Shown here: positions 1 to 35,924 of the stretch, piece by piece
How positions within the stretch are numbered: position 1 is the stretch's first letter
Layout of the letters: each line of letters opens with the position of its first letter
From: a virus
Virus record (IMG/VR): IMGVR_UViG_3300033146_001215
Location: 1-35,924 of that record
Length of the DNA: 35,924 nt
Strand: one strand, 5' to 3'
Notes under the pieces: model-generated
What the model was told of the DNA's origin: nothing
Seen by the model: the letters and a program-made list of their open reading frames with translations, nothing else
Databases searched by the model: none
Program-made: the position numbers and the translations under genes

Positions 1-90
1 TGACTTTATAATTATCGGAATAATTTCAATCACGCATCGCTGTAAATCTTCATTATCTACCTCGTAATTCTGCAAATCCATTACTTTCAT
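1..90 (-). CDS. Partial unknown gene, N-terminal 30 residues
   Basis: An ATG at 90 opens a reading frame that runs off the left edge without a stop. The visible peptide begins MKVMDLQNYE and has a hydrophobic Ile-rich stretch near residue 22-28. It starts 20 bases after the stop of the preceding gene on the same strand, as expected for the next gene of the late unit. No family is recognisable from 30 residues. Coding status is supported only by strand, spacing and an open frame, so it remains tentative. Confidence 0.5.
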   Translation of the reverse strand, partial: MKVMDLQNYEVDNEDLQRCVIEIIPIIIKS

Positions 91-110
91 TTGTGTCGTT
101 TGTTAGATTG

Positions 111-467
111 TTATGCCCCATTAGGAGAATAACCTTGTTTCTTTGCTTCTTCTTGCATTTTTTCAATGAATGTTGCAAAATGAAAAACATAAGCCGCTTC
201 AAATCCGTGCATTTTTAATGGATGTTCAGCATTTAATATCACATCAAAAGTACTTTTAGGCAATATGTTTTCCTTTTGCTTATCAGTTAGGTTTAATTTG
301 TGTAAGTATTTCGCAAATTCAATTCGTAATTCATCTATATCTTCGTCACTTATTTCTATTCCCTCATATTGTTTTCTCACAAAATAGCGAAATAAATCAA
401 CGGGGCATAACAATGCGTCATACGGCATTGCCTTAATTTCTTTTTTATTTGAAGTTTTATTTTCCAT
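111..467 (-). CDS. Unknown late protein, 118 aa
   Basis: Hypothetical protein with no family I recognise. It is charged and probably helical, has no membrane segment, and carries an acidic stretch around residues 38-50 (EISDEDIDEL). It begins with ATG after a 59-base gap that follows the putative spanin-like gene, and no promoter is visible in that gap. Its place at the end of the late unit, next to the membrane-anchored protein, suggests a late accessory role (lysis or host interaction). That is position-based inference only. Confidence 0.6.
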   Translation of the reverse strand: MENKTSNKKEIKAMPYDALLCPVDLFRYFVRKQYEGIEISDEDIDELRIEFAKYLHKLNLTDKQKENILPKSTFDVILNAEHPLKMHGFEAAYVFHFATFIEKMQEEAKKQGYSPNGA

Positions 468-526
468 ATTTAATTAGTTTTTATATTAATAATTCGTGTT
501 TCAATTACGGCAACGACCGCATACGC

Positions 527-901
527 TTACCGGTTATAATTAATATATTGCCTTTCGTACATTTCCTTGAAAATATCACTTTGTTCACCAAGTTCATAAA
601 TAACTTTTCTGATTTTTCGGTCTAATTTTGCCCTGTCCTTTCCTGCCTTTCCTGCTTCACTTCTGTAACAAGTCAAACTATCAGAAAGGTTATCAAACCT
701 ACCGTTCAAAGTTTCCATCTGCTCGTGATATGATTCCGTAAAGTTAGCAAACTGCTCAGCGAGATTATTAACAGAGTGAGCAACATCAGTTCTTACTTTT
801 TTATTGCCCTCGATAGTGTTGAAACTGTAATAAAACACCGTTCCAAGCGAAGATATTAACAATCCGATAACAGCTGATATTACAATATTTTTCCAATTCA
901 T
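527..901 (-). CDS. Membrane-anchored coiled-coil protein (spanin- or holin-like)
   Basis: This 124-residue protein has one N-terminal membrane segment (about residues 5-27, starting MNWKNIVISAVIGLLISSLG). The rest is polar, charged and predicted helical (about 35-115), with the spaced hydrophobics of a coiled coil. That layout, a short cytoplasmic N-terminus, one membrane helix and a long periplasmic helix, is that of inner-membrane spanins. Some phage membrane proteins of other function look the same. No lipoprotein partner with a lipobox is seen embedded or nearby, so spanin is a suggestion. Its ATG overlaps the stop of the gene before it (TAATG), which implies translational coupling. Confidence 0.65.
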   Translation of the reverse strand: MNWKNIVISAVIGLLISSLGTVFYYSFNTIEGNKKVRTDVAHSVNNLAEQFANFTESYHEQMETLNGRFDNLSDSLTCYRSEAGKAGKDRAKLDRKIRKVIYELGEQSDIFKEMYERQYINYNR

Positions 902-1320
902 TACAAAAACTCTTTTGGTATTATTTTTTTAACATCTGACAAAGATATGTCACTTTTTTTATATTTCTTAAATCTGTAAACAAAATTCCAAGCTAAGGTA
1001 ACAGCAAATTTTCTTTTGTTAGCTTCTCCAAACTCGTAACCCTCTAAAATCATAAGACTATGAAACAGCTTGTTTGAAAATTTACCGCCTTTATTTGTTA
1101 TCCACAACCAATCGTGAATAAAACAAGCGATATCCGGATGTTTAAAATCCTGAACAACGCTACAACCATCAAATTCCAAAGGAGCGTTCCAATTATCTTT
1201 AAAAGCTAATCTTATTAACTCCCTGACAAACTCAGGAAGCTTCTCTCTTATTGAGTGTCTTATCAATAATCTTTCAAGCTCCTTGCTTGTATAGTTCGAA
1301 TATGGTTGATAGTTTTTCAT
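901..1320 (-). CDS. Unknown, faint DUF1353-like pattern, 139 aa
   Basis: Soluble 139-residue protein. The middle holds an F-D-G-x-S segment (around residue 50), followed by HPDIACFIHDWLW near 61-73 and a later G-G-K-F-S-N-x-L-F-H pattern. Phage proteins of the DUF1353 type share the order 'FDGxS ... HDxLY ... F ... L ... G', so a distant relation is possible, but I cannot confirm it by eye. Start and stop both overlap their neighbours as TAATG, so it is translated as part of the late unit next to the putative lysis gene. Confidence 0.6.
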   Translation of the reverse strand: MKNYQPYSNYTSKELERLLIRHSIREKLPEFVRELIRLAFKDNWNAPLEFDGCSVVQDFKHPDIACFIHDWLWITNKGGKFSNKLFHSLMILEGYEFGEANKRKFAVTLAWNFVYRFKKYKKSDISLSDVKKIIPKEFL

Positions 1321-1892
1321 TAGTAGTTTTCAGTTATGTAGGTTGTGAAATCTAACAGTAAATTATCCTTTATCTCTTGCGAAAAACTCCCCTGTGGTGC
1401 TATTGCACTTAAAAGAGCTTTTGCACTTAACCAATCGCCTGTAATTAGCTTGCTCGTAACACCTGAGAGCGTGCTTTCTATACCAAATATATCAACATCT
1501 GTTTTAAGACCGTTTCGGTAGTCATAAACAAGCTCAGAACGAAACTTATTAAAGTAATTTCTTCCGTTGCTTTCGTGACTATTATCTAATAGTCGCACTC
1601 CGTAAGCTCTACTTATTATTTCAACCTGTTCGGATTTGTCAAAAATAGAGTTTATATTTTCCTGAGTAGTACAAAACCACTGAGTCAATATAGTTTTTTC
1701 AATTGGTCTTTTGTCATTCCAGCCATTAAGACCATCAATTCGCCTTAAATTTTCCTTTACAGTTTTTATATCTGTAAGTTTAAGACCTTGATTGCTCCAA
1801 ACAACGACATTGTCATTATAATTAATCTGATTTGCATCAACGCTTTCAACAATTTTATATTCATCGTTTGATTTATCTTGTACTAAAAACAT
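1320..1892 (-). CDS. Unknown late protein, 190 aa
   Basis: Hypothetical protein of 190 residues with no recognisable domain. The first 60 residues look beta-rich (MFLVQDKSNDEYKIVESVDA...), and the rest mixes helix and loop and ends in an aromatic tail (ITENY). It sits between the putative receptor-binding proteins upstream and the spanin-like gene downstream, overlapping the latter as TAATG. By position it may be a tail tip component, a chaperone for the spike proteins or an accessory protein. The sequence does not decide among these. Confidence 0.6.
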   Translation of the reverse strand: MFLVQDKSNDEYKIVESVDANQINYNDNVVVWSNQGLKLTDIKTVKENLRRIDGLNGWNDKRPIEKTILTQWFCTTQENINSIFDKSEQVEIISRAYGVRLLDNSHESNGRNYFNKFRSELVYDYRNGLKTDVDIFGIESTLSGVTSKLITGDWLSAKALLSAIAPQGSFSQEIKDNLLLDFTTYITENY

Positions 1893-1893
1893 A

Positions 1894-2589
1894 TTATCTA
1901 CCTTTAATTATTAAGTTGTCAATATTAAGTCCTGTATATCCTGAATTTATACTTCCATCAGAAGTAAACTGAAATACAATACGAACATTATCACCAATGT
2001 ATTTGCTCGGAATGTTAAAATCCTCAAAAGTAAAATTATTTAAAGAGCTTATCAGTCCGCTAAGGTTATTTATTGAACTTCCATTATCTGATATAACTGT
2101 TCCGCCTGTAAGATTTACAGATGTATCACAAGCAAAAACCTCAACCCCATCAAAACCCCCCTCAGATGCACATTTCAATATCATTGCAACGCTTATTTCA
2201 GTTAAATTATCAGGTACAGCGAGGTCGAACCAAGCATGAATACTAACATTATTTGAATATCTATTTGAAGCTCCTCCATTATTGCAATTAATCAAAGAGT
2301 TGTTTCCTTCAAATGGCTCAAAACTATTAACATAAAATTGGTCTGAACCATCTGCTGTAAAATTGAGATAAGGAGGTACACCTCCCTCAAAATCTTCGGC
2401 AATAAATACTGTTTCAGTAACGATGTTCTTCTTGCTATCGCCTTTAATAAGCAATAAGCTGTCAGTATCAATCACCTGAACAATACTTGCTGGCTCATTA
2501 TCAGAAATTTTGTTAAGTTGCTCAGTTGTTATTGATGGAATTTGACCATCGCCTCCAAGAATATAAATGCCGTTTTTGTTATATCCCAT
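1894..2589 (-). CDS. Putative secondary receptor-binding or tail tip protein, 231 aa
   Basis: The N-terminal 60 residues (MGYNKNGIYILGGDGQIPSI) resemble the short attachment segments of phage tip proteins. From about residue 65 a beta-rich region follows with many Asn, Ser and Gly, phrases such as FEPFEGNNSLINC and AWFDLAVPDN, and a C-terminal TGLNIDNLIIKGR strand. Together this reads like a jelly-roll carbohydrate-binding module, where 'NIDNLI' closes the fold. The fold and the sugar-binding role are inference. I start at the second codon (ATG at 2589) rather than the GTG at 2592 because the ATG overlaps the upstream TGA. Confidence 0.6.
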   Translation of the reverse strand: MGYNKNGIYILGGDGQIPSITTEQLNKISDNEPASIVQVIDTDSLLLIKGDSKKNIVTETVFIAEDFEGGVPPYLNFTADGSDQFYVNSFEPFEGNNSLINCNNGGASNRYSNNVSIHAWFDLAVPDNLTEISVAMILKCASEGGFDGVEVFACDTSVNLTGGTVISDNGSSINNLSGLISSLNNFTFEDFNIPSKYIGDNVRIVFQFTSDGSINSGYTGLNIDNLIIKGR

Positions 2590-2909
2590 CACTCATTGAT
2601 TTTTGCACCAACTTTTTCAAGTAATGCTGTTAATAACTCTTGACTACCAACTGTTGATAAGTCATAGTTGTTTGGATTGCCTGAACTCATATTTTGCTTT
2701 TCAGTCAAGATGCTCGGCTCATCAATATCAGGAGTTTCAATCAAAGCTCCATCAACTATCAAGTCAGTTTCTTCACCCTCGACATATTTTACTACAACTC
2801 TATCATTTGGTACTAATTCAATAGTAGTTTCATCATCTGTTCCCTTGTTAAATATTTCTATTAACCTGTTCTGAAATGCGATTTGTTTTATTATTTTTTT
2901 TACTGCCAT
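2589..2909 (-). CDS. Unknown small structural-region protein, 106 aa
   Basis: Small acidic protein of 106 residues. It starts with a basic strand (MAVKKIIKQIAFQNRL), continues with a beta-like section containing E-G-E-E-T-D, and ends in an amphipathic helix (ELLTALLEKVGAKINE). It lies between the spike gene and a second putative tip protein, so a linker, adaptor or chaperone role for tail tip assembly is plausible but unproven. The leader before its ATG (AAAATAAAATAAG) is almost identical to that of the major capsid gene, which suggests strong late translation. Confidence 0.6.
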   Translation of the reverse strand: MAVKKIIKQIAFQNRLIEIFNKGTDDETTIELVPNDRVVVKYVEGEETDLIVDGALIETPDIDEPSILTEKQNMSSGNPNNYDLSTVGSQELLTALLEKVGAKINE

Positions 2910-2920
2910 CTTATTTTATT

Positions 2921-4801
2921 TTAAACGTGAAATCTTTTAAAATTCTCCCCTGTATAAGCTGAGGTTATTAATATATTCTTATGTAAGTTATCAATATCAA
3001 TAGTGTTAATAAAGCTCGCACTATATTTACTGTTTCTTGCTGTATCAATAAAACTTTTATAGAATCCTGTTGGAGAATGTATTCCATTCGTAGGATTATA
3101 ATTAGTTGTTTCTCTATAAGTATTATTAATGCCAAAAGCATCAAATCCTACATAAGTAGCATTTTCAAATTTTGTTACATTAAACCCATAAGCTACACTT
3201 TCGGGGTGTGCTACTGCATAATCATTCCAAGCATCAATAAAATCGTCAACCAAATCTTCGGGGTTTGTTGTGCTTGCTGTAACAACTAATGAAACTGTGT
3301 CGGGATTACTCCAAAGATGGTTATCATACGGAGTTATGAATAACTCATATTCTGTTCCTACAACAATAACCTCATCTTTTCTAAGATACCTTGAAACGCC
3401 AATAGGCTCAGAATGACTTGTCATAAGTTGAAAAAAACCTTTATTAAACACACAATTTATAATCTCGCAATCTTTACGAATGCCATTTCTAATACTTGCA
3501 ATATTATTTCTATAATCATCAACTAATGGATTTTCAATATAAAAATTGCAATTTTCTAATCTTAATCTTTTAGCTGTAATATGACTAAAGTAAATATTTG
3601 TAGTCCAATCAGCATCGCGATAATTATAAAAATCTGTATTCTTAATCTTGTAATTATAATTTTTATACATATTAATATTCGCACCGCCTAAATTTGTTTT
3701 AAGAATACAGTCGTCAAGGATAACCCCTCCGTTGTTTCTTATTGTAAAACCTAAATCACTTTCAAGCGTACAATTTTTATAAGTTACTGGTCTATATCCT
3801 GCATTATTGTAAATGCTATCTTGTGCGGATAATAGTTCTATATTTTCAAAATAAGCTCCTGTATGTCGATTATTTACATGACCTATATCAGATTTTATAA
3901 GTTTTACATTTTTTATTTTATAATCATCGCTTGAAGTAACACAATTACCGCCAACAAAATTTCTTATAACATTGGCACTGTCAATACGAATGCCATAACC
4001 ACTAAAAACATGACACAGATTTGGATTTGTGGGGCTTCCATTTCTGTAAAAATTACCATTTCCTTTTATTATTATCTTACAATGATTATTTAACACATCA
4101 AACAAGCTTTTATCGTCTGATGTATTACATTGTAAAGTTACATTATTGGCTACATCAACAATAACTCTATGAGTAAGATAATCTTGTGTTATTAATATAT
4201 CGTTCTCAATAAAAACATCATTGTAATAACTTTTTCCATTTGAATTTACATATTTAAAAGTCCAATCGTTTTCCCAGTTGTCGGCAATCTTAGCGTTGTA
4301 AGCTCCCATAAATGTAGCGAAATGCTTCTGAGAATTTTCTAACTCTCCTGTCGTGTCATTACCAGCTTTTGATATAAAAACGGTTTTTGGTACAAAGTTA
4401 TGCGGAATAGAGTTAAATAAATCCTCAACCCATTTTTTATAAACTAAATCTCTATCGTTTGATGGAACGAAGCCTGCATCAATTTGTATAGAGCCATTCT
4501 TTTTTAAGTATGGTCCTAAGTCAATAGTTGTGAAATTAGCAACTACATTCCAAGTTGTATCTTCATCATCTATTAATGCAGATTGATTATGAATAGTAAC
4601 ACCATTCAACTCTCCGCCTGTAAAAGTATAACCGCTTTCAGACAATCCATCAACGATATAAAAATCTCCAACGTCAGGTATGTTGTCAGGATATTCTTGC
4701 CCTACTGTCGGAGTAAAAACTCCTATAAATTTCATCGGGAATTCAATACCGTTTCCGCCTTGCAGAAATGGAGGTAAAAATGTTTGGCTCGGATGTATCA
4801 T
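2921..4801 (-). CDS. Tail spike / fibre protein with beta-helix domain
   Basis: A 626-residue protein that probably binds the host surface. The N-terminus (about 1-55, MIHPSQTFLPPFLQGGNG then a GDFYIVDG strand pair) looks like a virion attachment domain. Residues about 190-470 carry many short beta strands with Asn-rich turns (patterns like YKNCTLESD, LDDCILKTN, LENCNFYIEN repeating every 20-25 residues), typical of right-handed beta-helix (pectate-lyase-like) spikes. A separate C-terminal domain follows from about 480. Enzymatic activity cannot be read from the sequence. Its ATG overlaps the upstream stop (TAATG). Confidence 0.72.
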   Translation of the reverse strand: MIHPSQTFLPPFLQGGNGIEFPMKFIGVFTPTVGQEYPDNIPDVGDFYIVDGLSESGYTFTGGELNGVTIHNQSALIDDEDTTWNVVANFTTIDLGPYLKKNGSIQIDAGFVPSNDRDLVYKKWVEDLFNSIPHNFVPKTVFISKAGNDTTGELENSQKHFATFMGAYNAKIADNWENDWTFKYVNSNGKSYYNDVFIENDILITQDYLTHRVIVDVANNVTLQCNTSDDKSLFDVLNNHCKIIIKGNGNFYRNGSPTNPNLCHVFSGYGIRIDSANVIRNFVGGNCVTSSDDYKIKNVKLIKSDIGHVNNRHTGAYFENIELLSAQDSIYNNAGYRPVTYKNCTLESDLGFTIRNNGGVILDDCILKTNLGGANINMYKNYNYKIKNTDFYNYRDADWTTNIYFSHITAKRLRLENCNFYIENPLVDDYRNNIASIRNGIRKDCEIINCVFNKGFFQLMTSHSEPIGVSRYLRKDEVIVVGTEYELFITPYDNHLWSNPDTVSLVVTASTTNPEDLVDDFIDAWNDYAVAHPESVAYGFNVTKFENATYVGFDAFGINNTYRETTNYNPTNGIHSPTGFYKSFIDTARNSKYSASFINTIDIDNLHKNILITSAYTGENFKRFHV

Positions 4802-5091
4802 TATGCGTAAAGTATTACATCGTTAATATCAATTCCTGAGCCATTCTCAAAAACCTTTTTAACCATTATGTTAATATAATAAACCTCCCAAAGCTCGATT
4901 GTTCTCGGCTCTGTTTCGCCAGCTAAAAGCACTTTGATAAGTTCGTTTCCTGTTTGAGTGTCGTTTGGCTTAATTTTCATTATGCAAACTGACGGCAATA
5001 TATTATCAATGTTATCATCGGAGTACTCAGTAACATCATATTTTCTTGCTCCCTGCCAAATTACTTTTGAACCATCTGTATTTTTTTCCAT
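4801..5091 (-). CDS. Unknown protein between connector and spike, 96 aa
   Basis: Beta-rich 96-residue protein, MEKNTDGSKVIWQGAR to NDVILYA, with alternating hydrophobics in the second half (ELWEVYYINIMVKKVF). Its position after portal and the connector-like protein and before the spike fits a head-tail joining, head-decoration or neck component, but no family is recognised. A TTG extension to 5145 would overlap the upstream gene by 55 bases. The ATG at 5091 overlaps the upstream TAA by one base, as at several other junctions here, so I chose that start. Confidence 0.6.
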   Translation of the reverse strand: MEKNTDGSKVIWQGARKYDVTEYSDDNIDNILPSVCIMKIKPNDTQTGNELIKVLLAGETEPRTIELWEVYYINIMVKKVFENGSGIDINDVILYA

Positions 5092-5609
5092 TACCTTGAT
5101 ATTTTTATAAATTTCGTTTCGTTTACTTCTCGCTCTACATTGCAATTACCAATATACTCAGGATAAATATCGCTGTGTCTTATCAAATAATCATGAACAG
5201 TTCTAAAATCTGCAAAAGCAATATTTTCAGCCTCCTCACTTTTACCGACCAATATTTTATATTCTGTCGGCTGACTATATTGGCTGTCTTTTTTAACAAA
5301 CCCGAAAGGAGTATCGTTATCAGAGCCATTTAGAACATATCTTGCATAAGATAAATTAACCAGCACCGTTTTTAGTCCTGAGCTTGTATAATTTTTACCT
5401 TTGTAAGTGTAATCTTTCTCATCTAATATGTTTACGATTTCAGGAGCTGTAAGGTTGTTTACAATTCTTGCCAATAGCTCTTGACCTATGTAATCAACAA
5501 ACTTACTTATCTGAGCGTTCCTGATATGTTCATTAACTATATCATCAGAAGCATTAACTGATATATTTCGTATGCCTGCAAAGTCATTTTTATTGATTAT
5601 TAGTTGCAT
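5091..5609 (-). CDS. Putative head-tail connector (DUF6712-like)
   Basis: Soluble, largely helical 172-residue protein placed directly after portal and overlapping it by 20 bases. The pattern of an early 'NDFAGIRNISVNASDDIVNEHIRNAQ' helix pair, then 'LLARIVNN', then a helix with 'VLVNLSYARYVLNG' resembles the small all-helical adaptor proteins (gp6-like, annotated as DUF6712 in Bacteroidota phages) that bind beneath the portal ring. The assignment rests on position and general pattern. No residue-level signature proves it. Confidence 0.5.
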   Translation of the reverse strand: MQLIINKNDFAGIRNISVNASDDIVNEHIRNAQISKFVDYIGQELLARIVNNLTAPEIVNILDEKDYTYKGKNYTSSGLKTVLVNLSYARYVLNGSDNDTPFGFVKKDSQYSQPTEYKILVGKSEEAENIAFADFRTVHDYLIRHSDIYPEYIGNCNVEREVNETKFIKISR

Positions 5610-6729
5610 TATCTCCGCCCTCGTAGTTTATTTGTTCAATTTTATAGTCTATTACAATATCTGTTTTAAAGTTGCTTAAAACACGCTTAAATTGAGAGGC
5701 AATCTCCTCCCTGTGTTCAAGTGTTTGAAAATTGAATATGTTTATCGCTTGCTTAAATGTTTCGCCTGACTGATTTGTTATACCAACTTTATTAAAATTG
5801 GTTAATATTTCAGGTACATTCCAAGACTTATAAACATTCAACTGAGTTGTATTTATCCAGCTTTCAAACAAAGTATCATTAAGATTACTTTTTAATTCAT
5901 CAATTATAAAGCTTCCTTTTGTGTCTTTATCACGACCAATATTTTTGTCCTCGACGGCAACCATTGAGCCAGCGTTGTCCGAGCCTTGAATACTCTGTAT
6001 ATCTTCAACAAAAGCCTCAGCCTTTTCAGGAGTCTCAAAAGGCAAATGTCTTAATAGAGTAATATTCTGAAAGCCGTTGCGTATAGTTTTATATCTGAAA
6101 ATAGGGATTTCAGTATCAACTTGCATATCGGTAACAACTGCATCAAAAGGACTTAAAGGATAAATAGTTGTATCATCAAAAGTATGTATGAATAATTGAC
6201 CTTTATATTCTTGTATTGAGCCAGCTTTTTCAATCTGAGCTTTTACAATTTCTTTATTATCGTTGAAAACGTCAAGCACGTTAAAATCATCACTATTTAT
6301 TTTTTTACCTTTGTCTTTTCCCCAATTATCATAAACAATAGCTTTTCCGATATAATCATTACTATCTTTTTTGCCGAGGCGAACCCATGAAAAAGGGATA
6401 TAAATTATTTCCGCTTTCGATTGGTCTAAATTGTATTTGATATGGAGAGAATAAGCATTATGTTTTGAAACATCTTTTGCTACTTTTCTAAGTAGTTGAT
6501 TTAAGGTTGTCCCCTTTTTGTCAACGATTACATTTTCGCCTCCTGCAAAACCTTTCCCTCGAATAAATTTTGAGGCTGTGTCTGAAATGCTTTTGCCTGT
6601 CGAACTCGCCTTGATAGTAGCTTCAATAATTTGAGGATATACATTTCCTGTTCCGTAGTGATGTATTCCCTGTTGTCTATTAAAAGGTATCGTAATTCGT
6701 GGCTCGTATTTTACCTGCTCTACTTTCAT
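5590..6729 (-). CDS. Portal protein
   Basis: 379 residues, probably the dodecameric portal through which DNA enters the head. Features that fit portal proteins: an N-terminal segment with GTGNVYPQIIEATIKASSTGKSISDTASKFI, a central beta region (IIYIPFSWVRLG...YIGKAIVYDNW), and a C-terminal helical part where SWNVPEILTNFNKVGITNQSGETFKQAINIF matches the portal clip/stem pattern 'VP..L......NQS...F...'. The GTG start at 6747 lies inside a terminator stem-loop, so I take the ATG at 6729 just after it. Portal is normally adjacent to terminase. Here it comes after the tail and capsid genes. Confidence 0.75.
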   Translation of the reverse strand: MKVEQVKYEPRITIPFNRQQGIHHYGTGNVYPQIIEATIKASSTGKSISDTASKFIRGKGFAGGENVIVDKKGTTLNQLLRKVAKDVSKHNAYSLHIKYNLDQSKAEIIYIPFSWVRLGKKDSNDYIGKAIVYDNWGKDKGKKINSDDFNVLDVFNDNKEIVKAQIEKAGSIQEYKGQLFIHTFDDTTIYPLSPFDAVVTDMQVDTEIPIFRYKTIRNGFQNITLLRHLPFETPEKAEAFVEDIQSIQGSDNAGSMVAVEDKNIGRDKDTKGSFIIDELKSNLNDTLFESWINTTQLNVYKSWNVPEILTNFNKVGITNQSGETFKQAINIFNFQTLEHREEIASQFKRVLSNFKTDIVIDYKIEQINYEGGDNATNNQ

Positions 6730-6733
6730 ATTG

Positions 6734-6764
6734 AAAAAAACAGCCACTAATAAAAGAGGCTGTT
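6734..6764 (-). terminator. Intrinsic terminator just upstream of portal
   Basis: Read on the minus strand: AACAGCC, a 12-base loop, GGCTGTT, then seven T residues. This is a classical intrinsic terminator. It lies 15 bases past the stop of the HeH-like gene and 4 bases before the portal ATG, inside what otherwise looks like one late operon. No promoter of the type seen elsewhere is visible between it and portal, so portal and downstream genes would depend on read-through. It probably lowers their dose relative to capsid. Confidence 0.8.
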
Positions 6765-6778
6765 ATATTTTTTGTGTA

Positions 6779-7333
6779 TTACTTTGTTTCTTCATCGCTT
6801 GTATCAGCATTTTCGCTGTTTCCTTTTTGCTCAGGAGTATCTTTTTTCTTAGCTCTAAGCTCAGCAATTTGAGATTTCAACTCAGCAACGCTGTGTCTTT
6901 TATCTAAATCAACACCAAACTCCTCCAAAGCAATAGCTTCCAAATCGTTTTTTTCTTCGGCTTCTAACAAGTCAGAGATATGCTCAGCAACTCTCTTTTT
7001 GTAATTTTTAGGATGTTTGCTAAAAGCACTTATCCTTTTAAAATTCTGATTGATAAATTGCATTGCAATATCATCAGTAAGATTTTTGTTAGTGTATGAC
7101 ATACCTTTAAATGTCAATACTCTATTATCCGCCAAAACAAACTCGTTAGTTTGCTTTTTTTCATCACTTTTTGCCATTTGTCTCGCTTTTATTTTGTTAA
7201 AATATGTTAGTAGTACTTTTTCGCACGATGTACCGTTAAACTCGCTAAAATGAGTTTTGATGAGTTTCAGGAACGCTTTTGTTAATTCAGCGTTCCTTTT
7301 AATCTCATTATAGGTTGTCGTAGTTAAGTCCAT
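6779..7333 (-). CDS. Unknown virion-region protein with C-terminal HeH/LEM-like segment
   Basis: 184 residues. The N-terminal half is helical. The middle (ADNRVLTFKGMSYTNKNLTDDIAMQFI) looks like a small beta-alpha unit. Near the C-terminus, FGVDLDKRHSVAELKSQIAEL resembles the HeH/LEM helix-extension-helix motif found on phage head and neck proteins, followed by a charged disordered tail rich in Glu, Lys and Asp. It follows the tail-tube-like gene and precedes an intrinsic terminator. The longer TTG start (7357) overlaps the upstream gene, and the ATG at 7333 sits 5 bases after that stop and was chosen. Confidence 0.6.
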   Translation of the reverse strand: MDLTTTTYNEIKRNAELTKAFLKLIKTHFSEFNGTSCEKVLLTYFNKIKARQMAKSDEKKQTNEFVLADNRVLTFKGMSYTNKNLTDDIAMQFINQNFKRISAFSKHPKNYKKRVAEHISDLLEAEEKNDLEAIALEEFGVDLDKRHSVAELKSQIAELRAKKKDTPEQKGNSENADTSDEETK

Positions 7334-7337
7334 AAGA

Positions 7338-7913
7338 TTACGCAACCAATCCCTCAATCATTGTTAAGGTTGTCTCATAGTCTGTGTCGAAAATCGTATA
7401 AGGTACGTTTGGTTCTTCTGCTCCATCATCTGATTTAAGCATAATACTAAGTACTCCTGAATTTTCGTTTGTGTTTCTTCCGCTATCTCCAAGTACAAGA
7501 CCGCTGTCAAGACCGTAAATCTCAAACTTTGTTTCGTTGTCTGCTCCTTTGTTCTCCAAAATCACACACACCTCAGCGTTTGTAAGCTCTTTTAATCGAG
7601 CTTTAACAGCATTGTTATAGTCTGTTACTTTTATATCAATAGTATGAGCCCAATAGTCCGAGCCAAACTCTTTCGATACATTTTTGTAATCACCACCAAG
7701 AGAGTTTTTCAACACTTCAAGGTTAAAAGCGTGATTTCCCATTTTCATCAAAAATGTTTTGATAATCAATGAATTTGTAGCATCAAAAACCAAACCAGCC
7801 TTATCAACATCATTAATATTCATCATCCAAGCTTTGGTTTTTACTCCTGCTATCGGTTGGTTATCGCAATCATTAAGAATGCCATCACTTATATTTCCGT
7901 TGCAATTTGCCAT
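7338..7913 (-). CDS. Probable major tail (tube) or abundant virion protein
   Basis: 191 residues. The Cys-containing N-terminus (MANCNGNISDGILNDCDNQP, then IAGVKTKAWMMN) followed by a beta-rich body is a pattern I associate with abundant structural proteins in Bacteroidota phages, usually called tail tube. The sections HTIDIKVTDYNN and VCVILENKGADNETKFEIYGLDSGLVLGD fit a tube beta-sandwich. It lies directly after the major capsid gene and shares the same A-rich leader (AAAATATAATAAG), which suggests high expression. It could instead be a head decoration or head completion protein. Confidence 0.5.
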   Translation of the reverse strand: MANCNGNISDGILNDCDNQPIAGVKTKAWMMNINDVDKAGLVFDATNSLIIKTFLMKMGNHAFNLEVLKNSLGGDYKNVSKEFGSDYWAHTIDIKVTDYNNAVKARLKELTNAEVCVILENKGADNETKFEIYGLDSGLVLGDSGRNTNENSGVLSIMLKSDDGAEEPNVPYTIFDTDYETTLTMIEGLVA

Positions 7914-7958
7914 CTTATTATATTTTTAAGATTAATAAATAAAACTATTGAGCATAAA

Positions 7959-9029
7959 TTAATATGCTACAATAGTCAAGTATTCTTGAATAAGTTTTGC
8001 ATCCTCGGTCCAAACAGCATCCAAGATGTTAGTCTTGTCTTTTTTCTCATAGAAGCTGTCAACTTCCTGCATACTTTCCTCATCCATTGTTCCGATTGGA
8101 ATGTTTTGAGGTATTGTGAAAACAACTCTATGAGGCAAATGCCAAGCTGAGCCATCATCTTCATAAGCTCTAATCATTCTATCCCAAATATCCATTTTCA
8201 CGATTGGAATTCCTCTGAATGTTAGTTTGCTCGTCCCTTTTTCTGCTCGCTCAGTTTGAAAAGTTAAGGATTTATCCTCCATAAAATCAATCCAATTTGC
8301 AATCATACTGTCAGTTGCTAAAATCTTAGCTCCTTTGACACCTCTTAATCTGCTATCAGCACCATTGTAAACAGCTTTGAAAACTTCATAAGCTCTATCA
8401 ATAGGCAAATTGTCCTGAGCTACATAAGTAGTTCCAGCATTTTCAGGTATAGATATTTTCTTGATTGAACCACCTGCAACGGCTGTAAAAATTTGCTTAA
8501 ACAAACCATCAATCATATCGAAAAATTCTACGTCAATACCATCAGTAATTACACCTCCGCCTGAAACATTATCGGCTGTTGTGTCAGCAAACCAAGCAAT
8601 TCTCCAAATAGCTTCAAGCATTGATTCAATCAACTCAGAAGCTAAAAATTGCATTTCTTCACTACCCTCCAAATCGTAACTATCAAGAGCCTTTACTCTA
8701 CGTTTGAACGCTTTAAACAACTCAGGTACATCTTTTTTACAATGAGTTAAACGAGTAGAAATCTCCTTTGGTGACCATTTCTTTTGCGATGTTGGTATTT
8801 CTGCATCGCTGTCATTTACTCCGCAACCTGTTCCGTGAGTTGATGCTTTTCCGACCATACCAAGTTTTCCAAAAATAGGAATAAACTTATCGTAAATAAC
8901 ACCTGTAACAACCTCGTGAACCTCAGTTAGTGTTGGATTTTCAAATACTTTTTCAAACACTATTTCCGAAAGGCTAAGAGCCTCCTCAGGATTGAGTGTT
9001 AATGCTGTGAAATCTATAATTCCTGCCAT
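7959..9029 (-). CDS. Major capsid protein
   Basis: 356 residues, assigned as the shell subunit. It follows the protease/scaffold gene, the usual order in HK97-fold phages. The alternating long-helix and sheet layout fits: an N-terminal helical arm, a middle with ELIESMLEAIWRIAWFADT, then an A-domain-like section with ILATDSMIANWIDFMEDKS and FRGIPIVKMDIWDRMI (the 'G-I-P-I-V' strand and D/W segment are typical of HK97-like capsids), and a C-terminal VVFTIPQNIPIGT strand. No N-terminal delta domain is evident. Scaffolding is probably supplied by the protease C-terminus. The A-rich leader AAAATAAAATAAG precedes its ATG. Confidence 0.8.
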   Translation of the reverse strand: MAGIIDFTALTLNPEEALSLSEIVFEKVFENPTLTEVHEVVTGVIYDKFIPIFGKLGMVGKASTHGTGCGVNDSDAEIPTSQKKWSPKEISTRLTHCKKDVPELFKAFKRRVKALDSYDLEGSEEMQFLASELIESMLEAIWRIAWFADTTADNVSGGGVITDGIDVEFFDMIDGLFKQIFTAVAGGSIKKISIPENAGTTYVAQDNLPIDRAYEVFKAVYNGADSRLRGVKGAKILATDSMIANWIDFMEDKSLTFQTERAEKGTSKLTFRGIPIVKMDIWDRMIRAYEDDGSAWHLPHRVVFTIPQNIPIGTMDEESMQEVDSFYEKKDKTNILDAVWTEDAKLIQEYLTIVAY

Positions 9030-9056
9030 CTTATTTTATTTTTAAAGTTTGTTAAT

Positions 9057-10283
9057 TTATTTTTTCTTGATAGTTAGAGTACGAGGCTCATCTTTATCTT
9101 TACTTTTCTTTAAGGTATCATTACCTTTGTTCTCAATCTCAAAATCAGATGAGATATTCTTAGCCATAAACTCAACCACTTCGCGAAGCTCTTTAATGTC
9201 AGAGGTAAATTGCTCTTTCATGTCTTTAATGTCAGAAGCAAACTGCTCTTTCATATCTTTAATGTTCTTTCCGAAATCATCGTTACCTTTATCATCGGCA
9301 TTGTTCATTCCATCATCGCCAGCACCATCACCTGAGCCATCGCCTGCTCCACTATCGGAACCATCAGCACCATCGCCAGCACCATCATCAGCTTCTTTTA
9401 TCTCTGTGATAATTCCGCCTGATACAACTAATGTTTTACCATCAGCAAGTAAATAATCTCCATCAGGAAGCGGTGAGCCATCCTCTTTGGTAACTGCATC
9501 GCCAACGATTGGCTCTTCGTTATCAGTTTGTACTTTGATTATTTCACCGTTTGCATCGGTAACATCAATCTCGAACTTGTCTGTTTTTCCAAACATAGAC
9601 TTTATTTTATCTCCAAATTTTCCCATTTTATCAGATTTATTATTAAATTTTAAATGTTTTTCGTACCTGTCAAAGAAAGTTTTTACAACCTCCTCGTTAT
9701 CTAAAACGTCAAATATTTCAGTGTTTTCGTCAAGGAATTGAGTTAGTTTCAATCCTAAATCTTTGCCGTTTTCAAAAAGATTATTAGTTGCTGTCGGCTC
9801 ATCTACTAAATCAGAAGCAATAAAACCTTTTATATCTGCAACATCGTAAACATTGCCCTCGTGTTCTATTTCGTACCAATTAGCAACGCTAATCACAACA
9901 GAGTTTCCAAACATATCAGGATTGTTAGTTGCCATATCCTTAATGTATGTGTATAAATCTCCGTTCGGAGAGTTTTGAGCTGTTTTATCAAGATGCAAAT
10001 CTGCTATTGCAACCTTTTTTCCATCACGATACATAGCTCTAAAATTCTTATAACGACCAATGTAAGTTCCCAAAGTTGTAGCACACATATTCGGATGTCC
10101 GAAACGGCTTTTTACTCCTTGACCTTGCTCGTTACCAAGCTTAACTATATCATCAACAAATTTTGTTGTTACAAATCTTGTATCTTTTGTTTTTCCACTT
10201 TCTGCGATTGCTACATCGTAGATTACATCGCCCTCTACTCGTGGCGAGCTTTTAAAAATTACATCTGTTTTGAATAATTCCAT
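9057..10283 (-). CDS. Capsid maturation protease fused to scaffold
   Basis: 408 residues. Residues 1-170 look like a phage prohead serine protease: FGHP with candidate catalytic His63, GNSVVIS with candidate Ser128, and SDLVDEPTATNNLF with an acidic residue at 159-162. The remainder resembles a scaffold: an acidic Gly/Asp-rich linker (about 300-335) followed by three tandem copies of an 11-residue helical unit (KDMKEQFxSDI, about 345-375) and a basic tail. The scaffold would fill the capsid interior during assembly and be cleaved afterwards. The catalytic assignments are by pattern. It lies immediately upstream of the capsid gene. Confidence 0.77.
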   Translation of the reverse strand: MELFKTDVIFKSSPRVEGDVIYDVAIAESGKTKDTRFVTTKFVDDIVKLGNEQGQGVKSRFGHPNMCATTLGTYIGRYKNFRAMYRDGKKVAIADLHLDKTAQNSPNGDLYTYIKDMATNNPDMFGNSVVISVANWYEIEHEGNVYDVADIKGFIASDLVDEPTATNNLFENGKDLGLKLTQFLDENTEIFDVLDNEEVVKTFFDRYEKHLKFNNKSDKMGKFGDKIKSMFGKTDKFEIDVTDANGEIIKVQTDNEEPIVGDAVTKEDGSPLPDGDYLLADGKTLVVSGGIITEIKEADDGAGDGADGSDSGAGDGSGDGAGDDGMNNADDKGNDDFGKNIKDMKEQFASDIKDMKEQFTSDIKELREVVEFMAKNISSDFEIENKGNDTLKKSKDKDEPRTLTIKKK

Positions 10284-10344
10284 TTGTCAAATATATTAAA
10301 TGTTTGTTCCGATAAAAAATTTACTCTCAATATCAGTATAGTGA

Positions 10345-10581
10345 TTAACTCTCATTAAACTTTTTCAGTATTCGCCAAACATAACTTTCGTGAACACTGT
10401 AAAGCTCAGCCGTTTCTTTTACAGCGATGGTTTTTCCTTGACCATAACTGACAGCTTTCATCACTTTTGAATATATCGAATGCTCATTAAAAATAGTTGC
10501 TGATACAACTCCGTTTGTTATCAATGCCTGTGATAAAGCTTTACTGTTTTTCAATACTGTAATTGCTGTAAACAAATTCAT
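10345..10581 (-). CDS. Small helix-turn-helix protein inside the virion operon
   Basis: 78 residues. The second half (about 40-76) reads as a helix-turn-helix: VKETAELYSVHESYVWRILKKF, with the hydrophobic spacing and turn of a DNA-binding motif. The N-terminus is short and weakly hydrophobic. It sits between the tape measure gene (12 bases) and the protease gene (61-base gap). A DNA-binding protein here is unexpected and could be a late regulator acting at the tail/head boundary. Alternatively it is a small structural protein that only resembles the motif. ATG start. Confidence 0.6.
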   Translation of the reverse strand: MNLFTAITVLKNSKALSQALITNGVVSATIFNEHSIYSKVMKAVSYGQGKTIAVKETAELYSVHESYVWRILKKFNES

Positions 10582-10592
10582 AATTTATTGAT

Positions 10593-13535
10593 TTAAAAAG
10601 TTAAATTTTCCTCAACTGAAACAATATGACCTGACACATCATTTATTTCATCAACAGCAACTATTGGTGATGGCATTTTATCAATAGCCTCAGTAAAAGA
10701 AGCTGTTAATTGTTCGTTGCTGTTTGTTATTGAAGCACTCCTTTGAACACCTCCGCCTGACTGTAAGAATGTTTTTTTAGTACCAAATGAAACACCGCCA
10801 AACATTTCATTTACTCGGCTCAAAGCATTTATTTTTGAGCTTGCTCTTTTGTTAAGTATGTATAAATTCTCATCTTCCTCAGCTTCAAAAGCTGTTCCAT
10901 CACTTCCGTAAAATTGTGTTCCTCCTTGACTGTGAGGTTTGCCTCCTATTTGTATAGCACCACCACGAGCCATTTTAGGTAACTCCGCTGGAGTAAACTC
11001 AGTATTTGAAATGGTTGCTATCTGAACAGCTCCAGCAACCGCACTCAATCCAGCCAAGATTGCACCCCAAGGCATTCCTGTACTCAATGAGTTCGCAACT
11101 CCAAGAGCCGTTGCCAAGATAGCCTGAGCCAATTTTACAGCCTTATCGCTTTCAAATTTCTTTTTGTTAATCTCATTCTCCTTTTTCACCTTTTTAATTT
11201 CGGCAATTAGAAGTTGTTTATTATATTCGTCTTGACTTATTTTGCCACTTTTAAGCTGTTTATCAAGAGCTGATTTTTTACCATTGTAAACACTTTCAGC
11301 AATCTGCAACTCCTTTTCAGCGTAAGCGTTCACCGCATCAGTATAAATTTGAGTTGCTTCGCTGGCAATAGATAAAGTTTGCTTTAAATCCTCAACACCT
11401 TGTTTCCTCAATTCACTTATAGCTTCCTGTTTATCTGCCTCGTTTTGCAGTGACATTTCTTTATATTCTTGCTCACTTAATAAACCATTTTTTAAATTGG
11501 TGAGTAATGCCTCTTGTTTGGCATCATAAAAAGCGTTTATTTGTTTAAGATTTTTACTATCTTCACTTAAAGTTATATCATTTAAAGATTTAATTATCTT
11601 TTTGTGAGCCTCTTCTTTTTCCTTTTTAATCTTATCATTATACGCTTTTTCATTTTGCATTTTCAGGTTGTCATATTTCTCCTGATTTTGAATTAATGCA
11701 ATTTGGTAATCATTATCAGATATTATTCCGCTGGTATATTTCTGCTCAATTAAATCAAGTTCCTTTTGCTGTATCTCCTGCAATTTTGTTAATCGTTTTT
11801 GCAACTCAATTTCACTATCAACGGTAACAGCTTTAAGGTATTCTTTATTTTGAGCCAAATATAATTTCAAGCTACTTGCTTCATCTGATAGTTTTTGGTC
11901 AGAATAAGCTTTATCTAATGCCTGAACATCTTTATTATATCCCTGTAATATCTTCAATCTTTCTGTCGCTGATTTTAAACGTGCCTCTTTAACTTTATTA
12001 TCATTTGTACCATAAGCATCTAATTCAGCTTGCAAGTTCTTCTGTATAATAGAAAGCTCCTTATTCTTTATTTTATCAAGCCTATCCTGTTCCATTTTTA
12101 AAAGCTCATCGTTTAGCTTTGTTCCGCTTTCGATTGCTGTTTGGTTTTTAACCTTATAATAATTAAGTTGAGCTTTCTGTAATGATAGTAATTCGGACAG
12201 TCCTTTTGTTCTAATAGTATTAAATTGGCGAGCTTTCATAGCCTCAGTTTCCTCAACTTTTCCAAGTAGTTCAGTTGATTTTGTCACTGCAATTATAGCC
12301 TCATCATATTCCTCCTCGTTCAATATTCCCTCATCAAGAGCTTTCTTGATTGATACAGCGTTGTCAAGTCTGATGCCTTTCTCTTTCAGGAGTGTTTTAT
12401 ATTTAGCATTGTATAGAGCAATGATTTTTTCAGTAACCATTTTTTCAGCGTTGTAATCGTCCATCGCTTGCTCCTTTTTCATCTTCCAATATTTTTCAAA
12501 AGCAACCGTTCTTTCTTCAACTGATTTTCCCTCATCTTTATAGACAGCCATTAATTTAGCCATTGTGTTAGTCACTTCGGCTGTCGTGGCATCATTTAGC
12601 TTTTTCAACCTTTCGCTTTCCCTCATAGCTTTATTTAGAGCCTCCGTTGCTTCTGCTGTCGCTGTAATATTTGCTCCAAGCTCTCCCATTAAACGGCTCG
12701 CCTCCTCAAAATCTCCACTAAAAACAGCACTGATAACATCGCCAACGCTTCGCATTGCTGTAACGAAGCCATCAACCAAGCCTGAAACATAAGCAAGTTT
12801 ATCACTTATCCAATCTATTAATGGTTGAAATTTGCTAAGCACCTTTCCAATCATTGCTATCAATCCAGCAATTATACTCAATATCAAAATTACAGGATTG
12901 GCTTTCATTACAGTCCATAAAGCTTTAAATGTTGAGCCAAGCTTTGGAATAATACCTGCGAGTTGCCCTGCTTTTCCGCCTGCCGATTGCATTGAATTGC
13001 CAAGAACACCAAAGCTCTCCGAGTAATTTCCTACATTTCTCCTATTATCACCTGTCGCACTTTCAAGCTCTTTCAAGTTTTTAGTAAGGTCGGTTTTTGC
13101 TTTGTTAAGCTCTTGACCTTTCTTTGTATTCTTAATTTCTTCGGCTGTTAATTTAGTCCATTCTTTGGTAACTAAGGTTAATTGCTTCCTCATCGCATTT
13201 ATAGATTGTCCGTTTTTCTCATTTGCGGTTTTCCAATCATCAGCAACTTTTTGTTGAGCCTTTTGTGTCTGAGTTAATTTTTTTGTTTCTTCATTATTAC
13301 TTTTTATGGCTTTTTTATTATTGTTTATAGCTGTTTCGTTATCTTTGTACTGAGCAGTATTTTTCTTGCCCTCGCTTGCTAATTGCTTATTCGATGCAAG
13401 TAACTTATCGTTCTCAGCTTTAAGCTCTGAGGTGCTTTGTTTTAGACCTAAGATTTGTACCTTTGTTTTCTCCAAGTCCTGAGCCAACTTATCAGTATCA
13501 AGGCTCACTTTTAAAAGCTCTATTGTATCACTCAT
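10593..13535 (-). CDS. Tail tape measure protein
   Basis: 980 residues, the longest gene, setting tail length (at roughly 0.15 nm per residue about 145 nm, an estimate). An N-terminal coiled coil (1-160) is followed by a hydrophobic segment (213-230), long coiled coils (300-800), a second hydrophobic segment (about 803-842) and a C-terminal Gly-rich section with GGAIQIGGKPHSQGG and NLYILNKRASSKINALSRVN, a pattern typical of tape measure C-termini. Four short repeats of the type 'G-[IL/K]-[IL]-[SN]-x-x-[DE]-Y' occur at residues 403-410, 603-610, 684-691 and 764-771, each probably a helical hairpin turn. Starts 2 bases after the previous gene's TAA. Confidence 0.93.
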   Translation of the reverse strand: MSDTIELLKVSLDTDKLAQDLEKTKVQILGLKQSTSELKAENDKLLASNKQLASEGKKNTAQYKDNETAINNNKKAIKSNNEETKKLTQTQKAQQKVADDWKTANEKNGQSINAMRKQLTLVTKEWTKLTAEEIKNTKKGQELNKAKTDLTKNLKELESATGDNRRNVGNYSESFGVLGNSMQSAGGKAGQLAGIIPKLGSTFKALWTVMKANPVILILSIIAGLIAMIGKVLSKFQPLIDWISDKLAYVSGLVDGFVTAMRSVGDVISAVFSGDFEEASRLMGELGANITATAEATEALNKAMRESERLKKLNDATTAEVTNTMAKLMAVYKDEGKSVEERTVAFEKYWKMKKEQAMDDYNAEKMVTEKIIALYNAKYKTLLKEKGIRLDNAVSIKKALDEGILNEEEYDEAIIAVTKSTELLGKVEETEAMKARQFNTIRTKGLSELLSLQKAQLNYYKVKNQTAIESGTKLNDELLKMEQDRLDKIKNKELSIIQKNLQAELDAYGTNDNKVKEARLKSATERLKILQGYNKDVQALDKAYSDQKLSDEASSLKLYLAQNKEYLKAVTVDSEIELQKRLTKLQEIQQKELDLIEQKYTSGIISDNDYQIALIQNQEKYDNLKMQNEKAYNDKIKKEKEEAHKKIIKSLNDITLSEDSKNLKQINAFYDAKQEALLTNLKNGLLSEQEYKEMSLQNEADKQEAISELRKQGVEDLKQTLSIASEATQIYTDAVNAYAEKELQIAESVYNGKKSALDKQLKSGKISQDEYNKQLLIAEIKKVKKENEINKKKFESDKAVKLAQAILATALGVANSLSTGMPWGAILAGLSAVAGAVQIATISNTEFTPAELPKMARGGAIQIGGKPHSQGGTQFYGSDGTAFEAEEDENLYILNKRASSKINALSRVNEMFGGVSFGTKKTFLQSGGGVQRSASITNSNEQLTASFTEAIDKMPSPIVAVDEINDVSGHIVSVEENLTF

Positions 13536-13536
13536 A

Positions 13537-15117
13537 TCAATATATTATTATGTTTGCTTTAATATCGTTTATCTTAGTTGCAATAACCTTTGTTTCTTTG
13601 TTTTCTTTATACTTTATTTCATTTATAAAGTATTTGCCAGAAGATGGTGTCTCTATCACCAATGGGAGCCTCAGCATATTAACATCACTGATTTTTAGAA
13701 AGCCTAAAAATGTAACTCTATCTCCATAATCATACATTCCTGCAAGCAAATTCAAAAACTCAGTATCAACGGTTGTTTGAAAGCTCTCAGAAAACTCCTC
13801 AACTAAAATAAAAGTTTCGTCATTTCTATAACTATTATCGTGAATGTCATAATCTTGAATATCACAACTCATTTTAGCACAGATATGGTCAGCGTGAAAA
13901 AACTTTTGTAAACTTCCGAATGTTCCAAATGAAATTCCATCAGAAGCTTTTAACTCAATTTCCTTGTTTTCACCGTAAAGCACCTTAAAGTATTCTTTGC
14001 CATTCTCATCTTTTGGTATTATGAAATCCTCGTTAAATTCAATACCTATCGCACTGCTCATATCCTGTTTGTTACGACCAGCATAACAAAATAGCATTCT
14101 TTTTCTAAACAGCTTATACGCAAAGTTTTTATCTATTACCGAATGCTTATAAAACATATCTCCAACATTTATAATGTTGCTCGGAAGCAATAAATCTTTT
14201 ATTTTTCTTACTTGTATTATGTTATTTTCAACGGTGAAATATAAAGAGTTTTGTATGAATATTGATTTTAAGAAGTCTAATACAGTCCATTCAGGAAAAG
14301 CCAAGCCAATATTAAGACCTGTCATATCTCCCTCCCTGTAATATTTATATTTTGGCTCATCAGGAAAAGCTTCATTATGAGATTTTAAAGATAAGTAATT
14401 CTCATTTATAAAATCTGTAAATTTATTTCCTGATGCATCTACAAATGTAACACCAAGTTTTGTTTCTATTGCATCAATGATTAATTTATACTTTATAAAA
14501 GGACTTGAATATGCTAATTGAATAGACAAGGATTTGGTATGTCCTGTATCGTTCATTGTTATTTCAAGAAAGTTGTTTACTCTCTCAGCTTTTTTTAAAT
14601 CAACACCGCCAAAATATCCCTCATAACTTGCTCCATCAGAATTGCCATTTATAAACAAAGGATAAAAAATATAGTCAGGGTAAAAGTACTCGTATTCAAT
14701 AGCGTTGTGATGCGTACACCAATCAAAATTATGACTTGCATCTGCACCTATTAGATGGTTAAATTCGAGAGCCTGCAAAGATGTATTCTTTAAGTTATCA
14801 AAAAGCACTTTGTTAAAATCAACTACATTTATAGATAGGTTATCTTTGTCAATTTTTTTAATTATTCCAATATTTTTAACATCACCAAAAGGAGTGTTGA
14901 CAGCTTTGATTTCCAAGTCCTGAGAGTTCATTCTCGAAGTACTACCAATTTCATTTATGAATTCAAACAACTTGCTGTTTACCTTTGTTGGTATCTTCAT
15001 CGTGTTCGTATATCCGAGCGTGTAAGCATACTTATCAAAACTCAAATACTTGTAATTCATATTTACAGATGTTTTTTTTGAAAAAACAATAAGCTCGTTA
15101 TTAAAATAATATTCCAT
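13537..15117 (-). CDS. Probable tail hub / baseplate protein
   Basis: 526 residues, mixed beta and alpha, starting MEYYFNNELIVFSKK. It includes a region with FPEWTVLDFLKSIFIQNSLYFTVENNIIQVRKI (about 285-320) that recalls tail hub or tail-associated proteins, where a domain reads 'TVLDFLK.I....'. In these Bacteroidota phages the gene normally sits beside the tape measure gene. Here it lies immediately upstream of it on the transcript. No lysozyme or peptidase motif is apparent. Its ATG overlaps the preceding stop as TAATG, and a specific role is not proven. Confidence 0.55.
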   Translation of the reverse strand: MEYYFNNELIVFSKKTSVNMNYKYLSFDKYAYTLGYTNTMKIPTKVNSKLFEFINEIGSTSRMNSQDLEIKAVNTPFGDVKNIGIIKKIDKDNLSINVVDFNKVLFDNLKNTSLQALEFNHLIGADASHNFDWCTHHNAIEYEYFYPDYIFYPLFINGNSDGASYEGYFGGVDLKKAERVNNFLEITMNDTGHTKSLSIQLAYSSPFIKYKLIIDAIETKLGVTFVDASGNKFTDFINENYLSLKSHNEAFPDEPKYKYYREGDMTGLNIGLAFPEWTVLDFLKSIFIQNSLYFTVENNIIQVRKIKDLLLPSNIINVGDMFYKHSVIDKNFAYKLFRKRMLFCYAGRNKQDMSSAIGIEFNEDFIIPKDENGKEYFKVLYGENKEIELKASDGISFGTFGSLQKFFHADHICAKMSCDIQDYDIHDNSYRNDETFILVEEFSESFQTTVDTEFLNLLAGMYDYGDRVTFLGFLKISDVNMLRLPLVIETPSSGKYFINEIKYKENKETKVIATKINDIKANIIIY

Positions 15118-16421
15118 TATTTAAAGTGATTATATTGGTCGTTTAAAATCATAGCAAAACTTAGTTCTATTTTCTTATGTTTGGTATTATGTAATAATCG
15201 TTTACCATCAGCAACCTCAATCTTATCCCAAAACTGTTCCCAGCCACTTCCGTTTAGACCAAGACCGCTGTCTTTTTCGGCTGTATAAATAAACACCTCA
15301 GCACTCGTGAAAAGACTTTGTAATGTTTCCATATCTTCCAACGTAAATGTTCCGCCAACTGTAATAATAGTTTCGCTTTCTTTGTATATTGCATTCCGTC
15401 TGTAATCATTATCAATAAAATTATTAGTCAATGACTTATAATAACTACCTTTTAATTTTGCATTGTTTGAGATATGATAAACATAAGGAAACAGCCAAAA
15501 GCTCCAAGTTCCTACACTATTTCTCCAGCGTAAATACACACCATTATCACAACTCTCGCCTCGTGTCAGGTAAAGATATCGCCTTGCTACATAATTATTT
15601 GTTAAAGTGAAAAACACAAGTAATCTACCTCGTTCATTAATTTTTAAATCAAGCGTGTTTATTACAGAGTTTGAGCCATCTTCAACAATCGCTGACACCA
15701 TTTTGTTACCTGATGCATTTATGTTTCTTGTTTCAATATGAGTGTAGCCGACAGCTTTTGAATATCCAATATAATTAACTTCATCAAACTCTTTATTTAT
15801 TAAAGTGAATATAACCATCGGATAACCTTTCCAAACTTTAATTCCCTGAGCATTATTTAAAGTGTCAGCTGTTTGCTGAGTGTATTTTGTCAAGCAAGTA
15901 TGCATATCAGAATTATCGTTTACCAAGCCGTTCAATGACAATCTCCTGTTTTGAAAATAACCACTTAAAAACATCAAATCGTCTACCAATGTATATTCTT
16001 GATACATCGTATAATCTTCATCATAAACTATAACATAAACATCAATATCCTCAGGGATGCCGTTCTCAAAATTTACATAATAAGAGCTTGATCCGTTCAT
16101 TATCATTTTATTTTCTCTTATTACCGATTGTACAATATCTTTTATATTAAATTGGTAAAAATTATAAGTCAGAACCGACTGTCCGTAAACGTCAAAAAAG
16201 AAAGTTCCTTGACTTGTTACAAACCTCAGTGTTGTTTTTTTAGCTACTGTTCCAAGTTCCGAATTGCTGTTATTAGTTAGATATGTTAATACGTTATCAT
16301 TGTGAGCCATTACAAAAGAACACTCGTCACCGTTATCATCATCACGCTTTAAAATATCATTCGGATAGAAAGAATTATCTGATTCTGTTTTTTGTGTCAA
16401 TCCTGTTCGTGGGTCATACAT
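15117..16421 (-). CDS. Tail structural protein, unknown subtype (distal tail-like?)
   Basis: 434 residues, beta-rich and aromatic-rich, with phrases such as TLRFVTSQGTFFFDVYGQSVLTYNFYQFNIKDIV and a C-terminal ITVGGTFTLEDMETLQSLFTSAEVFIYT. It lies between the tail completion genes and the hub-like protein. A distal-tail or tail-tip base role is plausible because such proteins couple tube, hub and tip. I do not recognise a named family. It starts 3 bases after the upstream gene ends and overlaps the next as TAATG. Confidence 0.5.
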   Translation of the reverse strand: MYDPRTGLTQKTESDNSFYPNDILKRDDDNGDECSFVMAHNDNVLTYLTNNSNSELGTVAKKTTLRFVTSQGTFFFDVYGQSVLTYNFYQFNIKDIVQSVIRENKMIMNGSSSYYVNFENGIPEDIDVYVIVYDEDYTMYQEYTLVDDLMFLSGYFQNRRLSLNGLVNDNSDMHTCLTKYTQQTADTLNNAQGIKVWKGYPMVIFTLINKEFDEVNYIGYSKAVGYTHIETRNINASGNKMVSAIVEDGSNSVINTLDLKINERGRLLVFFTLTNNYVARRYLYLTRGESCDNGVYLRWRNSVGTWSFWLFPYVYHISNNAKLKGSYYKSLTNNFIDNDYRRNAIYKESETIITVGGTFTLEDMETLQSLFTSAEVFIYTAEKDSGLGLNGSGWEQFWDKIEVADGKRLLHNTKHKKIELSFAMILNDQYNHFK

Positions 16422-16423
16422 AG

Positions 16424-16918
16424 TTAAGCTTTTTTAAATTCATACAAAAATAGTTTTCTGAGTTCATCTGTAACCTGAGTTTGTGTTACTTCGAGTAATT
16501 CATCATTCAACTCCTGTATAGTTTTCGTGTTAAATTCACTTTCAAATAAGTTGCTGGATTTTTTATATCTTTTAGCTGAGCCTTTAACTCCTTTTTTCGC
16601 AATTTTTCTTCCGATTAAATAAGCTAATTGATTGTTTGATATTTTAGGATTGTCAGGAGTAATATGTTTGTCAATTATCCATTTTCGGATTGCTCCTACA
16701 TTTGGAAATTTACCTGCTCTACGTCCGTGTTCTGTATATTCTGAATGCTTTGCACCTGTGATAATTGTATCTTTGCCTTTTTGAGTAATTTTTAAAGCAC
16801 TACCATACTCTCCTGATGCTTTTACTCCCCAAGATACATACTTTTTTTTGACCGCTTGCAAGTGGTTGTTCGCCCAATCAAATATTAGTTTGTTCGATAT
16901 TTTACTAAGTATATTCAT
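16424..16918 (-). CDS. Tail completion protein, HK97 gp10-like
   Basis: 164 residues, basic. The segment YTEHGRRAGKFPNVGAIRKWIIDKH (about 62-86) is the hallmark of the HK97 gp10-like tail completion / neck family, where 'EfGt....p.p.l..w...' is followed by a helix and 'iGr.Ia.kG.k.......' (here YLIGRKIAKKGVKGSAKR, 105-122). These proteins finish the tail end before joining to the head. The start overlaps the previous TAA as TAATG. Assignment rests on motif order plus location at the head of the tail block. Confidence 0.6.
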   Translation of the reverse strand: MNILSKISNKLIFDWANNHLQAVKKKYVSWGVKASGEYGSALKITQKGKDTIITGAKHSEYTEHGRRAGKFPNVGAIRKWIIDKHITPDNPKISNNQLAYLIGRKIAKKGVKGSAKRYKKSSNLFESEFNTKTIQELNDELLEVTQTQVTDELRKLFLYEFKKA

Positions 16919-17349
16919 TATAAACTATCTACATTCTGCATCTGAATAGTTATATTGTAACCATCAAGGTTGCCATCAAATTCATTGATAGCCTCCTTTA
17001 ATTCGCAAGTGTTTATTGAGTAGTTGTTATCACAATTTGCCTGAGAGCAAATCTTATCCGCCATTGTTTCCAAAGGTCTTATTCTGTCAATATATTTTTT
17101 ATCCTTATATTCTTCATTCATCTTTGAAAGCACTCCTATGAAAACAAGTATCTCATAAGTTTCTGATGCGTTCTTGCTGGTTGACCAAGGGGTTTTACGC
17201 TTTACAATCGGAGCTAAATACATAACTGTTTTTCCTGATAGGTCTATAAGGTTGCTTTGCACGTTCTGATAATCTTTAACTCCGTAATAGAATTCAAGAC
17301 CGTTCGCCTGAGCTACATTTTGAAAAATATCGTAAACATCTGCTATCAT
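16918..17349 (-). CDS. Putative tail terminator / neck protein
   Basis: 143 residues: an N-terminal helix (MIADVYDIFQNVAQANG), strands, then a helix with IRPLETMADKICSQA and a final NITIQMQNVDSL strand. The layout and position, first gene of the late unit and just before the gp10-like gene, fit a tail terminator, but no named family is recognised. It follows a perfect -7 element TATCTTTG and an A-rich leader (AAAATTACAGCAAA), so it is probably the first gene transcribed from the late promoter. Confidence 0.5.
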   Translation of the reverse strand: MIADVYDIFQNVAQANGLEFYYGVKDYQNVQSNLIDLSGKTVMYLAPIVKRKTPWSTSKNASETYEILVFIGVLSKMNEEYKDKKYIDRIRPLETMADKICSQANCDNNYSINTCELKEAINEFDGNLDGYNITIQMQNVDSL

Positions 17350-17368
17350 TTTGCTGTAATTTTGTTAT

Positions 17369-17395
17369 CAAAGATATGATATAATTTGTTGAAAA
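17369..17395 (-). promoter_or_regulatory. Putative late promoter (perfect -7, weak -33)
   Basis: On the minus strand TATCTTTG (17376 down to 17369) matches the Bacteroidota -7 consensus TAnnTTTG exactly. About 20 bases upstream lies only the T-tract of the preceding terminator (TTTT in place of TTTG), so the -33 match is partial. That could mean a requirement for an activator or altered polymerase. It lies 20 bases before the first late gene and directly after terminator 17392-17426, so it is the only visible promoter for the 17 kb late block. Confidence 0.55.
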
Positions 17396-17426
17396 AAAAG
17401 CAACTCTACTATTTTTCAGAGTTGCT
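17392..17426 (-). terminator. Strong intrinsic terminator ending the terminase unit
   Basis: Minus strand: AGCAACTCT, 10-base loop GAAAAATAGT, AGAGTTGCT (nine paired bases), then eight T residues. The loop contains the TAG stop of the small membrane protein gene, so coding sequence runs into the hairpin. It separates the modification/terminase unit from the virion operon. Confidence 0.9.
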
Positions 17427-17612
17427 CGCTAAACCGACAATGTGTTTTAAAACATCATCACGAGCTTTTCTAAATATTAAAATTGAGATAGAAAGCTGTT
17501 GTCGGTTATCTTTTACCTCCTGTATAAACATCTCCACGTCGGTACAAATACTTGCATCAAGAAAAATAATTGCACTCAGGCAAAGAAACAGTATGTATAA
17601 TGTAATAATCAA
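17409..17612 (-). CDS. Small single-span membrane protein (67 aa)
   Basis: 67 residues with an N-terminal hydrophobic segment (LIITLYILFLCLSAIIFL, about 1-18) followed by a polar helical tail. It starts with TTG that overlaps the previous TGA (TTGA), and AAAAGG lies a few bases upstream. No internal ATG would keep the membrane segment. Its stop lies in the loop of the terminator. Being alone at the end of the terminase operon and having a membrane anchor, it could be a lysis protein (holin or regulator) or a small membrane-active phage protein. No family is recognised. Confidence 0.6.
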   Translation of the reverse strand: MIITLYILFLCLSAIIFLDASICTDVEMFIQEVKDNRQQLSISILIFRKARDDVLKHIVGLASNSEK

Positions 17613-17908
17613 TACCTTTTATTGTAGTTTTTAGGATTGTATTTGTGTTTTATATCTTTATGAACCTTATCGTGACACTTTCCGCAAAGCAATAACAGTT
17701 TATCCAAATGTTCCAGCTCGTGGCCTCTGATACTTTTACCATTTGCGAAGTATGTTAAGTGATGGACTTCTAAATACAAAATAGAGCCACAAATTTTGCA
17801 AGCTCTATCTCGTGCAATTACTCTCATTCTAACCTCTTTCCAATATCCATCGTTCAGGCTGTGAGTGTATTTGCTTTTTCTACCTCGTTTATGACTTAAT
17901 CGGCTCAT
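17609..17908 (-). CDS. HNH endonuclease
   Basis: 99 residues with a complete HNH signature: CKIC (Cys37, Cys40), LEVHHL (His49-His50), then a spacer to LLLLCGKCHDKVH (Cys75, Cys78, His83). The N-terminus is basic (RKSKYTHSLNDGYWK). HNH proteins next to terminase genes are known in HK97-type phages, where they assist the terminase in DNA cleavage during packaging. The position here, three genes after the large terminase, is compatible. ATG start, overlapping the upstream gene by 20 bases. Confidence 0.85.
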   Translation of the reverse strand: MSRLSHKRGRKSKYTHSLNDGYWKEVRMRVIARDRACKICGSILYLEVHHLTYFANGKSIRGHELEHLDKLLLLCGKCHDKVHKDIKHKYNPKNYNKRY

Positions 17909-18584
17909 CTTTTTTTGGTCTGCCTCTGCCTCTTGATTTATCTTTTGTTTCTTCTTTCTTCTCCTCAGATTTTTCGGCTGATTTTTTAACCTTTGTTTTT
18001 TCTTGCTTCTTGAACCAAGCTGTTAGACCATCTTTTGCAATTACATCAAATACCTCATCATTTGAGCTCATCGCATTGTATAAATCCAGTCTTTCATTAT
18101 CAGGTATTTCAACCACCTTGACAAGTTTAATCTGCTTATCAACGTATGTATAATAAAAGTAATGATTATTAACAGCAATTCCCCAAGTGTATTTTTCATC
18201 TAAGTCTATTGGAGTATTGCCTTTTCTAACCTCGTGAGCAAGTGCTTTTACTTTTAACATATTGGCTGATACCATTTCCTGAGCTTCCTGCAATTTTCTT
18301 TTCGCTCTTTCAAACTCTGTTTTAGCTTCCTGCAACTCTTTTTCTAATATTGGCAACTGATGTTCCAATAATTCGGAGTAATCTTTCCTTAAATTTTCAA
18401 TCTCAATAGGGTCAAGAAATCTCAATCCTGTTACCTTTTCACCGACAGCCACAAAATTTGAATGAACAAACTTAGTTGCCTCATCGCCTGTTTTGAATTC
18501 TTTTAAGAAATGTTCAGGTGCTTCAATCCCTGTTTTCCCTGTTACATCAAACTTGATGTATAACGGTCTGTAATCTGCTTCCAT
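17889..18584 (-). CDS. Unknown, coiled coil with C-terminal AT-hook-like tail
   Basis: 231 residues. Residues about 75-118 form a heptad-rich coiled coil (HQLPILEKELQEAKTEFERA...). Residues about 130-200 form a mixed domain. The last 35 residues are highly charged (Lys/Glu) and contain RGRGRPKK near residue 219, the core of the minor-groove-binding AT-hook. The gene lies between terminase and HNH. A DNA-contacting packaging or virion protein is possible, but the AT-hook may be incidental in a Lys/Arg tail. ATG start, 36 bases after the previous gene. Confidence 0.6.
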   Translation of the reverse strand: MEADYRPLYIKFDVTGKTGIEAPEHFLKEFKTGDEATKFVHSNFVAVGEKVTGLRFLDPIEIENLRKDYSELLEHQLPILEKELQEAKTEFERAKRKLQEAQEMVSANMLKVKALAHEVRKGNTPIDLDEKYTWGIAVNNHYFYYTYVDKQIKLVKVVEIPDNERLDLYNAMSSNDEVFDVIAKDGLTAWFKKQEKTKVKKSAEKSEEKKEETKDKSRGRGRPKKDEPIKS

Positions 18585-18620
18585 AATAAAAAGTTTAAAT
18601 TTATAAAGTAATCAAAATAT

Positions 18621-19262
18621 TTACTTTCTTTTCTTCAAAATTATTTCATTTAAAGCACGTTCGTAATCTCTAAGGTCTTGATTTTTCAATCGTTTTGCAA
18701 TAACCTCTTTATACTTCCTTTCATAAGCTTCATCTATTGTAATATTCCAGCTTTGAGCAATATCCTCAGCAAGTATCATATTACTGTATCGGCTGAGGTT
18801 TTCAATTCCTGCTCGTGTTTCATCTGAGCTTACTGCATTCTTAAAATTCTTCTCCTCAAAAGCTTTGAGCCTTTCCATTTCTTTCTCAATAAAATTGTAT
18901 AAAGCAAATACTTCATAAATTGATTTTCTGCTAAGCTTTTTAAGGTTGATTTTACTCTCAGAATATATCTCAATTAGGTCCAGCAAATCAACTTTCTTTG
19001 TATCAATAGAGCTAAGAGCAATAATTGTACTCCATTTAAGCTCAAATATACTACTCAATATTACTTTCCGCTTGCGTGTCAGCTTTAATTCCTTTTTTGC
19101 GGTTGTGTATTTGCATAGAGTAAAATAATACGGCAAATCGCCTATTTTATCAATTTGATTATATTTGTAATTTTTGACCTTAAACTTAAATTTGATTGTT
19201 TCAAGGTATGATGTTACGATACGTCTCGAAAACCTTATAACTATATTTGTTCTTTGCTTCAT
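18621..19262 (-). CDS. Unknown protein after the large terminase, 213 aa
   Basis: 213 residues, strongly basic, mostly helical, no membrane segment. The C-terminal part (AEDIAQSWNITIDEAYERKYKEVIAKRL, about 170-197) recalls the 'iA...g.t.de...' helices of tail assembly chaperones, but no other evidence supports that. The start codon overlaps the terminase stop (ATGA). Position between terminase and HNH suggests a packaging or assembly helper. Function unknown. Confidence 0.55.
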   Translation of the reverse strand: MKQRTNIVIRFSRRIVTSYLETIKFKFKVKNYKYNQIDKIGDLPYYFTLCKYTTAKKELKLTRKRKVILSSIFELKWSTIIALSSIDTKKVDLLDLIEIYSESKINLKKLSRKSIYEVFALYNFIEKEMERLKAFEEKNFKNAVSSDETRAGIENLSRYSNMILAEDIAQSWNITIDEAYERKYKEVIAKRLKNQDLRDYERALNEIILKKRK

Positions 19263-20563
19263 CTTCTTACTGTTACCGATGCATAACTAATTGAATATTC
19301 AAAATACATTCGCATCATTAACGTATCTGAAAAGTCAGGAGAGTAACCAAGTATTTCTTTCATTTTATCTTTTGGTATTATCCTCCTTTTACCATCTTTG
19401 TCAATATCTTTTTGCTTGACAACTCCAAGCTCCTCAATTATCCTTTGAGTATGTTCCGTTTCGCATATTGTTACCTCACGGTTTGCAATCTTATCTGATA
19501 AAACGAAATAGCATTGACTTTTAAGGTTTGCATAATTCTCTCCATTCTTTGCAGAGCTACCGTTCACAAATCCTTTGCAACCTAAATAATCAACGACACC
19601 ACCACCGACACCATCATCATCTACAACAATTTTAAACAGCGGAACATTGTATCTATCCCTTATCAAGTTTACTCTATTGACAACCTCATTTACTTTGCTT
19701 GTTTCCATTGTATCAATAAGCACAACATCAAGACCATTCCATAACATTATAACAGTATAGTCAGAGCCTTTTCGTGCTACATCGCAACTGATATAATAGT
19801 CCTTTGTATCTTCATTTAGAGTGTAATCATCAAAGCAATACAGTATATCTTGATACTCAAACAGCTTTGCAATATCATCATCATACTCCCAGTTCCCATA
19901 CAGCAAGCGTTCCTTTTCTTTTGGTTTTAGCTTGTTAAGGTTGCGGATATAGTGTTTTGATATTTTTGGGTTGTCTGTTACCAATGAAGCAAGAAACTTC
20001 CTGTAATCTTTGATTGTGCCGTTTTTGTCAGGCTGATAAAACTCTCTATAAGTCCAATTCTTAGATGGGTTGCAAGTGTATAAGGTTTTTGGGATAAGAT
20101 TATTCTCATCAAGCTTGTATCTAATTCTACTACCTAAAATATCTTTTGCTTTTTCTGTTATCTGATTGGCTTCATCTACAAAAGCACCTGTGATTTCAAG
20201 TGAGCCTAAGTTGTCAAATTCAGGGTCTGATGGATAATAAAATAAATCTCTAAGAAATATCTCACTACCATTGAATAATTGAATAAGTCCTGATTGTCTG
20301 TTTAGTTTATAGTCAATATTGGCTCTCAATCCTTGCATTTTAGCCACTTCAAAGAATGTCCTTACAGTTGTGTCGTACAAAGATTTAAGCTTTGCTCTAC
20401 CTATTAGCCAGCGTGTTCCTTTGTATTTTAGAGCCATCTTTAAAATCCAAAACGAGCCGAGTACTGACTTGCCTCCGCCAGCACCACCACCGAATAAAAG
20501 CTCCTCAGTTGTACAATCTTCAAGATACCTTAATGCGACAGTTTGCTTATAGGTTAATTTCAT
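19259..20563 (-). CDS. terL: Terminase large subunit
   Basis: 434 residues, the packaging motor. ATPase domain: Walker A GGGAGGGKS (25-33), Walker B ITGAFVDEA (124-132, Asp130-Glu131). A coupling motif TCNPSKNW (163-170) lies after them. C-terminal nuclease domain, RNase H fold: DVARKGSD (Asp261, Asp268), VVDDDGVGGG (about 314-322) and SPDFSDTLMM (Asp410, Asp413) as likely metal ligands. All expected motifs are intact and in order, and length is normal. It starts directly after the small subunit stop and ends overlapping the next gene (ATGA). Confidence 0.96.
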   Translation of the reverse strand: MKLTYKQTVALRYLEDCTTEELLFGGGAGGGKSVLGSFWILKMALKYKGTRWLIGRAKLKSLYDTTVRTFFEVAKMQGLRANIDYKLNRQSGLIQLFNGSEIFLRDLFYYPSDPEFDNLGSLEITGAFVDEANQITEKAKDILGSRIRYKLDENNLIPKTLYTCNPSKNWTYREFYQPDKNGTIKDYRKFLASLVTDNPKISKHYIRNLNKLKPKEKERLLYGNWEYDDDIAKLFEYQDILYCFDDYTLNEDTKDYYISCDVARKGSDYTVIMLWNGLDVVLIDTMETSKVNEVVNRVNLIRDRYNVPLFKIVVDDDGVGGGVVDYLGCKGFVNGSSAKNGENYANLKSQCYFVLSDKIANREVTICETEHTQRIIEELGVVKQKDIDKDGKRRIIPKDKMKEILGYSPDFSDTLMMRMYFEYSISYASVTVRR

Positions 20564-20995
20564 TTATTCTTTATCTTTTACCTCATCAATATTATCAATA
20601 TCATTCTCAGGTTCGTAAGTTTTTTCCTCTATCCAATTTATAACCGTACCTGTATTTTCAACCTCCGTTTTTTCAACATAACCTCGTTTTTTCCCTTTGG
20701 TTTTTAAGTGAAATATCACGCTTGCAGTGTCAGGTCGCATCAGCCAGCCATCAAAGTTGCCATTTTTATCAAATTTTGGTATTCCTTTTCTTAAAACTCG
20801 GAGTGTTTCTTCGCTATCATCTAAATCAGCCTCCTGCAAATCTTCAACATCAATCTCAAACTGATTATCGTCCTCTATCCAAAGGTAAAAAGTACGTCTT
20901 GAAATGCCTATCGCGTTGCAAGTTTTACTGATGTTATAGTTCTTTTTCGGATATGTTTCTAAAAAGAGTGCTTTTTTTTGTGAAGTTTTGTGCAT
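20564..20995 (-). CDS. terS: Terminase small subunit
   Basis: 143 residues from the ATG at 20995 (a TTG at 21058 would add 21 basic residues). The first 45 residues carry a helix-turn-helix of the phage DNA-binding type: KKNYNISKTCNAIGISRRTFYLWIEDD (about 17-43). A helical segment follows, then a distinctive middle with PDTASVIFHLKTKGKKRGYVEK (about 88-109) and an acidic C-terminus that may contact the large subunit. Such proteins select the packaging site and are the usual partner immediately upstream of the large terminase, as here. Two 14-bp direct repeats flank its start codon. Confidence 0.82.
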   Translation of the reverse strand: MHKTSQKKALFLETYPKKNYNISKTCNAIGISRRTFYLWIEDDNQFEIDVEDLQEADLDDSEETLRVLRKGIPKFDKNGNFDGWLMRPDTASVIFHLKTKGKKRGYVEKTEVENTGTVINWIEEKTYEPENDIDNIDEVKDKE

Positions 20996-21008
20996 TTTGT
21001 GAAGTTTT
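20976..21008. repeat. Two 14-bp direct repeats at the small terminase start
   Basis: TTTTGTGAAGTTTT occurs at 20976-20989 and again at 20995-21008 (plus strand), separated by GTGCA, a 19-bp period. The start codon of the small terminase falls on the repeat boundary. Repeats within or beside the small terminase gene act as packaging or binding sites in several pac phages (e.g. SPP1), and could alternatively be an autoregulatory operator. No other copy was noticed in the window. Confidence 0.6.
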
Positions 21009-21080
21009 ATTTTTTTGTTTTCCCTGTGAGCCAACCTGACTAATTGTTTGTTTCCCAAAGAATTACAAAATCGGTTATTT

Positions 21081-21725
21081 TTACTTAATATTATACTTTT
21101 TCCTTAACAGAATTTGTTGTTTTGCCTCCCAAGCTTTTTTATACTCAACATTCTCAAAAAGCTTTGAAAATCCTGTAATATGTTTAAGTCTGACGAGTTC
21201 CTCTGCTTCCATACCAAGCTCATTGCAAATATCTTCATCTTTCCAGCCGTTATCAAGCATTGAATAAACCATCGAGGCCATACCATTAATTGAGTGTTTT
21301 CCTCTTGCTCTATTATGCCTCACGGTTGAAGCCATTCGGTCATTTATATCTTTATCGATAACAACAATCGGCAACTTTCCTTTGTTTCTTTCGAGAATAT
21401 CAGGATTGCTCAATGCCGTAAAGTATCTATGAAAACCATCTACGATAATATACTTATCAATTTTATCATCATAGATTGTTACAATCGGCTGAGTATATCC
21501 ATCGTGTTTTATTGAGGTATAAAGCAATTTCATTTCTACTTTTGCAACTGAGTTCGGATTGTAGTCATTTGCCTGTATTCTTTCGATAGGTTGCCAAAGT
21601 ACATTATCAATCGGTTGCTCTTTTAATGGAGAAACTTCATTGATTGCTTTCCTCAATTCAGATATTACTTTCAACTTATCATCTGAGCTATTAATAAGCT
21701 CCTGTATTTCTTTTGTTAATTTCAT
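21081..21725 (-). CDS. ParB-like protein paired with PAPS-reductase-like protein (IbrB-like)
   Basis: 214 residues. The ParB/Srx-type N-terminal domain spans about 40-145, with NPNSV near 56, GYTQPI (76-81), VDGFHRYFTAL (95-105, the ParB G-x-x-R motif region) and TVRHNRARGKH (134-144, the second conserved ParB block). A helical region with DICNELGMEAEELVRLKHITGF (165-186) could be a DNA-binding helix-turn-helix. It overlaps the upstream PAPS-reductase-like gene by 4 bases (ATGA), an arrangement known from E. coli IbrA/IbrB and many phages. Likely a nucleotide-binding or nuclease-like partner. Its exact reaction is not established. Confidence 0.82.
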   Translation of the reverse strand: MKLTKEIQELINSSDDKLKVISELRKAINEVSPLKEQPIDNVLWQPIERIQANDYNPNSVAKVEMKLLYTSIKHDGYTQPIVTIYDDKIDKYIIVDGFHRYFTALSNPDILERNKGKLPIVVIDKDINDRMASTVRHNRARGKHSINGMASMVYSMLDNGWKDEDICNELGMEAEELVRLKHITGFSKLFENVEYKKAWEAKQQILLRKKYNIK

Positions 21726-22897
21726 CTTTGATTATTTAATTCTTCCTCAATATAAGTGTTTCCGTTTTTATGCAACTCAGATAGTTTCATTTTACCTGTT
21801 TTCCATTTTTTATATTCGTTTACCTTTGGCGACCTCATAAAGTTGCCAATTTTAGTAAAGAAATAATCGTTTGTAAGTATGCTATTGATACAAACCTTAT
21901 CAAGAGCCATTGCAATACTTTTGCCTGTGTATATCTCATCTATCGCCTTGAATTTAGCTCTAAAAATATCACGTTTATCCTCCTTGATTAAATTCTCTAA
22001 TAAATGGTTGCGATACTCTCTCCAATCTTTAAACATAGGAGGTAATTCTTTTGGTATAAAAAACTGCTCTTTGTTTAATTGACCAGCCGTATTTATTCCA
22101 TCCATTCGTTTAACAATTCTGTTCCAAGTTTCAGGCTCTACCTCCTGCAAATAAAATAAATCATTTATTGCTGTTTCGTGATGGAAGTTTGATACTCTCA
22201 TTCGTTGAAGTTGCACACCATTTTGATACATCAAATCATACACTTTGCAATACTTAATATCATTATCGTAAATGTATTTCCAAATATCGGTATAACTCCA
22301 ATCATACAAAGGATAAAATGTATAATGACCGAGCTTTTCATTTAGCTTTTTTCCGTATGTGATATGCTTATACGTTGCCTGTGATGTTAGTCCGATGCTT
22401 CGTCTTGGACTTTCTTCTGCTCTTACTCCTGATAAATAGCAAGTTTTTTGTTCAGGATATGTTACCTCAACAAACTTAGTAAACATTTCGCCAAACCTGT
22501 CTGTTCCGTAAATGTTTTCTTTAATAGCAATATCATCTTTTTGATGTATCCATTTATCGCTTTCTTTTTTATCCCAGCAATATAACCAATCCTCAGTATG
22601 TGATGTTGCATTGAATAGCTTAATCGGTATCTGTAACCATAAAGGCTCGACACGTTCATCATACATAACTGAGCGAACATAATCAATTACCATCTGCCAC
22701 TCTGCCTCTTGGTCTAAAAACATAACTTTTAGAGGCAACCTGTTTCGTTTTTCTGCTATTTCAAGAGCCAAATTTAGAACTGCAGTACTGTCTTTACCTC
22801 CACTAAATCCGACAATAACATTATCAAACTCATCAAACAAATATTCTATTCGTTTAATTGCCTCTACATAAACATTAGTTTTTAGATAGTATCTCAT
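21722..22897 (-). CDS. PAPS-reductase-like PP-loop protein (IbrA-like, DUF3440 type)
   Basis: 391 residues. The N-terminal PP-loop is SGGKDST (32-38), which binds the phosphate of an adenylated intermediate. The second motif FLDQEAEW (60-67) and the CYLSGVRAEESPRR block (153-166) match the phosphoadenosine phosphosulfate reductase family (COG3969). It ends with a helical DUF3440-type region. Known relatives are E. coli IbrA (a transcription regulator) and the DndC sulfur-transfer protein of phosphorothioation. Here it is the core of a five-gene block with two methyltransferases and two ParB-like proteins, suggesting nucleobase or backbone modification, but the reaction is unproven. Overlaps both neighbours (ATGA). 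Confidence 0.86.
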   Translation of the reverse strand: MRYYLKTNVYVEAIKRIEYLFDEFDNVIVGFSGGKDSTAVLNLALEIAEKRNRLPLKVMFLDQEAEWQMVIDYVRSVMYDERVEPLWLQIPIKLFNATSHTEDWLYCWDKKESDKWIHQKDDIAIKENIYGTDRFGEMFTKFVEVTYPEQKTCYLSGVRAEESPRRSIGLTSQATYKHITYGKKLNEKLGHYTFYPLYDWSYTDIWKYIYDNDIKYCKVYDLMYQNGVQLQRMRVSNFHHETAINDLFYLQEVEPETWNRIVKRMDGINTAGQLNKEQFFIPKELPPMFKDWREYRNHLLENLIKEDKRDIFRAKFKAIDEIYTGKSIAMALDKVCINSILTNDYFFTKIGNFMRSPKVNEYKKWKTGKMKLSELHKNGNTYIEEELNNQR

Positions 22898-23520
22898 TTA
22901 CTTAACCTTTTTATTGTTTTATTTAATCGTGCCTCGTTTAACTCATTGCCGATAAACTTCATTCCGTTATCAATAGCTATCTGAGCAGTATATCCCATTC
23001 CACAGCAAGGGTCAATTATTGTTTTTCCTTTGCCAGCGAAAGGCTTCATTACTTGCACCAACGTATTGTAACCATAAGTATCAGTTACACTTTTGATATA
23101 GCTTTCCGATATGTTTATTTTACGCTTTCCGAACAGATGTAAGTCCAAAGGTCGAAGCTTTCCGCCTCCTTGATACCTGAGCTTTATTGTTCCGTTGTCA
23201 ACGAGGTTATGTTTTTTAGCGAGTGCCTTGATTTCATCGTGCCATTTTTCTCCATACTCAATAAAGATATGCTCCTTAACATACTTTTCAGCTATGCTAA
23301 AAATTTTATCTAAAAAGCTATCTAAATTTACATCGTTTGGATTGGCTCCTGTCATTTTCTTATTCATAGTTTGCCAATATTTCAAATTACCAACACCCCA
23401 AGGAGGGTCGCTATACATTACATCAACCATTTCACCCTGCATCAACTCATCAAAATCAGCAAGCATTAAATCAGAGTGCATTACTCTATGTATTCCGATA
23501 TTCTTAATTTTCTGTTTCAT
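22894..23520 (-). CDS. DNA N6-adenine or N4-cytosine methyltransferase (beta-type)
   Basis: 208 residues. The catalytic DPPW is at 38-41, and the S-adenosylmethionine-binding DPCCGMG is at 170-176 near the C-terminus. This order (catalytic motif first) is that of beta-class amino-methyltransferases, and DPPW indicates amino-group methylation. The protein is shorter than most and has little room for a separate target-recognition domain. It may methylate phage DNA within the cassette. Ends in the next gene's start (ATGA overlap). Confidence 0.85.
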   Translation of the reverse strand: MKQKIKNIGIHRVMHSDLMLADFDELMQGEMVDVMYSDPPWGVGNLKYWQTMNKKMTGANPNDVNLDSFLDKIFSIAEKYVKEHIFIEYGEKWHDEIKALAKKHNLVDNGTIKLRYQGGGKLRPLDLHLFGKRKINISESYIKSVTDTYGYNTLVQVMKPFAGKGKTIIDPCCGMGYTAQIAIDNGMKFIGNELNEARLNKTIKRLSK

Positions 23521-23522
23521 CG

Positions 23523-24311
23523 TTATTTATTTATAGTTACGATTGTATAATTACCAAATTCACGACCTGTTTTTTGAGCTGATACACGAATGTTTATTGT
23601 TTCATCAATATTCAATTCCGTATGTGTTATAGGAATATAAGTTTCATTGAAAAACATAAGATACATAACTCCATTTTCCGAGAGCATATCATTTAATTTA
23701 GTAATATCAGCTCTGTTAAAATAACTCGGAGAGCCGTACAATGAAATAATAGTATCAAACTGCTCAGTACTATAAAAATCTTCGGCTGAACAATTAACAA
23801 ATTCATTGTCAGGATAAAGCTGTTTAGCTTTGTTTATCATACCATCTGATATATCGAAGCCAATATACTTATCAGGTTTTATGTAGTCAAGAGCCAAGCC
23901 GAAACCACAGCCAGCATCCAAAACACTTCCCTGTATGTTGAGTTGTTCAAACAATTCCTTATCCTCCTGCACGTATTTAGGGTTTTCAAAGAATTTATAA
24001 TACTCATCAGTGATGTTGTCGTATTGTGAAGCGTAAACGGTTTTAGCTCTATTTAATATAATGGTATGCCATTTACCGTTTAAGTCGATAGGCTCTCCCA
24101 TAGTCCAATATAAATGACCATTTATGTTTAACCCGACATAGTTTCTACCTCCGTAATTGTAAACTTTGCCAAACCTCCTGATAAAGCCAACAAAATAAAT
24201 GAAATCATCATTATTATCCTTACTTCTCCTTATGTAAGAGTGAGGATTTGATGGCATCGTTTTAGCGAATATCCATTTGTTATTTTTTATTGTTTTGATT
24301 ATTCTTTTCAT
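23523..24311 (-). CDS. Class I methyltransferase with N-terminal phage-specific domain
   Basis: 262 residues. The N-terminal domain of about 90 residues (WIFAKTMPSNPHSYIRRSK ... LYWTMGEPIDL ... TIILNRA) is a conserved module I recognise from phage methyltransferase-like proteins. A class I Rossmann fold follows: SVLDAGCGFG (129-138) is motif I and IGFDISDGMINKA (150-162) motif II, then an acidic strand FVNCSAEDF. The acceptor cannot be read; DNA-modification context makes a nucleobase likely, but a protein or metabolite is possible. TAATG overlap with the previous gene. Confidence 0.8.
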   Translation of the reverse strand: MKRIIKTIKNNKWIFAKTMPSNPHSYIRRSKDNNDDFIYFVGFIRRFGKVYNYGGRNYVGLNINGHLYWTMGEPIDLNGKWHTIILNRAKTVYASQYDNITDEYYKFFENPKYVQEDKELFEQLNIQGSVLDAGCGFGLALDYIKPDKYIGFDISDGMINKAKQLYPDNEFVNCSAEDFYSTEQFDTIISLYGSPSYFNRADITKLNDMLSENGVMYLMFFNETYIPITHTELNIDETINIRVSAQKTGREFGNYTIVTINK

Positions 24312-24841
24312 TACTCATCAATTTCAAATTCCTCAAAACAGCGAGGACAAATTATTGTCTTTTTCTTCTTGATAACAGCCGACATTTCTTTTGCCTGCTC
24401 AGAAGCTTCAATCTCAGCCTTAGTTACTTCATTATCTCCCTGCTCAGGAGCAATGTTTGGTTTGTACTCAGGAGTATTAAAGTTATAATCTGACATATCA
24501 ATTCCAACATCTTCAAGTAATTCTGGAGTGTAATCTTTTACAAGTATATCATAGTCCCAAGTTCCGTGAGTGATGTTATCTGAAAGAATAAACTTTTGCT
24601 TTTCCTCCTCAGTAAGCTCGCTTGCATCTTTTACCCAGCTATCAGATATTTCTTTAACTCCCATTTCCTGCAAACAGATTAATCTTTTGTTCCCTCCAAG
24701 AACAATACCTGTTTTTTTATCATAAACGATAGGTCTGTACTCCATCATCTTAGGAAAATTCTCAATAGATTGTTTCAACAAATGTAAATCATCAAAAATT
24801 TGAGGATTATTCTCATTTACTTTTAGCTTATTTAATTTCAT
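24311..24841 (-). CDS. Second ParB-like protein with C-terminal zinc-knuckle-like end
   Basis: 176 residues. A compact ParB-like core covers about 1-92: MKLNKLKVNENNPQ, FPKMMEYRPIVYD (29-41), VLGGNKRLICLQEMG (47-61, ParB GxxR block) and KFILSDNITHGTWD (83-96). The C-terminus ends with CPRCFEEFEIDE, a Cys-x-x-Cys knuckle or zinc half-site. This differs clearly from the other ParB-like protein at 21081, so the cassette has two unlike ParB-type proteins at its two ends. Role probably in recognising or processing DNA for the modification enzymes. Overlaps the gene before by 14 bases. Confidence 0.75.
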   Translation of the reverse strand: MKLNKLKVNENNPQIFDDLHLLKQSIENFPKMMEYRPIVYDKKTGIVLGGNKRLICLQEMGVKEISDSWVKDASELTEEEKQKFILSDNITHGTWDYDILVKDYTPELLEDVGIDMSDYNFNTPEYKPNIAPEQGDNEVTKAEIEASEQAKEMSAVIKKKKTIICPRCFEEFEIDE

Positions 24842-25118
24842 TATCTATATTTATTAATTGTTTCAATATTTTATTTATTTCTTCGTAGTGTAAATAATCA
24901 ACAGTGTCCTGTTTCAGTATAAAAACGGCACGCTGACAAGCTTTTATGTGTCCTGATAGTATATTTGCCTGCAAATTATCCTGATACATTCTTAAAAACA
25001 ACCTCAGCAAGTTTAAGTTTTTTAAACTTTCTTCAAAATAAGCTTTTAAGATTTCTTGTTTTACTCTCCTGTCCTTACTTACAATCCACGTTTCGTATTT
25101 CTGTTTGTTCGATACCAT
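24828..25118 (-). CDS. Unknown helical protein, 96 aa
   Basis: 96 residues, almost wholly helical with spaced leucines (ILKAYFEESLKNLNLLRLFLRMYQDNLQANILS), no family I recognise. The gene begins after a GCCGAT...ATCGGC hairpin following SSB and overlaps the ParB-like gene, so it is translated with the modification block. It may be a small partner of the block or an unrelated early protein. Confidence 0.6.
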   Translation of the reverse strand: MVSNKQKYETWIVSKDRRVKQEILKAYFEESLKNLNLLRLFLRMYQDNLQANILSGHIKACQRAVFILKQDTVDYLHYEEINKILKQLINIDNEIK

Positions 25119-25133
25119 TTAGATACAATGAAA

Positions 25134-25151
25134 GCCGATAATTAAATCGGC
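25134..25151 (-). terminator. GC-rich hairpin after SSB, possible attenuator
   Basis: Minus strand: GCCGAT, loop TTAATT, ATCGGC, followed by TTTCATTG, a weak T-tract. It sits 26 bases after the SSB stop and 16 bases before the next start. It may be a partial terminator reducing transcription into the modification cassette, or an mRNA-stability hairpin. A strong terminator would need more uridines. Confidence 0.5.
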
Positions 25152-25177
25152 AATCAAAAAGTTTGGTTTAGTTTATT

Positions 25178-25558
25178 TTAAAAAGGTAAATCATCGCCCT
25201 CATCTGCTCCGTTATCCTCTATCGGAGGAGCTTGATTATTATTAGTTGCTTCACTTTCTGTTTTTTCGTTGCGAACCAACACATCATATTTACTCACAAT
25301 AATATTTGTGTAGTGTTTGCCATCGTGTTCAGAGTATTCAAGCTCTCCCTCAATAGTGATTAAATCTCCTTTGTTTATCTTTGGGTTGAACTTAGTCCAA
25401 ATCGTGCAATTATGCCAAGCGGTTTGAGTTTCCCACTCTTCATTTATTTTTATTCTTTTGTTCGTTGCAACTGAAAATTTACCAACTTTCATTTCATTCT
25501 TCAACTCTCTCAGGTCAATATCTTTTCCAACTCGACCAGCTAACATTACTTTGTTCAT
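25178..25558 (-). CDS. ssb: Single-stranded DNA-binding protein
   Basis: 126 residues with the bacterial SSB OB-fold: MNKVMLAGRVGKDIDLRELK, then VGKFSVATNKR, WHNCTIW, KGDLITIEGELEY and YTNIIVSKYDVL. The disordered linker ends in the acidic tip DEGDDLPF that docks partner proteins. Probable role: protecting and organising single strands for the ERF annealing protein and phage replication. Its ATGA overlaps the stop of the winged-helix-like gene. Normal length for a phage SSB. Confidence 0.96.
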   Translation of the reverse strand: MNKVMLAGRVGKDIDLRELKNEMKVGKFSVATNKRIKINEEWETQTAWHNCTIWTKFNPKINKGDLITIEGELEYSEHDGKHYTNIIVSKYDVLVRNEKTESEATNNNQAPPIEDNGADEGDDLPF

Positions 25559-25998
25559 CAGTTTAAATCTTTAAGTATTTTGTTTGAATAATAAATCTTA
25601 TTTCCCTTGACGGTGCTACCAGCAATAATAAAACCTTTCTGCTCCAAGCTCGCCAAAGCTTCTTTCAATGTTTCGGTGCTGATTTTTACACTACATTTCC
25701 CTGATGCAATAATATCAGATACAAAAGCACCGTTCGGAATTTTAGTTGTGAGTTTTTCATTGTGTATTTCCTCTATAACTTTGAGGACTTTTTCTGCCAT
25801 CGGTTGCATTGTCATAAGGTCAATAACTTTCAGGTTGTTTTCGTAATCATCAACTACAATAACAAGTCCTAAATCATTAAAATTTTCTCGCATTGCTTTG
25901 ATGTCTGATAATGTAGATTTCTTTTTTATAGGATACCACTTTCCAAGCTTCGCTACATTCAATAAGTAATCGTATAAATATTCGTTCATCACTTCCAT
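25558..25998 (-). CDS. Putative winged-helix DNA-binding protein, 146 aa
   Basis: 146 residues. The C-terminal half (about 85-146) reads as a winged helix: TLKEALASLEQKGFIIAGSTVKGNKIYYSN, with a recognition helix followed by a beta hairpin. The N-terminal half is a mixed domain (YPIKKKSTLSDIKAMRENF). It lies just before SSB and right after a perfect promoter, so it may be a replication initiator or regulator. The start is ambiguous: the -7 element lies 4 bases before this ATG, so the fourth codon (ATG at 25989, MNEYLYDYLLN) may be the true start. Confidence 0.65.
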   Translation of the reverse strand: MEVMNEYLYDYLLNVAKLGKWYPIKKKSTLSDIKAMRENFNDLGLVIVVDDYENNLKVIDLMTMQPMAEKVLKVIEEIHNEKLTTKIPNGAFVSDIIASGKCSVKISTETLKEALASLEQKGFIIAGSTVKGNKIYYSNKILKDLN

Positions 25999-26002
25999 TT
26001 TT

Positions 26003-26034
26003 CAAAATTAACATTTTTTCACATAAAAAACAAA
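26003..26034 (-). promoter_or_regulatory. Perfect Bacteroidota promoter, SSB/modification unit
   Basis: Minus strand TTTG (26034-26031), 20-base spacer, TAATTTTG (26010-26003), an exact match to TTTG-N20-TAnnTTTG. It stands immediately downstream of hairpin 26080-26101, so transcription of the winged-helix, SSB, modification and terminase genes can start anew here. The -7 lies almost on the annotated ATG, so the leader would be very short if the first ATG is used. Confidence 0.8.
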
Positions 26035-26079
26035 TCAAATATTCAAATTATTTCTGCTTTTAACATACTTGAAAGTTTA

Positions 26080-26101
26080 AGGGAGTGTCGAAACACTCCC
26101 T
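26080..26101 (-). terminator. Strong hairpin after Gp157-like gene
   Basis: Perfect nine-pair stem AGGGAGTGT / ACACTCCCT with a four-base loop (TTCG on the minus strand). It lies 8 bases after the Gp157-like stop. The sequence after it (TAAACTTTC) is not a clean T-tract, so it may be a terminator with a poor tail or a 3' end stabiliser. It is followed directly by the promoter 26003-26034. Confidence 0.6.
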
Positions 26102-26109
26102 GTTAATAA

Positions 26110-26622
26110 TTATTTTATCTGTAAAGATTTGCCTTCTATAATTTCAACTCCATCAATAACTCTACCACTCTGAATTTTCTTTTTTAATTCTGCTTTTGAT
26201 ACTGATGTTATCTTTATAACCTGACAATCTTTTGGTAAATCCTCAGGCTCGCAATATACGGCAACCGATGTAGTTTTTCTAAACGATATTGTATTGTAAG
26301 GAAGCTCAATTTTATCCTTATCATACAGTTGCATTGATGTACTAAGTGCATTTTTCAGCCTGTTTTCTAAGTTTTCTCGCTGTTTGTCAAGAGCCTTTAA
26401 TCTATTTATCTCTGACTTAATTACAAGCCTGTCGCCAGCCGTTTTACGTAATATCCCGATGTAACCACCAGCTTTGTACATTAACTCACTCTCATTTATT
26501 TTTAGCTTTTCTTCAAGCTCAGGAGTAAGCTCTCCTCCTGCTTCCATTATTTCGTTTATCAGGTCCAAATGTTCCTGAGTAATTTCAAATAAACTGTTTG
26601 ATTTTTCAATACTATTTTCCAT
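26110..26622 (-). CDS. Siphovirus Gp157-like protein
   Basis: 170 residues, matching the Gp157 family in layout: an N-terminal segment with LFEITQEHLDLINEIMEAGGELTPELEEKL, a central helix (KAGGYIGILRKTAGDRLVIKSEINRL, then RENLENRLKNALS), then the C-terminal beta unit TISFRKTTSVAVYCEPEDLP and a final GVEIIEGKSLQIK. Members sit beside annealing protein and SSB genes in many siphoviruses. A phage-resistance role has been proposed for one family member. The leader before the ATG (TTTTAAAATTTACAGAA) resembles the early leader. Confidence 0.85.
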   Translation of the reverse strand: MENSIEKSNSLFEITQEHLDLINEIMEAGGELTPELEEKLKINESELMYKAGGYIGILRKTAGDRLVIKSEINRLKALDKQRENLENRLKNALSTSMQLYDKDKIELPYNTISFRKTTSVAVYCEPEDLPKDCQVIKITSVSKAELKKKIQSGRVIDGVEIIEGKSLQIK

Positions 26623-26652
26623 TTCTGTAAATTTTAAAAGTTATTAATTAAA

Positions 26653-26940
26653 TTATTTGTTTGCTCGTTTTTGTAACATTTCAACAACCTCATCGTATTG
26701 GTCAATATCATAATCAACTTCTACCTCATTACTTTTATAGGTTGCAGACACCTCAACATTATATCCCCTATAAAAGTGCATTGAGATACTAAATTTGAAG
26801 TCCTTAAAATCTTCAGTTGATGTTAATTCACTTTCAAGACAAATCAAATCATCTTTCTGACAAATCAATCCATCAACTTTTTTTCCTGTGATAACAAGCT
26901 CTTTCAAATCAACGCTTGTAAGTTTTACTAATATATTCAC
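26653..26940 (-). CDS. Unknown early protein with GTG start
   Basis: 95 residues, beta-rich, acidic, no family recognised (MNILVKLTSVDLKELVITGKK ... YDIDQYDEVVEMLQKRANK). The start is GTG at 26940, not ATG. It is supported by the upstream leader TTTAAAATTACAGAACG, identical in sequence and spacing to those before the ATGs at 35235 and 32768. The gene follows a -7-like element at 26965-26972. It may act in early host takeover or replication, by position only. Confidence 0.7.
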   Translation of the reverse strand: MNILVKLTSVDLKELVITGKKVDGLICQKDDLICLESELTSTEDFKDFKFSISMHFYRGYNVEVSATYKSNEVEVDYDIDQYDEVVEMLQKRANK

Positions 26941-26964
26941 CGTTCTGTAATTTTAAATTCTATG

Positions 26965-26993
26965 CTAAATTAATACATAAATGTTAGCAACAA
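26965..26993 (-). promoter_or_regulatory. Putative early promoter (TAATTTAG class, weak -33)
   Basis: Minus strand TAATTTAG at 26972-26965, followed by the same downstream bases (CATAGAATTTAAAATTACAGAACG) as at 32793. The -33 is only GTTG or TTG at about 26991-26993 with an 18-base spacer, so the promoter is probably weaker than its sisters. It lies after the ribbon-helix-helix gene and before the GTG-start gene. Confidence 0.55.
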
Positions 26994-27000
26994 CACTACA

Positions 27001-27144
27001 TTAGTCTTTTATGACAACTTTCCCGTTTGCCAACTTTTCAAGAAACATCTCAATATAATTTTTAAGATTAGTTCCTTTTTTTATAGCTTGTATGCTAAGT
27101 TTCTCTTTTACATCATTTGAGATGTCTATGTTTTTTCGTGCCAT
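27001..27144 (-). CDS. Small ribbon-helix-helix-like regulator (47 aa)
   Basis: 47-residue protein starting MARKNIDISNDVKEKLSIQA and ending LANGKVVIKD. The pattern, a short basic strand followed by two helices (VKEKLSIQAIKKG, NLKNYIEMFLEKLAN), matches the Arc/CopG ribbon-helix-helix fold, which dimerises to bind operators. It is read from the TAATG overlap with the upstream stop, so it is coupled to that gene. A palindromic element stands in the promoter of its own transcript (27497-27509), so autoregulation is plausible. Confidence 0.7.
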   Translation of the reverse strand: MARKNIDISNDVKEKLSIQAIKKGTNLKNYIEMFLEKLANGKVVIKD

Positions 27145-27446
27145 TAGCAAATAGCATCTGCTTCTTTATCAGAAAAACATTCACAAATAGGAAAATTATC
27201 TGAATTTCTAACAAGGTAAGAACTCTTAGCTTCGGGGTCAATTTCAGCTAATTCATTAGGAGTTACATAATCAAATTCATCAATACTATCAATTTCTATT
27301 TTCATTATTGCTATCCCTTGCCAATTCTCATCAGCGGAGCCGCTATGTTCAAACTTATCAAGTTCATATCCTTGTTCAGCAACATCGTTTATTTGTTCTA
27401 ATAAACCATCTACTGTATCGCTTGTTAATAATCTGTATTGTTTCAT
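27144..27446 (-). CDS. Unknown, DUF1737-like N-terminus, 100 aa
   Basis: 100 residues. The first 33 residues (MKQYRLLTSDTVDGLLEQINDVAEQGYELDKF) resemble the DUF1737/DUF4177 pattern of small proteins that begin with a 'YR[LV][LV]TG...L...[VN]..L..GYE' unit. The acidic C-terminal part has YLVRNSDNFPICECFSDKEADAIC. The gene is the first of its transcript, 37 bases downstream of a perfect promoter, and is coupled to the ribbon-helix-helix gene. Function unknown. Confidence 0.65.
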   Translation of the reverse strand: MKQYRLLTSDTVDGLLEQINDVAEQGYELDKFEHSGSADENWQGIAIMKIEIDSIDEFDYVTPNELAEIDPEAKSSYLVRNSDNFPICECFSDKEADAIC

Positions 27447-27482
27447 TTCTAAAATTTTTAAGTTTATAAATTAATTACTCTG

Positions 27483-27514
27483 CAAATATACATAATGTAT
27501 ATGATATACACAAA
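27483..27514 (-). promoter_or_regulatory. Perfect promoter with palindromic operator in the spacer
   Basis: Minus strand TTTG (27514-27511), 20-base spacer, TATATTTG (27490-27483), an exact consensus match. The spacer holds GTATATCATATAC (27509-27497), an inverted repeat of six bases around one central base, and the adjoining ATACATTATGTAT is a second near-palindrome. A repressor bound there would block polymerase. The ribbon-helix-helix protein encoded just downstream is the natural candidate. Confidence 0.8.
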
Positions 27515-27597
27515 TAAATATTAAAGTTTTTTTAATTATTTTACCGTGCAGTTGCTAACAATGTATATAAAAAATTGGCTAACAAGCATTTACAGTA

Positions 27598-27627
27598 AAT
27601 AAAAAAGTTAGTGCAAAGCCAACTTTT
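27598..27627 (-). terminator. AT-rich intrinsic terminator after unknown 88-aa gene
   Basis: Minus strand: AAAAGTT, 11-base loop, AACTTTT, then further T residues (TTTTTTATTT). The stem is AT-rich and thus modest. It closes the transcript that carries ERF and endolysin. The stretch 27447-27654 has no gene: it holds this terminator, a bare AT-rich section, and the promoter 27483-27514. Confidence 0.6.
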
Positions 27628-27654
27628 CATATACTTACCGTTATAAAAGCAAAT

Positions 27655-27921
27655 TTATTTTGAATTATTTTTTATTTCATAATAATATGTAGCTCCTTTA
27701 TGAAAATCGGATACTCGTTTTTGTGCATCTTCAAGAGTACTAAAAGTTTCACATATCCTTGATGGATTGCCTCCGTTCCAAGCGTTACCTTGCTTTGTTA
27801 CTATTCGCCAATCTTCATACTCTTTTTTCCAAGCGAGTAGTTTTATTGTGGTTTTTACAAGAACCTCAATTTTAAACTCTCCAAGATATTCTTTTATTCT
27901 ATATTCTTTATCGCTTTTCAT
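27655..27921 (-). CDS. Unknown small protein, 88 aa
   Basis: 88 residues, basic and aromatic-rich: KEYRIKEYLGEFKIEVLVKTT, then KEYEDWRIVTKQGNAWNGG and FSTLEDAQKRVSDFHKG. The 'FSTLEDA' helix start after a beta strand pair is common in small beta-alpha phage proteins, but I recognise no family. It overlaps the endolysin gene by one base (TAATG) and is the last gene before the terminator 27598-27627. Confidence 0.6.
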   Translation of the reverse strand: MKSDKEYRIKEYLGEFKIEVLVKTTIKLLAWKKEYEDWRIVTKQGNAWNGGNPSRICETFSTLEDAQKRVSDFHKGATYYYEIKNNSK

Positions 27922-28352
27922 TATCCGTTCACTAATTCAAAATGAGGCCTATCATCAAAAGATTGGTCAATCAATATTTTACCATCCATATCCCAGTTTC
28001 CTCCCCAGCGAATTTTATGAGTAATCAATCCCTGAGCAAAAAGCATAACTGCAACCGTATGAATAACTCCTGCAACGTATGTAAGATGTTCTTTCTCCCA
28101 TTTAGCTTTGCCATCATAAAAGATATAAATATCACTTGCTAAGCTCGGGAAAAAATTATGCTTCCCTTTGCGAGTAATTCCATCTATCTTGCTTTTGTTT
28201 TGCTTGAATAGTTTGTATTGCCTTTCAATACTTCGGTTGCCCTCAGCAATACCGAAATCAATATCCGATATTGCTATTGCTGTATTCATTATCAACTGTA
28301 AATCTTTATGACAAGTTGCTAATCTTCGTTTACTTGTTTTTCCAAACTCCAT
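27921..28352 (-). CDS. Endolysin, M15 (T5-type) L-alanyl-D-glutamate peptidase
   Basis: 143 residues. The M15 fold starts FGKTSKRRLATCHKDLQ, as in phage T5 endolysin. Zinc ligands are His65 and Asp74 in KHNFFPSLASDIYIF and His137 in RPHFELV, and catalytic acid candidate Asp133/Asp134 is just before it. GIAEGNRSIERQ (34-45) is the second conserved region. It would cut the peptide cross-bridge of peptidoglycan from inside the cell. No signal peptide, so a holin is needed. Oddly, it lies in the early unit between ERF and an unknown, far from the late lysis-like genes. TAATG overlap on both sides. Confidence 0.87.
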   Translation of the reverse strand: MEFGKTSKRRLATCHKDLQLIMNTAIAISDIDFGIAEGNRSIERQYKLFKQNKSKIDGITRKGKHNFFPSLASDIYIFYDGKAKWEKEHLTYVAGVIHTVAVMLFAQGLITHKIRWGGNWDMDGKILIDQSFDDRPHFELVNG

Positions 28353-29026
28353 TATTCAGGTAAATTTAACTGTTTATCAAACTCTTTTTCAAGCACGACT
28401 TTAACTTTTCCACTGATTTTGTAGTAAGTGTATAGGTCTTTTAAATTCATTCCCTTAGCAATGCTCTCCGCAACTACCAACGGCAATTTCTTATTATCGT
28501 TTAACCATTGTTTCGGTTTGCCATCAGGTCTGTTCTCAGATAATTCTTTCGAGCCGGTCTTTTGTTTTGGTGAGCTTTTTTTATCAGCACCTTTGCCATC
28601 AGTTCCATCGGTATCTGTTTCAGTGATTAAATCTAACATAACAGATATTGAATAACGTCTAAAATATGTTATCAATGAGCCGTATGCCTGAGCTTTATTC
28701 ATTCCCTCGAAGCCAAGAATAACCCATTGCTTATAAGGATTTCCCTTTTTATCAACTTTCTCAACTTCTACATGAACCAAATCATCTATTGGCAACATCA
28801 ATTTTTCAGTAAGAGTCGCATCACTATCCAAATGATGTAATGTAGTTATCATACTATCCTCCTCGATAACCTGAGTATAAATCAACTTATGTTTTTTTAA
28901 TATCGGAGTGATATTTTTTACAATTTGCTCCAAGCCTGCATACTTATATCCGTATCCGCTTGAATTTTCAACCATCGGCTCAACTTCACTTTTGAAGTTC
29001 ATTAATGCTTCTAATAATACTTTCAT
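28352..29026 (-). CDS. erf: ERF-type single-strand annealing protein
   Basis: 224 residues of the ERF superfamily. The conserved blocks are present: YGYKYAGLEQIVKNITPILKKHKLIYTQ (25-52), then a beta section, GMNKAQAYGSLITYFRRYSISVMLDL (about 118-143, the 'QaxGsxxTYxxRYxlxxll' signature), then an acidic linker with ETDTDGTDGKG. A helical C-terminus follows (MNLKDLYTYYKISGKVKVV). The role is recombination and annealing of phage DNA with SSB as partner. The leader ends AATAGAACG before the ATG, like the early leader. Confidence 0.93.
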   Translation of the reverse strand: MKVLLEALMNFKSEVEPMVENSSGYGYKYAGLEQIVKNITPILKKHKLIYTQVIEEDSMITTLHHLDSDATLTEKLMLPIDDLVHVEVEKVDKKGNPYKQWVILGFEGMNKAQAYGSLITYFRRYSISVMLDLITETDTDGTDGKGADKKSSPKQKTGSKELSENRPDGKPKQWLNDNKKLPLVVAESIAKGMNLKDLYTYYKISGKVKVVLEKEFDKQLNLPE

Positions 29027-29048
29027 CGTTCTATTTTTTAAAAGTTTG

Positions 29049-29231
29049 TTATTTTATTATAAATTCTGTTTTAAGGACTTTCGCTATTATTACCAATGTA
29101 GCAACGCTTGTTTCCCCTGTTCGCTCAACTAACGATATTGTTTTTTGCGTCAGTCCTGTTTTTTCAGCCAAATCAACCTGACTTAGTCCTGATTTTTTTC
29201 TCGCTTCTTTAATCTGTGTTCCAATCTCCAT
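29049..29231 (-). CDS. Cro/CI-type helix-turn-helix regulator (60 aa)
   Basis: 60 residues, nearly only the XRE-family HTH: GTQIKEARKKSGLSQVDLAEKTGLTQKTISLVERTGETSVATLVIIAKVL. The turn is around DLAEKTGLTQ and recognition helix QKTISLVER. No oligomerisation domain, so it is Cro-like in size rather than a CI repressor. It overlaps the upstream gene by 23 bases. Likely targets are the palindromes in the early promoters, but that is inference. Confidence 0.88.
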   Translation of the reverse strand: MEIGTQIKEARKKSGLSQVDLAEKTGLTQKTISLVERTGETSVATLVIIAKVLKTEFIIK

Positions 29232-29691
29232 TTCTAAACTCGCTTTCGTTAATTAAATTAATACTTGTTTTTGTGAACCAATTCAAATAATCGGTCATTT
29301 CAAATGTTTTTAGAAAAGCTGTAAAAGCCTCTATCGCTTCTATTTTGCCTCGCTGACCTTTTTCAGCCTTGATAAGTTGCTCTCCTGTTTCCTTTAACTC
29401 ATCATTTAGATGCATTGTTTTTCTGATAAACTTATTATGAGTTTCCATAAACCGCAAATCAGCTCTAAATTGCACCAAAGAGCTTTCAAACTCCTCAATT
29501 TTAAAATCAATATAAGCTTTCATTTCAATAGCAATGTCAGAAAAGTCTTTTTGCTTATCCCCAGCTATTGTTTTAATGATGCAATCTATAAAATAAGGCT
29601 TGTGTTTATCTGAGTAGTAGAGCATAATCATCTTCAAACGATTATTACTGCTCATTTCCTTAAATTTGTCAAAAGATATGTTTCGTTCCAT
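29209..29691 (-). CDS. Unknown helical early protein, 160 aa
   Basis: 160 residues, almost all helix with charged heptads (YIDFKIEEFESSLVQFRADLRFMETHNKFIRKTMHLNDELKETGEQLI). No membrane segment and no family recognised. First gene after the promoter 29715-29746, and its coding end overlaps the XRE gene. As the first gene of the ERF/endolysin transcript it could be an early host-directed or recombination helper protein. Confidence 0.6.
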   Translation of the reverse strand: MERNISFDKFKEMSSNNRLKMIMLYYSDKHKPYFIDCIIKTIAGDKQKDFSDIAIEMKAYIDFKIEEFESSLVQFRADLRFMETHNKFIRKTMHLNDELKETGEQLIKAEKGQRGKIEAIEAFTAFLKTFEMTDYLNWFTKTSINLINESEFRNGDWNTD

Positions 29692-29714
29692 AAATAAAAA
29701 TTTTAAATTCTACG

Positions 29715-29746
29715 CTAAATTAATACATTTTTGTTTTAATTCCAAA
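29715..29746 (-). promoter_or_regulatory. Early promoter TTTG-N20-TAATTTAG
   Basis: Minus strand TTTG (29746-29743), 20-base spacer, TAATTTAG (29722-29715), then GCGTAGAATTTAAAATT, which closely matches the sequence at 32793 and 26965. It lies just after terminator 29756-29784 and starts the transcript with the XRE regulator, ERF and endolysin. Confidence 0.75.
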
Positions 29747-29755
29747 TTATTAACT

Positions 29756-29784
29756 AAAAAAGCGATTACCATTACAGCAATCGC
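29756..29784 (-). terminator. Intrinsic terminator after DUF1367-like gene
   Basis: Minus strand: GCGATT, 11-base loop, AATCGC, then six T residues. It closes the second early unit. The 150-base gap 29692-29841 holds only this terminator, the promoter above and unstructured AT-rich sequence. Confidence 0.8.
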
Positions 29785-29841
29785 CTAAACTTTCAGTGTT
29801 TACAGAACGAGCATCAAAGATACAAAACATTTATATCAATA

Positions 29842-30249
29842 TCAAAAAAAGTTTATCAAAGCTTTTGTAATCTCATCTGAGGTTGTTCCTAAATCTTTGA
29901 TGATTTGGTCTAATACTCGTGAGTAAACATCTTGGAATTCTATCTCATTCATGCTTGCAAAAGATATACTTTTCGGCAAATACAAAATACCTTTCGGGGT
30001 TTCAAATATATTGACAAAGCCTGCTCTCATAGTCATTATTGACCTGTAAGTATCATAAGGTAATTGTAATTTAGTATTCTGATGTCCTAAGTTAATGAGA
30101 GCAAAAAACTTTTTGTGAAAATCAATGTTTCGAGGCGCTGTAATAACTGCTCTATACTCCTGATTAAGTTTAAGTTTTTTCTTTTCCTCTAAATCACTAT
30201 CATACATCGGTTGCAATCCTGATAGAGTGTTAATAACAAATAGCTCCAT
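29842..30249 (-). CDS. DUF1367-like early protein
   Basis: 135 residues. The pattern 'NTLSGLQPMYDSDLEEKKKLKLNQEYRAVITAPRNIDFHKKFFALINLGHQN' is the core of the DUF1367 family, phage proteins located among replication and recombination genes. Within it, 'PRNxxFHKKFFALxNL' is very well kept. The molecular role is unknown. A TTG start at 30264 would overlap the upstream gene; the ATG at 30249, two bases after its stop, gives MELFVINTLSG and was chosen. Confidence 0.83.
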   Translation of the reverse strand: MELFVINTLSGLQPMYDSDLEEKKKLKLNQEYRAVITAPRNIDFHKKFFALINLGHQNTKLQLPYDTYRSIMTMRAGFVNIFETPKGILYLPKSISFASMNEIEFQDVYSRVLDQIIKDLGTTSDEITKALINFF

Positions 30250-30250
30250 A

Positions 30251-30511
30251 TTATAAATTTTCAATTTTTATTCCTAAAATACAAAAACCTTTCTTCAATC
30301 CATACTTTTCAGCATCACGAAGTATGTAGGTTATTCGGCAAAAAACATATCTTCCTGTAAATGTTTTTCCATCGCTTTCAATTTCAAGCAATCTAATAAA
30401 ATATCCGACCTTATAATCTCTATCATCTTTGCGTATCTCAAATAATTTTGCTTTGCTTTTTACAGCTTCAAAATATTCTGTTCTTATTTTTAAATCCTGC
30501 TCTACTATCAT
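30251..30511 (-). CDS. DUF3850-like (ASCH/PUA-fold) protein
   Basis: 86 residues with the DUF3850 signature in order: DLKIRTEYFEAVKSKAKLFEIRKDDRDYKVGYFIRLLE, then FTGRYVFCRITYIL and a G-x-x-G-F-x-I-L-G-I end. 'FEIRKDDRDYKVG' is the most conserved part. The fold is related to RNA-binding PUA/ASCH domains, so an RNA-related role is a reasonable guess. A TTG six codons earlier overlaps the previous gene; the ATG at 30511 is the family-like start. Confidence 0.85.
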   Translation of the reverse strand: MIVEQDLKIRTEYFEAVKSKAKLFEIRKDDRDYKVGYFIRLLEIESDGKTFTGRYVFCRITYILRDAEKYGLKKGFCILGIKIENL

Positions 30512-30521
30512 AAATTCGTAT

Positions 30522-30989
30522 TTATTCAAATAATTTTTTCAACCCTCTTTCTTTTACAATGTTGTCCCTCATTGATTTTACATTATGAAAATCATCGTGA
30601 CACTTTTTACAAAGCAATTTAAGGTTTTTTTTATCGTGTAAATTCTTATGATTTGGATATTCACTTCGCCAAAACAAATGATGTGTTTCCATCCTGTATT
30701 TTGATACAGTCCTGTTACAATGAGTACAGAAATAAAAACCATAATCATCAAACATCTTTTGTTTAAGCTCCCTTTTGTGTTTTTCAAAAATAAGATTATT
30801 AAGTTCAGTCTTAGTTTTACTGATAATAGCGTTTTTTTTGCGTTTCTCCTGCTTCTTTTCATATTGCAATACATTGTTACAATAATTGGAACAAACCGCC
30901 TGAGTGCTTTTAAAAGGAGTAAACTCATTTCCGCAAATTTTACAGACTTTCTTTTTTACTTCCTTACAGTATTTACTTGAACAACTCAT
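30522..30989 (-). CDS. HNH-type protein, NinG-like
   Basis: 155 residues. An N-terminal zinc finger VCKICGNEF...AVCSNYC (Cys16, 19, 33, 37) is followed by a basic helical linker (QEKRKKNAIISKTKTELNNL). The C-terminal HNH has FCTHC (Cys88, Cys91), METHHLFWRSE (His103-His104) and LLCKKCHDDFH (Cys127, Cys130, His135). The finger resembles that of lambda NinG, a recombination protein, and the HNH is complete, suggesting a structure-specific or nicking endonuclease for recombination. ATG start, following the coiled-coil gene by 28 bases. Confidence 0.8.
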   Translation of the reverse strand: MSCSSKYCKEVKKKVCKICGNEFTPFKSTQAVCSNYCNNVLQYEKKQEKRKKNAIISKTKTELNNLIFEKHKRELKQKMFDDYGFYFCTHCNRTVSKYRMETHHLFWRSEYPNHKNLHDKKNLKLLCKKCHDDFHNVKSMRDNIVKERGLKKLFE

Positions 30990-31017
30990 ATCTAATACTC
31001 ATTACTGATATATTCAC

Positions 31018-32142
31018 TTATTTTTCTATGTAAGTTACAATTTTATCAATCAAAGTTTTCACACCAGCAAACTTCTTTAAATTGGTTGCCGAGGTAAATT
31101 TATACTTATCTTTTATCGCTTGCAAATCAGAAATCAAATCTTGTATTTTATCCTCATCGCCTTTCGATTTTTCAGCCTCTAATTTCGCCAGCCTTTCAGC
31201 CTCCTGTTTATCTTCAAGTTCCTTTTTAGCTTTTGCTTTTGCTTCTTTTTCAGCCTCAGCTTTTATTTTTTTTGCTTCCGCTTCCTTTTTGGCTTCTGCC
31301 TCCTGACGTTTCTCCTCCTTAACTTTGTTCAATGTTCTATCCATTTCCTCCGCAAACTGTTTAAATTGCTCATCGTTCAAAGTATCGTATTCAGGTAGTT
31401 TAAATCTTATATTTTCGTAAGTAAAATCAACTCCATCAAAAGCATATCCGAAACCAACTATAATTTTCTGACGCTTTATTTTAGCATCCTCAATTTTTTT
31501 CTTAGCATCAGCCTCAGCTTTTAGTTTTTTGTTTTCAGCTTCAAGTTTTTTACGTTTTTCAGCTTCCTCTTTTTCCTTTTTGTCACGCTCCTTTTTTGCA
31601 TCAGCCTCAGCTTTGAGCCTATCTTCATACTCTTTTTTCTTTGCCTGCAAATATGCACTCCAAACATCATCTTGCATCGTTGCTAAATCACGCTCATGAG
31701 CATCATCAACATAAGCTGACAACATCACCTCACGTTCAGTTTGTAATTTCAATAATCGTGCTTCCTCCTCACGTTCATAATGTTTTTCGATAGCTTCAAG
31801 CTTTTCCTCCTTTTCAGTAACAGCCCATTTCAGGATATTAGCAACTCCATCTATTGCTTTACCTGCTCGTAAATACTCCTCTTTCTGAGTTTTTCTTAGC
31901 TTGTCAGTATTTATTCTGACCTTTCTTATTTCAAGCCTAAGTTTTTTTGCTTCCTGAGTTAGCTTTTTATCAATTCCTTTTTCGCTTCTGATAACGACAT
32001 TGTTAAAATCGCTTTCAAAAGTTTCCAGCATTTCAACCATCGGCTCAAATGTAGATTTTATCTGCTCCGCTTTTGATTTTTCAATTCCTGTAAGCTCAGG
32101 AGTGCTTAATTGTAAAGCTTCATTCTTTCCTTTCGTTGCCAT
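31018..32142 (-). CDS. Long coiled-coil early protein
   Basis: 374 residues, dominated by charged coiled coil: 40-110, 150-215 (Lys/Glu/Ala-rich) and 275-325. Between them a compact segment (about 216-265, KRQKIIVGFGYAFDGVDFTYENIRFKLPEY) looks like a folded beta domain. Proteins of this shape occur in replication/recombination regions of Bacteroidota phages, but the function is not known to me. A TTG two codons earlier is rejected: the ATG at 32142 follows the upstream TGA by 2 bases. Confidence 0.65.
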   Translation of the reverse strand: MATKGKNEALQLSTPELTGIEKSKAEQIKSTFEPMVEMLETFESDFNNVVIRSEKGIDKKLTQEAKKLRLEIRKVRINTDKLRKTQKEEYLRAGKAIDGVANILKWAVTEKEEKLEAIEKHYEREEEARLLKLQTEREVMLSAYVDDAHERDLATMQDDVWSAYLQAKKKEYEDRLKAEADAKKERDKKEKEEAEKRKKLEAENKKLKAEADAKKKIEDAKIKRQKIIVGFGYAFDGVDFTYENIRFKLPEYDTLNDEQFKQFAEEMDRTLNKVKEEKRQEAEAKKEAEAKKIKAEAEKEAKAKAKKELEDKQEAERLAKLEAEKSKGDEDKIQDLISDLQAIKDKYKFTSATNLKKFAGVKTLIDKIVTYIEK

Positions 32143-32144
32143 AA

Positions 32145-32768
32145 TCAACCGAATTTTAATTTATATTTAGTATCAATAATTGCATTTCTAATGTACTCAG
32201 CAAAAAGCTCATCTTTGCCTGTTATAAATAGATTTTTATTATCCATAACAGCAAGAAATTTGCTACCTGTATATTTCAAGTGAACAACATTGCCAGCGTA
32301 TCTCAATACAATCTTATTTCCTGCTTTCACTTGCTCAGGTAATTCTTTTAGTATATCACTCAACTGAGTTCTAATAAGGATTTTCAACTGAGTGTTTCGT
32401 TTTAATTGCTCGGAGCTTATTTTTTTAGCTCTTTCAATTTTCTTTTTTCCTTTTCCTTTGATTATAAATTCTTGGAGCTTACTCAATCTGTCTCTCCAAT
32501 TAATCAAGGCTGTGTTCAGAGCTTCTAAAACTCTAACATCATCTTTAAAGTCAGCATAACTTAACCTTATCCATTTACATTTATTTTTTAAAAGGTTTAA
32601 ATCTTTAATTTTTGGATTGTCGCAGTTCTTTGTTTTGTCAATCAACGGCATATCATTTGTTACTGTACTCCATTGTTTGCCCGTTTTTCTGCTTGTGAAT
32701 GTTACTTCGTAGTGTCCTTTGCCTCTAAACTTAAAGTCAAAATCTGTAATACTTATTCTACTGTTCAT
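32145..32768 (-). CDS. Conserved Bacteroidota-phage-type protein, unknown role
   Basis: 207 residues. The N-terminus (ISITDFDFKFRGKGHYEVTFTSRKTGKQWSTVTNDMPLID) is a pattern I have seen in early regions of Bacteroidota phages, with GHYEVTFTS and W-S-T-V-T-N-D-M-P as the landmarks. A basic helical middle and a beta C-terminus follow. Function unknown. It is first in its transcript, with leader TTTAAAATTACAGAACG directly before the ATG. Confidence 0.65.
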   Translation of the reverse strand: MNSRISITDFDFKFRGKGHYEVTFTSRKTGKQWSTVTNDMPLIDKTKNCDNPKIKDLNLLKNKCKWIRLSYADFKDDVRVLEALNTALINWRDRLSKLQEFIIKGKGKKKIERAKKISSEQLKRNTQLKILIRTQLSDILKELPEQVKAGNKIVLRYAGNVVHLKYTGSKFLAVMDNKNLFITGKDELFAEYIRNAIIDTKYKLKFG

Positions 32769-32792
32769 CGTTCTGTAATTTTAAATTCTATG

Positions 32793-32823
32793 CTAAATTA
32801 ATACGTTTTTGTATTATTACAAA
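32793..32823 (-). promoter_or_regulatory. Early promoter TTTG-N19-TAATTTAG
   Basis: Minus strand TTTG (32823-32820), 19-base spacer, TAATTTAG (32800-32793), then the conserved CATAGAATTTAAAATTACAGAACG leader to the ATG at 32768. The spacer includes an inverted repeat AATAC-N6-GTATT. The -33 element overlaps the 3' end of the preceding gene, so transcription from upstream and from here can overlap. Confidence 0.75.
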
Positions 32824-33032
32824 ATTATTTCAATGTTTTTTTGTTTTTTTTTGCTTTTTTTCAAATCAACCTTTGCAACAATCAAAGTATTCTCGTCATT
32901 GAATAGTATTATTTTAAACGTGAATAAGCTACCGAGTACTATTATCTCAGTTATTGCGTATCGTAAATGTAAATAATCTAATAAGTACGCTTCAAGCTTA
33001 AATTTAGCGTCTGAAAGTTTATATTTTGTCAT
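32817..33032 (-). CDS. Unknown, 71 aa
   Basis: 71 residues, hydrophobic-rich beta segments (ITEIIVLGSLFTFKIILFNDENTLIV) with a basic Lys-rich C-terminus; not a clear membrane span. No family recognised. It starts 2 bases after the upstream TAG, and its stop lies within the -33 region of the next promoter. It is the last gene of the RadC/DnaC transcript. Confidence 0.55.
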   Translation of the reverse strand: MTKYKLSDAKFKLEAYLLDYLHLRYAITEIIVLGSLFTFKIILFNDENTLIVAKVDLKKSKKKQKNIEIIL

Positions 33033-33033
33033 G

Positions 33034-33432
33034 CTAAATTGATTTATTAAAATCGTTAATTGTTATACTTCCTCTATTTAATTGAATAAGTAAATTTTTA
33101 CCTTTTTTCATTTCTCTTTTAGCAAAATCATCTAATACTTTTATCAATCTATTTCTTATCAATATGTGTATAATATCAACTACCTCAACGCTACATTTAT
33201 AGATTATAGCATCTTTACCATTAAAGCCTTCATTATACCAAAATAACTGATACTTTCCACAATTATAATCCACTCTGTTATCTGTGACTTCGCCAGTCTC
33301 AGTAAGTATTGATATTATTATATCGTATAACACAATAGCAATATCATTATCTATTTCTATACGTGAGCAAAATAATTTTTTGTCAGGTATAAAAATGTTC
33401 ACGCACTTAATTTTATTTTCTTTTACTTTCAC
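33034..33432 (-). CDS. Unknown early protein, 132 aa (start uncertain)
   Basis: 132 residues, with no ATG in its N-terminal part. The GTG at 33432 overlaps the helicase-loader gene by 20 bases. Another GTG at 33402 would start VNIFIPDKKLFCSRIEI after a clean gap and is about as likely. The body is mixed helix and strand, ends in a basic helix (KREMKKGKNLLIQLNRGSITINDFNKSI) and shows no family motif. Its place after the loader suggests a replication accessory role. Confidence 0.6.
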   Translation of the reverse strand: MKVKENKIKCVNIFIPDKKLFCSRIEIDNDIAIVLYDIIISILTETGEVTDNRVDYNCGKYQLFWYNEGFNGKDAIIYKCSVEVVDIIHILIRNRLIKVLDDFAKREMKKGKNLLIQLNRGSITINDFNKSI

Positions 33433-34099
33433 CTTTTACCTCGATAATATTAAACATTTCAATAAATCTATCAACCAATCTTTGTGAGTAATGTTTAGCC
33501 ATCAACTCAGGAGTTAAGTTTGTTGTTATGTGAGTTATTGCCCTTTTGCCAGCAAATAGCTCATACCTACGCATCAGAAACCGTTCAATATGTTCCTTTG
33601 CAGGACTTCCGTAGAATTTTATTTGGCTATCAAGCTCAGAGCCAAACTCATCAATACATAAATTAACGTGCTTCATATTATTCAGCTCTTTAAACTGCAA
33701 GTAAGTATCAAGCTGTTTCTTTTCAATACTGTTAATAAGCTCCTCAATACTTGCAATCCTGAATATATTTTTATCCTTTATGTTTATTCGCTGGATGTAT
33801 TTCTGTATGGCTCGCAGAAGGTACGATTTACCTGTTCCGTAATTACCAAATAAACAAATCCCTTTTGATAAATCGAGTTTGCATTCATTACCATTAAAAT
33901 ACTTAATCAACTCAATTACTAAATCGGTATTATTCTCATCAAAGATAAATTTTTCATCTTGCACGTTGGCAAAATACTCAACATTTGACCGCAAAGTTTT
34001 TTCGGTTGATACATCAAGTACAAAATTCATCATTTTTGCTTTTTTTATTTCAACGCTATTTAAAGCGTTTATATCAATTTTATTCATTTTGCTATACAT
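33413..34099 (-). CDS. DnaC-like helicase loader ATPase
   Basis: 228 residues, AAA+ ATPase of DnaC type. Walker A is GNYGTGKS (85-92), Walker B LCIDEFG (147-153), sensor TTNL (192-195), and the C-terminal QRLVDRFIEMFNIIEVKG (206-223) is the characteristic R-x-x-D-R end with an arginine finger. It would load the host replicative helicase onto phage DNA with the DUF6291-like protein just upstream. The TTG at 34111 overlaps the upstream gene; ATG at 34099 was chosen (34087 is an alternative). Confidence 0.92.
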   Translation of the reverse strand: MYSKMNKIDINALNSVEIKKAKMMNFVLDVSTEKTLRSNVEYFANVQDEKFIFDENNTDLVIELIKYFNGNECKLDLSKGICLFGNYGTGKSYLLRAIQKYIQRINIKDKNIFRIASIEELINSIEKKQLDTYLQFKELNNMKHVNLCIDEFGSELDSQIKFYGSPAKEHIERFLMRRYELFAGKRAITHITTNLTPELMAKHYSQRLVDRFIEMFNIIEVKGESKRK

Positions 34100-34100
34100 T

Positions 34101-34748
34101 TTACTGTTCAATTATATTAAATCTTTTACTCGTGGCCTCAGGGTCACTGTCGTTTAAGTTTCCTGTATCTACGGTTGCAGTATTTGAAAACTTAACTTTG
34201 TTTTTCGCCCAAGTATTTAATCTCCTCGATACATCAAAAGCATCTTGCTTTTCAAATCTCATTTTAGTTGCTTTTGGAGAATGTTCGCTCCAATATTCAA
34301 AAAACTCTTTCAGGTCAATATTTGATAATATTCTTTTTTCTTCATTAATTTTTCTAATAGCAATACTAAAATTATTTTTACGCTCATCAATTTTTTCTTT
34401 AAAAATCGGTTGCGTTTTTGTTTTATTGTTATTTACATTTACATTTACATTTACATTATCATTGTTATTAGCTTCTGACTTGCTTCTGTTTTGCTTATTT
34501 TCTGCTTCTGTTTTGCTTCCGTTTTGCTTCTTTTTCGGTTTGTTTCCGTTTTTAAATCGCTTATTGTTTGCATCAAGCTGAGGCTTAATTAATATAAATA
34601 TTGTTTTTGCAACTCCTGAAAGTTTTGGCTCTTTGAAATTCAATGAGTATTCACTTATCGCCCTGTATAATTCTAACTGAGCTTTGTCAGGTAGTTCGTT
34701 TATTGCTTCGTAAAAGCTCCTGTAAAAGATAAAACTATCTCTGTTCAT
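34101..34748 (-). CDS. DUF6291-like replication protein
   Basis: 215 residues. Residues 1-65 (MNRDSFIFYRSFYEAINELPDKAQLELYRAISEYSL ... AKTIFILIKPQLDANNKRFKNGNK) match DUF6291. A low-complexity linker of Lys/Asn/Ser follows, with four VN units encoded by a hexanucleotide repeat. The C-terminus has FKEFFEYWSEHSPKATKMRFEK...VSRRLNTWAKNK, the conserved ending of phage replication initiators that work with DnaC-type loaders. It is probably the phage initiator. ATG 34748 was chosen over TTG 34784, which overlaps the RadC gene. Confidence 0.8.
   Translation of the reverse strand: MNRDSFIFYRSFYEAINELPDKAQLELYRAISEYSLNFKEPKLSGVAKTIFILIKPQLDANNKRFKNGNKPKKKQNGSKTEAENKQNRSKSEANNNDNVNVNVNVNNNKTKTQPIFKEKIDERKNNFSIAIRKINEEKRILSNIDLKEFFEYWSEHSPKATKMRFEKQDAFDVSRRLNTWAKNKVKFSNTATVDTGNLNDSDPEATSKRFNIIEQ
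34431..34457. repeat. Hexanucleotide repeat (ATTTAC)n in replication protein gene
   Basis: ATTTAC repeated about 4.5 times on the plus strand, encoding alternating Asn-Val in the linker of the DUF6291-like protein. It keeps the frame, since six is a multiple of three, so length changes would only alter linker length. Confidence 0.85.
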
Positions 34749-34758
34749 AATTGTAAAA

Positions 34759-35235
34759 TTAAAAGTTTTCTCCCTCATCAGCAAATGAGTAGTAATTATT
34801 ATCTTCTCCGTTTATTATTAAGTGGTCTAAAACACTGCAATCAAAAAGCTTCAAAGCTTTATTAATATTTTTGGTTATATCTCTATCTGACATACTCGGT
34901 TTTAAATTCCCTGATGGGTGATTGTGTACTAAAACAACACTTGAAGAAAGCGTATTTATAGCACTCGCAAGAATAAATCTTATATCAACAACCGTTGAAG
35001 CAATTCCGCCAATAAAAAGCAATGATGTTCCTATCACTTTATTTTTTCGATTAAGATATATTGCAAAGAAATGCTCTTGCATATCTAAATCAATATCATT
35101 TTCGGCAATAAACTTTCTGATATAGCTGTTAAGCTGTCCCGAGCTACTTACTTGATAAAGCTCATCGTGTTTTAATTTTTTACTGTATTTCATCTTAACC
35201 TCGTTAATCAAAATACTCTCATTTTTTTCATTCAT
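34759..35235 (-). CDS. RadC-like JAMM-domain protein
   Basis: 158 residues with an intact JAMM metal site: Glu54 in MQEHFFAIYLN, His104 and His106 in LVHNHPSGN, and the SxxD at 114-117. The domain covers most of the protein, as in phage and plasmid RadC homologues; the helix-hairpin-helix of chromosomal RadC is missing. Suggested function is peptidase- or nuclease-like in DNA metabolism; the real substrate is unknown. First gene after the promoter 35263-35294, with leader TTTAAAATTACAGAACG. Confidence 0.9.
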   Translation of the reverse strand: MNEKNESILINEVKMKYSKKLKHDELYQVSSSGQLNSYIRKFIAENDIDLDMQEHFFAIYLNRKNKVIGTSLLFIGGIASTVVDIRFILASAINTLSSSVVLVHNHPSGNLKPSMSDRDITKNINKALKLFDCSVLDHLIINGEDNNYYSFADEGENF

Positions 35236-35262
35236 TTCGTTCTGTAATTTTAAATGTTCACA

Positions 35263-35294
35263 CTAAGTTATAACAATATTGTTATATTACCAAA
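35263..35294 (-). promoter_or_regulatory. Early promoter with an 18-bp perfect palindrome in the spacer
   Basis: Minus strand TTTG (35294-35291), 20-base spacer, TAACTTAG (35270-35263). Within the spacer lies TATAACAATATTGTTATA (35269-35286), a perfect 18-bp inverted repeat, the strongest operator candidate in the window. It drives RadC-like, DUF6291-like and DnaC-like genes. The -33 lies inside the end of the 33-residue peptide gene. Confidence 0.8.
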
Positions 35295-35388
35295 TATATC
35301 TGAAAATGCTGTCTATAAAATAAGCAATCATTATGCCTGTAATATATCCAGCAACTCTCACGATAAGCATTATTATCTTACACTTCAT
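35287..35388 (-). CDS. Very small membrane peptide (33 aa)
   Basis: 33-residue reading frame, MKCKIIMLIVRVAGYITGIM then IAYFIDSIFRYIW. A single hydrophobic span of about 18-20 residues is bounded by basic N-terminal residues. ATG overlaps the TGA of the membrane protein just upstream by four bases (ATGA), the usual coupling here. Probable phage membrane peptide; function unknown. Confidence 0.6.
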   Translation of the reverse strand: MKCKIIMLIVRVAGYITGIMIAYFIDSIFRYIW

Positions 35389-35591
35389 AAGCTTACAAAA
35401 TAATTAACTAATAACAGCACTATAATCAAAAATAAGCTTGTCAGTGCAACCTTTTTAGATAAAGCCTCGCTTTTTTCTCGCTTCCTTTTATCTCTTAACA
35501 TTATGTTTTGCCATTTTTTCATTTGCTCAGGAGTTGGCTCAAACTTAATGTCTAAATCCTTTTTGTAATTTTCATTGATATGCATTACCAT
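35385..35591 (-). CDS. Small C-terminally anchored membrane protein (68 aa)
   Basis: 68 residues: a charged N-terminal part (MVMHINENYKKDLDIKFEPTPEQMKKWQ, then RDKRKREKSEALSKK) and one C-terminal membrane span (about 49-66, LTSLFLIIVLLLVNYF). This tail-anchored layout would place the soluble part in the cytoplasm. It is coupled with the next membrane peptide (ATGA) and overlaps the previous gene by 7 bases. Superinfection or envelope-related role possible; unproven. Confidence 0.65.
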   Translation of the reverse strand: MVMHINENYKKDLDIKFEPTPEQMKKWQNIMLRDKRKREKSEALSKKVALTSLFLIIVLLLVNYFVSL

Positions 35592-35902
35592 CCCCTTTCT
35601 ATATTAATGAATTTATTAAACATTATATCGCTAAAATCTTCATCAGCACAAATCTCAGGATAAATACTAATTTTCCCAAAGGTTGTTTTAATATAAACGT
35701 CATAGATAATTAGTTCGTCAGGAGTTGGCGGATAACCGCTTCCATCTGAACACCTATAACAACCTGCATCACCCTCAATGTATTCAAAATCAATCTCAAC
35801 ATCAATCTCATCATTTAGCTCTTTGGTTTTTATTTCACACAAAAACTCATCTGCTTCAAATTCAACAATCTTGCTTATTTCTTCGTATAAGTCTATTGTC
35901 AT
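35585..35902 (-). CDS. Unknown acidic protein, first gene in the window
   Basis: 105 residues, strongly acidic and beta-rich: FLCEIKTKELNDEIDVEIDFEYIEGDAGCYRCSDGSG, with a Cys-Tyr-Arg-Cys pair around the middle followed by YPPTPDELIIYDVYI. I take the ATG at 35902 because TACAGAACGA stands immediately upstream, the same leader as before other early genes. An ATG at 35923 would add seven residues. Its promoter would lie beyond the window edge. Function unknown. Confidence 0.65.
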   Translation of the reverse strand: MTIDLYEEISKIVEFEADEFLCEIKTKELNDEIDVEIDFEYIEGDAGCYRCSDGSGYPPTPDELIIYDVYIKTTFGKISIYPEICADEDFSDIMFNKFINIERGW

Positions 35903-35924
35903 TCGTTCTGTATCTACACTCATA

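Follow-up and report, generated by a model that had tools for sequence, protein, structure and literature searches.

Which process is served by a run of five viral genes that encode two unlike ParB-type proteins, two methyltransferases and a PP-loop protein related to PAPS reductases, and that reads directly into the terminase genes? The genes lie in a window of 35,924 nucleotides, the whole stretch of viral DNA that was analysed (IMG/VR record IMGVR_UViG_3300033146_001215). The initial annotation suggested that they modify phage DNA, either by a sulfur-related reaction or by base methylation. Phage DNA hypermodification is a principal means of escaping restriction and CRISPR, and new chemistry of this kind continues to come to light. 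The analysis presented here makes it probable, with a likelihood of roughly 0.78, that the five genes represent one version of a modular cassette for in-situ DNA hypermodification in tailed phages.

Organization of the cassette and its proteins

The five genes are intact and occupy the minus strand from position 24841 to 21081, the order from 5' to 3' being ParB2, MT2, DMT, PAPS/DUF3440 and ParB1, followed by TerS and TerL. All open reading frames proposed initially are present and their close packing was confirmed, as the junctions across cassette and terminase genes are overlaps of 1–4 nt or gaps of 2–22 nt. The next downstream gene encodes the terminase small subunit TerS (20564–21058, minus strand; phrog_4044, 1.5e-7), next to the large subunit TerL (19259–20563, minus strand; phrog_2, 1e-29; Pfam Terminase_6N, 1e-10). 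At the other end, an ORF of 96 aa (24828–25118, minus strand) overlaps the ParB2 start by 14 nt; searches of Pfam, PHROGs, NCBIfam and PADLOC gave no significant match for it. Inside the operon, promoter-like matches were not more numerous than in shuffled sequence and five terminator-like matches were found with 2.7 expected.

ParB2 (24311–24841, minus strand, 176 aa) has a ParB/Srx fold with an intact GGNKR motif and an intact C-terminal CPRC zinc-ribbon half-site; CPxC is kept in 95% of its dereplicated relatives. It matches phrog_620 (1e-20) and the ParB-DNA methyltransferase fusion family phrog_498 (5e-19). The IbrB-like ParB1 (21081–21725, minus strand, 214 aa), a core gene, matches phrog_2159 at 7e-74 and carries the intact motifs DGFHRY (DGFHR) and TxRHNRARGxHS (RHNRARG). 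It has 361 viral relatives, the best 80 of which are mostly 63–76% identical. The two proteins were told apart by motif because iterated profiles of both cross-match. ParB1 is adjacent to the second core gene, with a 4-nt overlap, which encodes the IbrA-like PP-loop protein (PAPS; 21722–22897, minus strand, 391 aa). In this protein a PAPS-reductase domain with an intact SGGKDST motif is followed by DUF3440 (Pfam PAPS_reduct, 4e-17; DUF3440, 8e-11; both above cut-off) and it matches phrog_2302 at 4.6e-90. The relation to IbrA/IbrB recognized in the initial annotation is thus borne out by both family matches and by DUF3440.

The remaining two genes occupy a position that is termed slot X in the following. 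MT2 (23523–24311, minus strand, 262 aa) is a class I SAM methyltransferase with an intact motif I, DAGCGFG (Pfam Methyltransf_25, 4e-10), fused to an N-terminal domain, MT2N (23976–24311, minus strand). The methyltransferase with a phage-type N-terminal domain was described correctly at first, with the refinement that MT2N is a standalone gene of about 90–100 aa in most relatives. An alignment of 23 sequences (A1) defines its motif as FAKTMPxxPHxYT...YKYWTMGxP...INR; A1 was too diverse for scanning the collection and a subset (A2) worked. The predicted fold of MT2N (pLDDT 79.6) had no match in the PDB at E≤0.001. By tblastn, MT2N was found in none of the isolated-phage records and a profile search detected it in phage Hendrix. 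DMT (22894–23520, minus strand, 208 aa) is of minimal size and matches Pfam N6_N4_Mtase (1e-6, above cut-off), phrog_67 (1e-10) and phrog_498. Its DPPW (motif IV) at residue 38 precedes DPCCGMG (motif I) at residue 170, an arrangement that classifies it, as judged from its motifs, as an N6/N4-type DNA methyltransferase of beta-order. The PP-loop, DPPW and ParB assignments therefore stand, with intact motifs and family matches far above chance.

A recurring cassette with an exchangeable slot

Homologues of the five genes that never co-occur would, according to the initial annotation, have counted against the proposal. Such a result is itself refuted: the same cassette was recovered with PAPS, MT2N and ParB1 as three independent anchors, the common order being ParB2 - MT2N - X - PAPS - ParB1 - (TerS) - TerL. 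In the viral scan anchored on MT2N, PAPS was present in 73 of 80 loci. Among the dereplicated ParB1-anchored loci with full flanks, PAPS lies upstream in 31/31, TerL downstream in 29/31 and a tailoring enzyme is found in 28/31; in the pooled PAPS and MT2N scans, a tailoring enzyme is present in 40 of the 41 dereplicated PAPS-carrying loci for which both flanks are available. Slot X contains DNA methyltransferases, class I methyltransferases, GNAT acetyltransferases (Pfam Acetyltransf_1, 8e-11 and 7e-15), glycosyltransferases including a glucosyltransferase-like protein (phrog_854, 2e-11), and a cupin-type protein with an HxD...H motif, which is by a weak match a putative dioxygenase. The labels 2OG-like and GT are based on motifs and on weak Pfam and PHROG matches, and profile searches of both families against PDB sequences yielded nothing useful. 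The two methyltransferases, regarded initially as fixed members, hence fill an exchangeable slot. On the basis of these sequence comparisons, the five genes are one instance of a widespread modular cassette with a fixed core and interchangeable decorating enzymes.

The exchange is visible between close relatives. Phages with flanks 97–98% identical carry different MT2N/X blocks, and the break coincides with the start codon of PAPS. L049 and L020 show 97–98% nucleotide identity on either side of a block that is DMT-DMT in one and GT-2OG in the other, and the alignment picks up again 6 nt before the PAPS start. In L028 and L032, PAPS (99.5%), ParB1 (99%), TerL (98.6%) and ParB2 (98.4%) are almost identical, whereas MT2N is 52% identical and the slot genes belong to unrelated families. 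Assembly chimeras are an unlikely cause of these swaps, since every junction type recurs in several assemblies; the two block types come from three and six separate assemblies.

Known DNA-modification genes at the same site

Some relatives found by their TerL carry other modification genes just upstream of TerS-TerL: ParB with TAGT and TET/JBP (L155), GTP cyclohydrolase/QueD/QueE/TGT (L153), a ParB-N6/N4 methyltransferase fusion (L157) or ParB with a C5 methyltransferase (L161). Several of these sites also carry a homologue of ParB2, which in the window is 39% identical to the ParB of L155 and to the ParB part of the L157 fusion. The core pair PAPS and ParB1 is absent from 25 of the 26 terminase relatives; the exception (L158) encodes ParB1 and ParB2 at the edge of its contig, and PAPS was shown by 0/26. 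According to the terminase-anchored scan, the cassette is thus not a constant feature of this terminase lineage; with 25/26 of these relatives lacking PAPS and ParB1, it is accessory.

Proposed function and alternative explanations

In-situ DNA hypermodification is strongly favored because the genes co-occur, blocks are swapped and known modification genes occupy the same site. In content and order, as read from the compared genomes, the cassette combines a candidate initiating enzyme, exchangeable tailoring enzymes and interchange with known DNA-modification modules, which is the general pattern of hypermodification cassettes. Slot contents and swapping by themselves do not identify the substrate, which we infer to be DNA.

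The core would comprise the PP-loop enzyme, its partner ParB1, the second ParB and MT2N. Speculatively, the PP-loop enzyme would adenylate a base position in phage DNA at the expense of ATP so that a substituent can be installed, a nitrogen- or alcohol-bearing group being more likely than sulfur. ParB1 and ParB2 may, in an NTP-dependent manner, load onto DNA or target to it the small enzymes, which lack target-recognition domains, and MT2N may link the tailoring enzymes with the core. The slot X enzymes would decorate the new group, here by the MT2N-fused class I methyltransferase and the DNA-type methyltransferase, in other phages by acetylation, glycosylation and possibly hydroxylation. Both ahead of packaging and while it proceeds, the finished mark would probably protect phage DNA against nucleases of the host, serving an anti-restriction purpose. 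A marking of the DNA for packaging, as suggested initially, is conceivable from the position of the genes beside the terminase.

A first alternative is that the PP-loop protein moves sulfur to the DNA backbone or to a base, like DndC or TtcA, yielding phosphorothioate or a thiobase. The protein shows weak similarity to DndC families (NCBIfam, 6e-10; PADLOC, 3e-11), and DndB is also a ParB-fold protein (PMC10853773). However, the DndC profile scores 38.7 bits with a cut-off of 290 (NCBIfam), none of the window proteins scanned reaches an equivalog-level score for DndC or SspD, and DndB, DndD, DndE and SspB gave no match among 16 window proteins, cassette included and covering part of the ORFs, compared with PADLOC. 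The 54 aligned PAPS proteins have no conserved DndC-like cysteine cluster: Cys107 is the sole common cysteine (83%), CxxC is present in 2/54 and the CysH catalytic motif ECGxH (ECG[LIV]H) in 0/54, the window protein included. The closest solved folds to the predicted structure (pLDDT 90.2) are the PAPS domain of FAD synthase, CysH, CysD and TilS (Foldseek, 7e-4 for TilS). DndC- or CysH-type sulfur transfer was therefore dropped as leading idea and is regarded as unlikely; the DNA-modification role proposed initially is supported, its sulfur reading weakened.

Similarly improbable is a role as transcriptional co-activator, in which the methyltransferases would act epigenetically on late promoters and the DNA mark would be regulatory instead of protective. 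PAPS and ParB1 have relatives, about 32% identical in the case of PAPS, that carry the annotation IbrA/IbrB with the description "co-activator of prophage gene expression", and the cassette adjoins late genes. Yet swaps of methyl-, acetyl- and glycosyltransferases on a fixed core are more in keeping with evasion than with a fixed regulatory site, and the relatives with TET/TAGT and 7-deazaguanine genes at the same site also argue against regulation. A loose grouping of orphan DNA methyltransferases and ParB-like proteins that act independently and share no pathway would fit the varying methyltransferases and the few loci in which none was detected, but is very improbable given the fixed order, the pairing of PAPS with ParB1 in nearly all loci, and the limits of the block exchange, which are set by MT2N and the PAPS start. 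Sulfur-assimilation auxiliary metabolism with unrelated neighbouring genes, suggested by the PAPS-reductase domain match and by viromics papers in which cysH of phages is counted among the sulfur-cycle genes (PMC9301287), is the least probable reading given the missing catalytic motif and the constant company of ParB1 and tailoring enzymes.

Returning to in-situ hypermodification, we tentatively propose a chemically new class. A cysteine-poor PP-loop enzyme, two ParBs and MT2N would put a reactive substituent on DNA bases, and a single recombination slot would let phages vary the end product through the exchange of methyl-, acetyl-, glycosyl- and oxygenase blocks. If true, this would reveal bases of a family that has so far escaped description, and some of the genes in the viral "cysH" pool would encode DNA-modification machinery and not serve sulfur metabolism. 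The cassette is common, as the number of viral ParB1 relatives indicates, with a conserved core and visibly exchangeable tailoring blocks. Relatives occur in the cultured phages Hendrix, with a full cassette, Obutu, Wheelbite, RHph_I4 and 031MP002. The Microbacterium phage Hendrix carries GT, an MT2N-MTase, an acyltransferase and PAPS, the Mycobacterium phage Obutu carries ParB, PAPS and ParB, and Wheelbite is an Arthrobacter phage. As cultured phages with harmless laboratory hosts are among the carriers, the product is directly measurable.

Comparison with known systems

In agreement with the initial impression, the literature that could be searched holds no description of this combination. 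ParABS partition systems have ParA next to ParB, whereas no ParA ATPase was matched among the scanned cassette and flanking genes (Pfam, PHROGs). Dnd, Ssp and type-4 BREX phosphorothioate systems likewise use a PP-loop enzyme of the PAPS superfamily, and Dnd also has the ParB-fold DndB; the window differs in the lack of the cysteine cluster and of matches to the partners DndD/DndE and SspB/SspC among the scanned proteins. Amine-transferring PP-loop enzymes of the TilS type have the fold in common and need no catalytic cysteine, but act on tRNA, and the window protein is nearer in fold to FAD synthase and CysH. Iyer and colleagues are said to have predicted lysidine-like pyrimidines in phage DNA (in NAR, in 2013).

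The IbrA/IbrB pair of E. coli and prophages (phrog_2302 and phrog_2159) likewise consists of an adjacent PAPS/DUF3440 PP-loop protein and a ParB, the PP-loop proteins being homologous at about 30–40% identity. The window pair belongs to a cassette beside the terminase that also includes ParB2, MT2N and tailoring enzymes; the pairs of E. coli and Streptococcus are without these components. In E. coli PhiR5_2 and S. thermophilus CHPC1062 the pair may have another job because no tailoring gene is adjacent. ParB2 and DMT match the two parts of phage ParB-DNA methyltransferase fusions (phrog_498; PNAS 2025, PMC12704722), but are separate genes in the window and are accompanied by PAPS, ParB1 and MT2N. 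Finally, the TET/JBP and TAGT cassettes for cytosine hypermodification also combine an in-situ modifying enzyme with a group-transferring tailoring enzyme, and in L155 they occupy the site of the window cassette together with a homologous ParB; neither was matched among the window cassette proteins, where the initiating enzyme would instead be a PP-loop ATPase.

Gene content and conservation of the cassette

The window is a complete virus record from IMG/VR, 35,924 bases long, in which five closely packed minus-strand genes read into TerS (21058-20564) and then TerL (20563-19259), the terminase genes on the same strand. These are ParB2 (24841-24311), MT2 (24311-23523) with an N-terminal domain of about 105 aa (MT2N) and a class I methyltransferase, the beta-order DPPW methyltransferase DMT (23520-22894), PAPS with a PP-loop PAPS-reductase domain and DUF3440 (22897-21722), and ParB1 (21725-21081). 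Profiles from Pfam, PHROG, NCBIfam and PADLOC gave these assignments, and the motifs are undamaged; the series running into the terminase proposed in the initial annotation is real. One half of phrog_498, a family of ParB-DNA-methyltransferase fusions, is matched by ParB2 and the other by DMT. The count of promoter-like sites across the cassette region did not exceed that in shuffled sequences. An ORF of 96 aa (24828-25118) without significant family match overlaps the ParB2 start by 14 nt, and a terminator-like hairpin on the minus strand (25134-25151) between this ORF and the SSB gene could divide the cassette operon from the upstream genes. The latter include replication and recombination genes for a DnaC-like helicase loader, an Erf-like annealing protein and SSB (33413-34111, 28352-29026, 25178-25558).

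A scan anchored on PAPS returned 44 viral loci, in nearly all of which ParB1 adjoins PAPS, with ParB2, MT2N and other enzymes upstream. In most of them MT2N is a small gene of its own (motif FAKTMPxxPHxYT...YKYWTMGxP...INR). Since MT2N is unrelated to PAPS it serves as an independent anchor, and PAPS was present in 73 of the 80 best viral loci found with it. After pooling the PAPS-carrying loci of both scans and dereplication at 95% PAPS identity, ParB1 lies downstream in 45/49, TerL within 3.5 kb in 34/49, MT2N nearby in 43/53 and a ParB2-type protein upstream in 40/53 loci; one or more tailoring enzymes accompany PAPS in 40/41. With ParB1 as third anchor, 361 viral relatives were detected. 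Of the 31 dereplicated loci whose flanks are complete, all have PAPS upstream, 29 have TerL downstream, 26 have MT2N and 28 have a tailoring enzyme. Co-occurrence was recovered from each anchor. PAPS relatives are found in 215 of 50,697 phage records. MT2N also occurs, either by itself or as a fusion with a class I methyltransferase, in apparently chromosomal MAG contigs (L120, L124, L130-L135) of Campylobacteraceae, Prevotellaceae, Thermoguttaceae and Planctomycetia, none of which has PAPS or ParB near MT2N.

An exchangeable slot for tailoring enzymes

The genes near MT2N and PAPS belong to few families: N6/N4-type DNA methyltransferases, class I methyltransferases, GNAT acetyltransferases (Pfam 8e-11 and 7e-15) and glucosyltransferase-like proteins (phrog_854). 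A further DxD-bearing family tentatively resembles glycosyltransferases (GT), and an HxD...H protein might belong to the 2OG-Fe(II) or cupin enzymes (just 0.03 with Pfam Cupin_2). Loci L049 and L020 are 97-98% identical over flanks of 4.3 and 4.8 kb; between these lies an 85% stretch covering ParB2 and most of MT2N, followed in one phage by 1,260 bases with two DMT genes and in its counterpart by 1,105 bases with a GT and a 2OG-like gene, and the alignment resumes 6 nt upstream of the PAPS start codon. Similarly, L028 and L032 share 99.5% identity in PAPS, 99.0% in ParB1, 98.6% in TerL and 98.4% in ParB2, but just 52% in MT2N, and their slot genes come from unrelated families. Chimeric assemblies, which could mimic such swaps, are unlikely because DMT-DMT blocks recur in three and GT-2OG blocks in six assemblies. 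The five-gene set of the initial annotation holds as a cassette, but its methyltransferases are replaceable rather than fixed.

Judged by sequence identity, MT2N tends to go with the slot type: it is 95% identical between the two DMT-DMT phages and 64-97% among GT-2OG phages, compared with 47-55% across the two types. This does not hold for the GT-GNAT phage L048, whose MT2N is 76-78% like the DMT type. A coupling role of MT2N would fit its fusion to a tailoring methyltransferase in the window.

Chemistry of the PP-loop protein

A sulfur-related modification, as initially suggested, found no support. SGGKDS is kept in 52 of 54 PAPS proteins, the CysH motif ECGxH in none and CxxC in two; most have Cys107 (83%), and there is no conserved cysteine cluster across the 54. 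In fold, the AlphaFold model (pLDDT 90.2) comes closest to the FAD synthase PAPS domain, followed by CysH and CysD, with TilS, LarE and NcsA as weaker neighbours. DndC-like sulfur insertion is thereby disfavoured, leaving an adenylating enzyme as the reading for PAPS, which would open the way for a non-sulfur substitution. For a GNAT or GT enzyme the acceptor has to be an amine or hydroxyl. As several cassettes (L048, L100) combine GT and GNAT without an oxygenase, this acceptor probably comes from the core enzymes.

Module turnover upstream of the terminase

The window TerL is up to 58% identical to its relatives. The cassette is missing from most of these relatives: PAPS is seen in none of the 26 loci, and ParB1 together with ParB2 just in L158, which is truncated by a contig edge; L012, found via PAPS, carries the cassette (TerL 53%). 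Some terminase relatives have other DNA-modification genes directly before TerS-TerL: L155 has ParB, TAGT (PF20691 1.5e-11) and TET/JBP (PF12851 7e-11); L153 has GTP cyclohydrolase I (5e-62), QueD (1.7e-19), QueE (3.7e-30) and a protein of the queuine transglycosylase family (2e-24); L157 has a ParB-N6/N4 methyltransferase fusion; and L161 has ParB with a C5 methyltransferase (2e-48). L154, a near sibling of L155 and L157, has no DNA-modification genes there. The ParBs of L155 and L157 are 39% identical to the window ParB2. DNA-modification modules thus turn over at this site, and several kinds of them have ParB2 as a common partner. In L155, the protein at 6862-7638 next to TAGT matches both PHROG 6059, labelled queuine tRNA-ribosyltransferase (1.5e-53), and Pfam TET/JBP (7e-11); the PHROG label may be wrong.

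Cultured relatives and comparison with known systems

DNA modification as the role of the cassette, also proposed initially, is well supported by gene context. Cultured phages carry relatives, and the identity of the base made is therefore answerable. Microbacterium phage Hendrix has GT, MT2N-methyltransferase, acyltransferase and PAPS at one record end and three ParB genes followed by TerL at the other. The order is ParB, two small ORFs, PAPS, ParB and TerL in Mycobacterium phage Obutu; ParB, PAPS, ParB, methyltransferase, HTH and TerL in Arthrobacter phage Wheelbite; ParB, DNA methyltransferase, IbrA and IbrB in Rhizobium phage RHph_I4; and ParB, PAPS, methyltransferase, two ORFs and ParB in Bacillus phage 031MP002. 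Recognised tailoring genes are absent at the IbrA-IbrB pair of E. coli phage PhiR5_2 and S. thermophilus phage CHPC1062. Some Flavobacterium and Streptococcus phages encode a protein of some 400 aa directly ahead of this pair (L002 4145-5356; L138 3782-5017; L146 3194-4417), and that of FCL-2 matches Pfam SNF2-rel_dom (4e-9); together they possibly form a separate IbrAB-associated module. In Mycobacterium phage Gaia and Pseudoalteromonas phage XCL1123, PAPS is followed by a ParB1-type protein annotated as ectoine synthase/ParB multidomain protein (L139 5308-6207; L140 5320-6250).

Iyer et al. 2013 reportedly predicted lysidine-like bases in phage DNA, so PP-loop enzymes may already have been predicted to modify DNA. 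No published description of this cassette was found in the literature searched. Known systems with related components are the PAPS enzymes of Dnd and BREX (PMC10853773, PMC12839542) and the phage ParB-methyltransferase fusions, together with the varied NTP binding by ParB folds (PMC12704722).
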